Shown here: piece after piece, positions 1-64,000 of the stretch
Layout of the letters: every line of letters starts with the position of its first letter
How positions within the stretch are numbered: position 1 is the stretch's first letter
NCBI GenBank assembly: GCA_902579105.1
Contig: CACHFM010000001.1
Coordinates: 1 to 64,000, forward strand
DNA: 64,000 nt
Direction of reading: 5' to 3'
DNA from: an uncultured Pelagibacteraceae bacterium
GTDB taxonomy: Bacteria > Pseudomonadota > Alphaproteobacteria > Pelagibacterales > Pelagibacteraceae
Notes under the pieces: model-generated
The model's database searches: none
The model's input: the letters and a program-made list of their open reading frames with translations, nothing else
What the model was told of the DNA's origin: nothing
Program-made: the position numbers and the translations under genes

Positions 1-1
1 A

Positions 2-874
2 TATTTAAAAAGAAACATTGAAGATGGTAAATTTAATCAAGAAATTATAATTTTAAAATTAGATAAAAAAGTTCTTTATAAAGAAAATACAATCCTTCAG
101 AGTCTTTATAGATCTGCAATAAATCAAGATATACCTGTTAATACTATAGTTGAATTTGCTAGAATTTATGGTTTTCAAGTTGATTTTCAAAGAGATATTA
201 GAAAACAAGATAAATTTCAAATAATGTATGAAGTATTTTTAGATGAAAATAAAAAAATAATTGAATCTGGAGAAATTCTTTTTGCAAACCTTAAACTTAG
301 TGGTCAAGATAACTCTTTATATTATTTTGATGAAGAAGGAAGTGAGGGTCATTATGATAAAAATGGAAAAAGCGTACAAAAAGCATTAATGAAAACTCCA
401 ATCAATGGTGCAAGACTTTCTTCATCTTTTGGGATGAGAATGCATCCTATAGATGGATTTAACAAAATGCACAGGGGTACTGATTTTGCTGCACCAAAAG
501 GAACTCCTATAATGGCATCTGGTAATGGAATAATTAAAAAAGCTGGTTGGTGTGGTGGTGGTGGAAATTGTATTAAAATTAAACATAACTCAACTTATGA
601 AACAGTTTATGCTCACATGTCAAAATTTGCAAAAGGAATTAAAAAAGGTGTAAGAGTTAAACAAGGACAAACAATTGGGTATGTTGGTTCGACTGGAAAA
701 TCAACCGGTCCTCATCTACATTATGAAGTAATTATTAATGGAAAAAAAGTTAATTCACAAACATTAAAACTTCCATCGGGCAAAATTTTAAAAGGTGAAA
801 AAAGAAAAATTTTTGAAACAAATAAAATTAAATTAGATGTACTTAAATCTGAAAAAATTATTGGTTTAAATTAG
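2..874 (+). CDS. M23 family zinc metallopeptidase (3' part)
   Basis: The reading frame is open from base 2, so the gene begins before the window; an internal Met at 224 is probably not the start. About 290 residues are visible. The C-terminal half is a LytM/peptidase M23 domain with the two zinc-ligand motifs HRGTD (about nt 470-485) and HLH (about nt 713-721). These enzymes cut peptidoglycan cross-links in the periplasm (MepM-like) or act as catalytic division factors. The upstream part fits the conserved N-terminal region of MepM-type proteins. The stop overlaps the stop of the converging DUF4167 gene by 4 bp. Family is confident; the exact substrate is not. Confidence 0.9.
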   Translation, partial: YLKRNIEDGKFNQEIIILKLDKKVLYKENTILQSLYRSAINQDIPVNTIVEFARIYGFQVDFQRDIRKQDKFQIMYEVFLDENKKIIESGEILFANLKLSGQDNSLYYFDEEGSEGHYDKNGKSVQKALMKTPINGARLSSSFGMRMHPIDGFNKMHRGTDFAAPKGTPIMASGNGIIKKAGWCGGGGNCIKIKHNSTYETVYAHMSKFAKGIKKGVRVKQGQTIGYVGSTGKSTGPHLHYEVIINGKKVNSQTLKLPSGKILKGEKRKIFETNKIKLDVLKSEKIIGLN

Positions 875-1317
875 TTTGCTTCTGTAAGAACTTTGTCTCC
901 GTTCTTAATTTCTTTTATATCTTCAGTTTTATTGGGTGTTCTTTCTGCGACGTCACTTTTAGAATTAGTAGGTGCTGTCAATGATGATCTTACTTCAACG
1001 ACTTTATTTTCATTATTTTTTGCTTTTCTTAAATTCTCTTGTTCATTTAAAATCCTCATAAAATGATCAGCATACTGCAGATAATTTTCTGATAAAATTT
1101 TATCTCCATTTGAAGAAGCTTCTCTTGCTAAATCATTGTATTTTTCTATTAATTTTGAAGCATTATGATTATTTCTACCTGGACCTTTTCTTTTAAAATT
1201 TTCATTATTTGAATAATTAGATATAAATTTAGATCTATCAACGTTAGATTTAAAATTTCTATCGTTTCTTCTAAAATTATTTCTTCTTACGTTATTATTA
1301 TTTCTAAATGTTACCAT
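871..1317 (-). CDS. DUF4167 domain protein
   Basis: A 148-residue protein with an Asn/Arg-rich, highly basic N-terminus followed by a segment (about residues 50-95) containing KLIEKYNDLAREA and ENYLQYADHFMRIL, the recognisable core of the alphaproteobacterial DUF4167 family. The low-complexity basic head suggests nucleic-acid binding, but that is inference; no function is established. It starts 12 bp downstream of the prmC stop, so it is probably the last gene of the lysC-ispG-prfA-prmC run on this strand. The rest of the C-terminus is low in recognisable features. Confidence 0.85.
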   Translation of the reverse strand: MVTFRNNNNVRRNNFRRNDRNFKSNVDRSKFISNYSNNENFKRKGPGRNNHNASKLIEKYNDLAREASSNGDKILSENYLQYADHFMRILNEQENLRKAKNNENKVVEVRSSLTAPTNSKSDVAERTPNKTEDIKEIKNGDKVLTEAN

Positions 1318-1329
1318 AAATTAAATTAA

Positions 1330-2172
1330 TTATATTTTTGTACTAACAATGCATCTATCATTCTTTGCAAGATCTTTTAAAACATTATTTATATAAAAAC
1401 CTTTTTTTTTTAATAAATTAGATACTTTAATTTTTTGATCAAATCCAATCTCTAAAATAAATTTACCATTTTTTTTAATCAGTTCAGACGATTTTCTTAT
1501 TACTTTTCTGATTTCTGACAACCCATCTAGTCCTCCATTCAGTGCTAATTTGGGTTCAAAGTTAATAACATCTTTTTCCAAATATTTTAAATCGTTTTGA
1601 TTAATATAAGGAGGATTTGAAACAATCAAATCATATTTGCCTTGAGCAAATTTGTCAACATCAGATTTATAAAATCTTACTCTTTTATCTACTTTAAGTT
1701 TTTTTGCATTTATTTTACATATATTTAAACAGTTTTTGCTTACATCTATTCCAGTACCATAAAAATTTTTCCTCTCTTTTAAAACTGATAAAAGGATACA
1801 TCCAGAACCAACCCCAACATCTAAAATATTCATTGGATTATGATAATTAGTTATTTTTAATATTTGTTCTATTAATAATTCTGTATCTGGTCTTGGTATT
1901 AAAGTATCTCTTGTTACAAAGAATTCAGACTTCCAAAAATATTTTTTATTTATTAAATACGCAATTGGTTTTCTAGTAGAACGTTCTTTTATTAATCTTT
2001 GAAAATATTGTAAACTTTCTTTTTTTAAATTTTTATTATCGTTTAATATAATATATTTTCTATCTTCACCAATTGCTTTGGCCATTAAAATTTCAGTATC
2101 AAGCTTTGCAGTTTTAATGTGTTTAGACTTTAATATATTCACTCCTTCTACAATTGCTGATTCAATATTCAT
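1330..2172 (-). CDS. prmC: Release factor glutamine methyltransferase
   Basis: PrmC (HemK) methylates the glutamine of the GGQ motif of release factors 1 and 2, using S-adenosylmethionine, in the cytoplasm. The 280-residue protein has the family layout: a helical N-terminal substrate-binding domain, the SAM-binding motif DVGVGSGC (residues 118-125) and the catalytic NPPY tetrapeptide at 186-189. Its ATG at 2172 immediately follows the prfA stop (2173), so enzyme and substrate are probably co-transcribed and translationally coupled, the usual arrangement in many bacteria. Confidence 0.97.
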   Translation of the reverse strand: MNIESAIVEGVNILKSKHIKTAKLDTEILMAKAIGEDRKYIILNDNKNLKKESLQYFQRLIKERSTRKPIAYLINKKYFWKSEFFVTRDTLIPRPDTELLIEQILKITNYHNPMNILDVGVGSGCILLSVLKERKNFYGTGIDVSKNCLNICKINAKKLKVDKRVRFYKSDVDKFAQGKYDLIVSNPPYINQNDLKYLEKDVINFEPKLALNGGLDGLSEIRKVIRKSSELIKKNGKFILEIGFDQKIKVSNLLKKKGFYINNVLKDLAKNDRCIVSTKI

Positions 2173-3246
2173 TTATTTTAAATTAACTAAACTTTCTTCT
2201 TGCGCCTGTAACGTTAAAGCTTCAATCATTTCATCAAATGCCTCGCCCTCTAAAAATTCTTGTAATCTATGAAGAGTTAAATTTATTCTATGATCTGTTA
2301 CTCTTCCTTGTGGAAAATTATAAGTTCTAATTCTTTCTGATCGATCTCCAGTACCAATTTTGGTTTTCCTATCTTTAGATCTTTCTTGATCAATTCTGGA
2401 TCTCTCTAATTCATATAGTCTAGCTCTTAAAATTTTCATACCTTTTGCTTTATTTTTATGTTGAGATTTTTCATCCTGCTGAGAAACAGATAAACCTGTT
2501 GGAATATGAGTTATCCTTACTGCACTATCTGTTGTATTTACAGATTGTCCACCTGGACCTCCTGCTCTAAAAACATCGATTCTTAAATCTGAGTCATTTA
2601 TTTTAAGATCTACTTCTTCGGCTTCAGGTAGAACAGCAACTGTTGCGGCTGACGTATGAACCCTTCCTTGTGTCTCTGTATCTGGTACTCTTTGAACTCT
2701 ATGAACTCCACTTTCGTATTTTAATGTAGAATAAATATTTGTTCCTTTTATTGATGCTATTACTTCTTTTAAACCTCCCGCATCACTTCTAGAAATAGAT
2801 ATCAATTCAAGTAACCATTTTTTTTTATGACTAACTTTCTCATACATCTTAAAAAGGTCAGATGCAAATAAACTTGCTTCCAATCCCCCTGTTCCTGCTC
2901 TTATTTCTATAATTGCATTTTTTTTATCTGCCTCGTCCTTTGGAAGTAAAAATAATTTTAATTTCTTTTCATTAATTTCGTGCTGTGATTGTAATTCTTT
3001 CAATTCTAATTCTGCCATCTTTTTAAGCTCATCATCCACAGAGTCATCATCTAAAATTTTATCTAATTCTTTTTTATCATTTTCAAACGAAATATATTTT
3101 TTTGCATATTCTATTATCTCATTTACATCTGAATATTCTTTTGATTTTTCTGCAAATAGTTTTTTATCTATCTCACCAGAAGATAAATCTTTTTCTAAAT
3201 TAGAATGCTTTAGTATAAGTTCTTCGACTGTTTTTGTAGGTATCAT
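2173..3246 (-). CDS. prfA: Peptide chain release factor 1
   Basis: RF1 recognises UAA and UAG stop codons in the ribosomal A site and triggers peptide release. The 357-residue length is normal. The universal GGQ is at residues 232-234, and the codon-reading PxT tripeptide reads PDT at 188-190. Residues around the GGQ ([11 protein letters not shown]) are conserved. The start ATG overlaps the last base of ispG's stop codon. UGA is also a stop in this genome (pyrF ends in TGA), so an RF2 must be encoded elsewhere. Confidence 0.98.
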
Positions 3247-4346
3247 TAAAATTTATCACCTAACTCAGCTGCTTTTTTTTCTACCTGTTTTACTACTTCC
3301 TTTACAATATCTTCAGTTATTACTTTTTCTGACTGAATACCAGAAAGATACAACATATTATTACCTTTCCCTCCTCCAGTAATTCCTATATCTGTCATAG
3401 CAGCTTCGCCAGGACCATTAACAACACAACCAATTATAGATAATGTTATTGGTGTTTTTATATGAGAGAGTTTTTCTTCTAATATTTTAACTGTATCTAT
3501 CACTTGAAATGCCTGTCTTGCGCATGAAGGACAAGATATAATTTTTACTCCCCTATTTCTTAAATTTAAGGATTTTAATATTTCATTTCCTATTTTTACC
3601 TCTTTAGAGGGATCATCTGACAAAGAAATTCTTATCGTATCTCCAATTCCGTCCATCAAAAGTGATCCAAGTCCTATAGATGATTTAATGCTTCCAGAAA
3701 CAAAACTTCCTGCTTCTGTAATTCCAAGATGCAGTGGATAATCACATACTTTAGATAACTGTCTATAAGCAGCAATTGAAAGAAAGACATCCGATGACTT
3801 TACACTTATCTTAAAATTAAAAAAATCTTGATCTTCTAAAATCTTAATATTTCTCAAAGCACTTTCCACTAAAGCTTCAGGGCAAGGCTCTTTAAACTTT
3901 TCTAAAATATCTCTTTCTAATGATCCAGCATTTACTCCTATTCTAACTGAACAATCATTATTTTTTGCTGCACGAAGAACTTCATGAACTTTTGATTCAT
4001 CTCCAATATTTCCAGGGTTTATTCGTAAACATTTTGCACCATTTTCTGCAGCTTCAATTGCTCTTTTATAATGAAAATGTATATCTGCTACTATCGGTAT
4101 AGACACATGTTTTGTTATTTCTTTAAGTGCAACAGTTGAGTCTTTATCTGGACATGAAACTCTAACTATATCAGCTCCTTCCTCAGTGATATTATTTATC
4201 TGCTTAATTGTCGCTTTAACATCGGTAGTTAAAGTATTTGTCATAGATTGAACTGATATTGGATTATCTCCTCCAATTTTTACATTACCAACATTTATAA
4301 CTTTTGTTTTTCTTCTCTTAATATCTCTAAATGGTCTTATGCTCAT
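3246..4346 (-). CDS. ispG: 4-hydroxy-3-methylbut-2-enyl diphosphate synthase (flavodoxin)
   Basis: IspG (GcpE) reduces methylerythritol cyclodiphosphate to HMBPP in the non-mevalonate isoprenoid pathway using a 4Fe-4S cluster. All cluster ligands are visible: Cys272 and Cys275 in SCPSC, Cys307 in GCVVNGPGE, and the fourth ligand Glu314. The N-terminal TIM-barrel part begins with [16 protein letters not shown], typical of the family, and the 366 residues match the short bacterial form. It lies 4 bp downstream of lysC and overlaps prfA by one base. Confidence 0.97.
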
Positions 4347-4350
4347 TGAA

Positions 4351-5562
4351 TCAATCTAAATTAAATTCTTTATGCAAAACTGATATTGCTTTTTTTACAT
4401 GCTTAGTAGAAATCAAAACAGATATTTTAATTTCTGATGTTGAAATTACCAGAATATTAATTTTTTTTGAAGCTAAAGCCTGAAACATTCTATAAGTGAT
4501 TCCTGGTGCAGTTATCATTCCAACCCCAATAATAGAAACTTTTGAAACATCTTTATCAAAAGATAATTTTTTAAAAGATATTTTTTTATTTTGTTTGATT
4601 AATTTCTCTGTTTTTTGTAAATCATCGGATTTAATTGTAAATGTCAGATCAGTTTCTTTTCCATTTAAAGAAATATTTTGAACAACCATATCAACATTAA
4701 TTAAATTTTTAGATAGTGGTTTAAAAATAGAAGCTGCTACTCCAGGTCTATCTTTAACTCCAACTATTGTAATCTTTGCGTCATTTTTTGTTGAAGAAAT
4801 ACCAGTAATAATTTGATCACTAAAAGCTTTTTTAGATCCGGTTATTAAAGTTCCAGATTTTAAAATAAAAGAAGATTTAACGTTTATATCTATATTATTT
4901 AATTTGGCATCTTGAACAGATGTTGGTTGCATTACTTTTGATCCTAAAGATGCCATCTCTAACATTTCATCATAAAAAATTTTTTCAATTTTTTTTGCTT
5001 TTTTATAGTTTCTTGGATCTGTTGTATAAACCCCTTCAACATCAGTATAAATTATACATTCATCTGCTTTAATAAATTTTGCTAGCATTATTGCTGTAGC
5101 ATCTGATCCACTTCTTCCAATAGTTGTTAACCTAAATTTATTATTAACTCCTTGAAAGCCTGTAATAATAGGAATGCCTCCATTTTTTAAATAATCTTTT
5201 AAATTCTTAACAATAACTCTTTTAATTCTTCCACTTGAGTATGGTCCTTCAGTGATTATAGGTATTTGCCATGACTGCCAAGATCTAGACTTAAAACCAA
5301 TATGATTAAGCCTTCCCGCAATTAAGGCACATGAAACTTGTTCGCCGGTAGATAGTAGTGCGTCATATTCAGCTTTTTCAAAATTATTACTAATTAATTT
5401 AGATTTATTAATAAGATCATTTGTAACTCCACTCATTGCTGAAGAAATGACTACTACTTTATTTTTTTTCTTTTTATAAGATGCAATAATTTTGCAAACT
5501 TTTTTAATTCTATCGATACTTCCTACAGAAGTTCCACCAAATTTTAGTACAACAGTTTTCAT
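4351..5562 (-). CDS. lysC: Aspartate kinase
   Basis: Aspartokinase phosphorylates aspartate, the first step towards lysine/DAP, threonine and methionine. The 403-residue protein starts with KFGGTSVGS (residues 7-15), the nucleotide-binding motif of the family, and contains the [12 protein letters not shown] segment. Two ACT domains follow from about residue 265, consistent with feedback control by end-product amino acids. It is a monofunctional enzyme. The start is 76 bp from the divergent ubiG start, so both promoters must share that gap. Confidence 0.97.
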
Positions 5563-5638
5563 TGCTCAGATTTATTGTTATATTTAATTAATATTTTATA
5601 AAATACATCTTAATTGTTATGTCAACTATTTATCTACC

Positions 5639-6361
5639 ATGAACAGTGTAAATAAAAAAGAAATAGAAAAATTTTCAAAAATGGCCACTGAATGGTGGGA
5701 TCCAAACGGAAAATTTAAACCACTTCATAAATTTAATCCTATAAGAATAAAATATATCAAAGAAAATATAATTCATAATTTTAAATTAAATAATAAGACA
5801 AAACCTTTAAGAGGAGTAAATATTTTAGATATTGGATGTGGAGGTGGTTTACTCTCAGAACCTATGCAAAGATTAGGAGCTAATGTTACCGGAATAGATG
5901 CTTCAATTAATAATATTAAAATTGCAAAAATACATGCAAAAAAAAGTGGTCTTAATATTAGGTATTTTTGTTCATCTCCTGAAAAATTTAAAGTTAATAA
6001 AAAATTTGATGTAATCTTAAACATGGAGATAGTTGAACATGTTGATGATATTCAATTTTTTTTAAAATGTTGTTCAAAACTACTTAAAAAAAATGGGATA
6101 ATGTTTATTGCAACAATTAATAAAACATTAAAATCTTATATATTTGCGATTATTGGAGCAGAATATGTTTTAAGATGGCTACCCATCGGAACACATGAAT
6201 GGGAAAAATTTGTAAAACCTGAAGATCTTAAAAGTATTCTAAAAAGTAATAATTTATTTTTAAATAAATTAGACGGAATGCATTTTAATTTAATCAAAGA
6301 TGAGTGGAATATCTCTAAAGATACTTCAGTAAATTACATTGCAAAATTTTTAAAAAATTAA
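5639..6361 (+). CDS. ubiG: Ubiquinone biosynthesis O-methyltransferase
   Basis: UbiG carries out both O-methylations of the ubiquinone head group using SAM. The 240-residue protein opens with the UbiG hallmark FSKMATEWWDPNGKFKPLH, has the SAM-binding motif DIGCGGG, and contains the helical insertion region (YVLRWLPIGTHEWEKFVKP) that helps membrane association in this family. It is transcribed divergently from lysC, and its 3' end overlaps the converging DUF1178 gene by 4 bp. Confidence 0.96.
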   Translation: MNSVNKKEIEKFSKMATEWWDPNGKFKPLHKFNPIRIKYIKENIIHNFKLNNKTKPLRGVNILDIGCGGGLLSEPMQRLGANVTGIDASINNIKIAKIHAKKSGLNIRYFCSSPEKFKVNKKFDVILNMEIVEHVDDIQFFLKCCSKLLKKNGIMFIATINKTLKSYIFAIIGAEYVLRWLPIGTHEWEKFVKPEDLKSILKSNNLFLNKLDGMHFNLIKDEWNISKDTSVNYIAKFLKN

Positions 6362-6786
6362 TTATCTTTATCCTCTATCCAAGGTATCATTTGAGTGTCA
6401 ATACCTTCTTCTCGTAATTCTTTTAGATCTTTTTTAGAAGCACTTCCATAAATGCCTTTTTTTTTCTTTTTAGCATTATAATGAATAGATCTTGCTTCAT
6501 AAGCAAAATTTTCACCAACATATTTAAAATTATCTTTAATAAATTTCTGATAATTTTTAATAGTTTTTTTAATAGTATTGTATTTCAATATATCTAAACT
6601 GTCTTTAGAATTTTTGTTGCTATTAATCAATTTTGGAGCCATTAAAGTTTTTTCAACTTGATGTGAATTACAATTATGACAAACTAAAAAATTCTTTTTT
6701 TTTAATTTTTCGTACTCTTTAGACGATGCAAACCAACTATCAAAAGTTGTTTCACAATCGTTACATACTAACTTGTATTTAATCAT
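6358..6786 (-). CDS. DUF1178 family zinc-ribbon-like protein
   Basis: The 142-residue protein carries two Cys pairs, CNDC near residues 8-11 and CHNC near 36-39, around the family motif DSWFASS, and the downstream hallmark KTLMAPKL. This is the DUF1178 signature, common in alpha- and betaproteobacteria. The Cys pairs suggest a zinc ribbon. The biochemical role is unknown. It sits between ubiG (converging) and argJ (same strand, 39 bp upstream) and could be part of the argJ transcript. Confidence 0.9.
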   Translation of the reverse strand: MIKYKLVCNDCETTFDSWFASSKEYEKLKKKNFLVCHNCNSHQVEKTLMAPKLINSNKNSKDSLDILKYNTIKKTIKNYQKFIKDNFKYVGENFAYEARSIHYNAKKKKKGIYGSASKKDLKELREEGIDTQMIPWIEDKDN

Positions 6787-6825
6787 ATTATTTAGTTAAT
6801 AATTTAAATAAAATTATCAATATAC

Positions 6826-8127
6826 TTAACTTCTATAATCTGCATTAATTTTAATATATTCTTTTGTAAGATCCATTGTATATGCTGTAAAATTTCTTGA
6901 TCCAGTTGAGATTTCAATATCAAAATCAATATTTTCATTTTTCATATAATTTGCAGTTTCTCTTTCATCATAACTTTGATGTAAGATACCATTCTCTAAT
7001 ATTTTTAATTTCCCAAACTTAATAGATAGTTTTTTTAAATTAATTTCACATCCAGCTTTACCAATTGCCATTACTATTCTTCCCCAATTAGGATCTTCGC
7101 CTGCGACAGCAGTTTTTACTAAAGGCGAATTAGCTATTGAAAAAGCAATTTTTTTTGCATCAGTTTCGGTTTTGCATTTTTTAACATTTATAGTGATAAA
7201 TTTAGAAGATCCTTCACCATCAGATACAACTCTTTTTGCCAAATTTAATAAAACTTTGTTTAAAGCATTATCAAAACTTGAAATCTTTTTGTCATTTAAG
7301 CTTTTAACTGTAGAATTTTTAACTTTACTTGTTGCAAAAATAGTAATCATATCATTAGTGCTTGTATCTCCATCACATGTAATTGCATTAAAGGTAGTAG
7401 CAATATTTTTGTTCAATAGTTTTTTTAAAATATCATTAGATAAAGTAGCGTCTGTAAAAATATATGCCAGTGTAGTAGCCATATTTGGATGAATCATACC
7501 AGCTCCTTTTGCAATTCCATAAATTTTAATTTTTTCATTTCCAATCTTACATTCCTCCATTGATAATTTAGGCTTTGTATCTGTAGTCATAATTCCAAGA
7601 GCAGCTTTCATCCAAATGAATTTATTTTGAGTATATCGAATTTTATTAATCAAATCAGGAATTTTACTAGCTATTTTATCATATGGAAATAATTCTCCTA
7701 TTGTTCCAGTACAACCAAACATAATTTCTTTTGGTTCAATTTTTCTAAATGTAGTTTCATCTTCATTTTGTTTTTCAGTTAATTTTTTTGAAACTATATC
7801 AGCTATTTTTTTTAAACTTTCATAACCCTGCTTACCAGTAAAAGCATTAGCATTCCTTGTATTAACTATGAGTGAATATATTTTTTTATTATTTTGTTTT
7901 AGGTTCCATTTTATATTTTCAGACAAAATTTTTGACTGAGTATAAACAGAAGCATAATTTGCCCCATCTCTAAAATAAAACATTGATAAATCATCTCTAT
8001 TATCTTTATATAAATTTGCACTTACAACAGAAATAGAAAGTCCATCAATATGGTCCAAGTCTTGATAATCAATCATTTTGGCATTTTTTGATTTAGAAGA
8101 TAAAAAATTTGTTATATTAATTCCCAT
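6826..8127 (-). CDS. argJ: Bifunctional glutamate N-acetyltransferase / amino-acid acetyltransferase
   Basis: ArgJ moves acetyl groups from N-acetylornithine to glutamate, recycling the acetyl group in arginine synthesis; many forms also make N-acetylglutamate from acetyl-CoA. The protein has 433 residues. The self-cleavage site lies in MIHPNMATTLAY, where Thr218 would become the N-terminal nucleophile of the beta chain, and the oxyanion motif GCTGTIGE is at about 138-145. The common ATM at the cleavage site reads ATT here. Together with argB, argD and argF in this window it accounts for most of the ornithine/arginine branch. Confidence 0.96.
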   Translation of the reverse strand: MGINITNFLSSKSKNAKMIDYQDLDHIDGLSISVVSANLYKDNRDDLSMFYFRDGANYASVYTQSKILSENIKWNLKQNNKKIYSLIVNTRNANAFTGKQGYESLKKIADIVSKKLTEKQNEDETTFRKIEPKEIMFGCTGTIGELFPYDKIASKIPDLINKIRYTQNKFIWMKAALGIMTTDTKPKLSMEECKIGNEKIKIYGIAKGAGMIHPNMATTLAYIFTDATLSNDILKKLLNKNIATTFNAITCDGDTSTNDMITIFATSKVKNSTVKSLNDKKISSFDNALNKVLLNLAKRVVSDGEGSSKFITINVKKCKTETDAKKIAFSIANSPLVKTAVAGEDPNWGRIVMAIGKAGCEINLKKLSIKFGKLKILENGILHQSYDERETANYMKNENIDFDIEISTGSRNFTAYTMDLTKEYIKINADYRS

Positions 8128-8192
8128 AATCTTTAAAATATTTATTTAATACTTATATTAAACAATATAATTAAAGAATAAATCAAATAGTA

Positions 8193-10736
8193 ATGTTTAA
8201 TCCATTAAATTTAATTTCAAAATTTATTAAATCTAGCAATCAAAAAGAGCTTGATAGAATTGGAAAAATTGTTGAAAAAATAAATTTATTAGAAAAAGAG
8301 TTTCAAAATTTTAAAGATTTAGATTTTCCAAAAAAAACACAGGAATACAAAGAAAAAATTAAACAAGGAAAAACATTAGATGAACTTTTGCCGGAAGCAT
8401 TCTCTCTAGTTAGAGAAGCATCTAAAAGAGTACGAAATGAAAGACATTTCGATGTTCAATTAATTGGAGGTGTTGTTCTTCATGAAGGTAAAATTGCTGA
8501 AATGAGAACTGGTGAAGGTAAAACTTTAACTATCGCCCTTGCAGCATATTTAAATGCTTTAACTGAAAAAGGTGTTCACATAGTAACTGTTAATGATTAT
8601 TTGGCAAAGAGAGACTCCTTAGAAATGGGAGAAATATATAACTTTCTAGGTTTAACTTCAGGATACATTAATAACAATCAAAATGATGAAGAGCGTAAAA
8701 AAAATTATAATTGTGACATAACCTATGCAACCAATAGTGAATTGGGATTTGATTATTTAAGAGATAATATGAAATTTTCTGAAATAGAAATGGTACAAAG
8801 AGAACATTCTTTTTCAATAGTTGATGAAATAGACTCTTGTTTAATTGATGAAGCAAGAACACCATTAATAATTTCTGGATCAGCAGAAGATAAAACTTAT
8901 CAATATATTGCTATAGATAAATTAATTAAACTACTTAATAATAAAGATTATGAGATTGATGAAAAAGATAAAAGTATTCTTTTAACTAATGATGGTATTA
9001 ATAATGTTGAAAAACTTTTTTCTAATGCTGGTATATTAAAAAATAATAATTTTTATGATCCTGAAAATTTAGGTCTAGTACATCATGTAAATCAAGCATT
9101 ACGCGCACATCATCTATTTGAAAAAGGTAGAGATTATATTGTAAAAGATGGAAATCTAAAAATTATCGACGAATTAACAGGTAGAATATTAGAAGGTAGA
9201 AGATTTGGTGATGGATTACATCAAGCATTGGAGGCAAAAGAACAAATTAATATTCAAGCAGAAAATCAAACTTTAGCTTCAATAACTTATCAAAATTATT
9301 TTAAGCTTTATAAAAAAATATCTGGTTGTACTGGTACAGCAGCAACTGAATCAGAAGAATTTTTTGAAATTTATAATTTACAAGTTGTAATAATTCCAAC
9401 AAACAAAAAAATGATCAGAAAAGATTATAATGATCAAATATTTAGAACAGAAAATGAAAAAAATGATGCAATTATAAATAAAATAATTGAATGCAATAAA
9501 TTAGGACAACCAATTTTGATTTTTACATCAAGCATAAATAAGTCTGAAATTTATGCAAATTTACTAGATAAGAAAGGTATTAAGCATGTTGTATTAAATG
9601 CAAAAAATCATGCAAATGAAGCAGAGATAATCGCAAATGCTGGTAAAGAAAAATCAGTAATTATTACAACAAGTATTTCTGGAAGGGGTGTAGATATTCA
9701 GCTAGGAGGTAAAAAAGGATCTGCTCCAGAAGAAAAACTAAAAATCGATAAAGATAAAATTAAATCTTTAGGTGGTTTATTTGTTGTTGGAACTGAAAGA
9801 ATGGAGTCTCGTAGGGTAGACAATCAAGCAAGAGGAAGATCTGGTAGACAGGGTGATGAAGGCAGCTCAATATTTTATGTAAGCCTTGAGGATGATTTAA
9901 TGAGAATTTTTGGATCTGAGTCTATGAACAATATGTTGGAAAAACTAGGACTTAAAGATGGAGAAAGTATTGATCATCCTTGGATAAATAAAGCATTAGA
10001 AAGAGCACAGCAAAAAGTTGAAGCAAGAAATTTTGATATTAGAAAAACCCTAATTAAATTTGATAATGTTCTTAATGACCAAAGACATGTCGTTTTTTCT
10101 CAAAGAAAAAATGCAATGAATAGTAAAAATATTTTTGAATATTCAGATGAATTTTTAAAAGAAATAATGGAAGACATTATAAAATTAAAAATCCAAAAGT
10201 TATCAAACCCAAAAAGTATTGAATTTGATAATCGACTTAAGCAAATTGTAGGAAAAAGTTTTAAGGAAAATGAAATAGAAGAATTAATTTCAGCAAAAGA
10301 TATGGAATTAAAAGAAAAAATTATTGAGAAATTTACTGAGTCAAGAAATGAAAGGATAAAACTTCTTGGAGAAGATCATGCAAAAGAAATAGAAAAAAGA
10401 ATATTTCTTCAATCGATTGATTTAAATTGGAAATCCCACATACAATATTTAGAACAACTTAGACAAGTAATTGGTCTAAGATCTTATGGGCAAAGAGACC
10501 CATTAATTGAATATAAAAAAGAAGCTTTTGATTTATTTGCTAATCTTTTAGAAAAGTTAAAATTAGATTATGTAACAATTCTAATGAATTTAAAAGTTGT
10601 TATGGAAAAAACTCAAGAAAAAAATAATAATCCAGAAATAATAAATTCAAAACCTAGAAATAAAAAAATTGGAAGAAATGAACCATGTTTTTGTGGTTCA
10701 GGAAAAAAATTCAAACACTGTCACGGTGCTTTATAA
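8193..10736 (+). CDS. secA: Preprotein translocase ATPase SecA
   Basis: SecA is the motor that drives unfolded preproteins through SecYEG. The 847-residue protein has the DEAD-motor Walker A RTGEGKT at residues 105-111, the Walker B-like VDEIDSCLIDEARTPLIISG stretch, the second nucleotide-binding fold with GRGVDIQLGG and QARGRSGRQGD, and a C-terminal SEC-C zinc site with Cys832, Cys834, Cys843 and His844. The length is slightly below that of E. coli SecA. It is transcribed divergently from argJ across 65 bp and ends 3 bp before the converging accA stop. Confidence 0.98.
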   Translation: MFNPLNLISKFIKSSNQKELDRIGKIVEKINLLEKEFQNFKDLDFPKKTQEYKEKIKQGKTLDELLPEAFSLVREASKRVRNERHFDVQLIGGVVLHEGKIAEMRTGEGKTLTIALAAYLNALTEKGVHIVTVNDYLAKRDSLEMGEIYNFLGLTSGYINNNQNDEERKKNYNCDITYATNSELGFDYLRDNMKFSEIEMVQREHSFSIVDEIDSCLIDEARTPLIISGSAEDKTYQYIAIDKLIKLLNNKDYEIDEKDKSILLTNDGINNVEKLFSNAGILKNNNFYDPENLGLVHHVNQALRAHHLFEKGRDYIVKDGNLKIIDELTGRILEGRRFGDGLHQALEAKEQINIQAENQTLASITYQNYFKLYKKISGCTGTAATESEEFFEIYNLQVVIIPTNKKMIRKDYNDQIFRTENEKNDAIINKIIECNKLGQPILIFTSSINKSEIYANLLDKKGIKHVVLNAKNHANEAEIIANAGKEKSVIITTSISGRGVDIQLGGKKGSAPEEKLKIDKDKIKSLGGLFVVGTERMESRRVDNQARGRSGRQGDEGSSIFYVSLEDDLMRIFGSESMNNMLEKLGLKDGESIDHPWINKALERAQQKVEARNFDIRKTLIKFDNVLNDQRHVVFSQRKNAMNSKNIFEYSDEFLKEIMEDIIKLKIQKLSNPKSIEFDNRLKQIVGKSFKENEIEELISAKDMELKEKIIEKFTESRNERIKLLGEDHAKEIEKRIFLQSIDLNWKSHIQYLEQLRQVIGLRSYGQRDPLIEYKKEAFDLFANLLEKLKLDYVTILMNLKVVMEKTQEKNNNPEIINSKPRNKKIGRNEPCFCGSGKKFKHCHGAL

Positions 10737-10739
10737 GCA

Positions 10740-11837
10740 TTAAAATAAAAATATAATAGATGTTAAAAATATTAAACCTATTATAGCAACAGTAATTAAA
10801 ATTTTCTTTGATTTAAAAATTTTTTCAAAATTTTTATTTTCAATTGTTAGTTTGCTCAAATCTTCTGAATTGGTAATAAAACCTTTGCTTCTTCCAATTT
10901 TTAAAAACTTAGATTTTCTTTCATTCATAATTTCTTCTGGTGATAAATCTTTAAAATAATCTAAGTTTTTTGATATAGACACTTTCAAATTTTCTAACAT
11001 TAATTCTCTATCTCTATGAGCCCCACCTATTGGTTCTGGAATTATTTCTTCAATAATTTGTAATTCTAGTAAATCTTTAGCTGACAATTTCATTGCTTTA
11101 GCAGCATCAAGCATTTTTTTTGGATCTCTCCATAAAATTGTTGCACATCCCTCAGGAGAAATTACTGAATAAATTGCATTCTCCAACATTATTACTTTAT
11201 TTGATGAGGCTAATGCTATTGCTCCTCCTGAGCCTCCTTCACCAATTATAATTGCTATTGTTGGAACCTTAAGTTCCATGCAACATTCAATTGATTTTGC
11301 AATTGCTTCTGCTTGTCCTCTTTCTTCAGCACCAACTCCAGGATAAGCACCAGGAGTATCTATAAAAGTAATTATCGGAATATTAAATTTATTTGCCAAT
11401 CTCATTAATCGAATTGTTTTTCTATAGCCCTCTGGCCTCATCATTCCAAAATTTCTTTCAATTCTACTTTCTAGATCTTCACCTTTTTCTTGACCAATAA
11501 CCAAAACGGAATTTCCATTAAATTTTGCAAAGCCTGTTAATATCGATTTATCTTCACCATAATAACGATCCCCAGATAATGACATAAAATCATCAAATAA
11601 ATTTTCAATAAAAAACTTTGATTTTGGTCTGTCCTCATGCCTTGCAACCATTGTGGTTTGCCAAGCATCTAAGTTTGAATAAATATCCTTAAGTTTTTCA
11701 TCTAATTGAGATTGAGTAGTAGATATTTTTTGAGTATCTACCTCTGATAAACCATCTTGATTATAAGGATCTTTTAATTTTTCAATTTCCTCTTCAAGAT
11801 TTTTAATATCAGTTTCAAAATTAAGATAATTTTTCAT
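10740..11837 (-). CDS. accA: Acetyl-CoA carboxylase carboxyltransferase subunit alpha, with C-terminal membrane tail
   Basis: AccA and AccD (accD at 33040) form the carboxyltransferase that makes malonyl-CoA for fatty acid synthesis. The crotonase-fold core is well conserved, with FIDTPGAYPGVGAEERGQ and IGEGGSGGAIAL. The family is usually about 315-320 residues, but this protein has 365: after the normal end there is a charged linker and then about 20 hydrophobic residues ending at the stop (roughly 346-365). That looks like a single C-terminal transmembrane anchor, which soluble AccA proteins lack. The reading frame shows no break. Confidence 0.96.
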   Translation of the reverse strand: MKNYLNFETDIKNLEEEIEKLKDPYNQDGLSEVDTQKISTTQSQLDEKLKDIYSNLDAWQTTMVARHEDRPKSKFFIENLFDDFMSLSGDRYYGEDKSILTGFAKFNGNSVLVIGQEKGEDLESRIERNFGMMRPEGYRKTIRLMRLANKFNIPIITFIDTPGAYPGVGAEERGQAEAIAKSIECCMELKVPTIAIIIGEGGSGGAIALASSNKVIMLENAIYSVISPEGCATILWRDPKKMLDAAKAMKLSAKDLLELQIIEEIIPEPIGGAHRDRELMLENLKVSISKNLDYFKDLSPEEIMNERKSKFLKIGRSKGFITNSEDLSKLTIENKNFEKIFKSKKILITVAIIGLIFLTSIIFLF

Positions 11838-11890
11838 ATTATATTGTTTATAAACTAAAAATAGGCAATAAAATGATATAATAAAAATTA

Positions 11891-14074
11891 ATGAAAAAAA
11901 GAGAAAAATTCATAAAAATTAGTGATTTATCAGTATCAAAATTACTTTTAGATTTTGTTAATAAGGAGTTATTGCCTGGAACAGGTATTTCAAAAAATCG
12001 ATTTTGGAAAGGATTCAACGATGCTGTTCATTATTTAGCACCAAAAAATAAAAGACTTATTGAAACTAGAGAAAAAATTCAAAAATCTATAGACACTTAC
12101 CATCTTGATAGAAAAGGTAAAAAATTTAATTTTAATGAATACAAAGTTTTTTTAAAAAAAATCGGCTACCTTAAAAAATCAGGTAAAAATTTTAAAATTC
12201 AAACTAAAAATGTAGATAAAGAAATTTCAAGTATTTGTGGATCTCAATTAGTCTGTCCAGTTAGCAATGAAAGATTTTTATTAAATGCAGCCAATGCAAG
12301 ATGGGTTAGTTTGTATGATAGTTTATATGGAGCAAATATTATCCCTGAAACCAAAGGTGCCCTAAAAGGTAAAACTTACAATCCTATTAGAGGAAATAAA
12401 GTTATTACATATGCTAAAAATATTTTAGATAAATATGTGCCTCTAAAGAATAAAAGTTGGAATAATTTGAATAAAATACCAAATTTAACTAATGGAAAAT
12501 TAAATATTGAATTAAAAAATCAAAAACAATTTATTGGATACAGAAAAAGCAAAAATAAATTATCATCTCTTTTATTTATAAATAATAATCTTCATATAGA
12601 TATATTATTTGATCAAAGTGGAAATTTAGAAATAAACAATCCAGAAGGAAATCAAGATCCTTTAAAAATTCATGATATTTATTTAGAATCAGCAATTTCA
12701 ACAATCTGTGATCATGAAGATAGTGTTGCTGCAGTTGATGCTGAGGATAAAGTTTTGGGATACAGAAATTGGTTACTTTTAATGAAAGGAAGCCTGAATT
12801 CAAAGTTTAAAAAAAATGGAAAAATAATTTTAAGAAAATTAAACCCAGACAGAGAATATCTTTCGATTAAAAATAAAAAAATTAAATTACATGGAAGATC
12901 ATTATTATTAAATAGAAATGTTGGTCATTTAATGACGAACCCTGCAATCCTTTTAAAAGATGGATCAGAATGTCCAGAAGGAATTTTAGATGCCTTTATA
13001 ACTTCTGCCGCATCTCTTCATGATTTTAAAAGAAAAGGAAATTCAAGATGTAATTCTATTTATATTGTTAAACCAAAAATGCATGGTCCAGAAGAATGTT
13101 CATTCACAAATCTGATTTTTGAAAAAGTTGAAAATGTTTTAAAATTAAAAAGAAATCAAATCCTATGTGGAATTATGGATGAAGAAAGAAGAACATCAGT
13201 TAATCTTAAAGAATGTATTAGAATTTTAAAGAAGAGAGTATTTTTTATTAATACAGGATTTCTTGATAGAACTGGTGACGAAATTCATACATCTATGGAA
13301 ATTGGACCAATGATACTAAAAGGAGAAATGAAATCTACAAAATGGATAAAAGCATATGAAAATAATAACGTTGACGTAGGTTTGTCTTGTGGTTTTTCTG
13401 GAAAAGCTCAAATAGGTAAAGGCATGTGGGCAATGCCAGATTTACTAAATGAAATGATGGAACAAAAAATTTCACATCCACTATCAGGAGCCAATTGTGC
13501 TTGGGTTCCATCTCCAACTGCAGCTTGCATTCATGCATTGCATTACCACGAAATCGATGTTTTCTCAAAACATAAGAAAATCAAAAAAAGAAAACCTGCA
13601 AACTTAGATGATATTATTACAATACCAATTGAGCATAATTATAATTGGTCCAATGAGACAATTGAAAAAGAACTAAAAAATAACGCCCAAGGTATTTTAG
13701 GTTATGTTGTAAGATGGGTTGATCAATCAGTGGGATGTTCTAAAGTTCCTGATATTAATGGGATAGGTTTAATGGAAGATAGAGCAACTTGCAGAATAAG
13801 TAGTCAACATATTGCAAATTGGATTCATCATGGTGTTTGTAGTAAAAAGCAAGTTTTAGAAGTTATGAAAAAAATGGCAAAAGTTGTTGATTATCAGAAT
13901 CTCAAAGATAAAAGTATGAAAGATCAAGAACCCTATCAACAGATGTCTGGAAATTTTGAAAAATCGATAGCATTCAAAGCTGCCTGTGATTTAGTTTTTC
14001 ATGGAAAGTATCAGCCTTCAGGATATACAGAACCATTACTTCATTTCAACAGATTAATAAAAAAATCAATTTAA
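11891..14074 (+). CDS. glcB: Malate synthase G
   Basis: Malate synthase condenses glyoxylate with acetyl-CoA to malate. At 727 residues this is the long monomeric G isoform. Recognisable segments are CPVSNERFLLNAANARWVSL near the start, the active-site region GIMDEERRTSVNL, the FINTGFLDRTGDEIHT stretch and the C-terminal SPTAACIHALHYH. Only 53 bp separate it from the divergent accA start. Literature on Pelagibacter reports a glycine riboswitch in front of malate synthase; no such leader fits here. The 3' end overlaps recR by 9 bp tail to tail. Confidence 0.97.
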   Translation: MKKREKFIKISDLSVSKLLLDFVNKELLPGTGISKNRFWKGFNDAVHYLAPKNKRLIETREKIQKSIDTYHLDRKGKKFNFNEYKVFLKKIGYLKKSGKNFKIQTKNVDKEISSICGSQLVCPVSNERFLLNAANARWVSLYDSLYGANIIPETKGALKGKTYNPIRGNKVITYAKNILDKYVPLKNKSWNNLNKIPNLTNGKLNIELKNQKQFIGYRKSKNKLSSLLFINNNLHIDILFDQSGNLEINNPEGNQDPLKIHDIYLESAISTICDHEDSVAAVDAEDKVLGYRNWLLLMKGSLNSKFKKNGKIILRKLNPDREYLSIKNKKIKLHGRSLLLNRNVGHLMTNPAILLKDGSECPEGILDAFITSAASLHDFKRKGNSRCNSIYIVKPKMHGPEECSFTNLIFEKVENVLKLKRNQILCGIMDEERRTSVNLKECIRILKKRVFFINTGFLDRTGDEIHTSMEIGPMILKGEMKSTKWIKAYENNNVDVGLSCGFSGKAQIGKGMWAMPDLLNEMMEQKISHPLSGANCAWVPSPTAACIHALHYHEIDVFSKHKKIKKRKPANLDDIITIPIEHNYNWSNETIEKELKNNAQGILGYVVRWVDQSVGCSKVPDINGIGLMEDRATCRISSQHIANWIHHGVCSKKQVLEVMKKMAKVVDYQNLKDKSMKDQEPYQQMSGNFEKSIAFKAACDLVFHGKYQPSGYTEPLLHFNRLIKKSI

Positions 14075-14677
14075 ATTATTTTTTAAATTAGTTCTATTTT
14101 TAAAAGCAGAAAATAAAGTTCCATCATCTAAGCTTTCTATCTCCCCTCCAACAGGTAAGCCTTGAGCTAATTTTGTAATTTTAACTTTTGTATTTTTTAA
14201 ACTATCTTGGATATAATAAGCTGTAGTTTGCCCTTCAATTGTTGCACTTGTTGCAAGAATTACTTCTTCTATATTATCTTTTTTTACTCTTTCAACTAAT
14301 GAATTTATTAAAAGATCTTCTTTTCTTTGTCCGGCTGATGAAATCGTTCCTCCTAAAATATGAAAATAACCTTGAAAAATATTTGAATTTTCTATTGACC
14401 ATTGATCAGCAATATCTTCAACTACACAAATTTTATTATATTTTTCTTTTATATTTTCACAATTAAAGCATCCTTTTAAATTTGATTTTAAAGACCCACA
14501 AGAATTACAACGTGTTACATTTTTATAAACTTGAGCTAATATGCTAGCCATTGGTTTAATTAATTCATCACGATTATTAATTAATTTTAAAATAATTCTT
14601 TTGGCTGATTTTGGACCTAGTCCTGGAAGTTTTGAAATTAACTTAATTAATTCTTCGATTTCACTAATATTTTTCAT
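14066..14677 (-). CDS. recR: Recombination mediator RecR
   Basis: RecR works with RecF/RecO to load RecA at single-stranded gaps. The 203-residue protein has the N-terminal helix-hairpin-helix LPGLGPKSAKRI (about 16-27), a four-cysteine zinc finger (CNSCGSL and CFNC), and a Toprim domain with CVVEDIADQWSIE. The order dnaX-ybaB-recR is conserved across many bacteria. Only 3 bp separate it from ybaB. Its stop overlaps the converging glcB stop region. Confidence 0.97.
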   Translation of the reverse strand: MKNISEIEELIKLISKLPGLGPKSAKRIILKLINNRDELIKPMASILAQVYKNVTRCNSCGSLKSNLKGCFNCENIKEKYNKICVVEDIADQWSIENSNIFQGYFHILGGTISSAGQRKEDLLINSLVERVKKDNIEEVILATSATIEGQTTAYYIQDSLKNTKVKITKLAQGLPVGGEIESLDDGTLFSAFKNRTNLKNNLN

Positions 14678-14680
14678 TAA

Positions 14681-14998
14681 CTAAAGTGGCCATTTAAAAC
14701 CAGGAATTCCAAAGCCGCCTGTAGCCTTTGAAATTTCTTCTGAAGTTCTTGATTTGAGTTGGGATTTAGCACTATTGTGAGCTGCAACAATCAAATCTTC
14801 AATTATAGTTTTATCTTCCTTCATAATTTCTTCAGATAATTTTATTGTTTGCATTTCTCCCTCACCATCTAGAGTTATTTTTACTGAATTAGAACCAGAA
14901 ATTCCCTCAACTCTTATTTCTTTAATTTTCTGCTGGCTTTCTTTCATTTTTGCCTCAAGCTCTTTTGCTTTATCTAAAATTTTTGTAAAATCAGTCAT
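14681..14998 (-). CDS. YbaB/EbfC nucleoid-associated protein
   Basis: This small 105-residue DNA-binding protein forms dimers on the nucleoid in characterised relatives. The sequence shows the typical amphipathic first helix (KILDKAKELEAKMKESQQKIKEI), the central GISGSNSVKITLDGEGEM strand region and the C-terminal GGFGIPGF tail. Its start overlaps the end of dnaX by 8 bp and recR follows 3 bp later, so the three genes are almost certainly one operon. Confidence 0.95.
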   Translation of the reverse strand: MTDFTKILDKAKELEAKMKESQQKIKEIRVEGISGSNSVKITLDGEGEMQTIKLSEEIMKEDKTIIEDLIVAAHNSAKSQLKSRTSEEISKATGGFGIPGFKWPL

Positions 14999-16649
14999 TA
15001 TTATCCCCTTCGTTTTCTAATTTAACATCTAAAAGCTCTGCATCTGGAAATTTATTCAATAAAACTCTATAAATTTCTAAATTTTTAGCTTCTTTAATTA
15101 AATTTTCCTTAATATTTTTTTGTTTATCTTTTATAGAAATTTCACCCTTAGATTTACTCAATGTAATTATCCATCTTTCATCGGTCCATTCAAAAAGTTT
15201 TGAAGATAGATCTTTTACAAAATCTTTATCTAGATTATGATTAAAAGAAATTTCAATCATATTTTTTTCAAATTTTACTAAATTTACATTTTTTTCTAAA
15301 TCATATTTTAATTTAATTTCCTTTTTTTTAGAACATAGGGCAATCAAATCATAAAATGAGTTAATAAAATTTTTATCTATAGCTTTAATCTCAGTTTTAG
15401 TTTCAGGATTAGTTTTTTTTTCTTGGGCAATATTTTTTATTTGATTGACAGATTTGACTTTATTTTCAAATTCTTCATCATTATCAATTTTTGTTTTTAA
15501 AGAATTTTTGTCATCTAAATTAACATCAACTTTATCTTTTAATTTTATTGAACTCAAATGCATTAACCTTATTAAAAACATTTCAATTGATAAATGTTGA
15601 TTTGAAACTATATCAAATTCTTCAAGAGAGTTAATTGCAAATTGCCAAAATAAAATTAAAGTCTCTGGATCTACTTGATTTGATACATTTTTAATTTTTG
15701 CAAATGCTTCATCGGTTAAAGAAAAATTTGTACTTTCTAAAGTTAATGAATTAATATTTTTAAAATAATATAGAATTTCTAAAAAATCATTAATAAAAAC
15801 TTTAGCATCAATGCCTTGATCATAAATATTTCTATAGATATTAATTACTTTATTTTCATCACCTTTTAATATTAATTCAAATAAATCTATTAATTGAGTT
15901 TTATCAACATAACCAAAAATTTTTTGTGCAGTATTTAAATCTAATTCTTGTTCTTTATCTAAACTTAATAATGCTCTATCCAGCAAAGATAATGCATCTC
16001 TAACTGAACCTTCTGATATTTTTACAATCAATTTCAAAGCCTCATCTGTTACTTTGCCATTTTCTTTATCTTTAATTTTCTTTATAAATTCAAATAGTTC
16101 AGATGATTTAATTCTAGATAAATCAAATCTCTGACATCTTGATACTACAGTAATAGGAATTTTTTTAATTTCTGTGGTTGCAAAAATAAATTTAAGATAT
16201 TCAGGTGGTTCTTCCAATGTTTTTAATAAAGCATTAAAAGCTTGTTTACTTAACATATGAACTTCATCAATAATGAAAATTTTATATTTAGCTGAAGTTG
16301 GTCCATATCTTGAAAACTCTATTAAATCCCTAACATCATCAACGCCAGTTTTACTTGCCGCATCCATTTCAAGCACATCTATGTGGCTTGAGTTTGTAAT
16401 TGCATTGCAATTATCACATTTATTTTTGCATTTACTTTCAAATCCGTTTGAACAATTTAGTGCCTTTGCAACAATCCTTGCTATTGTAGTTTTTCCTATA
16501 CCTCTAATTCCTGTGAATAAATATGCATTTGGTATTTTGTCAGCTTTAATCGAATTTGTTATAGTTTCTGCAACAACTTCTTGACCAATAAGATCATCAA
16601 AAGTTTGCGGTCTATATTTTAATGCTAATACTTTTGAATTATTATTCAT
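14991..16649 (-). CDS. dnaX: DNA polymerase III subunits tau/gamma
   Basis: DnaX is the ATPase of the sliding-clamp loader. The 552-residue protein has Walker A GIRGIGKTT (about 47-55), a zinc module with four cysteines (65-84), Walker B IIDEVHML, the sensor LLKTLEEPPE and the SRC motif at about 170-172. Domains I-III end near residue 375; a lysine-rich linker leads to a diverged tau-specific C-terminus. Codons 410-412 contain an A9 run directly followed by a stop in the -1 frame, a possible gamma-producing slip site (separate entry). The ffs RNA gene lies just upstream. Confidence 0.97.
   Translation of the reverse strand: MNNNSKVLALKYRPQTFDDLIGQEVVAETITNSIKADKIPNAYLFTGIRGIGKTTIARIVAKALNCSNGFESKCKNKCDNCNAITNSSHIDVLEMDAASKTGVDDVRDLIEFSRYGPTSAKYKIFIIDEVHMLSKQAFNALLKTLEEPPEYLKFIFATTEIKKIPITVVSRCQRFDLSRIKSSELFEFIKKIKDKENGKVTDEALKLIVKISEGSVRDALSLLDRALLSLDKEQELDLNTAQKIFGYVDKTQLIDLFELILKGDENKVINIYRNIYDQGIDAKVFINDFLEILYYFKNINSLTLESTNFSLTDEAFAKIKNVSNQVDPETLILFWQFAINSLEEFDIVSNQHLSIEMFLIRLMHLSSIKLKDKVDVNLDDKNSLKTKIDNDEEFENKVKSVNQIKNIAQEKKTNPETKTEIKAIDKNFINSFYDLIALCSKKKEIKLKYDLEKNVNLVKFEKNMIEISFNHNLDKDFVKDLSSKLFEWTDERWIITLSKSKGEISIKDKQKNIKENLIKEAKNLEIYRVLLNKFPDAELLDVKLENEGDNND
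15413..15421 (-). other. Candidate slippery A9 tract within dnaX
   Basis: On the coding strand nine consecutive A residues span codons 410-413 (GAA AAA AAA ACT). A -1 ribosomal shift, or one extra A added by RNA polymerase, would read AAC and then TAA, giving a 413-residue protein that ends just after clamp-loader domain III, about the size of gamma. E. coli dnaX uses an A6G slip and Thermus dnaX an A9 run for this purpose. Long A runs are common in this AT-rich genome, so function is not proven. Confidence 0.5.
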
Positions 16650-16659
16650 ATAAATTTAT

Positions 16660-16746
16660 TAAGGAGACTAGAACCTGAATAACTGTCTCTACGACTGCTT
16701 CCGTTAAGATCTGGTCGGGTTCAAGCAGCATCCACCTCTAGCCTCC
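16660..16746 (-). ncRNA. ffs: Signal recognition particle RNA (4.5S type)
   Basis: The RNA reads GGAGGCTAGA at its 5' end (16746-16737) and TCTAGTCTCC at its 3' end (16672-16663), which pair over 10 bp to close a long hairpin. The apex carries the universal Ffh-binding element, here CAGATCTTAACGGAAGCAG (16715-16697), colinear with the E. coli domain IV motif; the tetraloop would be UAAC (URRC type) rather than GGAA. At about 85 nt it is the short form without an Alu domain. A good promoter ends exactly upstream. It lies between pheA and dnaX. Confidence 0.9.
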
Positions 16747-16752
16747 AGAAGT

Positions 16753-16782
16753 ATTATAGCAGTTATATTTTCTAATCTACAA
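16753..16782 (-). promoter_or_regulatory. Sigma-70-type promoter of ffs
   Basis: On the minus strand TTGTAG (16782-16777) and a perfect TATAAT (16758-16753) are separated by 18 bp. Transcription would start about 7 nt downstream, at 16746, exactly the first base of the SRP RNA terminal helix. The position relative to a structurally defined RNA end makes this the best-supported promoter in the window. Confidence 0.75.
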
Positions 16783-16792
16783 GAAAAGATTG

Positions 16793-17626
16793 TTATTTTT
16801 TTTCTCTCAACTTATCAGCCTCAAAAACACCCAAGACGTGAAAATCTTGACAATGCAAACCTAACTCTTCTAAGGATTTTTGAACTTTTGGATCTTCAAT
16901 ATGTCCATCTAAATCACATAAAAAAAAGAAAGAATCGAACGAGTTTTTTTCAGGATAACTTTGTAGCTTAGTTAAGTTAACACCATTAATAGCAAATCCT
17001 CCTAAAGATTGATAAAGAGCTGCCGGCTTACTTTTAAGTTTAAATAAAAATGAAGTGATATACTTTTTATTTCCAAATTCTGGTTGTAAAATATTTTTTC
17101 CCATTACTAAAAATCTAGTTAAATTACCACTTTCATTTTCAATATTTTTTTTTATTACTTCCAGTCCATAAATTTTTGCACTCAATGATGATGCTATAGC
17201 ACCTTTTGTTATATCTTTTGTCTTTGAAATCATTTCAGCAGATCCCGCAGTATCAGCTCTAATATGTTCTGCTATTTTATTATCTTTTATAAATTTAGAG
17301 CATTGAGATAAACCTTGAGCATGTGAATATACTTCTTTTATGTCTTTGAGTTTTGCGCCAGGATGAGCTAATAAATTGTGTTCAATTTTTTGAAAATATT
17401 CCATATAAATATTAAGTCTGTGTTTAAAAATTAAATATTCAATTCCAATATTTCCTGTAATTCTATTAGACTCAGGAATAATTATTTTACAATCAGGTTC
17501 TGAAATTGCTTTTTCAAAACATTCATCAAAAGTTTTACACGGTAATATTTCTGCTTTAGGATCAATCGTTAAGGCTGCTAAATGAGAATACGCTCCGAAA
17601 GTACCTTGAAAATAAATTTTACTCAT
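16793..17626 (-). CDS. pheA: Prephenate dehydratase
   Basis: This enzyme converts prephenate to phenylpyruvate, the committed step of phenylalanine synthesis. The 277-residue monofunctional form has the N-terminal FQGTFGAYSHLAA motif, the catalytic-region ALASSLSAKIYGL equivalent (GAIASSLSAKIYGL), the NLTRFLVMGK stretch, and a C-terminal ACT domain (about 190-275) with the ESRP-like element GVNLTKLQSYPEKNSF, expected to bind phenylalanine for feedback inhibition. No chorismate mutase domain is fused. The ATG overlaps the kdsB stop by 4 bp. Confidence 0.96.
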   Translation of the reverse strand: MSKIYFQGTFGAYSHLAALTIDPKAEILPCKTFDECFEKAISEPDCKIIIPESNRITGNIGIEYLIFKHRLNIYMEYFQKIEHNLLAHPGAKLKDIKEVYSHAQGLSQCSKFIKDNKIAEHIRADTAGSAEMISKTKDITKGAIASSLSAKIYGLEVIKKNIENESGNLTRFLVMGKNILQPEFGNKKYITSFLFKLKSKPAALYQSLGGFAINGVNLTKLQSYPEKNSFDSFFFLCDLDGHIEDPKVQKSLEELGLHCQDFHVLGVFEADKLREKK

Positions 17627-18357
17627 TGGTCCTTATATTCCATAATTTTTTTTAAGGCTATATAATCTTCTTCTGTATCTACTCCTATTGGAGATGAATT
17701 GGCATGTGCCACATTTATATTAATATTATTATCTAAAGCTCTTAATTGTTCTAATCTATTCTTAATTTCATTTTTAGACTGACTTAATTTAACAAATTGT
17801 TCAAGTATTTCAGTTCTATAACAATAGATACCTATATGATGGTAAATATTATTTAAATTCGAAGAATTTCTTACAAAAGTCTTAGCTTCTGAAAATTGGT
17901 CAACTTCTAGATTTTTTTTTGTTATTACTTTAACTATATTTTCGTTTTTTAAATCATTTTTATTTTTAATATTTGAAGCAAGAGTTCCTATTTTAGATCC
18001 ATTAATAATCATTTTTTGATTAAGATTAATAATATCTTTAATATCAATTGCTGGTTCATCTCCTTGTAAATTCATTATTAGATTAATATTTTTAATATTC
18101 AATTTTTGAAATGCCTCATAGATTCTATCGGTACCTGTTTTATGATTTTTATTTGTTAAAACTGCATTACCTCCATTTTTTATAACATCATCAGCTATCT
18201 CCTGATCTTCAGTTGCAACAAAAACCTCTCCAATATTAGCTTCTTGGGCCCTTCTAAACACGTGAGAAATTATTGATAAATTGTTAATTTTCAGCAAAGG
18301 CTTGCCCGGAAGTCTAGTAGCTGACAGTCTAGATGGTATAATGATCAGTGTTTTCAT
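17623..18357 (-). CDS. kdsB: 3-deoxy-manno-octulosonate cytidylyltransferase
   Basis: KdsB activates Kdo as CMP-Kdo for lipid A core assembly. The 244-residue protein starts with the nucleotidyltransferase signature IPSRLSATRLPGKPL and contains NLQGDEPAI, a magnesium/nucleotide-binding segment, plus the C-terminal GVDTEEDY. It pairs logically with kdsD at 23380. It overlaps pheA by 4 bp and is transcribed divergently from the cytochrome c gene across 115 bp. Confidence 0.97.
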   Translation of the reverse strand: MKTLIIIPSRLSATRLPGKPLLKINNLSIISHVFRRAQEANIGEVFVATEDQEIADDVIKNGGNAVLTNKNHKTGTDRIYEAFQKLNIKNINLIMNLQGDEPAIDIKDIINLNQKMIINGSKIGTLASNIKNKNDLKNENIVKVITKKNLEVDQFSEAKTFVRNSSNLNNIYHHIGIYCYRTEILEQFVKLSQSKNEIKNRLEQLRALDNNININVAHANSSPIGVDTEEDYIALKKIMEYKDQ

Positions 18358-18472
18358 TTATTTATCATTTTATTATATCTAATAAATATAGAGATAGAGG
18401 CAAAATTATACATTTAATTTTGATAATTTTTTAATTTATCATGTTATACGTTTTGTTAAAATTAAAAAAAAA

Positions 18473-19000
18473 ATGGATTCGTTCGAAATAAATAAAATTA
18501 TATCAGCTATTATAGTGGTAGTAGTGTTGGTAGTGGGAATTGATAAATTATCGGATGTAATTTTTCATGTAGAGAAACCAAAAAAACCTGGATATATAGT
18601 AGAATTACAGCAAGTGTCTACGGCCTCAGCTTCAACAGAAAGTAAAATTGATATAGCAGCTTTAATGGCAATGGGAAGTGCTGAAGAAGGAAAAAAAGTT
18701 TTTAAAAAATGTGTAGCCTGTCATTCAATAGCTAAAGGCGGTAAAAATAAAATTGGTCCAGCATTATATAATGTTGTGGGAAGAAAAATTGCGGGAGTTG
18801 CGGATTACAAATATTCAAAAGCTTTTATAGCTTATGAAAAAGAATGGACATTTGAGGAACTAAATGGATTTTTAATAAAACCTGCAAAATGGATTGCGGG
18901 AACAAAAATGGCTTATGCAGGACTTAAAAAAGAAAAAGATAGAGCTTCAGTTATAAAATATTTAAATGAAAACTCTGATAGTCCTTTGACCTTACCTTAG
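18473..19000 (+). CDS. Membrane-anchored class I cytochrome c
   Basis: The 175-residue protein has one hydrophobic segment at about residues 8-24 that can act as signal and membrane anchor, a Ser/Ala-rich linker, then a haem domain with CVACH at 80-84 and an axial Met in GTKMAYAG (about 146). It resembles the CycM/c552-type cytochromes of alphaproteobacteria, which carry electrons from the bc1 complex to the terminal oxidase on the periplasmic side. The assignment to CycM is by architecture; other small c-type cytochromes are possible. Its end overlaps the converging argF by 9 bp. Confidence 0.9.
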   Translation: MDSFEINKIISAIIVVVVLVVGIDKLSDVIFHVEKPKKPGYIVELQQVSTASASTESKIDIAALMAMGSAEEGKKVFKKCVACHSIAKGGKNKIGPALYNVVGRKIAGVADYKYSKAFIAYEKEWTFEELNGFLIKPAKWIAGTKMAYAGLKKEKDRASVIKYLNENSDSPLTLP

Positions 19001-19921
19001 TTTACCAAAGCAATAAAGCAAAATACTTTTTTGAACATGGACTCTATTTAAAGCTTGTAGCCAAACGTGAGATTTTTTTCCCAAAAAAACTTCTTCACTA
19101 ACTTCAGAACCGCGTGGCAAACAATGAAGAAAGATACAATTTTTTTTTGCATGGTTCATTAATTTTTTATCTATTTTAAATTTTTTAAATTGTTCAATTT
19201 TTTTCTTTTTATTGACTTTATCATTTAATGATATGACCTTATCAGAAAATACTACATCTGCATCTGAAACTGCTTTTTTTGCATCATTATAAATAAATAT
19301 CTTCTTATTATTTTTTCTAACCCAATCTCTTACCTTTTTACCTGGTTCAAATTTTTTTGGACATCCTATACTTAGTTTAAAAGAAAATTTAACAGAGGCT
19401 GCAATTAAACTATTTAAAACATTATTAGAGTCTCCAATCCAAGAAATATTTAAATTTGAAATTGGTTTTTTTTTTATCTCTTCGACTGTAAATACATCAG
19501 ATAATACTTGAGTTGGGTGAGAGGAAGGGCTTAAACCGTTTATTACTGGGATTGATAAATGATCTCTAAAATTTTCAACTTTCTTATCATTATCAGTTCT
19601 CAACATAAAGCCATCTCCATAAGTAGAAAGTATTTTTGCAGTATCGGCTATACTTTCTCCACCTTGTCCAAGATGAAGTTCATTTGATCTAAGCGTTAAA
19701 GTTCCGCCTCCAAGTTGCTTTATTGCTAAATAAAAGCTTAATCTTGTTCTTAAACTTGATTTTTCAAACATCTGTATAAGTAATTTTCCTTTTAATGGAG
19801 CTCCTTTATCAACTTCTAAAGTGCTTAATTTTTTTCTTAAATTTTTTCTTTTTTTTGCATCAGCAACAATCTTTCTAAGATCTTTTGCTGGAATATCTTT
19901 TAAATTTATAAAATGTTTCAT
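18992..19921 (-). CDS. argF: Ornithine carbamoyltransferase
   Basis: ArgF makes citrulline from ornithine and carbamoyl phosphate. The carbamoyl-phosphate motif reads SSLRTRLSF (about residues 54-62; the usual STRTR is SLRTR here), the second motif HPTQVLSD is at about 136, and the ornithine/catalytic loop HCLPRG is near 268. The length of 309 is normal. The gene starts 1 bp after the argD stop, so the two form an operon feeding arginine synthesis. Confidence 0.97.
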   Translation of the reverse strand: MKHFINLKDIPAKDLRKIVADAKKRKNLRKKLSTLEVDKGAPLKGKLLIQMFEKSSLRTRLSFYLAIKQLGGGTLTLRSNELHLGQGGESIADTAKILSTYGDGFMLRTDNDKKVENFRDHLSIPVINGLSPSSHPTQVLSDVFTVEEIKKKPISNLNISWIGDSNNVLNSLIAASVKFSFKLSIGCPKKFEPGKKVRDWVRKNNKKIFIYNDAKKAVSDADVVFSDKVISLNDKVNKKKKIEQFKKFKIDKKLMNHAKKNCIFLHCLPRGSEVSEEVFLGKKSHVWLQALNRVHVQKSILLYCFGKLR

Positions 19922-19922
19922 T

Positions 19923-21089
19923 TTAATTAATCTCTGAACAAACTTTTTTAATTATTCTTAAAGCTTGATTAATTTCATTTTTTTTAACATTAAGTGGCGG
20001 TAAAATTCTGACTACATTTTCTGCAGCTCTTATAGTTAATAATTTATTTTCCATCAATTTTTTGATGAATTTTACTTGATCAGTATGAAGTTGAATTCCA
20101 ATTAATAAGCCTCTACCTCTAATATCTTTTATTATTTTGGGATATTTATCTTTAATTATATTTAAATTTGATAAAAAGTATTTAGAAAGATTTTTTACAT
20201 TATTTAAAAATTTTTTATTAGATATAATATCTATTACTGAATTTCCTACTGACATTGCTAAAGGATTACCTCCAAAAGTGGAACCATGAGTTCCTGCGAT
20301 CATTCCAGAAGCAACTTTTTTGTTCATTAGTACAGCCCCGATTGGAAATCCACCTCCTATACCCTTTGCTATTGGTACAATATCTGGTTTTACTCCAGAT
20401 TTTTCAAAAGCAAAAAAATCTCCTGATCGTCCAATTCCACACTGAACTTCATCTAATATTAATAATATTTTTTTTTTATTACAAATTTTTCTTAATTCTT
20501 TTAAACACCAATCAGGTATAACTTTGATGCCACCCTCTCCCATAATAGTTTCAACCATTATGGCTGCGGTATTTTTATTAATCTTCTTTTTTAGCGATTT
20601 GTGATTTCCAAATACAAAGTGATCAAAACCTCCAATTTTTGGGCCAAAACCTTCTGTCATTTTTTTTGATCCACTTGCATAAATTGCAGCTAATGTTCTT
20701 CCATGAAAAGAATTTTTAACACATAAAATTCTATTTTTATTAGGTTTTCCAATGGAATAAAAATATCTTCTTGCAACTTTAATTGCCGTTTCTGTTGCTT
20801 CTGTACCGCTATTTTGAAACATTACATAATCAGCAAAAGTTTTTTTTGATATTTTTTTTGCTAACTTTTCTCCTTCAGGAATTATAAAAGCATTTGAAAC
20901 ATGCCAAAGTTTTTTAGATTGAGTATTAATTGTTTTAATTAATTTAGGATGTGCGTGACCTAAAGAATTTACGGCGATTCCCTGAACAAAATCTAAATAT
21001 TTTTTTCCATTAGTAGAATATAAAAAACTTCCTCTACCAAATTTAAATGAGATTTTTTTTCTATTATAATTTTTTACTAAATGACTCAT
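19923..21089 (-). CDS. argD: Acetylornithine aminotransferase
   Basis: This class III PLP aminotransferase makes N-acetylornithine; in many bacteria it also serves as succinyl-DAP aminotransferase, which would fit the dapD/dapE route also in this window. The 388 residues include NSGTEATETAIKVARRY, NSFHGRT, the DEVQCGIGRSG aspartate motif and the PLP lysine in PIAKGIGGGFPIGA. It leads argF by 1 bp. The 174-bp gap to divergent gcrA should hold both promoters. Confidence 0.96.
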   Translation of the reverse strand: MSHLVKNYNRKKISFKFGRGSFLYSTNGKKYLDFVQGIAVNSLGHAHPKLIKTINTQSKKLWHVSNAFIIPEGEKLAKKISKKTFADYVMFQNSGTEATETAIKVARRYFYSIGKPNKNRILCVKNSFHGRTLAAIYASGSKKMTEGFGPKIGGFDHFVFGNHKSLKKKINKNTAAIMVETIMGEGGIKVIPDWCLKELRKICNKKKILLILDEVQCGIGRSGDFFAFEKSGVKPDIVPIAKGIGGGFPIGAVLMNKKVASGMIAGTHGSTFGGNPLAMSVGNSVIDIISNKKFLNNVKNLSKYFLSNLNIIKDKYPKIIKDIRGRGLLIGIQLHTDQVKFIKKLMENKLLTIRAAENVVRILPPLNVKKNEINQALRIIKKVCSEIN

Positions 21090-21263
21090 AATTTTAATTT
21101 AGTTTTTATAAATTTTAATTATTAGATACAAGTTATGATTGAATATATATAAAAGTCATTTTTGCTGAATTTTTGTTGATAACTTTAAGATTTTACTTGT
21201 TTAATATAATTTTTTATCAGTATATTGTGATATTTAAATAGTATTACACAATATATAGATTAA

Positions 21264-21758
21264 ATGAGCTGGACGGAAGAAAAAGTAGCAAAATTAAAAG
21301 AACTATGGGGATCTGGAAAAACTGCTAATCAAATCGCAGAAATAATTGGCGGTGTGTCAAGAAATGCAGTTATAGGAAAAAGTTTTAGATTAAATTTATC
21401 TGCTAAAATTAAAACAAGAAAAGCTACATCAAACCAAAATTTTGAAAAATCTCAAAATGAAAAATATAAAAAACCTAAAAGAGGAAGAAAAAGTCGCTTC
21501 AATTCACTAATTATTGAAAAGGATTTTGAACCTGAGAATCCAAAACAATTAGAAGAATTAACTGATAATGATTGCAAATATCCTATAGGGCATCCCAATG
21601 AAAAAGATTTTTACTTTTGTGGTAGAACTTCATTAAAAGACTTTAGCTATTGTAAACTTCATCTTCTTTACAGCTATCAAAGTAAAAATAAAAAAGATGA
21701 ACCACTAGACCAAGAAGAAATTCCAGAATTTATTGAAAAAAAAATAAAGTCAGCTTAA
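21264..21758 (+). CDS. gcrA: GcrA cell-cycle transcription regulator
   Basis: GcrA binds sigma-70 RNA polymerase and, in Caulobacter, activates promoters methylated at GANTC sites. The protein has 164 residues. The N-terminal helix-turn-helix is diagnostic (MSWTEEKVAKLKELWGSG, then SRNAVIGKSFRL at about 33-44; the usual HRLGLS is FRLNLS). A C-terminal conserved Cys motif includes DCKYPIG, FYFCGR and YCKLH. No GANTC site was seen in the 174 bp upstream. Whether a CcrM methylase exists cannot be judged from this window. Confidence 0.93.
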   Translation: MSWTEEKVAKLKELWGSGKTANQIAEIIGGVSRNAVIGKSFRLNLSAKIKTRKATSNQNFEKSQNEKYKKPKRGRKSRFNSLIIEKDFEPENPKQLEELTDNDCKYPIGHPNEKDFYFCGRTSLKDFSYCKLHLLYSYQSKNKKDEPLDQEEIPEFIEKKIKSA

Positions 21759-21764
21759 ATTAAA

Positions 21765-22751
21765 TTAACTAGTTTTGTTTTCTAAATTTTTTTTAGACGT
21801 ATATTTTTCTGTTGAAAACTGTCCTCCATCTCTCCACATATAACTATACTTTTCAACTTCTTTGTCAAAAAATCTAACACTAGGAATTCCAATATCAAAA
21901 TTAGTTTTATATTTTCCTGATGAAATATTATTATATTTTAAAAGTCTCAATTGGTCTCTTGTCAGCAAAGGATTTGGAAGCATTTCAAAAAAATTTGCTG
22001 TTAATTTAGCTAATGTCAAAGGAAAAGGAATTAAAATTCTTTTTTTGTTCATTAATTTTAATAATCTTTCCAATAAATCTTTAAATGATATAACTTCAGG
22101 GCCTATACACTCAATTATATTAGAATAAATATTTTTTGAAATTACATGATAAATTGTATCTGTTAAGTCTGAACAGTGTATTGGAGCAAATTTTGTCTTA
22201 CCTTCATAATAAAGTGGAAATATTGGCAATACACTTAATAATCTCATAAAGTTTGTTGTAAAATTATCATCAACTGAATAAACAATCGAAGGTCTTAAAA
22301 TTATTGCTAAAGGAAAATTTTTTAAAATATTGCTTTCACCCTCTAATTTACTTTTAGCATAATCAGAATCAATGGCTTCATTAATCCCTAGAGCAGATAA
22401 ATGGATAAATTGTTTTAAATTATATTCTTTGCAAAGTTTAGCTAATAAGGATGGAAAAACTGAGTGTATATTTTTAAAGGTACTTCCTTTTTTTTGTTCA
22501 TATAAAATACCTATCAGATTAATACATATATCAGCCTTGCTAAAAAGATTTCTAATTTTATTTTCGTCAAATATATTCGCTTCAACAATATTAATATAGC
22601 CCGCATTAGCTTGCGTTTTGATTTTATAACTCTTTTGATGAATATTTCGAGTAACGACAGTCACTCTATAGTTATTTTTAGTAAGCTTTCTTATTAAGTT
22701 AAGACCAATTTGACCGCTACCGCCAAAAATTAGACAATTTTTTGCTTTCAT
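21765..22751 (-). CDS. NAD(P)-binding epimerase-like protein, complex I NDUFA9 type
   Basis: An atypical short-chain dehydrogenase with the N-terminal nucleotide-binding motif FGGSGQIG and the EGESNILKNFP and ILRPSIVY segments typical of the NDUFA9-like family. In mitochondria the relative is an accessory subunit of NADH dehydrogenase; the bacterial role is uncertain. I place the start at 22751 (MKAKNCLIFGG, 328 residues); a longer reading from 22784 adds 11 residues and would run into the divergent ribonuclease D gene. The 3' end converges on gcrA with a 6-bp gap. Confidence 0.85.
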   Translation of the reverse strand: MKAKNCLIFGGSGQIGLNLIRKLTKNNYRVTVVTRNIHQKSYKIKTQANAGYINIVEANIFDENKIRNLFSKADICINLIGILYEQKKGSTFKNIHSVFPSLLAKLCKEYNLKQFIHLSALGINEAIDSDYAKSKLEGESNILKNFPLAIILRPSIVYSVDDNFTTNFMRLLSVLPIFPLYYEGKTKFAPIHCSDLTDTIYHVISKNIYSNIIECIGPEVISFKDLLERLLKLMNKKRILIPFPLTLAKLTANFFEMLPNPLLTRDQLRLLKYNNISSGKYKTNFDIGIPSVRFFDKEVEKYSYMWRDGGQFSTEKYTSKKNLENKTS

Positions 22752-22767
22752 ATATATATGTTTAAAA

Positions 22768-23379
22768 ATGAGTATTAATATCAATCTTCACAAAAATGAT
22801 TTACCAGATGATTTGAAATTAGGCAATGTAATAGCTATAGATGGTGAATTCATGGGTCTTGACGTTAGAAGAGATCCTCTCTGCCTAATACAAGTATCAT
22901 CGGGGAATTCTGATGCACATATAATTCAATTTGATAGACAAAATTATAAAGCACCCAATTTAGTAAAAATACTTAATGATGAAGCTATTACTAAAATTTT
23001 CCACTATGGAAGGGCAGATATAGCTCATATTAAATATTATTTAAAAACAGACACAAATAATATTCTTGATACTAAAATTGCTTCTAAATTAGCCAGATCT
23101 TATTCTGATAATCATTCTTTAAAAACATTGATAAAAGAATTTATAAATATAGATATAAGTAAACAATTTCAAAATTCAGATTTTGGAGGTGAACTTACCC
23201 CTGCACAACTTAAATATTGTGCAAACGATGTAATATATTTACATAAAATTCATGAAGAGCTTAATAAAATATTAGAAAGGGAAAATAGAATTAAACTTTA
23301 TAAAGATTGTCTTAAATTTTTAAAAACAAGAGTTGAACTTGATTTAGCATTATTTAAAGAAGATATTTGGTCACATTAA
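22768..23379 (+). CDS. Ribonuclease D-like 3'-5' exonuclease (short form)
   Basis: The 203-residue protein consists of a single DEDDy exonuclease domain: Exo I IDGEFMGLD (about 25-33), Exo II HYGRADIAHI (about 82-91), and Exo III with YCANDVIYL (about 151-159). It lacks the HRDC domains of E. coli RNase D, as is common for the alphaproteobacterial short form. The likely role is 3' trimming of structured RNAs such as tRNA. The stop is immediately followed by the kdsD ATG. Confidence 0.9.
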   Translation: MSININLHKNDLPDDLKLGNVIAIDGEFMGLDVRRDPLCLIQVSSGNSDAHIIQFDRQNYKAPNLVKILNDEAITKIFHYGRADIAHIKYYLKTDTNNILDTKIASKLARSYSDNHSLKTLIKEFINIDISKQFQNSDFGGELTPAQLKYCANDVIYLHKIHEELNKILERENRIKLYKDCLKFLKTRVELDLALFKEDIWSH

Positions 23380-24348
23380 ATGAAAAAAAAAAATTATATT
23401 AAAATTGCAAAAAACGTAATTGATCTTGAAATAAATGCTTTAAGAAAATTAAAAAAAAATTTAGGCAATCCATTTAATGAAACTGTGAAACAAATTGCAA
23501 AATGTTCTTCAAAAATAATTTTTTGTGGAGTTGGCAAGAGTGGTCTTATAGCCTCAAAAATTGCTGCAACAATGTCATCAATTGGGGCACCTTCTTTTAG
23601 TCTATCTGCTAGCGACTCTTCTCATGGAGATCTTGGAAGTATTTCAAAAAAAGATATTTTAATTTTAATAAGTTATTCAGGTCAAACTAATGAATTAAAA
23701 AATATCATTCAATATGCAAATAGAAATAAAATTATGCTAATTTGTATTACATCAAAGACAAATTCAATACTTTACAAAGCTGCAGATATCAAATTATTAA
23801 TCCCCAATGTAGTCGAGTCAGGTGGAATTATTCCAACATCAAGTACAACTGTACAATTAGCACTTGGAGATGCTTTAGCTATAGCAGTAATGAAGGAAAA
23901 AAAATTTAATAAATTAGACTTTAAAAAAATTCACCCCGCTGGTAGTTTGGGTTCTCAATTAAAAACTGTTGAAGACTTAATGTTGAAAGGTGATAAAATT
24001 CCTTTTGTTAAAGAGAATTTAAAAATGAAAAATGCGTTAAAAATACTTAATAAGAAAAATCTTGGTATTTTAATAGTTCAAAATAAAACTGGAATGACTA
24101 AAGGTATTATTACTGACGGACAAATAAGAAGATTCAATGATAAAAACTACAGTATTCACTCATTAATAGTTAAAAATGTTATGACAAAAAATCCAGTAAG
24201 TATTGATAAAAATGCTCTGGCTGCAAAAGCATTAACTTTAATGAATGATAAAAAAATTACTTCATTATGTGTATTTGATAAAAGAAATAAATTTAAAACG
24301 ATAGGTGTTTTACATATACATAACATTTTACAGTCTAATATTTCTTAA
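23380..24348 (+). CDS. kdsD: Arabinose-5-phosphate isomerase
   Basis: KdsD converts ribulose 5-phosphate to arabinose 5-phosphate, the first precursor of Kdo. The 322 residues contain an N-terminal SIS domain (GVGKSGLIASKIAATMSS; ILISYSGQTNEL) and two C-terminal CBS domains (about 200-320). It starts directly after the ribonuclease D stop and is followed without a gap by lptC, forming an LPS supply/export cluster. The kdsC phosphatase that often follows is not present here. Confidence 0.95.
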   Translation: MKKKNYIKIAKNVIDLEINALRKLKKNLGNPFNETVKQIAKCSSKIIFCGVGKSGLIASKIAATMSSIGAPSFSLSASDSSHGDLGSISKKDILILISYSGQTNELKNIIQYANRNKIMLICITSKTNSILYKAADIKLLIPNVVESGGIIPTSSTTVQLALGDALAIAVMKEKKFNKLDFKKIHPAGSLGSQLKTVEDLMLKGDKIPFVKENLKMKNALKILNKKNLGILIVQNKTGMTKGIITDGQIRRFNDKNYSIHSLIVKNVMTKNPVSIDKNALAAKALTLMNDKKITSLCVFDKRNKFKTIGVLHIHNILQSNIS

Positions 24349-24918
24349 ATGAATAAAAAAATAATTGTAGTAATTATAACAGTTTTTTTTCTTATTATTT
24401 TAAGCTTAATATTCTTTAAAATATCAAATAAGAAAGATACATCTAAAATTGATATCATTGAACCAACAGAAAGAAATTATAGTTCAAATATTATAGAAAA
24501 TGTTAAATATTCCTCAAAAGACTCAAGAGGAAATGAATATATTATAACTGCTCAAGAAGGTGAGATTGATATCAAAAATAGTAATATTATTTTTCTTAAA
24601 AATGTTAAGGCTATTATTAAATTAAATAATAAAAATGAAGTATTAATATCCTCTAATTTTGGAAAGTATAATATTAATAATTTTGATACTATTTTCTCAA
24701 AAAATGTAATAATCAATTATTTACAAAATAAAATAAAAGGAGAATATTTGGATTTTTCAATTGCAAGAAATTCAATGATAATTTCTCAAGATGTTGTCTA
24801 TACGGATGCAATAAACACTCTTAAGACAGATGTTATTGAAATAAATATAGATACAAAGGATACAAAATTTTTTATGTATGATAAAAATAATAAAGTTTCT
24901 TTAAAAAGAAAAAATTAA
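24349..24918 (+). CDS. lptC: LPS export system periplasmic protein LptC
   Basis: The 189-residue protein has an N-terminal transmembrane helix (about residues 4-23) followed by a periplasmic beta-jellyroll-like region with the LptC-type pattern YTITAQEGEI / GKYNINNFDTIF. LptC hands LPS from the LptBFG transporter to LptA in the periplasm. Sequence conservation is low in this family, so the call leans on topology and position directly between kdsD and lptB. No lptA gene follows. Confidence 0.85.
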   Translation: MNKKIIVVIITVFFLIILSLIFFKISNKKDTSKIDIIEPTERNYSSNIIENVKYSSKDSRGNEYIITAQEGEIDIKNSNIIFLKNVKAIIKLNNKNEVLISSNFGKYNINNFDTIFSKNVIINYLQNKIKGEYLDFSIARNSMIISQDVVYTDAINTLKTDVIEINIDTKDTKFFMYDKNNKVSLKRKN

Positions 24919-24919
24919 T

Positions 24920-25696
24920 ATGGGAATAATAAAAAAATTTAGAATTAAATCTTTTAAGAATAAAAATCCATTAATTGAACTTGAAAATATATCACTAGCT
25001 TATGGAAATAGACTAATTTTAGATAATATAAATTTTAAAATTAATGAATCTGAAATTTTTGGAATGCTTGGACCAAACGGAGTTGGTAAATCAACAATTT
25101 TTAATCTTATCACAGGATTAATTACACCAAAAAATGGTAAAATTAAAATCAATGGTGAAGAAGTAAATAACTACCCAATATATTTAAGGACTAAAAAATT
25201 TAAAATTGGGTACGTTCCACAATATGGTGGTTTCTTTGGCGACTTAACATTATTAGATAATTTAAAATCTATTGGTGAAATTGTTATAACAAATAAAAAT
25301 TTAATGAATGACAGAATTAATTATCTTATTTCTAAATTTGAATTTGAAAATTTTAAAGATATTAAGGCTAAATTTTTATCTGGTGGTGAAAAGAAAAAGT
25401 TGGTTATTGCATTGGCACTTCTTAGTGAACCAAAAGTACTTTTGCTAGATGAATGTTTTGCTGCACTTGATATTTTAACTATAAAAATGATTCAAGAAAT
25501 AATTGTTAACTTACAACAAGAAAATAAAATTACTATTTGCATATGTGATCATCAAGCAAGAGATTTATTGGCATGTGTTGACGTTGCAATGATATTAAGC
25601 AATTGTAAAATTGTTGCTCATGGATCACCATCTAACTTAATCAAAGATATTAATGCTCAAAATGCTTATTTTGGTAATTCCTTTAAAATAAGCTAG
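24920..25696 (+). CDS. lptB: LPS export ABC transporter ATPase LptB
   Basis: The 258-residue ABC ATPase has Walker A GPNGVGKST (about 53-61), Q-loop VPQYGGFFGDLTLLDNL, signature LSGGEKKKL and Walker B LLLDE. The D-loop region reads DECFAALD where LptB normally has DEPFAGVDP, and the switch histidine is in CDHQARD. LptB powers LPS extraction from the inner membrane together with LptF/LptG, which are not in this window. There is a 1-bp gap after lptC. Confidence 0.93.
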   Translation: MGIIKKFRIKSFKNKNPLIELENISLAYGNRLILDNINFKINESEIFGMLGPNGVGKSTIFNLITGLITPKNGKIKINGEEVNNYPIYLRTKKFKIGYVPQYGGFFGDLTLLDNLKSIGEIVITNKNLMNDRINYLISKFEFENFKDIKAKFLSGGEKKKLVIALALLSEPKVLLLDECFAALDILTIKMIQEIIVNLQQENKITICICDHQARDLLACVDVAMILSNCKIVAHGSPSNLIKDINAQNAYFGNSFKIS

Positions 25697-25702
25697 TTAT
25701 TA

Positions 25703-27052
25703 ATGCTTAATACAGTAATTATAAAAAAAAAAATCAAGAATTTTAATAATGAAATTTATGTAAGTGGAGACAAAAGCTTAAGTATCAGATGGGTTTTACT
25801 TTCATCTCTAGCCAACGGAATATCCAAAGCTCATAATTTATTGATATCTGAGGATGTTTTGGCAGCGATTAAAGTGATTAAAAAATTAGGAATAAAAACA
25901 AAAATCAATAATAATGAATGTAAAATTTTTGGTAAAGGTCTTGATGGATTCAGGTATAAAAAAAACCTAATAATTAATGCTGAAAATTCAGGAACTTTAG
26001 GTAGGCTTATCCTTGGTTTATTAATTAATACTTCTAATCCAATAAAATTAATTGGTGATAAAAGCTTATCTAAAAGAGATTTTAAAAGGATTTCTGACCC
26101 TCTTACTAAATTTGGTGCAAATTTTAAATTAAAAAATAATAAAAATCTTCCACTTATAATCTATGGATCATCAAAATTAAAACCAATTAAATACCGAGAA
26201 AATAGAGGTTCTGCACAATGTAAAAGTGCAGTAATTTTTGGAGCTATGAGAACAAAAGGTACAACTATTATAAAAGCTAAAAAAAGTAGAAATCATACAG
26301 AAAAAATGATGAAGTATTTAAAGCTACCTATTAAAATTCAAAGTAAAAAGAATTATGATTTAATAAAAGTCAAAAAGGTAAGTAGGATAAAACCTTTAAA
26401 CTATAATATTCCATCAGATATAAGTTCTAGTGCTTTTTTTATAGTCCTTACTGCGCTATCTAATAAATCAAAATTAATAATCAAAAATGTTAATATTAAC
26501 CCATCGAGAATAGGAATTATTACTATTTTAAAAAAGATGGGAGTAAAAATATCCTTTAAAAATAAAAAGGTATATAAAGGAGAAAAAACAGCAGATATTG
26601 TTACTCAAAGTTCAAAAAATTTAAATTCAATTAATTGCCCAACAAAATTGAACAGTGGTGCAATCGATGAGTTTTTATTAATCTTTCTTTGTGCTGCTAA
26701 AGCCTCTGGAATTTCTTATTTTAAAAACCTAGCTGAATTAAATCAAAAAGAAAGTCCTAGACTTATTTGGGGAGCTAAAATTTTGAACAAAATGGGAGTC
26801 AAAACAATTATGACAAAAGACTCTATTAAAATTTTTGGTAATCCAGATTTAAAAATTAATAAGAAGATAGTAATTAAAGATTACTTAAAAGATCATAGAG
26901 TATTTATGACTAGTGTAATCGCGGCTTTATCTTTTGAAAACAAGAATGTTTGGCACATACATGATAAGGATTCTATAAAAACATCTTTTCCAAATTTTTT
27001 AAAAATAATCAATAATTTAAAAAACAATGATAAAAAGAAAAAATATAATTAA
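25703..27052 (+). CDS. aroA: 3-phosphoshikimate 1-carboxyvinyltransferase (EPSP synthase)
   Basis: AroA joins PEP to shikimate 3-phosphate. The 449-residue protein retains GDKSLSIRW (PEP/shikimate binding), NSGTLGRL, GSAQCKSA, SRNHTEKM, DISSSAFF, catalytic Asp in IDEF and the DHRVFM motif. The usual KESDRL signature reads KESPRL. The sequence is divergent but complete. It overlaps cmk by 26 bp; the aroA-cmk-rpsA order is widely conserved in proteobacteria. Confidence 0.95.
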   Translation: MLNTVIIKKKIKNFNNEIYVSGDKSLSIRWVLLSSLANGISKAHNLLISEDVLAAIKVIKKLGIKTKINNNECKIFGKGLDGFRYKKNLIINAENSGTLGRLILGLLINTSNPIKLIGDKSLSKRDFKRISDPLTKFGANFKLKNNKNLPLIIYGSSKLKPIKYRENRGSAQCKSAVIFGAMRTKGTTIIKAKKSRNHTEKMMKYLKLPIKIQSKKNYDLIKVKKVSRIKPLNYNIPSDISSSAFFIVLTALSNKSKLIIKNVNINPSRIGIITILKKMGVKISFKNKKVYKGEKTADIVTQSSKNLNSINCPTKLNSGAIDEFLLIFLCAAKASGISYFKNLAELNQKESPRLIWGAKILNKMGVKTIMTKDSIKIFGNPDLKINKKIVIKDYLKDHRVFMTSVIAALSFENKNVWHIHDKDSIKTSFPNFLKIINNLKNNDKKKKYN

Positions 27053-27683
27053 GATAGCCATTGATTCCCCTGCTGCAGCTGGTGCTGGCACTCAAGCAAA
27101 ATTAATTTCGAAACATTATAATCTACTTCAACTTGATACTGGTCGAGCTTATAGATACATTGCAAATATTAAAATAACTGAACCTAAGAAATTTAATTAT
27201 AAATATTTAAGAAAAAAAATAGATAAATTAAAAACTAAAGATTTACAAAATAAAAAGTTACTTTCTGATAAAGTTGCAACAATTGCATCATTAATTGCTA
27301 AAGATAGAAAAATAAGGAAACTGGTACATACTTTTCAGTTAAAATGTGCATATAATCCTCCAAAAAAGTATGATGGATCATGTTTGGATGGAAGAGATAT
27401 ATGTTCTGTAATAGTACCAGATGCTGACATAAAGTTCTTTATAACTGCTAATTTAAAGACAAGAGCAATGAGAAGATATAAAGAACTCAAAGCAAAAAAT
27501 AACAAGATATCTTATCATGAAGTGCTAAAAAGCATTAAAAAACGTGATAAAAGTGATGTAAATAGAAAGATCTCACCTCTTAAAAAAACAAACGATAGCA
27601 TCTTGATAAACACTAGTAACCTAAGTATAAGACGATGTTTTTTAAAAATAAAAAAAATAATAGACAGGAAAATTAATATTTAA
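27027..27683 (+). CDS. cmk: Cytidylate kinase with altered P-loop
   Basis: Cmk phosphorylates (d)CMP to (d)CDP. Position between aroA and rpsA and several motifs support this: LDTGRAYR (CMP site), DGRDICSVIVPDAD, RRYKEL and the C-terminal KTNDSILINTSNLS. The 218-residue length is typical. The N-terminal P-loop, normally GPAGSGKGT, reads SPAAAGAGT at residues 14-22, so the invariant lysine is Ala20 and the first glycine is Ser14. The frame is intact and the base composition is like that of its neighbours. Activity is therefore uncertain. Confidence 0.9.
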   Translation: MIKRKNIIKIAIDSPAAAGAGTQAKLISKHYNLLQLDTGRAYRYIANIKITEPKKFNYKYLRKKIDKLKTKDLQNKKLLSDKVATIASLIAKDRKIRKLVHTFQLKCAYNPPKKYDGSCLDGRDICSVIVPDADIKFFITANLKTRAMRRYKELKAKNNKISYHEVLKSIKKRDKSDVNRKISPLKKTNDSILINTSNLSIRRCFLKIKKIIDRKINI

Positions 27684-29410
27684 TGGAAATTTACAAAGAT
27701 TTATCAAATCCAGCCTCTCAAGAATTCGAAAAATTACTCAATAGTCAACTTTCAAAAATCCAAATAGAAGAAGGAAAAATAATAAACGGTAAAATTAATA
27801 AAATAACCGAAAAATTTGTATTCTTATTTGTAGATGGCTTAAAAAGTGAGCCTGTAGTTGACATTAATGAATTAAAAAGCATGGGACTATCTGAAAAGAT
27901 TAAAATAGGTGAAACAATTCCAGTATTATTAGAAAAAATTGAAGATAAAAATGGAGAAGTACTAGTATCTGCTAGTAAAGCTCAAAAAATCAAAGGTTGG
28001 GATAAACTTGTTGAAGCTTATGAAAAAAATGAACCAATAATGGGTAAAATTACATCAAAATGTAAAGGTGGTTGTATTGTTGAACATATTGATACTGGAT
28101 CTTTAATGTTTTTACCGGGATCACAAATTAGTGATAAACCATTAAAAGATATTAATCACTTGATGAATGAACCTCAAAAATTTGCACTAATTAAATTAGA
28201 TAAAGTTAGAGGTAACGCCTGTGTATCTAGAAGAGAAATTATTTCATCTTACAAAAAAGAAGATAAAGCAAAAATAATTGAAAAATATAAAGTTGGAGAT
28301 ATTATAAAAGGTGCCGAAGTTAAAGGTTATAGTACATTTGGATGTTTTTTTAATGTTAATAACGAATTAGATGTTTTAGTTCATTTACAAGAAATCTCTT
28401 ATTCAAGGATTAGTCATCCTGAAGAGGTTTTTAATATTGGTGAAAAACATGATCTAAAAGTTATTACAGTAGATAAAGAAAAATTACAGGTTGGATGCTC
28501 AGTAAAACAATTATCTCCAGATCCTTTCGAGCATATTGAAAATTATGAGTTGAACAAAATCTATAAAGTAAAAGTTGTAAAATTAATGGATTTTGGAGCT
28601 TTCTGTGAATTAGAGCCAGGTCTAACAACATTACTTCATTCAAGTGAACTTAGTTGGAGTAAAAAAAATATCTCAGCAAAAAAAATGTTTAAAGTTGGAG
28701 ATGAAATATCATGTGTGATTACAGAAATTGACAAAGATAAAAGACGTGTGGCAATCTCACATAGATTAACGCAAGAAAATCCTTTTGAAATCTTTAAAGA
28801 AAAATATCCTGTAGGAACTATAGTTGATAGTGAAGTAGTAAATAAAAATGAATATTCATTATTTGTTAAAGTTGAAAATGTGGATTTAGATGCTTTTTTA
28901 CATTGTAACGATCTTACTTACTCAAATAATGGTGAAGAAGAATTAACTAAGTACAAAAAAGGAGACAAAATTAAAGTTAAAGTTTTAGAAATTAAATCTT
29001 CAGAACAAAAGATTAGAGTGGGATATCGACAAACACAAAAAGATCCTTTTGATTTCTTTAATGATAAAGAAAAAAATCAAACTATTACTGTTAAAGTTAT
29101 AAGTACTGACAATAAGGGATTAAAAGTCAGACCTGATAATTGCGAAATGGATTTCCAAATAAAAAAATCAGAAATTGCAATAAATGCATCCGACGCGAGA
29201 CCTTCAAGATGGACAGGTGGTGAAAAAGTTGACGTTGCTATTAAAGAATTACAAAAAGATAAGAGAAAAGTTGTGTTAAGTATTAAACTTTTAGAAGAAT
29301 TAGATCGAGAAGCTGCTTTAAAAGCATACGGAAGTGAGGCTAGTGGTAAAAATTTACCTTTCTCTTCATTATCTGAAGATTTAAAGAAAAAAGAAGATAA
29401 TAAAAAATAA
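27683..29410 (+). CDS. rpsA: 30S ribosomal protein S1
   Basis: S1 binds mRNA leaders and assists initiation on structured or weakly Shine-Dalgarno transcripts. The 575-residue protein carries tandem S1 OB-fold repeats; clear repeats contain GAEVKGYSTFGCFFNV, VVKLMDFGAFCELEPG and VDSEVVNKNEYSLFVKV, each closing with a KRRVAIS-like strand. It begins at the last base of the cmk stop. The aroA-cmk-rpsA-ihfB order matches many proteobacteria. Confidence 0.97.
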   Translation: MEIYKDLSNPASQEFEKLLNSQLSKIQIEEGKIINGKINKITEKFVFLFVDGLKSEPVVDINELKSMGLSEKIKIGETIPVLLEKIEDKNGEVLVSASKAQKIKGWDKLVEAYEKNEPIMGKITSKCKGGCIVEHIDTGSLMFLPGSQISDKPLKDINHLMNEPQKFALIKLDKVRGNACVSRREIISSYKKEDKAKIIEKYKVGDIIKGAEVKGYSTFGCFFNVNNELDVLVHLQEISYSRISHPEEVFNIGEKHDLKVITVDKEKLQVGCSVKQLSPDPFEHIENYELNKIYKVKVVKLMDFGAFCELEPGLTTLLHSSELSWSKKNISAKKMFKVGDEISCVITEIDKDKRRVAISHRLTQENPFEIFKEKYPVGTIVDSEVVNKNEYSLFVKVENVDLDAFLHCNDLTYSNNGEEELTKYKKGDKIKVKVLEIKSSEQKIRVGYRQTQKDPFDFFNDKEKNQTITVKVISTDNKGLKVRPDNCEMDFQIKKSEIAINASDARPSRWTGGEKVDVAIKELQKDKRKVVLSIKLLEELDREAALKAYGSEASGKNLPFSSLSEDLKKKEDNKK

Positions 29411-29425
29411 ATAAGAAGATTTAAA

Positions 29426-29716
29426 TTGGCTATTGTAAAATCCAAGCTTTTAAAACAACTCTCAAACAATTATCCAAATTTCCTAAAGAAAGATCTAGAA
29501 AAATTTACTAATATTATTCTTAACGAAATAAAACAAGCTCTTAAGAGAGGCGATCGAGTGGAACTTAGAGGATTTGGAGTATTTTCAACAAATGTTCAAA
29601 AAGCTAGGATCTCGAGAAACCCTAAAACTGGAGAAAAGGTAAATACACCAGAAAAAAAAACTATTCACTTCAAAATGTCAAAAGACTTGTTTAAAAAATT
29701 AAATAATGAAGAATAA
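29426..29716 (+). CDS. ihfB: Integration host factor subunit beta
   Basis: A 96-residue HU/IHF-family DNA-bending protein with the beta-arm motif SRNPKTGEKV (about 63-72) and GVFSTNVQKAR preceding it. The position directly after rpsA identifies it as IHF beta rather than HU. The start codon is TTG at 29426, with a purine-rich AAGAAG 5-10 nt upstream; the first residues match other IHF-beta N-termini. It overlaps pyrF by 11 bp. The alpha partner is not in this window. Confidence 0.94.
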   Translation: MAIVKSKLLKQLSNNYPNFLKKDLEKFTNIILNEIKQALKRGDRVELRGFGVFSTNVQKARISRNPKTGEKVNTPEKKTIHFKMSKDLFKKLNNEE

Positions 29717-30398
29717 AATTATTTTTGTTGCATGCGATACATCAAAAATAAATGAAATTAAAAATATAATTATCCAAACGAAAAACAGCAAACTTGCAAT
29801 CATACCAAAATTTGGATTACAATTTTTTTATTCAAAAAATGGTAGGAGATTTCTGGAAAAATTTAAAAGAGATTTTTGGTTAGATTTAAAAATAAATGAC
29901 ATTCCACAAACTGCTGTTTCTGCAATTGATAGTTTAAAAGATTTAAAAAAATGTAAGTTTATTACAGTTCATGCAAATGGTGGACTAGAAATGCTGAAGG
30001 CAATAAAAAAGAAAACTAAAAAAATTAATAAAAATTTAAAAGTATTAGGTGTTACAGTTTTAACAAGTTTAAATAATAAATCTTTAAAAGAAATAGGTCA
30101 TACTAAAACTATTGAACAATTAGTTTTAAAACAAGCTAAACTTATAAAAAAATCAGGTTGTGATGGAATTGTTTGTTCTGCAAAAGAAGCAAAATTGATC
30201 AGAAAAAAATATAAAAAATTATTAATAATAACTCCAGGAATAAGACTGCCAGGCGATAGTACTAATGATCAAGCAAGAGTGATGACACCTAAGAATGCTT
30301 TTAGTAATAAAGTTTCAGGAATTGTTATTGGAAGATCTCTTACAAAAGGGAATATTAAAAATAATATAAAAAGATTAATTGATCATTTAGGTAAATGA
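29706..30398 (+). CDS. pyrF: Orotidine 5'-phosphate decarboxylase
   Basis: PyrF makes UMP from OMP. The 230-residue TIM barrel has the catalytic Lys/Asp tetrad motif DLKINDIPQT (about 58-67), VTVLTSL, GCDGIVCSAKE and the phosphate gripper TPGIRLPG with IVIGRSLT. It starts within ihfB and ends in TGA that overlaps the trpF ATG (ATGA). The C-terminal lysine-rich tail is ordinary for this genome. Confidence 0.96.
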   Translation: MKNKIIFVACDTSKINEIKNIIIQTKNSKLAIIPKFGLQFFYSKNGRRFLEKFKRDFWLDLKINDIPQTAVSAIDSLKDLKKCKFITVHANGGLEMLKAIKKKTKKINKNLKVLGVTVLTSLNNKSLKEIGHTKTIEQLVLKQAKLIKKSGCDGIVCSAKEAKLIRKKYKKLLIITPGIRLPGDSTNDQARVMTPKNAFSNKVSGIVIGRSLTKGNIKNNIKRLIDHLGK

Positions 30399-31024
30399 TC
30401 AAAGGTTGTAAAATCTGTGGGATTTTTGATTCTGATACATTAAATTTTATAATCAATCATCCTCATCCACCTAAATTTATTGGTTTCATTTGTAACTACC
30501 CAAAAAGTTCAAGATATGTTGAATTTGAAAATTTAAAAAAACTATTAAGCATAAAAAAAAATAAAAGTGAATTTGTTGCTGTATTAGTAAAACCTGATAA
30601 AGAAATTTTAGAAAAAATAAAAAATCTTCCTTTTGACTACTACCAGATATATGATTGTACACCTGAACAAATAAACTCAATTAAAAAAATTTATAACAAA
30701 AAAATTATTACTGCATTTACTATCAAAGAAAAAATAGATGTAGAAAAATGTCATTTTTTTTCAGAAGTAACAGACATTTACTTGTTTGATAGTAAAGGAT
30801 ATGAAAAAAGTGAAGCTTTTGATCATAATCTAATTCAAGATATTAAGTTGAATAAAGAATTAATGATTGCTGGGAATATACAATTTAACGACGAACTTGA
30901 AAATTATGGAAAAATTGCAGATTTTATAGATTTATCTGGAGGCTTAGAAACTTCTGGATTAAAAGATCAATCCAAAATAGAAATTTTTTTAAATAAAGTA
31001 AAACAAATTAAAAATGAAACTTAG
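30395..31024 (+). CDS. trpF: Phosphoribosylanthranilate isomerase
   Basis: TrpF catalyses the Amadori rearrangement in tryptophan synthesis. The 209-residue barrel keeps the catalytic general base Cys in KICGIFD (near residue 7) and the general acid Asp in YLFDSKG (near 128), and ends with a phosphate-binding DLSGGLETSGLKD motif. It is more divergent than neighbouring genes. It overlaps pyrF by 4 bp and trpB by 11 bp, which supports co-translation. Confidence 0.9.
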   Translation: MIKGCKICGIFDSDTLNFIINHPHPPKFIGFICNYPKSSRYVEFENLKKLLSIKKNKSEFVAVLVKPDKEILEKIKNLPFDYYQIYDCTPEQINSIKKIYNKKIITAFTIKEKIDVEKCHFFSEVTDIYLFDSKGYEKSEAFDHNLIQDIKLNKELMIAGNIQFNDELENYGKIADFIDLSGGLETSGLKDQSKIEIFLNKVKQIKNET

Positions 31025-32243
31025 AAAAGGTATTCCATTAATTGATCAACATGATCCATATGGATTTTGGGGAGGAAAATTTGGAGGAAGCTTTATTCCT
31101 GAAACCCTAAAAAAACCTGTAGAGGATTTAACTAAAGAGTTTAAAAAATTAAGAAAAGACAAAAAGTTTCTAAAAAAAAGAGATTATTATTTTAAAAACT
31201 ATATTGGCTCTCCAACTTCATTTGTAAAATTAGAAAATTTATCTAACCATTTGGGTGGAGCCCAGATATGGGCAAAGGTTGTTTCTGAGGCTAATGGTGG
31301 TGCTCATAAAATATACAATGCCACTGTTCATGCTCTTATTTGCAAAGCTATGGGCAAAAAATATATCGTAGGTGATACTGGGGCTGGCTATGCAGGAAAA
31401 ATGCTAAGCATGGCTGCAAAAAAGTTTGGTCTTAAGTGTAAAATATTTATGGGAGCAAAAGATATTAAAAGACAAAAACCAAACTGTGATGCAATGAAAA
31501 AGAACGGTGCTGAGATCGTTCCTGTGTATTCGGGTAGTCAAACCTTAGTGGATGCTGTTAGTGAATGTATGAGATACTGGGTATCTAATTGTGACAACAC
31601 ACACATGGCTGTTGGAAGTACAGTTGGGCCAAATATCTTTGTAAAGATTTGTGGATGGAGCACAGCACAAATTTCAAGAGAACTAAAAGTTCAAATAAAA
31701 AAAAAATTTAAAAAAATTCCCAAAAAAATTAAATTAATTAATTGTGTGGGTGGAGGTAGCTCAGCTTATGGCTTCTGGAGTGAGTTTATAGATTTTAATA
31801 AAAAACAAATTGAATTAATTGGAGTTGAAGCAGGAGGACCTAAAAAATCAAAACTTCATGCAGCTCCGCTAAGTAGAAATGCTAAAATTGGAGTTTTACA
31901 TGGGGCTGCTGCATATGTTTGTCAAAACAATGAAGGTCAAATTAATGAAACAGAGTCTATAAGTGCTGGATTAGATTACCCAGGTGTTAGCCCCATTCAT
32001 TGCTTTTTAAAAGATACAAAAAGAGCAAGATATACTTATGCAACTGATGAAGAGGCATTGAATGCACATGTAATGGTAACTAAGTATGAAAACCTAAATC
32101 CAAGTTTAGAACCTAGTCACGCATTTGCTGAAGCTATTAAAATTGCTCCAAAACTAAGTAAAGATACAATTATTATCGTGAACTCTTGTGGTGATGCTAA
32201 AAAAGATCGTGATATTTTAAAAGAAAGATTGGGTAAAAATTAA
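31014..32243 (+). CDS. trpB: Tryptophan synthase beta chain (divergent active site)
   Basis: TrpB makes tryptophan from indole and serine with PLP. Fold motifs are clear over 409 residues: FGGSFIPETL, PLP Lys99 in GGAHKIYNA, GSTVGPN, VGGGSSAYGFW and LDYPGVSP. The usual ETGAGQHG active-site loop reads DTGAGYAG (residues 121-128), so the catalytic Glu is Asp121 and the Gln-His pair is Tyr-Ala. The C-terminal SGRGDKD reads NSCGDAKKD. It is complete and coupled to trpF and trpA, so probably functional but unusual. Confidence 0.92.
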   Translation: MKLRKGIPLIDQHDPYGFWGGKFGGSFIPETLKKPVEDLTKEFKKLRKDKKFLKKRDYYFKNYIGSPTSFVKLENLSNHLGGAQIWAKVVSEANGGAHKIYNATVHALICKAMGKKYIVGDTGAGYAGKMLSMAAKKFGLKCKIFMGAKDIKRQKPNCDAMKKNGAEIVPVYSGSQTLVDAVSECMRYWVSNCDNTHMAVGSTVGPNIFVKICGWSTAQISRELKVQIKKKFKKIPKKIKLINCVGGGSSAYGFWSEFIDFNKKQIELIGVEAGGPKKSKLHAAPLSRNAKIGVLHGAAAYVCQNNEGQINETESISAGLDYPGVSPIHCFLKDTKRARYTYATDEEALNAHVMVTKYENLNPSLEPSHAFAEAIKIAPKLSKDTIIIVNSCGDAKKDRDILKERLGKN

Positions 32244-33043
32244 TGTCCTCATTAATTAACAAAGCCTTTCAAAAAGCTAGAAATGAAAAAAGAACAGCAT
32301 TATTAACTTATACAGTTGCTGGTGATAATACTAAAAAAAAATCTTTAGAAATCCTTAAATCAATTTCAAATTATGCTGATATTTGTGAGTTAGGTTTTCC
32401 TCACAACACCCCTATCGCAGATGGTGGTCAAATACAAACTAGCGCTTATCGGGCTATTAAAAATGGAATTAAAATAAATGATGTTTTTTCAATTGCTAAA
32501 AATTTTAAAATATCCAAAAAAAATAAACCCATTATTTTAATGGGTTATTACAATATGATTTTTCAATATGGTGAAAATAAATTTTTAGAAAGATGTAAAA
32601 ATTCAAAAATAGATGGCTTAATTGTTGTGGATTTACCTTACCCAGAAAATAAAAAATTTTCTATAAAATGTAAAAAAAAAAGAATTAATTTTATACAGTT
32701 AGTTTCACCAACAACGTCAAATACGAGATTAAAAAAAATTATTAAAGACTCCCACGATATGATTTATTATATAAGTATGTTGTCTACCACAGGAGGAAAA
32801 TTAAAAGTTTCCCCTAAAAAAATTTTAGAGAGATACTCAAAAATTAAAAACCAAAATAAATCAAAAAATGTGGTAATTGGATTTGGAATTACTGAAAAAA
32901 CAATCAAATCACTTAAAAAAGCTGATGGATTAGTTGTTGGAAGTCAAATTTGTAAAGAAATTTCTAAATCGATTGAAAAGAGACAAAATGCTGTCACAAA
33001 TGTTACTAATATAGTAAAGAGACTAAAAAATAAAATTATATGA
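32243..33043 (+). CDS. trpA: Tryptophan synthase alpha chain
   Basis: TrpA releases indole from indole-glycerol phosphate. The two catalytic acids are present: Glu in CELGFP (about residue 50) and Asp in PIADGGQIQ (about 61). The 266-residue length is normal. Loop 2, usually FSDP, reads HNTP, and loop 6, usually SRxGVTG, reads STTGGK, so both mobile loops at the interface with TrpB differ from the norm, in step with the changes in trpB. The ATG shares a base with the trpB stop, and accD follows with a 4-bp overlap. Confidence 0.93.
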   Translation: MSSLINKAFQKARNEKRTALLTYTVAGDNTKKKSLEILKSISNYADICELGFPHNTPIADGGQIQTSAYRAIKNGIKINDVFSIAKNFKISKKNKPIILMGYYNMIFQYGENKFLERCKNSKIDGLIVVDLPYPENKKFSIKCKKKRINFIQLVSPTTSNTRLKKIIKDSHDMIYYISMLSTTGGKLKVSPKKILERYSKIKNQNKSKNVVIGFGITEKTIKSLKKADGLVVGSQICKEISKSIEKRQNAVTNVTNIVKRLKNKII

Positions 33044-33969
33044 ACTGGATTACAAAAATTATAAAGGCAGGAGAAAAAATTAAAACTGCTATTCATCAAA
33101 GAGCTTCCAAGGAAGATGTTGCAAAAAGTGATTGGACATCTTGTTGTAAGGGACCAATTTTAAAAAAAGATTTAGAAGAAAACCTTTTTGTTTGTCCAGA
33201 TTGTAATCGTCATCATCGAATTAAACCTAAACAAAGATTTGATATTTTATTTGGAAAAAATAATTATCAGATATTAAAGACACCTCTTCCTAAAGATGAT
33301 CCTCTTGGATTCGTAGATTCGAAACCTTATAAAGAAAGATTAAAAATTGCTCGAAAAAAAACAGGTTTAGATTGCAGTATGATTGTGGCTGTAGGATCAA
33401 TAAACAATATAAAAATTACTACGATTGCGTCTGATTTTGATTTCATGGGAGCAAGTATTGGTGCTGCTGAAGGAGAAGCTTTTTTATTTGCAGCACAAAA
33501 TGCAATTGAAAATAAACAACCACTTTTAGTAATAGCTACTGGAGGTGGAATGAAAATGCAAGAAGGAATGGTTTCATTAAATCAAATGGCTCGTACAACT
33601 CTTGCAGTCAATGAAGTAAAAGCTGCGGGACTTCCCTATATAGTTTTAATGGCAGATCCAGTTGCAGGTGGTATAACAGCAAGTTATGCAATGTTGGGAG
33701 ATATTCATATCGCAGAGCCTGGTGCATTAATCGCATTCGCAGGTGCTCGTGTCATAAGAGGAACTGTTAAAGAAGAATTGCCAGAAGGATTTCAAAAAAG
33801 TGAGTATGTTGAAAAAACTGGTTTTATTGACTTAATTGTCGAACGTAAAGACCTTGCAACAAAAATTGGAACTTTATTATCAATATTGTTGAAGCAAAAT
33901 TCTGTTATAAGTTCTGAGGAAAATGAAACTTCAGAAGGTAGTCAATCGCTTACAAAAGCTGCATCCTAA
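33040..33969 (+). CDS. accD: Acetyl-CoA carboxylase carboxyltransferase subunit beta
   Basis: AccD is the partner of AccA (10740). The 309 residues contain the crotonase-like core with MVSLNQMARTT, GGITASYAMLGD and GARVIRGTVKEELPEGFQ. The N-terminal zinc ribbon normally has two CxxC pairs; here the second pair CPDC is intact (about 53-56) but the first is Cys35-Cys36 followed by KG, so the normal fourth ligand position is Gly38. The trpA-accD-folC order is typical of alphaproteobacteria. It overlaps folC by 47 bp. Confidence 0.95.
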   Translation: MNWITKIIKAGEKIKTAIHQRASKEDVAKSDWTSCCKGPILKKDLEENLFVCPDCNRHHRIKPKQRFDILFGKNNYQILKTPLPKDDPLGFVDSKPYKERLKIARKKTGLDCSMIVAVGSINNIKITTIASDFDFMGASIGAAEGEAFLFAAQNAIENKQPLLVIATGGGMKMQEGMVSLNQMARTTLAVNEVKAAGLPYIVLMADPVAGGITASYAMLGDIHIAEPGALIAFAGARVIRGTVKEELPEGFQKSEYVEKTGFIDLIVERKDLATKIGTLLSILLKQNSVISSEENETSEGSQSLTKAAS

Positions 33970-35188
33970 AGAGATAGATCTTAGTTTAGATCGCATTAAA
34001 AAACTTTGTAAAAAACTAGGTAATCCCCAAGATAAAATAAAAGCAATATCTATCGTTGGAACCAATGGAAAATATTCAACTATTCAAGCCTTATTTTCTA
34101 TTTTAAAAGAAACAAATCTAAAATGTAATATTTATACAAGTCCACATATAAAAGAAATAAATGAAAGATTTGTTTTTAATAATCAAGAATTAAATGACGA
34201 AGACCTTGCTAATTTATTTGAACAAATAGAGGAAGCTAATAATAATGAACCAATAACTTTTTTTGAAATACTGACAGCAGCTTATTTTCATAAAGCGAGT
34301 AATTATCCTAATAATATTAACCTTATAGAAGCTGGCTTATTTCACAGATTTGATGCAACCAATATATTAAAAGAGAATTTAGCTAGTATTACATGTTCAA
34401 TATCTAAAGATCACCTCGATTGGCTGCCAAAAGATCAACAAACTATAGAAAAAATTGTATTCGAAAAAACATCTACACTTTTAAATTCAAACATTATTGT
34501 TGCTAAACAAAGCACTAAAGAGACTATGGAATGTATAAAGAAAACTATATTTCAAAATAAATCCAATAAAGTATTTTTTAATGACGATTTTAGTTATTCA
34601 GTTAATGAAAATGATTTCTTTTATTACGAGGATAAATTTGGAGGATTAAAACTTCCAATGCCTAATGTTCTAGGTCAATTTCAATTAGAAAATATTGCAA
34701 CTGCTATTGCAACTTTAAGAACTTTGGATCTTGGTGTTAAAGATGAGGATATTCAAAAAGGAATAACAAAAATAACTAGCTTAGCAAGACTTCAAGAAAT
34801 TAAATCAGGAAAACTTAAAAAGCTTGCAAATAATCATAAATTATTTGTAGACGGTTCTCACAACCCGCTAGGTGCAAAAGCACTTAATCAATATTTACAA
34901 AGTCTTAATTGTAATAAACATATTATTATTGGAATGATGGCAAATAAAGATCACAATGAGTACATGAAGTACTTTAAAGATATATCTTCTGTAACAACTA
35001 TTGATATTCCGAACCAACCTAACAGTATTTCAGGAAAAGAATTAATGAATAAATTAAATTCTTTTAACAATATTCAATACAAAGATAATATTAATGAAGC
35101 TATTAAATCAATTTCTTTAAAAGAAAATGATATTATCTTAATTACCGGTTCACTCTATTTAGCTGGAGAAATTTTAAAATTAAATTAG
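33923..35188 (+). CDS. folC: Folylpolyglutamate synthase / dihydrofolate synthase
   Basis: FolC adds glutamate to dihydropteroate and extends the glutamate tail of folates. It is a Mur-ligase fold of 421 residues with P-loop GTNGKYST (the usual GKGS is GKYS), TSPHIKEINERF, the SISKDHLDWL metal-binding segment and a C-terminal DGSHNPLGAKAL. The start at 33923 lies inside accD; the next Met would remove part of the conserved N-terminus. Its end overlaps the converging trxA by 4 bp. Confidence 0.95.
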   Translation: MKLQKVVNRLQKLHPKEIDLSLDRIKKLCKKLGNPQDKIKAISIVGTNGKYSTIQALFSILKETNLKCNIYTSPHIKEINERFVFNNQELNDEDLANLFEQIEEANNNEPITFFEILTAAYFHKASNYPNNINLIEAGLFHRFDATNILKENLASITCSISKDHLDWLPKDQQTIEKIVFEKTSTLLNSNIIVAKQSTKETMECIKKTIFQNKSNKVFFNDDFSYSVNENDFFYYEDKFGGLKLPMPNVLGQFQLENIATAIATLRTLDLGVKDEDIQKGITKITSLARLQEIKSGKLKKLANNHKLFVDGSHNPLGAKALNQYLQSLNCNKHIIIGMMANKDHNEYMKYFKDISSVTTIDIPNQPNSISGKELMNKLNSFNNIQYKDNINEAIKSISLKENDIILITGSLYLAGEILKLN

Positions 35189-35502
35189 ATATTTTTATCT
35201 AGAAATTCTTTCATATGGCTTTCGGGTACCCCGCCAACTTTTCTGTCTACTTCAACACCTTTTTTATAGACAATTACTGTAGGCACGCCTCTAATTCCTG
35301 CTGCACTTCCTGTATTAATTCCACCGTCCTCTATATCTGCATAATACATAGTGCATTTTTCTTTATACTCTTCAGCCAATTTATCCATTACTGGTTTTAA
35401 AACTTTGCATGGGCCACACCATGCGGCTGAAAATTGGATTACTGAGACGTTCTCATTTTTGATTTTAGTATCAAAATCTTCATCTTTAAAATCTATAAGC
35501 AT
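35185..35502 (-). CDS. trxA: Thioredoxin
   Basis: The 105-residue protein is a complete thioredoxin fold with the redox motif WCGPCK (about 28-33), the cis-proline loop GVPTVIVYK and a C-terminal helix. It reduces cytoplasmic disulfides and donors such as ribonucleotide reductase. No signal peptide is seen, so it is cytoplasmic. It ends inside the folC stop region and is 34 bp downstream of the exonuclease I gene. Confidence 0.96.
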   Translation of the reverse strand: MLIDFKDEDFDTKIKNENVSVIQFSAAWCGPCKVLKPVMDKLAEEYKEKCTMYYADIEDGGINTGSAAGIRGVPTVIVYKKGVEVDRKVGGVPESHMKEFLDKNI

Positions 35503-35536
35503 AAATCCTTTCTATAAATTAAGGCCTTAAAGTCAA

Positions 35537-36973
35537 CTAGGCAATTTCATATTTTTTTTCTATAGACATCACAAATTGATTAATTTTATCTAATTTTTTT
35601 AATTCTTCTTCATCATCTCGATTAGAAGCTTGATCTCTTAAAGTATCAATTTCAGTATAAGCCATACCAATTGTTTGCCATTTCTCCTTATTTTTGCTCA
35701 AAATTCTTCTAGCAATTTCGCTTTTAATATTTCTATATAAATCAGTTGGTAAAATCTGTGGTGCTTCTTGATATATGATTTTTTGACCGAACCAAGCGCA
35801 TCTTTTATCTTGAAATTTATCTAGTAATCTTAATTTGTCTTCCCATGAAGAATTATGCCATGTTTTAAATAATGCTGTATCTTTATTTGGAATAAATTTT
35901 TCATATAAAGTTTCCTCAGGTAATAAATCCACTTGTGATTTTGTTTGTGCCTTCTCCTCTGCAGCTTCTCTATTTATGATTTGAATATTTTTACAAAAAT
36001 TCTCATTATTTCTAACTAAATGAGCTCTTTTTTTTATAGTTTCCAAATCTAAATCTGAATAAGGTTTTTCTTTTAAAGCAAATTTTTTATCTAAAAGCAT
36101 TTGCCCTATGTTGGTTTTAATTATTCTTAGTGCTTTGGGGCTCGTTTTTTTTAACGTAGCTCTAAGCTGATCTATGGATAAATCCAATAAAGGTTCAGGA
36201 TCTCTTCTGCAGTCCCAGACATATCCCCAATTGGCATAAACTGGATGATAACAATGATTTGGATGTATGGTGCTAACTAGATAGGTCATATTTTTACCTT
36301 TAACATTTTCGACAATTGTATAAATTTCCTCATTATTTAACATAGTTTGAGCTTTTGCTTTTGTTGAAGTTTCTAAAAAAGAATTCCATTTATCTTCATG
36401 TTTTTTTTTTATAATTCGCAATATCTTTAAGGCTATCAAAGAATCATGAAGCGCTGTATGTTGAGCATCTGTATTGAAACCTTGTTCAGTGGCTAACGAC
36501 TCTAGAGCTAGTGAAACGTTACCAGCATCTGTCAAACCTGTTTTTAATGTATCTGAATCTAATGTTTGAGCAGCGCGAGCTATGTGTAATCCGTCCGTTT
36601 CTTGATTTGGAGAAGTATGAGAAGAGTATGGATATCGATTAGATCTAAAAAAATTTGAGTGTATAAGTTTCCTATCAAAATTCGTATTTCCCCAACCAAT
36701 GAAGCAAGCAGGTGAAATTTTTAAAAAAAAATTTTCTATAGCAGCTATAAATTCATAATGTGAGTAATTACCTTTAGTAAGTAAATCAATACTTGTCGAA
36801 TTCACAAGAAGTGCTTTTGCAGATGGGACTTCACCTTCAGGTAGTCTACCTCTAATATTAATTTTTGAAATTTCATTTAAATTTTTATCCACGACTACCG
36901 CCCCGAATTCTATAATACTTCCAAAAATATGTGAGTTAGAGGTCTCTGTATCGTAGATTACTATTTTATCCAT
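35537..36973 (-). CDS. sbcB: Exodeoxyribonuclease I
   Basis: ExoI degrades single-stranded DNA 3' to 5' and takes part in mismatch repair and recombination. The 478 residues match E. coli ExoI in length. The DEDDh catalytic motifs are visible: YDTETS (about 7-12), NTNFDRKLI (about 116) and HTALHDSLIAL (about 172-182). The central ExoI-type SH3-like and C-terminal helical regions follow (ALRIIKTNIGQMLL, DKRCAWFGQKIIYQE). It forms a minus-strand pair with the neighbouring PD-(D/E)XK nuclease. Confidence 0.93.
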   Translation of the reverse strand: MDKIVIYDTETSNSHIFGSIIEFGAVVVDKNLNEISKINIRGRLPEGEVPSAKALLVNSTSIDLLTKGNYSHYEFIAAIENFFLKISPACFIGWGNTNFDRKLIHSNFFRSNRYPYSSHTSPNQETDGLHIARAAQTLDSDTLKTGLTDAGNVSLALESLATEQGFNTDAQHTALHDSLIALKILRIIKKKHEDKWNSFLETSTKAKAQTMLNNEEIYTIVENVKGKNMTYLVSTIHPNHCYHPVYANWGYVWDCRRDPEPLLDLSIDQLRATLKKTSPKALRIIKTNIGQMLLDKKFALKEKPYSDLDLETIKKRAHLVRNNENFCKNIQIINREAAEEKAQTKSQVDLLPEETLYEKFIPNKDTALFKTWHNSSWEDKLRLLDKFQDKRCAWFGQKIIYQEAPQILPTDLYRNIKSEIARRILSKNKEKWQTIGMAYTEIDTLRDQASNRDDEEELKKLDKINQFVMSIEKKYEIA

Positions 36974-36991
36974 TATTTCCTATATAGATAC

Positions 36992-37678
36992 TTAAATTAA
37001 ATTTAAAAGCTCATTAAATTTTTTTAATCTTCCTAAAAACAAATTTTGATAAACAAACAAATCGTGTTCTTGAATTTTAAATTCTTGAAATAAATTATCT
37101 ACTGTGCAAACCAAAATTACACAAGAAGTAATATTTGAGTTATACACAATATTATGAGCCAGTGAATATGCGCTCGTTTGTAGAAACCAAGAGTCAATAT
37201 ACTCTGCTTTTTTTGGTTTATTACTTTGTTTAAAATCAATTATAGTTTCCCTTCCTTCATAAACTCCAACACAATCAGCAGTTCCTGCATATTTTTCAGG
37301 ATAATAAAGAGTGCACTCAACCCCCCAAATTTCTTCTAATCTCTTCGTTAATCCTTTATCAATAATTTCTTTAGCCATCTTTTTATATTGCTCATTATCT
37401 TCAAAAAAACTTAAATTTTCTCTTCCTAGAAGATAAGACTCTAAATAATTGTGCATTTGAGAGCCTCTACTACTTGCTGCTTTTGTAATTGCTTCGGCTT
37501 CTTTATGACCAGTTCTTTCGCGCCAATTTGCAAGAGCAGCTTTATCTTCTTCAGATTTAGTTGCATCAAGAATTGAGGTAACACTAGGTAATTTTTTCTC
37601 TCCCAATAAATATCTTCTAATTCCATCTACGGTTGCTCTTGAAGACGAAGGATAATCAAATTTTTTATTCCATTTCAT
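36992..37678 (-). CDS. PD-(D/E)XK family exonuclease, MGME1/RecB-nuclease type
   Basis: The 228-residue protein shows the RecB-like nuclease core: GTADCVG (active-site Asp, about residue 128), TIIDFKQS (D-x-K, about 144-149) and the QTSAY helix (QxxxY, about 163-167); RGSQMHNYLESYL matches the upstream helix of MGME1/Cas4-like enzymes. The substrate is probably single-stranded or flap DNA. Closest described relatives by motif are the mitochondrial MGME1 exonuclease and phage exonucleases. It lies 18 bp upstream of sbcB and is divergent from rmuC, suggesting a shared DNA-end-processing role. Confidence 0.8.
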   Translation of the reverse strand: MKWNKKFDYPSSSRATVDGIRRYLLGEKKLPSVTSILDATKSEEDKAALANWRERTGHKEAEAITKAASSRGSQMHNYLESYLLGRENLSFFEDNEQYKKMAKEIIDKGLTKRLEEIWGVECTLYYPEKYAGTADCVGVYEGRETIIDFKQSNKPKKAEYIDSWFLQTSAYSLAHNIVYNSNITSCVILVCTVDNLFQEFKIQEHDLFVYQNLFLGRLKKFNELLNLI

Positions 37679-37744
37679 TGTGAATCGAGTGTTACCTTGT
37701 ACTATTAAGTTTAATTATTATCTATATAAAAGATAAAGAAAATT

Positions 37745-38881
37745 ATGGAAAATTTAATTATTGGTTTTTTAGGTGGAGTAGTAGTTTTTGGAATCTTCTG
37801 GCAATTCTTTTTAAAAAATAAACAAGATGAAAATAAAATTGATGATACTGAAATAAAAATAGATTTAGCTAGAAAAGAAGAAGAACTGAAAGCTGCAGAA
37901 AAAGCAAAAGATAGTTTACAAGAACAACTTACAAAAAAAGAAACTGAAGTAACAAAACTTTATAAAGTTGCAGATGGAATAAATGAGTATAAAACCCAAA
38001 CTCAACAAGCTATAAATAAACATGATGAAGCAGTAGCACGTCATACTAATTGGTGGGAAAAACTAACAACTAACATCACTTATCAAGGAAAATTTAATCA
38101 AGAAATTTTAGAAAATCTTTTAACTAGTGCAAATCTTGTAAAAGATAGAGATTTTTTTCCTCAAAAAAAACAGACAACTTATGACATAGATGACAACAAA
38201 GACAAAGATGTAATTCCTGATATGCTCTTAAAATTTCCAGAGAGAAATTATATTGTTGATGCTAAGGTGTCTTTAACTCATTGGACAAAGTATATTAATG
38301 AGAAAGATGAAAATCAAAAAAAACAATATCTAAAAGATCATCTCGCTTCTGTTAGAAATCACTTATTTGGACCAAAAGGATTAGCTAAGAAAAATTATAA
38401 TAAGCTATATGGAATAAAATCTTTGCAATCAGTTATTGTTTTTTTTCCAGCATCTAACTTATATTCTGTAACACTTGATGCTGATAAAGCTCTTCAAACA
38501 GAGGCTCTTAAAGCAAATTTTATTTTATCGTCCCCTACTGAACTATTGAATATGATTAAGGTTTTTGAGCAGATAAAGAGTGAAAAGAAACAAATTGAAA
38601 ATATCAGTAAGATCATAACCTCTGCTAGTAAGATATTTGATAAATATTCAGATGTTAAAACAGCAATTAAAGGAGCACTGCAATCATATAAAACTCATGC
38701 TAATCAACTACAAAGCCTAGTTACAAAATCTTGGGGCTCACAAGGATTAGAAAAACAAATCAAAAAACTTGAGGATGAACATGGAGTAATGCCTGGTAAA
38801 CAAATTCCTGAGATACCACCAGAACAAACAACTATTACAGATGTTTCTGATCCTGAAGAAGATAAAGACAAGTTAAACTAA
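37745..38881 (+). CDS. rmuC: DNA recombination protein RmuC
   Basis: The 378-residue protein has an N-terminal membrane anchor (about 4-22), a long charged coiled coil (about 35-105) and the RmuC nuclease-like core, with VIPDMLLKFPERNYIVDAKVS (PD-(D/E)XK-type residues) and a VIVFFPASNLYS stretch. RmuC limits inversions at short inverted repeats in E. coli. It is transcribed divergently from the nuclease gene at 36992. Its last codons overlap, in antisense, the remains of a DNA methyltransferase gene. Confidence 0.92.
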   Translation: MENLIIGFLGGVVVFGIFWQFFLKNKQDENKIDDTEIKIDLARKEEELKAAEKAKDSLQEQLTKKETEVTKLYKVADGINEYKTQTQQAINKHDEAVARHTNWWEKLTTNITYQGKFNQEILENLLTSANLVKDRDFFPQKKQTTYDIDDNKDKDVIPDMLLKFPERNYIVDAKVSLTHWTKYINEKDENQKKQYLKDHLASVRNHLFGPKGLAKKNYNKLYGIKSLQSVIVFFPASNLYSVTLDADKALQTEALKANFILSSPTELLNMIKVFEQIKSEKKQIENISKIITSASKIFDKYSDVKTAIKGALQSYKTHANQLQSLVTKSWGSQGLEKQIKKLEDEHGVMPGKQIPEIPPEQTTITDVSDPEEDKDKLN

Positions 38882-38952
38882 TTTTTAAAACCTAAGTCCA
38901 TGCCTCCAGCATCAGCAAATAAGGATAAAATTTTTAGTTTTTTGTTAATCAT
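38878..38952 (-). pseudogene. N-terminal remnant of a DNA (cytosine-5) methyltransferase
   Basis: On the minus strand an ATG at 38952 opens 24 codons ending in TAG at 38878, overlapping the rmuC stop. The peptide contains ILSLFADAGGMDLGFKN, which matches the start and SAM-binding motif I of C5 DNA methyltransferases (usual form SLFxGxGGxDLGF). Everything downstream, including the catalytic Pro-Cys motif, is missing, replaced by the 3' end of rmuC on the other strand. It is best read as a deletion scar of a restriction-modification or orphan methylase gene. Confidence 0.7.
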
Positions 38953-39061
38953 TTTACGAATTTAGGTCTTTTTTATACAATAATATTACAAATGATAAAT
39001 GTCTAATAAAACTATTTATAAGTTATTATATTCAACCAATTATATATATTTAAAAAACAAC

Positions 39062-39748
39062 TTATTTAGAAAGTAATCTGATTAAATTTTTTAATCCTTT
39101 TTTTTTAAGATTTTTTTTTGAGGCAAATATACATGCTTGAGATTTTAAAATTTGGCCATCTTTAAGTACACGTAAATTATTTGCTTTAAGAGTTTCACCT
39201 GTAGATGTTATATCAGTAATTAATTCTGCAGAACCTGTAAAAGGATAGGCTTCAGTAGCTCCTAGACTACTCACTAATCTAAATTGAGTAACACCTTTTG
39301 AAAATAAAAATTCTCTTGTTAAATTTGGGTATTTAGTAGCAACTCTTAATCTCTTTTTCTTTTTATCTCTAAATTCAAATGCAATTTCTTCAAGATCAGC
39401 TACTGTCTGAACATCAATCCAAGGATCAGGTATAGCAACAACTAAATTTGCTTTACCAAATTCATATTTTTCAACTAAATTAATTTTTTTTTGAATATTA
39501 ATTTCACTCTCTTTAAGAAGGTCAAATCCTGAAAAGCCAATATCTAAAGAATTATCTCCTAATCTTTCAATAATTTCTCTTGCGTGTAAATAAAGAATTT
39601 TTATATTTGATTTATTTTTCACTGAACCAATTAAATCTCTTTCACCTCTTTCAGAAATAAGTTTTAATTTTTTTTTAATAAAGATTTTTAAAACATCTTT
39701 TCTTAGTCTACCTTTGCTTGGAATACCTATGTTAATTATATTTTTCAT
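39062..39748 (-). CDS. hisG: ATP phosphoribosyltransferase catalytic subunit (short form)
   Basis: HisG starts histidine synthesis by joining ATP and PRPP. The 228-residue length marks the short HisG_S type without the C-terminal regulatory domain; it needs HisZ, whose gene lies 2 bp upstream. Motifs include GIPSKGRL at the N-terminus, DIGFSGFDLL, LRVATKYPNLTREF and the PRPP loop DITSTGETLKANNL. A 180-bp gap separates its stop from rmuC and holds the methyltransferase remnant. Confidence 0.97.
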   Translation of the reverse strand: MKNIINIGIPSKGRLRKDVLKIFIKKKLKLISERGERDLIGSVKNKSNIKILYLHAREIIERLGDNSLDIGFSGFDLLKESEINIQKKINLVEKYEFGKANLVVAIPDPWIDVQTVADLEEIAFEFRDKKKKRLRVATKYPNLTREFLFSKGVTQFRLVSSLGATEAYPFTGSAELITDITSTGETLKANNLRVLKDGQILKSQACIFASKKNLKKKGLKNLIRLLSK

Positions 39749-39750
39749 AA

Positions 39751-40803
39751 TTAATAATTTAAGTTTAGTGCAGCTCCTACTGCTGATACTTGTTTTTTTG
39801 AACCTAGGTCAGAAATCAACTGATCATATCTACCACCGTTAATAACATTTTTTATTTTATTGTTTGATTTAATATCAATTTTAAAAACCATTCCTGTGTA
39901 ATATTCGAGTTGTCTTCCAAAAGAAGTTGAAAAAATAACATTAAGTTTTGAAATTCTATTAGATGATGTTGGAAAATATCTTTGATCAACTACTAAATTA
40001 ATTTGGTATTTTTTAAAAAATTTATTTAATACATTTGCAGCTTTATTAATGGGACATTTAATATTCAAAAATTCTCTTATAATTTTTGATACATTTCTTC
40101 CTTTACTTAATCGTCTTGGATCTCTTATCTTTTTATCAAATCGCTTTAAAATTTCTTCGATTGATCTTCCTGCAATAATAGATGATTTATTTTCTTTTAA
40201 CATTTTCAAATAACGCCTTTTATCTATTTCAACAATAGTCGGATCAACATCTGAATTTGTTTCCAATCTTTTTAATAAATCGGCAAAATATTTTTCTCTC
40301 CAAAAATGTCTTGAGAGTCTTAATTTCCATCTTTTTGGAATATCTAATTTAGATATTAAGATATTAAATATCTCAACATTACCAAGAGTTAAAGTTCCTG
40401 ATGAATATTTTAAATTTTTTAATGATTTTAAAGATGTATTTATGATTTCTTTATCATCATTTTTTTCATCTTTAGAACCAATAATTTCAAATCCAATTTG
40501 ATCTCTGATGATTGAGTCTTTTTGATTTTGAGATTTTCTGTAGGCCTGTCCACTATAAGATATTTTCTCTTTTCCTTTCAAATTGTTTTCTAAATATCTA
40601 AGACATGAAACAATTGTTAAATCAGGACGTAAACACAACTCAATTCCATTTTGATCAATGAATGAAAAAATAAATTTTCTAAAATTCTCTCCTGATCTTT
40701 GAACAATGTGGTTTGCCTCAATTACTGAAGGTAATTCAATATATTTAAATCCTTTAGCTTTTACTGACTGAAGAATTTTTTCAGATAAGTTTATTGACTT
40801 CAT
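39751..40803 (-). CDS. hisZ: ATP phosphoribosyltransferase regulatory subunit
   Basis: HisZ is a catalytically dead relative of histidyl-tRNA synthetase that activates short HisG and mediates feedback by histidine. The 350 residues keep the class II synthetase core: IELCLRPDLTIVSCLRYL (motif 2-like) and a C-terminal NGGRYDQLISDLGSKKQVSAVGAALN segment resembling motif 3, with no anticodon-binding domain. It overlaps the hisS 3' end by 23 bp, a layout that fits paralogous neighbours. Confidence 0.93.
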   Translation of the reverse strand: MKSINLSEKILQSVKAKGFKYIELPSVIEANHIVQRSGENFRKFIFSFIDQNGIELCLRPDLTIVSCLRYLENNLKGKEKISYSGQAYRKSQNQKDSIIRDQIGFEIIGSKDEKNDDKEIINTSLKSLKNLKYSSGTLTLGNVEIFNILISKLDIPKRWKLRLSRHFWREKYFADLLKRLETNSDVDPTIVEIDKRRYLKMLKENKSSIIAGRSIEEILKRFDKKIRDPRRLSKGRNVSKIIREFLNIKCPINKAANVLNKFFKKYQINLVVDQRYFPTSSNRISKLNVIFSTSFGRQLEYYTGMVFKIDIKSNNKIKNVINGGRYDQLISDLGSKKQVSAVGAALNLNY

Positions 40804-42175
40804 TTATTAAATTTGATTTTGGAATTGTTTGACTATTCTCGCCCTTAACACCTTTAAGATTTTTGATAGTAATCGTATTGTCGTTAAATTCATTTTCACC
40901 ACAAATAATAGCAACTGATAATTCACGTTTATTTGCTAAAGTTAATTGTTTGCCTAAATTTTTTTTAGTGTCTAAAAATATTTCTGCATTAATATCGTTA
41001 TCTCTTAAAAGATCTAATATCTCATAGTAATTTTTTAAATATTTTTGATCCATTACACAGACTAAAACTGGCTTTTGTTTATCTACTTTTATCTGTTCTA
41101 ATTGCATCAATGCAAATACTAATCTATCAACACCAAAACTTATGCCAGTGCCTGGAATATCTACTCCTTTAAATCTTGATATAAGTTTTGCATAAGCCCC
41201 TCCTGAACATATACTTCCTATATCTACTTCTTTGCCTTTGTTATTAGTAACTTTAAAATTTAAATTAGTTTCTACAATAAAGTCGGAATAATAAGCTAAT
41301 CCTCGAACAATTGTAAAGTTGGTTTTAACTTGATTTAAATTTGATCCATATCCAAGTATTTCAAAAACATCTTCTAATTCTTTTATTCCTTCTTGAGATA
41401 AAGGGTTTTTTAAATTTTCTTTTAATTCCTTTAAATTTCTAATTTTTAAAAAATTTAATATTTGAGAAGCTTGATCATTATTTAATTCAGCGCCTTTTGT
41501 AATTGCTCCGCTTTGATCTTTTCTTTCTTTTTTAAGTAAATCCTCGACTCCTTTTAATCCAAATCCAGGTTTATTAAGTTTATCAATTGCTCTAATGACT
41601 TTTACTTGTTTTTCTTCAGATATTTTTAGTTCATCTATTAAACCTTGAACTATTTTTCTATTACTCACATTAATTGTAAATTGATCTTTGTTTAAACCAC
41701 AATCTGATAATGTGCTTGATATTAAATTACAAAGTTCAGCATTGGCTTGAGCAGTATTAACATTTCCAACAATATCAAAATCTGCTTGAGTAAACTCTCT
41801 ATATCTTCCATTTCCAGGCTTTTCGTTTCTAAAAACATTTTGAATAGCGTAACGTTTAAAAATAGATGGAAGTTCCTGATTGTTTTGAGCATAAAATCTC
41901 GCTAGTGGGGCTGAAAGATCGTAACGAAGAATGATTTTTTTATCTGCATCTTGAAATGAAAAAACATCAGACATAGGATTAGCATCATCTTCTGCCAAAA
42001 AAGATCCTATATTTTCACTTATTTCGAACGAAGGGGTTTCAAGAGCTTCTGCTCCAAACTTAATAAAGTTTTTCTCAATTGCTTTTAAAAGCTTTTTTTT
42101 GAGAAATAGTTTTTTATCCCAACGATCTTCAAATCCTGGAGGTAGTCCAGGTATTAATTTATTTTCTTTGTTCAT
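40781..42175 (-). CDS. hisS: Histidyl-tRNA synthetase
   Basis: The class II aminoacyl-tRNA synthetase charges tRNA-His. Motif 2 appears as QNVFRNEKPGNGRYREFTQADFDIVG, the histidine-binding loop as RGLAYYSDFIVET (the common form is RGLDYYTG), and motif 3 around GTGISFGVDRLVFAL. I place the start at 42175 (MNKENKLIPGLPPGFED, 464 residues); an upstream in-frame Met at 42208 would lie inside the tRNA-His gene. The sequence fits the divergent alphaproteobacterial HisRS group, matched to a tRNA-His without G-1. Confidence 0.95.
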   Translation of the reverse strand: MNKENKLIPGLPPGFEDRWDKKLFLKKKLLKAIEKNFIKFGAEALETPSFEISENIGSFLAEDDANPMSDVFSFQDADKKIILRYDLSAPLARFYAQNNQELPSIFKRYAIQNVFRNEKPGNGRYREFTQADFDIVGNVNTAQANAELCNLISSTLSDCGLNKDQFTINVSNRKIVQGLIDELKISEEKQVKVIRAIDKLNKPGFGLKGVEDLLKKERKDQSGAITKGAELNNDQASQILNFLKIRNLKELKENLKNPLSQEGIKELEDVFEILGYGSNLNQVKTNFTIVRGLAYYSDFIVETNLNFKVTNNKGKEVDIGSICSGGAYAKLISRFKGVDIPGTGISFGVDRLVFALMQLEQIKVDKQKPVLVCVMDQKYLKNYYEILDLLRDNDINAEIFLDTKKNLGKQLTLANKRELSVAIICGENEFNDNTITIKNLKGVKGENSQTIPKSNLINEVNKLI

Positions 42176-42180
42176 TTTTT

Positions 42181-42255
42181 TGGTACCCGGGCTGAGAATC
42201 GAACTCAAACTTAAAGTTCCACAAACTTTCGTGCTAACCGTTACACCACCCAGGC
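42181..42255 (-). tRNA. tRNA-His (anticodon GUG)
   Basis: A 75-nt cloverleaf: 7-bp acceptor stem GCCTGGG/CCCGGGT, D arm GTGT...GCAC, anticodon stem AAAGT/ACTTT with loop TTGTGGA (anticodon GTG), T arm with loop TTCGATT, and an encoded CCA. The discriminator base is A73 and the base before position 1 is T, so no G-1 is encoded; this is the known peculiarity of many alphaproteobacterial tRNA-His. The 3' end is 5 bp from the hisS start, so both are probably on one transcript. Confidence 0.95.
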
Positions 42256-42308
42256 ATTCCTTGTTTTTATATTATTTTTATGTGGATTTAAAATTATATT
42301 ATAAATAA

Positions 42309-42324
42309 ATAGCCTATAGGCTAT
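42309..42324. repeat. 16-bp perfect palindrome upstream of tRNA-His
   Basis: ATAGCCTATAGGCTAT reads the same on both strands. On the minus strand it lies about 55 bp upstream of tRNA-His, just before TATAAT-like sequence (TTATTTATAATATAA), so it would overlap or flank the -35 region of a tRNA-His/hisS promoter. It could be a repressor or activator site or simply chance. Between it and the cspA terminator (42330-42425) I see nothing recognisable. Confidence 0.4.
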
Positions 42325-42424
42325 GGAAACAGATTCTGTGAAAACTGTTTAAAACTACTTTAATTGTAATATTTATAATCATTTGCAGTCTTGTAGACAA
42401 AAATTACGATTATTCAAGATTTAA

Positions 42425-42470
42425 ATTAAAAAAGGACGTTTATCTATTTTATTAGATAAAACGCCCTTAA
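42425..42470 (-). terminator. Intrinsic terminator of cspA
   Basis: On the minus strand, about 20 nt after the cspA stop, AAGGGCGTTTTATCT pairs with AGATAAACGTCCTT: 14 bp with one bulged base and an 8-nt loop, followed by a T-rich tract. This is the only strong Rho-independent terminator I noticed in the window. Confidence 0.85.
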
Positions 42471-42489
42471 AAATATTTTAAAAAACTAA

Positions 42490-42708
42490 TTAACCTTCTT
42501 TTTTTGAAACAAGGTTTACAGCTGATGGACCTTTAGGGCCATCTTCTAAAGTAAATTCTAGCGGATCTCCTTCATTTAAATATCTCATACCAGCAGCCTT
42601 CACAGCGCTCGCATGAACAAATGCATCCTTCTCTTTATCGTCTCTCTCAATAAAGCCATAGCCTTTCTTAGAATTATACCATTTTATTTTTCCAGTTAAT
42701 GTAGTCAT
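42490..42708 (-). CDS. Cold-shock domain protein
   Basis: A 72-residue single CSD protein that binds single-stranded RNA/DNA through RNP1 (KKGYGFIER, about 14-22) and RNP2 (DAFVHASAV, about 28-36). It starts with the usual GKIKWYNSKKG. CspA-type proteins act as RNA chaperones and are often abundant. It has its own terminator and an approximately 80-nt leader before tRNA-Phe, so it is probably a single-gene unit. The number of paralogues is unknown, so no specific csp letter is given. Confidence 0.95.
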   Translation of the reverse strand: MTTLTGKIKWYNSKKGYGFIERDDKEKDAFVHASAVKAAGMRYLNEGDPLEFTLEDGPKGPSAVNLVSKKEG

Positions 42709-42788
42709 CTTATTTCTTCGTCCTTTAGTTATTTATTATCAAAATAAGTTAATTTCTTTTTTATAAATATCAAGTCGAAAATAAATGG

Positions 42789-42863
42789 TGGTGCCTCGGG
42801 AAGGATTCGCACCTCCGACACAAGCCTTTTCAGGGCTCTGCTCTACTCCTGAGCTACCGAGGC
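42789..42863 (-). tRNA. tRNA-Phe (anticodon GAA)
   Basis: A 75-nt cloverleaf with perfect acceptor stem GCCTCGG/CCGAGGC, D arm GCTC...GAGC, anticodon stem GAGCC/GGCTT with loop CTGAAAA (anticodon GAA), T loop TGCGAAT, discriminator A and encoded CCA. It begins 5 bp after the infA stop, so it is likely processed from an infA transcript. Confidence 0.95.
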
Positions 42864-42868
42864 AAAAT

Positions 42869-43084
42869 TTAACCTCTAAAAATTATTCTGCCTTTTGTAA
42901 GGTCATAAGGTGTCATTTCGACTGTCACATTATCTCCTTGCAATACTCTAATTCTATTTTTTCTTAACTTACCAGCAGTATGAGCTGTAACAGTATGCCC
43001 ATTCTCTAGTTTAACTCTAAACATTGCGTTCGGAAGGAGGTCTATAACCTTTCCTTTAAATTCGAGCAAATCTTGTTTAGACAA
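42869..43084 (-). CDS. infA: Translation initiation factor IF-1
   Basis: The 71-residue OB-fold protein occupies the ribosomal A site during initiation. The sequence is strongly conserved: [20 protein letters not shown], then [17 protein letters not shown] and [13 protein letters not shown]. It lies 2 bp downstream of hisD and is followed by tRNA-Phe, so it is co-transcribed with the murA-DUF2948-hisD group. Confidence 0.98.
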
Positions 43085-43086
43085 TT

Positions 43087-44370
43087 TTATTTTCTCCTAA
43101 TTCTTTTTTTTACGGATTGAGCGTGAGCTTGCAACCCTTCATAATTTGCAAGAGTTATAACTGATGGTCCAAGTTTTTCAATGCCTCTTTTAGATAAGTT
43201 TATGTAAGAAATCCGTTTATAAAATTCATTAACACTTACTCCACTTGAATATTTTGCAGAACCATTGGTGGGTAATATGTGGTTAGAACCAACATTATAA
43301 TCTGTCATTGCCATAACTGCGTATTTTCCTAAACAAATAGATCCTGAGTTAATAATATTTGGTACAAATGATTTATAATTTTTAACGTTAAGTTCTAAGT
43401 GTTCAGGTGCAATTTTATTACAAACATCAATTATTTTTTTATCAGAACTAATATGCATGAAAATTCCATTACTCATTAAACTTTTTTTAGCAACAGATTG
43501 TCTTGGTATTTCTTTTAATTGTTTTGTAATTTCATTTTTAACTTTATCAATCAAAGATTTATCTTTTGAAATTAATATACATTGAGCAAGAATGTCGTGC
43601 TCTGCTTGACCTATTAAGTCACTTGCAATCCATTCAGGATTTGAAAATTTATCACAAACAATTGTTACTTCTGAAGGACCCGCTGTCATTCCTTCAATTC
43701 CTACATCTCCAAAAACTTCTTTTTTAGCAGCAGTTACGTAGCTATTACCTGGACCAACTATTTTATTTACCTTTTTAATTTTTTTAGTTCCATAAGCTGC
43801 TGCTGCAATCGCTGAAGGACCACCAATTGAATAAATTTCCTTAATTTTACATTTACGAGCAGCATACAATACTGCTTGATTTTGTTTTCCTTTATACCCA
43901 GGATTAATCATTATAATTCTTTTAACTCCAGCTACAATAGCAGGAATAGCGTTCATCAATACAGTTGATGGATAAGAAACTGTTGAGCCAGGAACATAAA
44001 TTGCAACTGAATCGATTGGTAAATATTTATACTCAAGTTTATTATTTAGCTTATCGATATATGAAATATTTTTAAATTTTTGAAGAGAATGAAATTTATA
44101 AATTCTGTTATATGCAAGGTCAATTGCAATTTTAACTTTTTTATCAAGAGAGGCTATCGATTTAGAGATCTGCTTGGACTTTGGTGTAATTATATTATTT
44201 TTGTTAAATTTCTTTTCATATTTTAAGATAGCTTTATCTCCATTTTTTTTAACATCTTTAATAATCCTAGTAACTGAGACTGAATTAAATTGAATTTTTT
44301 TCTTTCTTTGCGAAAGTAAATTATCTAAAATTTTATCAAAGTTTCTAATTTTACTATTTATTATTTTCAT
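43087..44370 (-). CDS. hisD: Histidinol dehydrogenase
   Basis: HisD performs the last two oxidations to histidine using NAD and a zinc ion. The 427 residues include [40 protein letters not shown], the VGPGN stretch, AGPSEV, catalytic-region LIGQAEHD and the zinc-ligand segment [17 protein letters not shown]. It overlaps the DUF2948 gene by one base and infA follows after 2 bp. The his genes here are split between two nearby groups. Confidence 0.97.
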
Positions 44371-44768
44371 TATTCTTTAATTTCGTTTTGATCTTCTAGT
44401 CTTACTTCAATTGTTTCTGTAGTTAAAGCGATGTAAGAATTATTATCAAAAATTAAATTAATCTCATAATCATCCTTATTTTTCAAATAATCTATAGCTA
44501 TTAATTTTAGAACTAAATCATTGTTTTTTTGATCAATATTCTTAGATTTTACTTTGTCAACAAAATCAAACCTACAAATACTATTAATCTTTTTATCTTT
44601 TTGATCTGTTTCAAGTTTAGTTCTTTCTAGAGATAATAAAAAAACTTTATTAGATGCAAGATACTTAATATCATTCACTTTTACTTTTGCACCAGTGGTA
44701 CAAGCTGAAACCATTTGTAAACCTTCATTATCAGTTGCTATGATTTTTGCTAAATATTTTTTATCCAT
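44370..44768 (-). CDS. DUF2948 family protein
   Basis: The 132-residue protein has the family pattern IIATDNEGLQMVSACTTGAKVKVNDI near the N-terminus, ICRFDFVDKVKSKNI in the middle and YIALTTETIEVRLED near the end. DUF2948 is typically found between murA and hisD in alphaproteobacteria, exactly its place here. No function is known. One-base overlaps on both sides suggest tight translational coupling with both neighbours. Confidence 0.88.
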   Translation of the reverse strand: MDKKYLAKIIATDNEGLQMVSACTTGAKVKVNDIKYLASNKVFLLSLERTKLETDQKDKKINSICRFDFVDKVKSKNIDQKNNDLVLKLIAIDYLKNKDDYEINLIFDNNSYIALTTETIEVRLEDQNEIKE

Positions 44769-46021
44769 TATTTTATGCGTCTAATTCTAGCTCCAATTTT
44801 TTTTAATTTTTTCTCTATATTTTCATATCCACGATCAAGATGATAAATTCTATTAATTACTGATTTTCCATTTGCTATTAATGCAGCAAGAATTAAAGAT
44901 ACAGATGCTCTTAAATCTGTTGCCATTAATTCAGCGGCTGCAAAATTAATATTTCCTTGAATTATTGCCCTATTGCCATTTATTGAAATTTGAGCTCCCA
45001 TTCGATTTAATTCAGCAACGTGCATGAATCTGTTTTCAAATATATCTTCTTTAATTAAAGATTTTTTATTTGCCTTACATAACAGTACCATTAATTGTGC
45101 CTGTAAATCAGTAGGAAATCCAGGATATGGAGCAGTTTTAATATTAATACTTTTAATTATTTTTTTTCCAATAACATTTACTTCATTTTTTTTAACAACA
45201 ATTTTTGTACCAATTTTTCTAAGGGTATCTATTTCTGTTTTAATAATTTTTGGAATTATATTTTTAATTTTTAAATTACCTTCTGTTGCTGCAGCTGCAA
45301 CTAAGTAAGTTCCAGCTTCAATTCTATCAAACATAACTGAATAGGTTGTTTCATTTATTTGATTTACTCCATCAATTTTGATTTTACGTTTTCCAACCCA
45401 TTTTATTTTACAGCCTATTTTATTTAAAAAATTGACTAAATCTTTTATTTCAGGTTCTATTGCACAATTACTTAGGATGGTTGTACCTTTTGCAAGGCTT
45501 GCTGCGATAATTAAATTTTCTGTAGCACCCACAGATATTTTTGGGAAACGAATTTTAGAACCTACTAATCCTTTTGGGGTAGATGCATGAACATAACCTT
45601 GGGTAATATTGTATTTAACACCAAGTTTTGAAAATGCTTTTAAATGAATATCTATTGGTCTAGTTCCAATTGCACATCCTCCTGGAAGTGAAACTTTTGC
45701 TTTTCCAAATTTTGCAAGTAAAGGGCCAAGAACTAATATTCCAGCACGCATTGTTTTTACCAAACTATAAGAAGCAAAATTTTTATTTTGTGTAGAATTA
45801 TTAATAATTAATTTTTTTTTTTTAAATCTAATTTTTGAACCTAGCGATTGTAATAAATTTATCATAGTCTCAATGTCTTTAACTTTTGGTAAATTTTTTA
45901 AATTAACTTTTTTACTAGATAATAAAGTTGCAGCTAAGATAGGTAATGAGGCATTTTTAGAACCTGAAATATTTATTTGTCCTTTGAGCTTATTAGCTCC
46001 AAAGACTTCTAGTTTTTGCAT
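44768..46021 (-). CDS. murA: UDP-N-acetylglucosamine 1-carboxyvinyltransferase
   Basis: MurA makes the first committed peptidoglycan precursor by transferring enolpyruvate to UDP-GlcNAc. The 417 residues have SGSKNASLPILAA at the N-terminus (with the conserved Lys-Asn), the active-site cysteine in GGCAIGTRPIDIH (the fosfomycin target), LRASVSLILAALIA and HLDRGYENIEKKL near the C-terminus. A 2-bp gap separates it from dcd upstream. Confidence 0.98.
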   Translation of the reverse strand: MQKLEVFGANKLKGQINISGSKNASLPILAATLLSSKKVNLKNLPKVKDIETMINLLQSLGSKIRFKKKKLIINNSTQNKNFASYSLVKTMRAGILVLGPLLAKFGKAKVSLPGGCAIGTRPIDIHLKAFSKLGVKYNITQGYVHASTPKGLVGSKIRFPKISVGATENLIIAASLAKGTTILSNCAIEPEIKDLVNFLNKIGCKIKWVGKRKIKIDGVNQINETTYSVMFDRIEAGTYLVAAAATEGNLKIKNIIPKIIKTEIDTLRKIGTKIVVKKNEVNVIGKKIIKSINIKTAPYPGFPTDLQAQLMVLLCKANKKSLIKEDIFENRFMHVAELNRMGAQISINGNRAIIQGNINFAAAELMATDLRASVSLILAALIANGKSVINRIYHLDRGYENIEKKLKKIGARIRRIK

Positions 46022-46023
46022 AA

Positions 46024-46578
46024 TTAAACTTTGGGTAAAGTTACACCAGTTTGTCCCATATACTTTCCATTTCGATCAGCATAAGTCACTTCCGGTTTTT
46101 CATTGCCTTTTAAAAAAATGAACTGTGCAACTCCCTCATTAGCATAAATTTTTGCGGGTAGAGGTGTGGTGTTAGAAAATTCAAGCGTTACATACCCTTC
46201 CCAACCTGGTTCCAAAGGAGTAACATTAACAATAATTCCACATCTTGCATAAGTTGATTTCCCTAAACAAATAACCATCACATCATTAGGAATTTTAAAT
46301 TTTTCGACTGTTCTAGCTAATACAAATGAGTTTGGTGGAATAATGCACTCTGAAACATTTTTAGTTATAAAATTAGTAGGTTTAAAATTTTTAGGATCAA
46401 CTATTTCAGAATTAACATTAGTAAAAATTTTAAATTCTTCAGAAACTCTAGCATCGTAACCAAATGAGGATAAACCGTATGATATACTATCTCCTCTAAT
46501 CTGTTTTTCCTCAAATGGAGAAATCATGTTTTCTTCCTTGGACATTCTTCTTATCCATTTATCTGAAAGAACTGTCAT
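46024..46578 (-). CDS. dcd: dCTP deaminase
   Basis: Dcd deaminates dCTP to dUTP, feeding dTMP synthesis. The 184-residue trimeric-dUTPase-like protein has [23 protein letters not shown] and [20 protein letters not shown] with the catalytic Glu in PLEPGWEG, and ends with [12 protein letters not shown]. It shares one base with the stop of the 33-codon small gene upstream and is followed by murA. Confidence 0.97.
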
Positions 46579-46679
46579 TATTTATTTTTCTTCTTTAGTT
46601 TTTTTTGAAAAATTTTTCTTTTTTTTAAATTTCTTCTTAATGCTTGACGCAAAAGTTGATTTTTTTCTTTTGAATTCAT
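46578..46679 (-). CDS. Small basic protein, 33 residues
   Basis: A short reading frame starts at an ATG that overlaps the TGA of the 66-residue gene upstream (ATGA) and ends in TAA sharing one base with the dcd ATG. The product is very basic, with core [20 protein letters not shown], which resembles small alphaproteobacterial proteins with an ALRxNLxRRKxQ motif. The perfect coupling on both sides and the motif argue for a real gene. Function is unknown; RNA or ribosome binding is only a guess from charge. Confidence 0.6.
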
Positions 46680-46876
46680 TCTTTGTCTGGATTTGTAAGG
46701 AAGTCTAAAGTGATTGGCTTAGAAGTGTCTAAAGTTTTTGATTTAGACTCCTCTTCTTTAGGCCCTTCTTTCGCTAAACGCTTAGCTTTTTTTTCAGCAA
46801 GTTTTCTTTCTCTTTTAGCTTGCTTTTCCATAAGCTTAGTGCCTTTAGTAGATTTATAATCGTAATGAATTCCCAT
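46676..46876 (-). CDS. Conserved small charged protein, 66 residues
   Basis: It begins MGIHYDYKSTKGTKL and continues with a Lys/Glu-rich helix (MEKQAKRERKLAEKKAKRLAKEG) likely to form a single charged alpha helix, then an acidic tail. I do not recognise a characterised family. It is the first gene of a small unit with the 33-residue protein and dcd-murA, about 100 bp from the tRNA-Thr gene on the other strand. The codon use is like that of neighbours. Confidence 0.7.
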   Translation of the reverse strand: MGIHYDYKSTKGTKLMEKQAKRERKLAEKKAKRLAKEGPKEEESKSKTLDTSKPITLDFLTNPDKE

Positions 46877-46976
46877 AAATTTTTCTCAAGTAGATATAAA
46901 TCATATTGCTCAAAAAATTAAGGCAATATTTTGAAAAAAATGCTTTATTATCAATTAAATACAAATTGTACCAAAA

Positions 46977-47050
46977 GCTCCGGTCGATTAATGGTAAATC
47001 AAGTCATTGGTAATGATTAGCTCCCTGGTCAGTACAGGGTCGGAGCACCA
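46977..47050 (+). tRNA. tRNA-Thr (anticodon GGU), unusual T-loop
   Basis: A 74-nt cloverleaf: acceptor GCTCCGG/TCGGAGC, D arm GATT-AATGGTA-AATC, anticodon stem AGTCA/TGATT with loop TTGGTAA (anticodon GGT), T stem CCCTG/CAGGG, discriminator A and encoded CCA. The T loop is GTCAGTA: positions 55-56 keep UC, but position 54 is G and 58 is G instead of the near-universal T and A. All stems pair, so I call it a gene rather than a pseudogene. It converges on the gene at 47054 with a 3-bp gap. Confidence 0.8.
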
Positions 47051-47053
47051 CAG

Positions 47054-47776
47054 CTACTTTTTGTAAAAAAATTTTCTTATAAAAATTGTAATTAAAACTA
47101 ATCCAAAAAAAGCTAACAATGGAATATAAATATCTCTTGAGGTAATCAAATCCATGATACTTGGAACTTCAGATTTTTGATCAATAATTTTTTCTAATCC
47201 ATTCCCAATTGAAACTACTAAAAATATCTGTGGGATAATTCCAATCAATGTGGCAAAGAAAAAATTACTTGCTTTTACATTAAAAATAGTTGGCAATAAA
47301 CAACTCAATTGCCAGGGTATTCCACCAATAAATCTGTAAAATAATAAATAAATAAATTCTGATTTTTTAAATTTACTCTCAAGATTTTTATACTTATCCA
47401 AAAATTTTTCTCTAATTAATTCTTTTAAAAAATAATTTCCAAATTTATATAAAAATGTTGCTCCTATACTTAACCCTAACGATACAACTAAGACTCCTAC
47501 CCATTTACCAAAAATAAATCCACCTAGTAACGCAACTGGAGTTCCAAATCCTAATAATGGAAAAACCCATAATACTGTTAATATTAAAAAAACTATAAAT
47601 AATAAAAATAAATTAGTTTCTTTTAAATCAAAAAAATAATTTCTGTTTTCTTTGATAAAATCATAAGAGGTTAATTCTTGAAGACTAAATTTCGAAAAGA
47701 AAAAATATAAAAACAAACAAACAAGTAGAATATAAAATAATCCGATAAATAATTTAATTTTTTTAGCTTTTTCCAT
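47054..47776 (-). CDS. TVP38/TMEM64 (VTT/DedA-like) membrane protein
   Basis: The 240-residue integral membrane protein has about five to six hydrophobic segments and the VTT-domain signature FGTPVALLGGFIFGKWVGVLVVSLG followed by FYRFIGGIPWQLSCLLPTIFNVK. Members are thought to act in membrane lipid scrambling or homeostasis; the specific role is unknown. It is transcribed divergently from rpmH across 92 bp. Confidence 0.88.
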   Translation of the reverse strand: MEKAKKIKLFIGLFYILLVCLFLYFFFSKFSLQELTSYDFIKENRNYFFDLKETNLFLLFIVFLILTVLWVFPLLGFGTPVALLGGFIFGKWVGVLVVSLGLSIGATFLYKFGNYFLKELIREKFLDKYKNLESKFKKSEFIYLLFYRFIGGIPWQLSCLLPTIFNVKASNFFFATLIGIIPQIFLVVSIGNGLEKIIDQKSEVPSIMDLITSRDIYIPLLAFFGLVLITIFIRKFFYKK

Positions 47777-47868
47777 TAATTCTAACGCTAATTATAAAAT
47801 CTTCTATTTGCTATTTATATATTTAATTACTATAAAGAGCCAAATTTTAAAAAAATTAACCACATACT

Positions 47869-48009
47869 ATGAAGCGAACATATCAACCATCTAATGTGAA
47901 AAGAGCCAGAAAACATGGTTTTAGATCTAAAATGAAAAGCAAAGGTGGAAAAAAACTTTTAGCTAGACGAAGAGCAAGAGGAAGAAAATCGTTAACTGTT
48001 TCAGTCTAG
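47869..48009 (+). CDS. rpmH: 50S ribosomal protein L34
   Basis: A short 46-residue basic protein, with the invariant [19 protein letters not shown] opening and the [17 protein letters not shown] tail. It is a structural protein of the large subunit. It starts at 47869 and is followed 4 bp later by rnpA, the near-universal rpmH-rnpA pair. The sequence CCACATACT just before the ATG shows no Shine-Dalgarno. Confidence 0.98.
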
Positions 48010-48013
48010 ATCA

Positions 48014-48355
48014 ATGAAAAGCAAAATACTTGCTCTTTCAAAAAATGAAGAATTTAAAAGTCTATTAAAACAAAAAAAAATCTCAAATAAATACGTTACA
48101 ATTTATTTTGGTAATTTAAATAATAAGGATAATCGAAAAATTAATATTAGTTTCGTAACAAAGAAAAAAATTGGAAATGCTGTTAAAAGAAATAAAATTA
48201 AACGTAGATTACGAAATATAATTAACGAAGCAGCTAGAAAAATATCATTAAAATTTAATTATTCATATCTTGTTATTGCTAAGTCAACTATGTTAAATAA
48301 TGATTACAAAATTATAAAGGAAACCCTATTTCAAGATTTAGGAAAAATTAAATAA
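48014..48355 (+). CDS. rnpA: Ribonuclease P protein component
   Basis: The protein cofactor of RNase P helps mature the 5' ends of tRNAs. The 113 residues contain the RNR motif equivalent GNAVKRNKIKRRLRNIINEA (about 56-75) and an N-terminal hydrophobic-basic strand. It lies between rpmH and yidD, sharing one base with the yidD start. Confidence 0.95.
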   Translation: MKSKILALSKNEEFKSLLKQKKISNKYVTIYFGNLNNKDNRKINISFVTKKKIGNAVKRNKIKRRLRNIINEAARKISLKFNYSYLVIAKSTMLNNDYKIIKETLFQDLGKIK

Positions 48356-48606
48356 TGAAAATTTTAGTAAATATTTTAATTAAATTAATTAAAGGATATA
48401 AATTTATTTTAAGTCCATTATTTGGTCAATCTTGCAGATACTTACCAACATGCTCTGATTACGCTATTGAGTCTTTAAAAGAGTTTGGTTTGGCCAAAGG
48501 TTTGTTTATGAGTATAAAAAGAATTTTATCATGCCATCCAATTAAATTTTTAGGAGGTGGAGAAGGATTTGATCCTGTAAAAAAAGAAATGAAAGTAAAA
48601 AAATAA
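48355..48606 (+). CDS. yidD: Membrane protein insertion efficiency factor YidD
   Basis: The 83-residue protein has an amphipathic N-terminus (KLIKGYKFILSPLFG), the three-cysteine core CRYLPTCSDYAIESLKEFG and the RILSCHPIKFLGGGEGFDPV tail that define the family. It assists YidC-dependent insertion at the inner face of the inner membrane. One-base overlaps tie it to rnpA and yidC. Confidence 0.96.
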   Translation: MKILVNILIKLIKGYKFILSPLFGQSCRYLPTCSDYAIESLKEFGLAKGLFMSIKRILSCHPIKFLGGGEGFDPVKKEMKVKK

Positions 48607-50285
48607 TGGATACACGAAATGTAATTGCAGCAATATCTTTATCTGCAGCAGTTATTATTTTATATTCTCTTTTTTTTGCTCCAGTTCCAGAGACAGTAAA
48701 AAAAAATGTTGATGAATTAAAAAAAATTGAACAAGGTACTGATACACCTAGTTTGGATCAAAAAGAAAAAGTAACAGAAATATCAAGAGAAGAAGCGTTA
48801 AGTCAAAGTGAAAGAATTCAATTTGAAAATCAAAGTATTGTTGGATCAATTTCTTTAAAAGGTGCAGCCATCGATGATTTAATTTTTAAAGAATATAAAG
48901 TAAGTTTAGATAGTGATAAAAAAGTTAAACTTTTATCACCAAGAAATTCTAAGGATGGATACTTTATAGAAAGTGGTTTTATTACTACTGACAAGAATAT
49001 TAATATTCCAAACTCTGAGTCTATTTGGACAATATCAGGAAATAATAAGCTGACTGATCAGTCACCAATAAAATTATCTTGGGCAAATGATCAAGGAATT
49101 ATCTTTGAAAAAGAAATATCGCTAGATGATAAATTCTTATTTACTATTAAACAAAGAATTATTAATTCAACTGAAAAAGTTTATGATTTTTATTCATACG
49201 CACAAATTATAAGAAATGAAATTCCTGAAATATCAAACTTCTATATCCTTCACGAAGGTTTGCTTGCAGATCTAGATGACGAGCTAATTGAAGAGGATTA
49301 TGATGATATTCAGGAAAAAAAATTTACAAGAACTTCTCAAAAAGGTTGGCTTGGAATTTCAGACAAATTTTGGATAACATCATTAATCCCACCTAGTGGA
49401 AAAGAATTTAAAACCACATTTGATTATAAAAATAAATTTAGAGCAAATTTTGTTACAACAGAGCCACATGAATTAAAAAAAAATTCAAGTATTGAAGAAA
49501 AAATACAAATTATAGTGGCAGCGAAGAGAGTAGATGTTATTGACGGATATGCTGAATCATTAAATATAGATAAATTTGATTTAGCAATAGATTGGGGAAT
49601 TTTATACTTCATTACCAAGCCTTTATTTTTTGGTATCGACTATTTCTTTAAATTGCTTGGAAATTACGGTCTTGCCATTATTGCGATTACAATATGTATA
49701 AGACTTGCCTTTTTCCCACTCGCAAATTTTTCATTTAGAAGTATGGCTAAAATGAAAGCTCTACAACCTGAAATGACAAGACTTAAAGAGCTACATAAAG
49801 AGGATAAGATGAAATTACAGCAAGCAATGATGGCTCTTTATAAAAAAGAGAAAGTAAATCCTATGTCGGGATGTCTTCCAATACTTGTTCAAATTCCAGT
49901 TTTCTTTGCATTATATAAAGTATTATTTGTAACAATTGAAATGAGACAGATGCCTTTTTATGGTTGGATTAGAGATTTATCAGAAAGAGATCCAACTTCT
50001 CTTTTTAATTTATTTGGTTTAATTCCTTGGGACCCGCCATCATTTTTACTTATTGGGGTGTGGCCGTGCTTAATGGGCTTATCGATGTTTATACAGCAAA
50101 AACTAAATCCAGCCCCACCAGATCCTATACAAGCAAAAATATTTATGTTTTTTCCACTTTTTCTGACAGTAATTTTAGCACCATTCCCTTCAGGATTAGT
50201 AATTTATTGGACTGTTAATAATATTTTAACAATGGCTCAGCAAGTATTCATAATGAAACGAACAACTATTAAAACTACAACTTAA
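48606..50285 (+). CDS. yidC: Membrane protein insertase YidC
   Basis: YidC inserts and folds inner-membrane proteins, alone or with SecYEG. The 559 residues show an N-terminal TM helix (about 6-22), a large periplasmic beta-sandwich domain (about 50-320) and the conserved C-terminal five-TM core beginning near LGNYGLAIIAITICIRLAFFPL, with KMKALQPEMTRLKE (cytoplasmic hairpin) and PMSGCLPILVQIPVFFALYKVL. It is the third product of the rpmH-rnpA-yidD-yidC operon. Confidence 0.97.
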   Translation: MDTRNVIAAISLSAAVIILYSLFFAPVPETVKKNVDELKKIEQGTDTPSLDQKEKVTEISREEALSQSERIQFENQSIVGSISLKGAAIDDLIFKEYKVSLDSDKKVKLLSPRNSKDGYFIESGFITTDKNINIPNSESIWTISGNNKLTDQSPIKLSWANDQGIIFEKEISLDDKFLFTIKQRIINSTEKVYDFYSYAQIIRNEIPEISNFYILHEGLLADLDDELIEEDYDDIQEKKFTRTSQKGWLGISDKFWITSLIPPSGKEFKTTFDYKNKFRANFVTTEPHELKKNSSIEEKIQIIVAAKRVDVIDGYAESLNIDKFDLAIDWGILYFITKPLFFGIDYFFKLLGNYGLAIIAITICIRLAFFPLANFSFRSMAKMKALQPEMTRLKELHKEDKMKLQQAMMALYKKEKVNPMSGCLPILVQIPVFFALYKVLFVTIEMRQMPFYGWIRDLSERDPTSLFNLFGLIPWDPPSFLLIGVWPCLMGLSMFIQQKLNPAPPDPIQAKIFMFFPLFLTVILAPFPSGLVIYWTVNNILTMAQQVFIMKRTTIKTTT

Positions 50286-50314
50286 TGTTGTTATAATCAC
50301 CAAAATATAAATTA

Positions 50315-51163
50315 ATGGATTTAAAAAAAATATTACCCGAAAATGGGCCACCTATTGAAGAAGTTTCTAAATATATAGAAAAATATAAAAATGAATTAAT
50401 TGTTATTAAATATGGGGGTAACGTTTTTATAGATAGAAATATATTTAACAATTTTATCGAAGATATAAGTTTACTAAATAAGCTAGGACTTTCAATTGTA
50501 GTAGTTCATGGTGGAGGACCAAGAATTAAAAGAGAATTAGATAAATCTAATATACAATCAAAATTTATAAGAGGATTGCGTGTAACTGATGAAAAAATTA
50601 TAAATATAGTTGAATCAGTTCTGATTGATTTTAATGTTGATATTGTATCGTCACTAAACAATATGGGGTCTCAAGCTATTTCAATTAATACTAAACAAAA
50701 TAACATTATTGAGGTACTTCCTGAAGCAGAAGAGCTTGGATTTGTTGGAATACCAAACAAAATTGATGTTGATACTATAAAAAATATAATTGAAAAAAAA
50801 ACAATTCCAATAATATCTCCTTTGGGTTTGGGGGAAAAAAATCAGGTATATAACATAAATGGTGATACAGCTGCAGGAGCGATAGCTAAATCACTAAAAT
50901 CTAGAAGATTACTTCTAATGACAAATGTAAAAGGTGTTCTTAATAAAGAAAAAAAACTTATAGAGGAAATTTCTTCCTCAGAAATTTTGGATATGATCAA
51001 AAATGGAATTATCACTGAAGGAATGATACCAAAAATTAATACTTGTTTAGATGCAGTGAATAATGGTGTTACAGCGGTTGGTATCATAGATGGAAGAGAA
51101 AAACACTCAATATTATTTGAAATTTTTTCAGATAAAGGTTCTGGAACTCTTATAAGAAAATAA
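50315..51163 (+). CDS. argB: Acetylglutamate kinase
   Basis: ArgB phosphorylates N-acetylglutamate in arginine synthesis. The 282-residue amino-acid-kinase fold has IKYGGNVF (residues ~32-39), VVHGGGPRIKREL, INGDTAAGAIAKSL and a C-terminal GMIPKINTCLDAVNNGV. The N-terminal extension (about residues 1-28) is typical of arginine-sensitive forms. It follows yidC after 29 bp; engB, which usually lies between them in relatives, is absent here. Confidence 0.96.
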   Translation: MDLKKILPENGPPIEEVSKYIEKYKNELIVIKYGGNVFIDRNIFNNFIEDISLLNKLGLSIVVVHGGGPRIKRELDKSNIQSKFIRGLRVTDEKIINIVESVLIDFNVDIVSSLNNMGSQAISINTKQNNIIEVLPEAEELGFVGIPNKIDVDTIKNIIEKKTIPIISPLGLGEKNQVYNINGDTAAGAIAKSLKSRRLLLMTNVKGVLNKEKKLIEEISSSEILDMIKNGIITEGMIPKINTCLDAVNNGVTAVGIIDGREKHSILFEIFSDKGSGTLIRK

Positions 51164-51849
51164 TGAATCTTAAAAATATAAAATATATTATTCTAGACAT
51201 GGATGGATGTTGTTACCACCCAAGATATTTAAAGACGCTGTTTGGACAAGTTAGCGCAAGAATGACTGATTTTATATCGCTTAAGCTTAAAATTGAAAAA
51301 TCAAAAGCAAAAGAAATTCAGCGGGAATATTTTTATAAGTACGATACTTCCCTAAATGGATTAATGAAAAATTACCCAGATTTAATTAATGCCTCCGAAT
51401 TCCTTCAATATGTTCACAATATTAACTATGACTGTCTTGAAAAAGATATTGAACTTAGAGAAGAGCTGTTGAAATTGAATGTAAAAACATATTGTGCAAC
51501 AAATGGAAGTAAGGAACATGCAATTAATTGTATGAAAAAAATTGGTATCGATGATTTATTTGAGGGAAAAATCATGGATATCGTTGATTTCAAATTTAAA
51601 CCAAAACCCAATCCTGAATCACTTAAGTTAATGTGTGACAAATATGAAATTCCAGCTAATAAAGAAACTGTTTATATTGAAGATATCTGTAAAAATCTCT
51701 CATCTTATACTGCAAAAGATATGATAAAAGTTTGGTTTATGAACGAAGAACCTATTAATGACCTAGATAAATATAAACATATCATTGATTATAAAATTAA
51801 TAATCTTGCTTTATTTTTAAAAAAAATAAGGCTATTAAAAGAAGCATAA
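51163..51849 (+). CDS. HAD-family hydrolase, pyrimidine 5'-nucleotidase-like
   Basis: The 228-residue HAD phosphatase has motif I LDMDGCCYHP (nucleophile Asp, about 11-20), motif II around KTYCATNGSKEHA, the Lys-containing motif III near KFKPKPNPESL and motif IV VYIEDICKNL. The layout matches SDT1/pyrimidine 5'-nucleotidase-type enzymes commonly located between argB and dapD in alphaproteobacteria. The usual DxDNTLYP reads DMDGCCYHP. The true substrate is not certain. Confidence 0.85.
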   Translation: MNLKNIKYIILDMDGCCYHPRYLKTLFGQVSARMTDFISLKLKIEKSKAKEIQREYFYKYDTSLNGLMKNYPDLINASEFLQYVHNINYDCLEKDIELREELLKLNVKTYCATNGSKEHAINCMKKIGIDDLFEGKIMDIVDFKFKPKPNPESLKLMCDKYEIPANKETVYIEDICKNLSSYTAKDMIKVWFMNEEPINDLDKYKHIIDYKINNLALFLKKIRLLKEA

Positions 51850-51853
51850 TATT

Positions 51854-52684
51854 ATGAGTAATATAGAAAAAATTATAAATGATGCTTGGGAAAATAGAGA
51901 AAAAGTAAATCAAAATTCAGACGAGAGTCTAAAAAATACAATCAATCAAATTATTGATGAATTGGATAGTGGCAAAGTAAGAGTTGCTGAAAAAATAAAT
52001 GGAGAATGGATTACTCATCAACATATAAAAAAAGCTATAATGCTTAGCTTTAGAATTTATCCCATGGAAAGTTTAAGCGGACCTTATAGTAGCTGGTATG
52101 ATAAAGCTCATTTGTTAAAAGGAAAAACAGCTGGCTGGACGAAAGAAGATCATGAGAAGGCAGGATTTAGAATGGTGCCTAATTCACCTGTAAGAAAAGG
52201 ATCATTCGTTGGAAAAAATGTTGTCTTAATGCCATGTTATGTAAATATTGGAGCTTATATCGACGAAGGAAGTATGATTGATACTTTTGCTAGGGCAGGT
52301 AGTTGTTGTCAGATAGGAAAAAATTGTCATATCTCTGCAGGTTCAGGTATCGGTGGCGTCTTGGAGCCTGCTCAAGCCTTACCAACAATAATTGAGGACA
52401 ATGTATTTGTCGGAGCTATGTCAGAAGTTGTTGAAGGAGTAGTAGTGGGTGAAGGATCAGTTTTAAGTATGGGGATGTATATTGGACAATCTACAAAAAT
52501 CGTTAATAGAAAAAGTGGAGAAATAATTTATGGAAAAATACCTCCATATTCAGTTGTAGTTCCAGGCTCTCTCCCTGATAAGAATAATCCTTCAGCACCA
52601 TCATTATCATGTGCTGTAATTATTAAACAAGTTGATGAAAAAACAAGGTCTAAAACTTCTATTAACGATCTTTTAAGAGAATAG
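51854..52684 (+). CDS. dapD: Tetrahydrodipicolinate N-succinyltransferase
   Basis: DapD succinylates tetrahydrodipicolinate in the succinylase DAP/lysine pathway. The 276 residues start with a helical domain and continue with a left-handed beta helix of hexapeptide repeats (for example GKNVVLMPCYVNIGAYID and IEDNVFVGAMSEVVEGVVVGEGSVLSMG), ending in the PPYSVVVPGSLP segment. It lies 4 bp from the HAD gene and from dapE on either side. Confidence 0.97.
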   Translation: MSNIEKIINDAWENREKVNQNSDESLKNTINQIIDELDSGKVRVAEKINGEWITHQHIKKAIMLSFRIYPMESLSGPYSSWYDKAHLLKGKTAGWTKEDHEKAGFRMVPNSPVRKGSFVGKNVVLMPCYVNIGAYIDEGSMIDTFARAGSCCQIGKNCHISAGSGIGGVLEPAQALPTIIEDNVFVGAMSEVVEGVVVGEGSVLSMGMYIGQSTKIVNRKSGEIIYGKIPPYSVVVPGSLPDKNNPSAPSLSCAVIIKQVDEKTRSKTSINDLLRE

Positions 52685-52688
52685 ATTA

Positions 52689-53831
52689 ATGAAAACTTAT
52701 AATGAATTAAAATTAGCTCAGGAGCTAATAAGGTTTCCAACAGTTAAAACTGAAGACAAAGGTATAATTAAATTTTTATCTAAAAAACTGTCATCAATTG
52801 GTTTTAAATGTAAAGTTATTAAATCAAAAGGTACAGGTATAAAACCTGCTTTAAATTTATATGCTAAATTTGGTAATTCAAAACCCCATATAAATTTTTT
52901 AGGACACACCGATGTAGTTGCAAACCTAAGTAATTGGAAAATTCCACCATTTAAAGGTGTTATAAGAAAAGGATATTTAAATGGTAGAGGATCTCAAGAT
53001 ATGAAAGGTGGGATAGCTTGTTTTATAAGTGCAATTAGTAACTTTATAAAAAATGAAAAATTTCAAGGATCTATTTCAATTATTATTGCTGCAGATGAGG
53101 AGACAACAGGCCTAGGAACTCAAGCAATTATTAAATATCTTAAAAGAAGAGCTGAAAAAATTGATTTTTCAATTATTGCTGAGCCGTCTTCAAATAAATC
53201 TATTGGTGACGAAATAAGAATTGGAAGACGTGGTTCAATGAATGGAATAATAACTGTAAATGGAAAAAGTGGTCACTCAGCATTTTATGGGTCATATATC
53301 AATCCATGTACAGCTTTAGCTAAAATAATCACAAAATTGAAAAGTACATCTCTAGACACAGGTACAAAATTTATGCCTCAATCTAATCTGGAATTTACAA
53401 AAATAAATGTAGAAAACTTATCAGAAAATGTAGTTCCACAATCTGCAAGTGCAAAATTTAATGTTAGATTTAACTCAAAACACAAATCATCTTCTTTAAA
53501 GAAAAAGTTAAATAAAATAATTAATACAATTGCAAAAAAAGAAAAATGTAACACTAAGATAGAATACAGAGTTAGTGGTGAGGCTTTTTATACTCAGCCT
53601 AATAAAGAAATATACATGGTTAAAAAAAGTGTAAAAAAAATCACAGGAAATTCAGCGAAATTAAATTGTAGAGGTGGAACAAGTGATAGCCGATTTTTGG
53701 GTTCAATTCCAAGACTTGAATTAGGATTAAGAAATAATACTATTCATATGGTTAATGAAAGAACTTCAATTTCAGATATGAAAAAATTAACTAAAATATA
53801 TTATAATATTTTAAAAAATTATTTTAAGTGA
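52689..53831 (+). CDS. dapE: Succinyl-diaminopimelate desuccinylase
   Basis: DapE removes succinate to give LL-DAP for lysine and peptidoglycan. The 380-residue M20 dizinc peptidase shows the metal motifs FLGHTDVV (His), RGSQDMKGGIACFISA (Asp), ADEETTGLGTQ (catalytic Glu-Glu) and a C-terminal RGGTSDSRFLG. It follows dapD by 4 bp. The TGA stop overlaps the GTG start of the next gene. Confidence 0.96.
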   Translation: MKTYNELKLAQELIRFPTVKTEDKGIIKFLSKKLSSIGFKCKVIKSKGTGIKPALNLYAKFGNSKPHINFLGHTDVVANLSNWKIPPFKGVIRKGYLNGRGSQDMKGGIACFISAISNFIKNEKFQGSISIIIAADEETTGLGTQAIIKYLKRRAEKIDFSIIAEPSSNKSIGDEIRIGRRGSMNGIITVNGKSGHSAFYGSYINPCTALAKIITKLKSTSLDTGTKFMPQSNLEFTKINVENLSENVVPQSASAKFNVRFNSKHKSSSLKKKLNKIINTIAKKEKCNTKIEYRVSGEAFYTQPNKEIYMVKKSVKKITGNSAKLNCRGGTSDSRFLGSIPRLELGLRNNTIHMVNERTSISDMKKLTKIYYNILKNYFK

Positions 53832-54757
53832 AAACTGGCTTAATAACTTCTGACACTTATCAAAATCACAACACTGGAAATGGACACCCTGAAAAAATTG
53901 ATAGGGTAACTGCAGTTATTGATAACTTCAAAAAATTAAATAATAAAAATCTTATTTGGAAAAAACCTTCAAATTTTGATCAATCAATTTTAATTAAAAC
54001 ACATTCATCTGAATATATAAATCAAGTTAACCAATCATTTCCCAAAAATGGTTTTACTTTTTTAGATGGTGATACTGTTGTATCACCAGGAAGTAAAGAA
54101 GCTATTAAAGATGCAGTTGGCTCAATTATAACTGCAATTGACGGTGTTCAAAAAAAAGAGTTTAAAAATGCATTTTGTGCTGTCAGACCACCTGGTCATC
54201 ATGCAGAGAAAAATAAGGCTATGGGATTTTGTATTTATAATAATGTTGCTGTTGGTGCCAACTATTTAATAGAAAAATATAAATATAAAAAAATTGCAAT
54301 TATTGATTTTGATGTTCATCATGGAAATGGAACTCAAGATATTTTTTATAATAATGAAAAAGTTTTATATATTTCTACTCATCAATATCCTTATTATCCT
54401 GGATCAGGATCGGAAAAAGAAAAAGGTAAATTTAATAATATTTTTAATATACCGCTAGAAGCAGGAACAAATGCTGAAAAATATTTAAATGCTTACGAGC
54501 ATGTGTTAAATAAAATTAAAGAGTTTAAACCTGAATTTTTGTTATTTTCTGCTGGATTTGATGCTCATATTGATGACCCTTTGGCTCAACTAGGTTTAAA
54601 ATCAGATGACTTTTATGAAATAACAAAAAGAACATTAGAATTTTCAAAAGCTTTTTGTAATGGAAAAGTTGTTTCAATACTTGAAGGTGGTTATGATCTT
54701 AAAGCTCTTCAAAATAGTTCAAAAAGACACGTTGATGCATTAATAGAATTTAATTGA
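53828..54757 (+). CDS. Histone deacetylase superfamily hydrolase
   Basis: The 309-residue zinc-dependent deacetylase of the class II HDAC/acetoin-utilisation type has RPPGHHAEKNKAMGFCIYNNVA (catalytic His-His, about 117-138), zinc ligands in DFDVHHGNGTQD and GFDAHIDDPLAQLG, and the EGGYDL motif. Bacterial members deacetylate lysines, polyamines or small molecules; the substrate is unknown. The GTG start overlaps the dapE stop (GTGA). It stands directly before a SET-domain gene. Confidence 0.92.
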   Translation: MKTGLITSDTYQNHNTGNGHPEKIDRVTAVIDNFKKLNNKNLIWKKPSNFDQSILIKTHSSEYINQVNQSFPKNGFTFLDGDTVVSPGSKEAIKDAVGSIITAIDGVQKKEFKNAFCAVRPPGHHAEKNKAMGFCIYNNVAVGANYLIEKYKYKKIAIIDFDVHHGNGTQDIFYNNEKVLYISTHQYPYYPGSGSEKEKGKFNNIFNIPLEAGTNAEKYLNAYEHVLNKIKEFKPEFLLFSAGFDAHIDDPLAQLGLKSDDFYEITKRTLEFSKAFCNGKVVSILEGGYDLKALQNSSKRHVDALIEFN

Positions 54758-54789
54758 TAATTTTCTAAATAATAATAAAAAAATAAAAT

Positions 54790-55281
54790 ATGAAATTATA
54801 TAAAATTAAAAAATCAAATATAGATAACAAAGGCCGTGGGCTTTATGCAGCTAAAGATATAAAAGAAGGTACAAAAATAATTAATTATAAAGGTAAACTA
54901 ATAACTAAAAAACAAACTGAAGAGTCTGATAAATATAATAATAATAAACCAATTTATTTATTCACTATAAATAAAAAATATGATCTTGATGGAGATTTTT
55001 CATGGAATACAGCAGGTCTTATAAATCATTCATGTGATAATAATTGTGACTACGATGGTAAAGGACTTAAAATATGGGTGATAGCAATTAAAGATATTAA
55101 AAAAGGTGAAGAACTTACTTGTGATTATGGATTTGGTTATGATGAAGATTACAAACAATTTCCTTGTAAATGTAAATCTAAAAATTGTTGTGGTTCAATT
55201 GTTAGAGCAGAGTCAAGATGGCGAATAAATAAAAAATTTTCAATTAGTAATAAAAAAAGATTAATAAATAACTTTCTTTAA
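54790..55281 (+). CDS. SET-domain protein-lysine methyltransferase
   Basis: The 163-residue protein is essentially a minimal SET domain: GRGLYAAKDIKEGTKI, NHSCDNNCDYDGK (SAM/pseudoknot motif), KGEELTCDYGFGYDED, and a post-SET cysteine cluster CKCKSKNCCGSIVR. In eukaryotes such domains methylate histone lysines; bacterial substrates are mostly unknown. It is 32 bp from the HDAC-like gene and overlaps the converging truA end by 21 bp. Confidence 0.93.
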   Translation: MKLYKIKKSNIDNKGRGLYAAKDIKEGTKIINYKGKLITKKQTEESDKYNNNKPIYLFTINKKYDLDGDFSWNTAGLINHSCDNNCDYDGKGLKIWVIAIKDIKKGEELTCDYGFGYDEDYKQFPCKCKSKNCCGSIVRAESRWRINKKFSISNKKRLINNFL

Positions 55282-56001
55282 AAAAAGTCCCTCCGAAGGC
55301 GCGGGAGGTGCACACAATTCTCTTTTTTTTGATTTAAATACTTTTTCAAAAGTTTTTAAAGTCCATTTTTTTTCAGCTAAATATTTTAAACAACCTACCA
55401 TTGACCTAACTTGTTGTTGTAAAAATGATTTTGACTTAAACTCTATTTCAATTTTATTTTTAGATGATTTTATTTTTATTGATTTAATAGTTTTAATTGG
55501 ACTTCTTGCGTTACAACTAGACGATCTAAAAGTTGAAAAATCATTAGAACCAATCAATTTTTTTGCACCTTTTTTCATTAATTCTAAATCTAATGGCTTT
55601 CTTAAATACCAACCTCTATTTTTTTCAATTACAGGTAAGCTTGATTGATTAAAAATTACATATTTATAAATTCGTTGCTTAGCAGAGAATCTTGAATGAA
55701 AATTATTGCTTCTTTTTTTAATTTTAATTATTGCTACATCTTTAGAATTTAAAAAATGATTTATTGATTTAGCAAAACTTTCTAAATTTCTAATTTTTTT
55801 TTTACAATCGAAATGAGCTGACTGCTCAATTGCATGAACACCAGCATCAGTACGCCCTGAACCAATTAAAACAATTTTTTCATTAAGAAGTTTTTTAAGA
55901 TTTTTCTGAATAAAACCTTGAACTGTTAAGCCTGTTTTTTGGATTTGCCATCCTCTAAAATTTGTACCCACATATTCAATAAACAATTGATATCTTGCCA
56001 T
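55261..56001 (-). CDS. truA: tRNA pseudouridine synthase A
   Basis: TruA converts U38-U40 of the anticodon arm. The 246 residues have YVGTNFRGWQIQ at the N-terminus, the catalytic Asp in GSGRTDAGVHA (about 48-58), the FHSRFSAKQRIYKY region and a C-terminal APPAPSEGLFL. It is adjacent to fmt (its ATG directly follows the fmt stop), and fmt-def are upstream in the same operon. Confidence 0.97.
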   Translation of the reverse strand: MARYQLFIEYVGTNFRGWQIQKTGLTVQGFIQKNLKKLLNEKIVLIGSGRTDAGVHAIEQSAHFDCKKKIRNLESFAKSINHFLNSKDVAIIKIKKRSNNFHSRFSAKQRIYKYVIFNQSSLPVIEKNRGWYLRKPLDLELMKKGAKKLIGSNDFSTFRSSSCNARSPIKTIKSIKIKSSKNKIEIEFKSKSFLQQQVRSMVGCLKYLAEKKWTLKTFEKVFKSKKRELCAPPAPSEGLFLKKVIY

Positions 56002-56925
56002 TTAAATAGTTGAACCTCTTTTTATCTGTGAACCCAGCATAAATTCATTAATATTTTGACGTTTTTTTCCTTCTCTTTGAATTTCTTTAATTTTGATTGA
56101 CTGTTTATTGCCACATGCAACTTCTAAATAGTCAGAAACAACCTCACCTGGATTTCCAACACTATTGCCAATTTCTCCTTTTAAAATTTTATATCTTTCA
56201 CCCTTAAATGTAAAAAACGCACTAGGTATTGGATATAAACCATTTATTTTTCCAATAATATTTTGTGCAGACTCATTCCAATCAATTTTACCTTCTGCTT
56301 TTTGTATTTTAGAAGCATAGGTTGCTTTTGAATGATCTTGTTCTATAAATTTTGCTTTTTCGTTTATTATATCATCAATATTATCTAATATTTTTTCAGC
56401 AGCCAATAAAGAAAGCTTTTCAGAAATATCATTAGCATTTAGATTTTTTTCTAAATCAATTTTGTAAATATTACACACTGGACCAGTATCTAATTCTTCT
56501 GTTATTTTCATGATGCTAATTCCAATTTCTTTATCAAGATTCATTATTGATCTCTGTATAGGTGCTGCTCCTCTCCATTTAGGAAGTATAGAAGCATGAA
56601 TATTAATAAATCCTTTTTTAGTTAAATTTAAAAAATTTTTTGGGATTATTTGACCATAAGCTACAACTATTGCAAGATCGGCTTCTATATTTTTGAAATA
56701 TTCAAATTCTTCATGACTATCTTTTAAAGAATCCGGTACTCTAAATTCCAAATTCAAAGTTTCAGCAATACCTTGAATAGGTGATTTATTAATTCTTTGT
56801 CCCCTTTGAGATTTTTGAGGAGGTTGAGTATATACATCTGAAATTGGATATCCATTTTGATATAAAGATTTTAAAATTGGTACAGCAAACATTGGTGTAC
56901 CCATAAAAACTATCTTCTTAGGCAT
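56002..56925 (-). CDS. fmt: Methionyl-tRNA formyltransferase
   Basis: Fmt formylates initiator Met-tRNA. The 307-residue protein starts with MGTPMFAVPIL, has VVAYGQIIP, the catalytic INIHASILPKWRGAAPIQRSI (Asn, His) and ITEELDTGPV (Asp), plus the C-terminal OB-type domain from about residue 210. It is followed by truA without a gap and preceded by def with 3 bp between. Confidence 0.97.
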   Translation of the reverse strand: MPKKIVFMGTPMFAVPILKSLYQNGYPISDVYTQPPQKSQRGQRINKSPIQGIAETLNLEFRVPDSLKDSHEEFEYFKNIEADLAIVVAYGQIIPKNFLNLTKKGFINIHASILPKWRGAAPIQRSIMNLDKEIGISIMKITEELDTGPVCNIYKIDLEKNLNANDISEKLSLLAAEKILDNIDDIINEKAKFIEQDHSKATYASKIQKAEGKIDWNESAQNIIGKINGLYPIPSAFFTFKGERYKILKGEIGNSVGNPGEVVSDYLEVACGNKQSIKIKEIQREGKKRQNINEFMLGSQIKRGSTI

Positions 56926-56928
56926 TAA

Positions 56929-57447
56929 TTAAAGTATAGCTGTATTTGATTTTAATTTAGATAACTTTTTTACAATCATTGATCTTTTTAATTTTGAAAG
57001 ATAATCAATAAATAATATTCCTTCTAAGTGATCCATTTCATGCTGAATACATGTTGCAAGTAATCCATCCGCTTTCAATAATTGTTTTTTTCCATTATAG
57101 TCCAAATACTCTACTTCACATTTACTAGGTCTATCAATTTCAGCAAATTGATTAGGAACAGAAAGACAGCCTTCTTCGTAAGTAGCTTTTAATGGATCTT
57201 TATTTTTTATAACAGGATTCACAAAATATTTAGGTTCTTTTTTATTTTCTTCTTTACAGATATCCATAACAATAATTCTTTTTGGAATACCTATTTGTAT
57301 TGCTGCAAGACCTATTCCATTTGCTGCATACATTGTTTCCAACATATCATCCATTAATTTTTGTTCATAATTGCCGACCTGATCCACAGGTTGAGATACC
57401 TGTCTGAGTAATTTATTAGGTTCAGTAATTATAGTTTTAATTGCCAT
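56929..57447 (-). CDS. def: Peptide deformylase
   Basis: Def removes the N-formyl group from new proteins. All three signature motifs are visible in 172 residues: GIGLAAIQIGIP (motif 1, about 46-57), EEGCLSVPNQ (Cys ligand, about 92-101) and QHEMDHLEGILFIDYLS (HExxH, about 135-151). It precedes fmt and truA. The start is 25 bp downstream of the 587-residue gene. Confidence 0.98.
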   Translation of the reverse strand: MAIKTIITEPNKLLRQVSQPVDQVGNYEQKLMDDMLETMYAANGIGLAAIQIGIPKRIIVMDICKEENKKEPKYFVNPVIKNKDPLKATYEEGCLSVPNQFAEIDRPSKCEVEYLDYNGKKQLLKADGLLATCIQHEMDHLEGILFIDYLSKLKRSMIVKKLSKLKSNTAIL

Positions 57448-57472
57448 AAATGAGTTTATTTTATTATAATTT

Positions 57473-59236
57473 TTAAACTTTTAAAGGGAGAACTTTTAAT
57501 AAAAGTTTATTTCTAATCAAGTCAGCATTTAATTGGTTTAAAGTATTAATTATGAAAAAAAATGTATCTTCATCAATTTTTTCAATTTTATCTGGACCAA
57601 TTACCTCAATTACTCTCAATAATGCCGCTCCTACTTCACCATTATCAATCATTAACTGAATATCCGATGGCATTTCAGATTTTTTAATTTCATAAAGATC
57701 ATCATATTTTTTTGATATTTCAATACCGTCAGATTTTAGTGCTTCAATAAAAATTATATCTTTCTTAGATATAAAGTATTTTTTATTTTTCTTAATTTTT
57801 TTTAGAAATTTATTAATATCTTCCTCAATTTTAGTTTTAGCATAGTCTCCATTAAAATAATTTATTAATTTAGATTGATGTAAAATTTTGTTGTTAAATT
57901 TAATTTTTTCATCAATAACTTCTTCATTTTTTCTATAGTTATTAAAAAAAGTTGTAAAATTAGAAGGCACATCTTCAATGCTTATCTTATTTAAAAATTT
58001 TTCTAACTCTAAATCAAAAGCATTTCCAATACCTTCTTCTTCAAATAAATCTTTTAAAATTTTCATTAATTCAAGTTTTAGTTTTGGTTCTTCAGTTAAT
58101 AAAGCTCTCTGATACACTAAAGCTCTTCCCTCTATTGATGATAAAGATTTATATGACTCTTTAGTATTTAATAATTGATCCAAACTAAATTGAAAGCGCT
58201 TATAAAAACTAAATAACTCCTCCTCAGAATAATTTTTATCATGAACAGCTTTTTCAATAGTCGAGATTTTATCTATATCTGTAATTTCAATATCTTCAAT
58301 TTTATATAATAAATTTGAAGTTGATAAGTATCTCCAAATAAGTTTTGAAGTTTCTTTTTTTGGTTCAAAAAAAAATTCAGGATTTGTTCTATGGGCTAAA
58401 TGAAAATCTAAAATAGTTTTTTCAGATATTTTTTTATCAACTTCATCTATATATCCAAATAAATAATTAATTTTATTTTCATAATAATCATCTTGAAATC
58501 CTAATTCTTTTTTTAAATCTAAAATAAGTTGTGCTTCTTCATTTTTACCATAATTAATTAAACAATATAAATTAAACTTAGATAAATATTCGTCTTGAAT
58601 TGGTACTTCAATATTAGAAAAAATTTCACATGATTTTTTAACATTTGACTGTGACAAGTATTTATCAACTAAATATCTTGTTAATTCTGGATGCAAATTA
58701 ACAATTTGATTCTTAATTAAATATTCTTCAATTAGTTCATAATTTGAGTTTTTAATTAACCAATCTGATTTAAATTTTAAAAACTCTTGTTTTGTAATAT
58801 TTTTATTTGGATAATGTGCATTAGTTAGTAATGAAATATTCATTATCTCAGAAGCATCATTTGAAAGATTAAATTTATCTATACTATTAAAAAGATCTTT
58901 TAATTTAAAACCATCTGAATTAGACCACATGTTAATATCTAATCCATAATCTTCTGGGTCATATAATCCAACAATCTTTGTTTCCTTAGAATCAAGCTTT
59001 TTATCTAATTTTATAAGATTCTTATTTTTATTATCTTGCAAATCATAAATACTAGTTTCTTTAATCGGTTCTTTTTTTTCATCTAAAGAAATTGTTTCAG
59101 AAGTTGTTTCTAATTTTTGTTTATCCAAATTCCAAATATCTATTGGTTTATCTTCGGCAATTGCAAAAGTATATGGTAATAAAAAAAATATTATAATTGA
59201 TAAATTTTTCTTATTTAACAATTTTAAAATTTTCAT
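57473..59236 (-). CDS. Conserved hypothetical periplasmic protein, 587 residues
   Basis: The N-terminus (NKKNLSIIIFFLLPYTFAIAEDK) looks like a signal peptide with cleavage near residue 28. After a charged, Lys/Asp-rich stretch (30-90), the rest is mainly helical with many short hydrophobic repeats, as in helical-repeat or TPR-like scaffolds. I do not recognise a domain. It lies between def and a small membrane-protein gene, opposite aroK. It may be a lineage-specific envelope protein; the function is unknown. Confidence 0.8.
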   Translation of the reverse strand: MKILKLLNKKNLSIIIFFLLPYTFAIAEDKPIDIWNLDKQKLETTSETISLDEKKEPIKETSIYDLQDNKNKNLIKLDKKLDSKETKIVGLYDPEDYGLDINMWSNSDGFKLKDLFNSIDKFNLSNDASEIMNISLLTNAHYPNKNITKQEFLKFKSDWLIKNSNYELIEEYLIKNQIVNLHPELTRYLVDKYLSQSNVKKSCEIFSNIEVPIQDEYLSKFNLYCLINYGKNEEAQLILDLKKELGFQDDYYENKINYLFGYIDEVDKKISEKTILDFHLAHRTNPEFFFEPKKETSKLIWRYLSTSNLLYKIEDIEITDIDKISTIEKAVHDKNYSEEELFSFYKRFQFSLDQLLNTKESYKSLSSIEGRALVYQRALLTEEPKLKLELMKILKDLFEEEGIGNAFDLELEKFLNKISIEDVPSNFTTFFNNYRKNEEVIDEKIKFNNKILHQSKLINYFNGDYAKTKIEEDINKFLKKIKKNKKYFISKKDIIFIEALKSDGIEISKKYDDLYEIKKSEMPSDIQLMIDNGEVGAALLRVIEVIGPDKIEKIDEDTFFFIINTLNQLNADLIRNKLLLKVLPLKV

Positions 59237-59393
59237 TTGGTATAATTTTTTCTATTTCTTTTTTAGGTGCTGGAAAATCAATTGTATTAAGAAAAAACGC
59301 AAGAGTCAGTATTGCAACTAAACCTATTGTTAATTTAATAACTAAACTAATAATATTAGTTTTAACTGAACTTGTATTTTTACTAAATTGCAT
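59211..59393 (-). CDS. Small membrane protein, 60 residues
   Basis: The predicted protein has one transmembrane helix (about residues 13-36, ISLVIKLTIGLVAILTLAFF) followed by a short tail with DFPAPKKEIEKIIPNENF. The tail motif (Pro-Ala-Pro ... Ile-Pro-Asn) has a conserved-looking character. It overlaps the start of the 587-residue gene by 26 bp, which suggests coupling. The competing plus-strand frame over the same bases shows nothing recognisable. I prefer this strand, with moderate certainty. Confidence 0.65.
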   Translation of the reverse strand: MQFSKNTSSVKTNIISLVIKLTIGLVAILTLAFFLNTIDFPAPKKEIEKIIPNENFKIVK

Positions 59394-59450
59394 ATAACTT
59401 TAAATAATTTCAAATTAAGACATATTTGTGATTTTTCAATAAAGAAACTT

Positions 59451-59963
59451 ATGAAATTAAAAGAAAATCTTGTTTTTTTAGGAATGATGGGATCAGGAAA
59501 GTCATCTATAGGTTCACTTACAGCAAAAAGATTAGAATTAAATTTTATAGATATTGACTCAGAAATAGAAAATGAATTAGGTATATCAATAAAAAAAATA
59601 TTCGATACTAAAGGTGAAAATTATTTTAGAAAATTTGAAGAAAAAATTACTTTAAAAAAATTAAAACTAAATCCTGTAGTAATATCACTTGGTGGTGGTG
59701 CCTTTATGAATAAAAATATTAAAAAGGAAGTATTGAAGAATCATTTATCTTTTTGGTTAAATTGGAACTATAAAACATTATTAAGTAGAATTAAATATAG
59801 TAAAAAGAGACCATTAGCTATAAATGCTAAAAATGATGAATTAGTTCGTTTAATAAAAAAACGATCTAATATTTATTCAAAAGCATTGTATGAAATTAAA
59901 TGTGATAATTTATCAAAAAATGAAATTGTTAAAAAAATTGTAGATATTTATGAAACCCATTAA
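59451..59963 (+). CDS. aroK: Shikimate kinase
   Basis: AroK phosphorylates shikimate. The P-loop GMMGSGKSSIG, DIDSEIEN (metal/shikimate), the FRKFEE arginine motif and VISLGGGAF are all present. I choose ATG 59451 (MKLKENLVFLG, 170 residues, the normal length); it has AAAGAA just upstream, while an earlier in-frame Met at 59388 would overlap the divergent small gene. It overlaps aroB by 14 bp, the classical aroK-aroB pair. Confidence 0.96.
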   Translation: MKLKENLVFLGMMGSGKSSIGSLTAKRLELNFIDIDSEIENELGISIKKIFDTKGENYFRKFEEKITLKKLKLNPVVISLGGGAFMNKNIKKEVLKNHLSFWLNWNYKTLLSRIKYSKKRPLAINAKNDELVRLIKKRSNIYSKALYEIKCDNLSKNEIVKKIVDIYETH

Positions 59964-61056
59964 ATTAAAGGTTAATACAAAAAGTCAAAATTATAACATT
60001 ATTATTGGTACTGATTTAGTATCTAGAATTTTAAATTTAGCTAAAAATAATTCAATTAACTTTAAACAATGTCTATTAATTATAGATAAAAATATTTCAA
60101 AAAAAATAATATCAAAAATTAAAAAATCATTAATAAAAAAAAAGGTTTATGTTTACTTTTTTAAAGCAAGCGAAAAAAATAAAAATCAAAATAATGTTAA
60201 TAAAATTTTAGACATTTTGCTTAAAAAAAACTTCTCCAGAGATGATTGTTTAATTTCTATTGGTGGAGGAATAACTGGAGATGTCTCTGGTTTTGCAGCT
60301 AGTTTATTTAAAAGAGGTCTTAAATTTATAAATGTGCCCACCACTCTTTTATCACAAGTAGACTCTTCTATTGGTGGAAAAACTGGGGTTAATACAAAAT
60401 ATGGAAAAAATTTAATTGGAAATTTTTATCAACCAAATTTAGTTATTTCAGATATACAATTTTTAAAAACGTTGCCAAAAAGAGAAATAATTTGTGGTTA
60501 TGGAGAGATTTTAAAACATTCTCTAATTGCTAATAAAAATTTTTATAATTTTCTTAATAAAAATAGTAATAAAATTTTAAAACTTTCTACTCCTTTTATT
60601 GAAAAAAGTATTTATGAAAGCTGTAAAATTAAAAAAAATGTAGTTGAAAAAGATGAAAAAGAAAAAGGATTAAGGAAAATTTTAAATTTTGGTCATACAT
60701 TTGCCCATGCTTATGAGGCTTCTCTAGGTTATTCAAAAAAACTAAATCATGGTGAAGCTGTAATTCTTGGAATAAAAACAGCATTAAAATTTAGTTTTAA
60801 AAAAAATTTACTGAAAAAAAATGAATATGTTGAAATTATTAATCATATTTCAAATTTAAATTTTCAATCTTCAATAAATAAATTTTTCAATATAAAAGAT
60901 TTAAATAAAATTTTAACATTTATGCTTAAAGATAAAAAAAATAATTCAGACAAAATTAATTTAATTTTATTAAAAAAAATTGGATCTCCAATAATAAATA
61001 AAAAATATAGTAGAAATACTTTAAATTTATTTTTAAAAAATGAACTAATTAATTAA
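59950..61056 (+). CDS. aroB: 3-dehydroquinate synthase
   Basis: AroB cyclises DAHP to 3-dehydroquinate with NAD and a metal ion. The 368 residues carry SIGGGITGDVSGFAASLFKRG (NAD), VPTTLLSQVDSSIGGKTGVN, zinc-ligand motifs in GYGEILKHSLI, NFGHTFAHAYEAS and LNHGEAVILG. It is coupled to aroK and converges on the bolA gene with a 12-bp overlap. Confidence 0.97.
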   Translation: MKPIKLKVNTKSQNYNIIIGTDLVSRILNLAKNNSINFKQCLLIIDKNISKKIISKIKKSLIKKKVYVYFFKASEKNKNQNNVNKILDILLKKNFSRDDCLISIGGGITGDVSGFAASLFKRGLKFINVPTTLLSQVDSSIGGKTGVNTKYGKNLIGNFYQPNLVISDIQFLKTLPKREIICGYGEILKHSLIANKNFYNFLNKNSNKILKLSTPFIEKSIYESCKIKKNVVEKDEKEKGLRKILNFGHTFAHAYEASLGYSKKLNHGEAVILGIKTALKFSFKKNLLKKNEYVEIINHISNLNFQSSINKFFNIKDLNKILTFMLKDKKNNSDKINLILLKKIGSPIINKKYSRNTLNLFLKNELIN

Positions 61057-61305
61057 AATTTGAATTGAATGTATAAATTCTTTTAATTCTTTATCTAAAA
61101 CTTTATAAATTTTTTTACTTCTTTCTATTCTGCTTAATTTTTCTAATTCTATTGATTTTATAATAATTTTTAAATGAAATTTTCCTACTTGATTACCTGC
61201 GTGGTTTTTATGAAGAAAAGATTTGTCTTCAATATTAATACTCTCAATATTAATTTTAGACATTAATTTTTTTTTTACAATTGCAATTAACTGGTTTATA
61301 TCCAT
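61045..61305 (-). CDS. BolA family protein
   Basis: An 86-residue BolA/IbaG-type protein with the class II KH-like fold; the SKKIYKVLDKELKEFIHSIQI C-terminal helix is diagnostic and HKNHAGNQVG contains the conserved His. BolA proteins pair with monothiol glutaredoxins in iron-sulfur handling, sometimes regulating transcription. It sits between aroB and the J-domain gene, in opposite orientation to both. Confidence 0.9.
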   Translation of the reverse strand: MDINQLIAIVKKKLMSKINIESINIEDKSFLHKNHAGNQVGKFHLKIIIKSIELEKLSRIERSKKIYKVLDKELKEFIHSIQILIN

Positions 61306-61326
61306 AAATATTATTTAATATATATC

Positions 61327-61854
61327 ATGAAAAATATTTGTGACTGGAATAATTGTAAAGAAATTGCAAATTACAAAGCGCCAGTTGAAAAAGATAATAG
61401 TAAAAAATATAGAATGCTTTGTTTGGAGCATGTTAAAGAATTTAATAAAAATTGGAATTATTTTTCAGGAATGAATGATGATCAAATAATGGATTTCTTA
61501 AAGTCAGATATGATTTGGCATAAACCAACTCAAAGTTTTAGCTCATCTGATACTTTTTTCAAAGTGCTTTGGAACAACACTTTAAAAAATGAATTAGATA
61601 AAGATAAAATTAATGGAGAATATGATCATATGCGTCAATTTAAATTTAATCATAAAGATATAAAAGCATTCAGTATCTTGGGGGTTTCTGTAGGTTTGAA
61701 ATGGAAGAAAATTCAAGATAAATTCAAAGTACTTGTCAAAAAATTTCACCCTGATATGAATTCTGGTAATAAAAAATACGAAGAAAAACTAAAATTAATT
61801 ACCTTAGCTTATACACAATTAAAAAATACTTATAGAAAAAAAAATGACACCTAA
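61327..61854 (+). CDS. J-domain protein adjacent to cobS
   Basis: The 175-residue protein has a short N-terminal region with [15 protein letters not shown] and CLEHVKEF (possible metal-binding Cys/His) and a C-terminal J domain with the HPD motif in [10 protein letters not shown] (about residues 139-148). It would stimulate an Hsp70 (DnaK). It overlaps cobS by 11 bp, the same neighbour pair seen in other alphaproteobacteria, which suggests work on the CobS/CobT complex. Confidence 0.88.
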
Positions 61855-62818
61855 TATTGATATGCAACCTGATATGAAGATTTCTTTGAAGCAAACTTTT
61901 GGTATCGACTCAGAAATGGAAGTAGCTGCATTTTCAAAAAAAAATGAATATGTACCTGAAATAGATAAAAGTTATAAATTCGATAGAGATACTACATTAG
62001 CAGTAATATCTGGATTTGCTTTTAATAAAAGAGTTTTAATTCAAGGATATCATGGAACTGGAAAATCTACACATATAGAACAAATTGCAGCACGTCTTAA
62101 TTGGCCTTGTATAAGAGTTAACTTAGATAGTCATATAAGCAGAATAGATTTAATTGGAAAAGATGCAATTATTTTAAAAGATGGCAAACAAGTCACAGAA
62201 TTTAAAGAAGGTATTTTACCATGGTCTATACAAAATCCAGTTGCACTTGTTTTTGACGAATATGATGCAGGAAGACCAGATGTAATGTTTGTAATCCAAA
62301 GAGTTTTGGAAGCAGAAGGTAGTTTCACTCTACTTGATAAAAATAAAGTTATTAAACAAAATAAATTTTTTAGATTATTTGCTACTTCAAATACTGTAGG
62401 GCTTGGTGATACAACTGGTCTATACCATGGTACACAGCAAATAAATCAAGGACAAATGGATAGATGGAATATTGTTACTACGCTAAACTATCTAAGCCTT
62501 GAAAAAGAAATGGAGATCATTTTAGCAAAAAATAAAAACTTTAATAATTTAAAAGGTAAAGAAAAAGTCGCTAACATGATCAAAGTTGCTTCTTTAACTA
62601 GAAAAGGTTTTATAGCTGGAGATATTTCTACTGTAATGAGTCCAAGGACTGTTTTGCATTGGGCTGAGAACTCTGAAATTTTTAAAGATACTGGGTACGC
62701 TTTCAGAGTTACTTTTCTTAATAAGTGTGACGATATAGAAAAAAGTACTATTGCAGAATATTATCAAAGATGTTTTGGTGATGAATTACCAGAATCATTG
62801 ATAAATATTCAAATTTAA
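61844..62818 (+). CDS. cobS: AAA+ ATPase CobS (cobaltochelatase type)
   Basis: The 324-residue MoxR/dynein-like AAA+ ATPase starts with the CobS signature [21 protein letters not shown] and has Walker [10 protein letters not shown] (68-76), Walker [16 protein letters not shown], then [24 protein letters not shown]. In the cobalt chelatase CobNST it drives metal insertion into hydrogenobyrinate diamide. No cobN or other B12 gene is seen here, so it may act in another setting. cobT follows directly. Confidence 0.95.
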
Positions 62819-64000
62819 ATGAGTAATAAAGAAACAAATTTAAAAGAAAAATTTAAAATAGCATTAACTTCAACTTCAAAAGTAATTTCGGAGGATTTTG
62901 AGATTAAAAAAAAAAATTCTAATAAAAAAAAAAATTATGAATTAAGTAATATAGAAGTAAATAATCTTTCTAACCCAAGTGATTTTATAAAATTGAGAGC
63001 AGAAACCGACTCTAATGCTTTAAAAAAAAAATTTTCTAATGATTTAATTTATAAAAAAAATTTACCCACTAATACTTCTTCAAGATCACTTTATAATATT
63101 GCAGAAAAAATTAGATACGAAGCATTAGGTGGAAAAATGCTTAAGGGTATAGAAAAAAACTTTAATGAAAATTACAAAGAAATTATTAACAATAAAAAAA
63201 AAGACTCCTTAAAAAGTAAAGAAGATGTTCCTATTTTAGAAGCATTTGAACTATACATGCTTAAAAATTTTCATGAAATTAAATTAAATACTTTAACAAA
63301 TAAGATGTTAAATTTTTGGGAAAAAGACTTTGAACAATCAATAGACAAGCATAAAAAATTTTTAAAACAAAACTTAGAAAATCAAGATAATTATAGTTTA
63401 AAATTTTCTCAAATTTTAGAAGAAATGGATATTTTTCAAAATGAAAAAGAAAATGAAAAAAATGAAGAAAATCAAAAACAAGAGCAAAATAATCCTTCAA
63501 ATGATGATCAAAACAACGATAATGAAGATAACAAAGATGAAAATAATGAGCAAGAAACCCAAGCTACTTTGGATGCTGATTACAACATAGATGAATTTAA
63601 TATAAATGAAGAACTACAAGATATCGACTCGAACGAACAAAGTTCAGAACAAATTAATAAAAAAAATATTGATAATATTAATCTTGATTATAAAATCTTT
63701 ACCACTCAATATGATGAAGTTACTAAAGCAGAAAATTTAGAAAATTCTGGTGAAGCAGCAAAGCTTAGAAAAACTTTAGATCAACAACTAATTGGATTTC
63801 AAGATGTTATAACTAAACTTGCAAATAAACTTCAAAGACAATTGCTTGCAAAACAAAATAGGGCTTGGGAATTCGATTTAGAAGAAGGTTTACTTGATAG
63901 TTCTAAGTTACCAAGAATTATTATGGATCCATATAATTCTTTATCATTTAAAAAAGAAAAAGATTTAGATTTTAAAGATACAATTGTAACTTTGCTTATT
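62819..64000 (+). CDS. cobT: CobT-like cobaltochelatase subunit (5' part)
   Basis: The ATG at 62819 directly follows the cobS stop, and the frame stays open for 394 codons to the window edge. Early residues match CobT (IAEKIRYEALGGKMLKGIEKN). A long Asn/Asp/Glu-rich low-complexity stretch follows (about nt 63440-63660), then the conserved LDQQLIGFQDVITKLANKLQ and NRAWEFDLEEGLLDSSKL segments. The sequence stops just before the expected VWA/MIDAS metal site (DxSGS). CobT partners CobS. Confidence 0.93.
   Translation, partial: MSNKETNLKEKFKIALTSTSKVISEDFEIKKKNSNKKKNYELSNIEVNNLSNPSDFIKLRAETDSNALKKKFSNDLIYKKNLPTNTSSRSLYNIAEKIRYEALGGKMLKGIEKNFNENYKEIINNKKKDSLKSKEDVPILEAFELYMLKNFHEIKLNTLTNKMLNFWEKDFEQSIDKHKKFLKQNLENQDNYSLKFSQILEEMDIFQNEKENEKNEENQKQEQNNPSNDDQNNDNEDNKDENNEQETQATLDADYNIDEFNINEELQDIDSNEQSSEQINKKNIDNINLDYKIFTTQYDEVTKAENLENSGEAAKLRKTLDQQLIGFQDVITKLANKLQRQLLAKQNRAWEFDLEEGLLDSSKLPRIIMDPYNSLSFKKEKDLDFKDTIVTLLI

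Follow-up and report, generated by a model that had tools for sequence, protein, structure and literature searches.

SAR11 bacteria are among the most abundant in the sea, and to our knowledge the holding and loss of phage defenses in their streamlined genomes are poorly documented. In one SAR11 (Pelagibacteraceae) genome, a 24-codon minus-strand open reading frame lies between hisG and rmuC and resembles the start of a C5 cytosine DNA methyltransferase, raising the question of whether it is a remnant of a defense gene and, if so, what was lost with it. A sequence-only reading of the window (the whole 64,000-nucleotide stretch analyzed here) had proposed a deleted methylase at a hot spot of defense gene gain and loss. 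We compared 80 hisG-bearing SAR11 loci, including L087 (single cell AG-422-O14), which has an intact counterpart, and consider it very probable (∼95%) that a type II restriction-modification (R-M) cassette, lost by a deletion of ∼1.9 kb, left the stub as its scar (Table 1).

Table 1. Features of the hisG-rmuC interval in the window and at the L087 locus
Sequence	Feature	Position	Strand	Basis or remark
Window	hisG, left-hand flank of the site	39062..39748	-	TIGR00070, E=2.8e-52
Window	Methylase upstream region, retained	38953..39061	-	Continuous alignment with the L087 upstream region
Window	ORF MINKKLKILSLFADAGGMDLGFKN, followed by stop	38878-38952	minus	24 codons
Window	Predicted C5 cytosine DNA methyltransferase codons 1-24, motif I damaged	38881..38952	-	Rest of gene probably deleted
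Window	Proposed deletion junction, methylase codon 24 fused to rmuC stop	38878..38881	.	L087 comparison
Window	rmuC, inverted "B" allele, right-hand flank of the presumed lost cassette	37745..38881	+	PF02646, E=3.8e-40
L087	hisG, hisG-side flank of the cassette	79-765
L087	Intact C5 methylase, 414 aa	992-2236		Between hisG and rmuC
L087	Endonuclease-like gene, 254 aa	2205-2969		Convergent to methylase
L087	rmuC, far flank of the cassette	2977-4164

Identity of the 24-codon stub

The peptide by itself leaves its identity undecided. Searches against Pfam, NCBIfam, and the PDB gave weak or no matches, the best being to the C5 methyltransferase family PF00145 (profile positions 1–19, E=0.068, under the Pfam cut-off) and to M.HaeIII (E=0.23, weak), so that the peptide search suggested by the sequence-only reading becomes decisive only through an intact ortholog. 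Such an ortholog occupies the stub's locus in L087; it matches PF00145 over its full length (E=3e-86), and its nearest solved structure is M.HaeIII (1.3e-57). The stub agrees with it at 23 of 24 amino acids and 59 of 72 nucleotides, and when the L087 methylase was used to query the entire genome to which the window belongs, the stub was the single match (E=2.4e-7). The assignment of the peptide to the N-terminus and motif I of a C5 methyltransferase is borne out by these results, and, judged by sequence, the stub is the true 5′ end of such a gene.

The window and L087 align at the DNA level from the upstream region into codon 24, with a score of 219, whereas 200 shuffles reached at most 38. 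The preserved upstream region, which had been overlooked, is ∼117 bp shorter beside hisG than in L087, just downstream of hisG, and contains a promoter-like TAGACA-17-TATTGT at 39005–38977 that is matched in L087, weak evidence on its own. At the other end, an in-frame TAG (38878–38880) closes the stub and overlaps the rmuC stop codon (38879–38881), confirming that the frame stops at the rmuC coding end. L087 positions 1064–2976 have no counterpart in the window; the missing ∼1.9 kb holds the rest of the methylase, the endonuclease, and a spacer.

What survives is damaged. Motif I was correctly recognized as homologous in the sequence-only reading, which missed an Asp in the place of a Gly: the stub has FADAGG where the intact form is FAGAGG. 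This Gly14Asp change, the sole replacement relative to L087, strikes the first Gly of FxGxG, and the position following "FA" is occupied by Gly in each of the 65 intact methylases collected. Outgroup codons at this position are GGT or GGA, and GGT to GAT is a one-base change. A substitution of this kind in the SAM-binding motif would be expected to kill the enzyme. The catalytic Pro-Cys (motif IV), ENV (motif VI), the recognition domain, and motifs IX–X are absent from the window and from its own genome, and the stub is therefore a remnant rather than a methylase: it shares with PF00145 members the start of the profile, but keeps only an altered motif I and lacks the catalytic and recognition parts. 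The motif I damage and the missing parts suggest that decay of the 24 residual codons is under way and that they yield no functional enzyme.

The pattern of divergence points to a long period in a working gene. Eleven of the 24 codons differ from L087, ten synonymously and one by replacement (P=1.7e-6 under neutral change), and nucleotide identity to L087 is 82% in the stub and 82.2% in the flanking hisG. The equal divergence fits inheritance of the stub together with its flank and, combined with the 10:1 ratio, implies that the stub evolved within a functional gene through most of the interval since the two lineages separated. The methylase gene thus appears to have been under selection until recently, and its loss would be comparatively recent.

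The gene adjoining the L087 methylase matches the PADLOC model REase_II (1.5e-4), and its family has an invariant D...D-x-K pattern. The structure of a family member modeled with AlphaFold (moderate confidence; mean pLDDT 61, higher in the core) retrieved BglI in Foldseek (E=1.7e-5, probability 1.00), with SfiI next, and BglI was also the only PDB match of the family sequence profile, weak at E=0.06. The partner family thus has the fold and the D...D-x-K pattern in common with BglI/SfiI-type PD-(D/E)XK endonucleases, whereas its sequence similarity to them is marginal; no trace of the partner gene is found in the window. L087 therefore holds a predicted type II R-M cassette, a methylase with an adjacent BglI/SfiI-like endonuclease, the activities of both being predicted from sequence and fold. 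In G138, the same methylase (92%) adjoins rmuC with a related endonuclease beside it, and the hisG side lies off the contig. Across L087, L152, L153, L194, and L195, methylases are 85–92% identical and their partner endonucleases only about 23–46%, suggesting that the endonuclease evolves far faster than the methylase or is swapped.

Origin of the scar and competing explanations

The ancestor would have carried, between hisG and rmuC, a C5 methyltransferase gene pointing at rmuC and, read in the opposite direction from the rmuC side, a BglI/SfiI-like PD-(D/E)XK endonuclease gene, as in L087 now. A deletion of ∼1.9 kb would then have taken methylase codons 25–414 and the entire endonuclease gene, ending at the rmuC stop codon. 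Loss of a methylase alone is expected to be lethal while its endonuclease is active, as is established (see also PMC4176335); because the two genes are adjacent and convergent, one deletion would remove both and avoid the lethal state of an endonuclease without its methylase. The deleted gene proposed earlier would thus have been a methylase indeed, but not a methylase alone: the endonuclease, overlooked in that reading, would have gone with it as part of a whole type II cassette. We infer a single deletion by illegitimate recombination, and the cassette presumably restricted phage DNA.

The homology, the synteny, the missing DNA, and the motif damage were all observed directly, and no other copy was found. 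Profile searches of the window's own genome, a 39-contig draft, with PF00145 and with the endonuclease family returned no other C5 methylase and no endonuclease relative; at 92.7% completeness, this excludes a copy elsewhere only in part. Among the available strains, no sister combines an intact cassette with the window's own rmuC allele, and the exact ancestral junction is for this reason unseen. The rmuC genes of the window and L087 are only about 67% identical, and the event may therefore have included a recombinational exchange of the rmuC allele.

Taken further, this exchange leads to the strongest alternative, in which a foreign segment bearing the window-type allele, rmuC-B, recombined into a cassette-bearing strain and replaced the rest of the cassette, with no simple internal deletion. 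We regard it as unlikely, though deserving of weight, and it is a variant of mechanism within the main reading rather than a competing identity for the stub. The rmuC allele does vary independently of hisG: rmuC-B occurs in 17 of 399 genus genomes, most other relatives have the differently oriented rmuC-A at the site, and the rmuC-B closest to that of the window (G227, 94%) sits by a less similar hisG (81% aa). However, R-M cassettes already adjoin rmuC-B in L087, G138, and AAA795-J21, which makes replacement unneeded, and a junction exactly at the rmuC stop is expected if rmuC was already the neighbor and only an rmuC-sparing deletion survived.

That the deletion arose in whole-genome amplification or assembly, with the living cell retaining an intact system, is very improbable. 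The draft state of the genome lends this some plausibility, as does the fact that many SAR11 relatives are single-cell amplified genomes, in which chimeras occur, but the missing genes are found nowhere else in the assembly, and the motif I Gly-to-Asp change, seen in none of the intact methylases, fits real decay. Still less credible is the view that the frame encodes a functional micropeptide or leader and is conserved as such. The frame is open and the promoter-like sequence upstream is conserved, but the frame is absent from the relatives' empty sites, and in 397 family genomes the matching DNA lies at the 5′ ends of intact methylases (G578, G707), the only other match being one of 50 bases without a methylase (G736). 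We reject the micropeptide on these two grounds. Chance resemblance to motif I, already thought unlikely in the sequence-only reading and favored by the sub-threshold Pfam score of the peptide alone, is ruled out by the syntenic alignment and the whole-genome match.

The hisG-rmuC interval across SAR11

An intact methylase in the rmuC-hisG interval of related genomes, the proposed check on a relic, is present not only in L087; G010, G066, G374, G436, and AAA795-J21 have other C5 methylases in the same interval. Beside window-type rmuC, C5 methylases occur in G010, G066, G374, G436, G138, L087, and L130 (two methylases), and none adjoins it in G227, G415, G033, G133, G209, G249, G171, G224, G344, G403, G434, or L071. 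Among 61 genus genomes with an L087-like methylase, eight (G101, G111, G169, G175, G304, G374, G436, and G438) have one at a distance of about 5 kb or less from hisG, against 0.61 expected under uniform placement (rough Poisson P=2.8e-7).

Unrelated C5 R-M systems and other defense genes share the site in further SAR11 genomes. Bsp6I-family endonucleases stand beside the methylases of G374 and G169 downstream of hisG, where G066 has a type II endonuclease, L059 and L131 have HerA with NurA, L093 has NurA, and L079 has a DruA-like protein with a HATPase protein; empty alleles are present in other SAR11 genomes. With differing defense systems at one conserved locus alongside empty alleles, the hot spot proposed from the window alone holds up, and on the systems predicted there, the interval beside hisG is one of repeated defense gain and loss in SAR11. 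At the occupied sites read in their entirety, the listed ORFs include no integrase, and the likeliest route of exchange would therefore be homologous recombination in hisG and the nuclease genes. Whether the hisG-side interval is a dedicated SAR11 defense-exchange site is in our view evenly balanced; if it is, whole cassettes (C5 R-M, HerA-NurA, DruA-like, and rmuC alleles) would be exchanged there with no integrase in evidence, probably through homologous recombination between conserved flanks, and small deletions, readable afterwards as scars, would remove them.

A likely second scar is found in L071. The 35 bp separating hisG from rmuC in L071 match L087 sequence preceding the methylase gene (score 37; the best shuffle reached 26) and read on as ATATCAGATTACATTTTTT, against ATATCAGATAACATTTTTT in L087 at the beginning of the endonuclease gene; L071:6681-6716 thus looks like a short endonuclease-start remnant joined to methylase upstream DNA. 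It probably records a separate deletion in a cassette of this kind, although the sequence is short and A+T-rich and its global alignment to L087 is ambiguous owing to low complexity.

Several neighboring features also vary. A conserved 43-aa membrane-like ORF (e.g. MELYLILKIIFGIGVLIATYAIIRNLDIIKIILIYFKDKLLGK), convergent to hisG and overlapping its end, lies just downstream of hisG at L087:754-882(-), in L052 and L053, and at about 50 other loci, with a median dN/dS of 0.16 over 331 pairs; it is lost from the window. Further left, the window encodes a PD-(D/E)XK/Cas4-like nuclease and an exonuclease I relative, and over 35537–38881, the alleles of rmuC, the Cas4-like nuclease, and exonuclease I found in relatives have diverged strongly. 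The PADLOC models matched by rmuC and exonuclease I are those of genes associated with reverse transcriptases (DRT).

The R-M family also occurs elsewhere. In L194 and L195 (genus g7), it is flanked by a tsaD-like gene on one side and a 111-aa gene (MQLELFDYRRDYL...) on the other, and L154 has a relative of the 111-aa gene close to its methylase; the tsaD-like site is possibly a second hot spot with a hitchhiking small gene. Phage records contained distant methylases only, all <60% identical. One IMG/VR contig, L193 (IMGVR_UViG_3300026549_002457), encodes a methylase of 62% identity with a fused HTH-like N-terminus; beside it lie an endonuclease relative and a gene for an AlkA-like glycosylase. 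It was the only such IMG/VR contig. A viral vehicle for the R-M cassette in SAR11 is possible.

Oliveira et al. 2014 (PMC4176335) reported that R-M systems are often lost totally and suggested small integration hot spots; the hisG site resembles this turnover, here with full, scarred, and empty alleles at one locus. The SAR11 hypervariable regions HVR1–4 (PMC2217521) are likewise hot spots of gene gain and loss, but are larger islands of surface, transport, or unknown functions, and hisG and methylases are unnamed there. Our literature search found no paper joining SAR11, hisG, and methyltransferase, and the locus is undescribed in the literature searched.

The hisG-rmuC scar adds a clean case to a process already known and does not represent a system of a new kind. 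Even a scar of 24 codons can be identified with confidence once the corresponding intact locus is available. With R-M alleles in full, scarred, and empty form at one SAR11 locus and other defense systems there in other strains, defense gain and loss at the hisG site become directly datable and testable in single-cell genomes.
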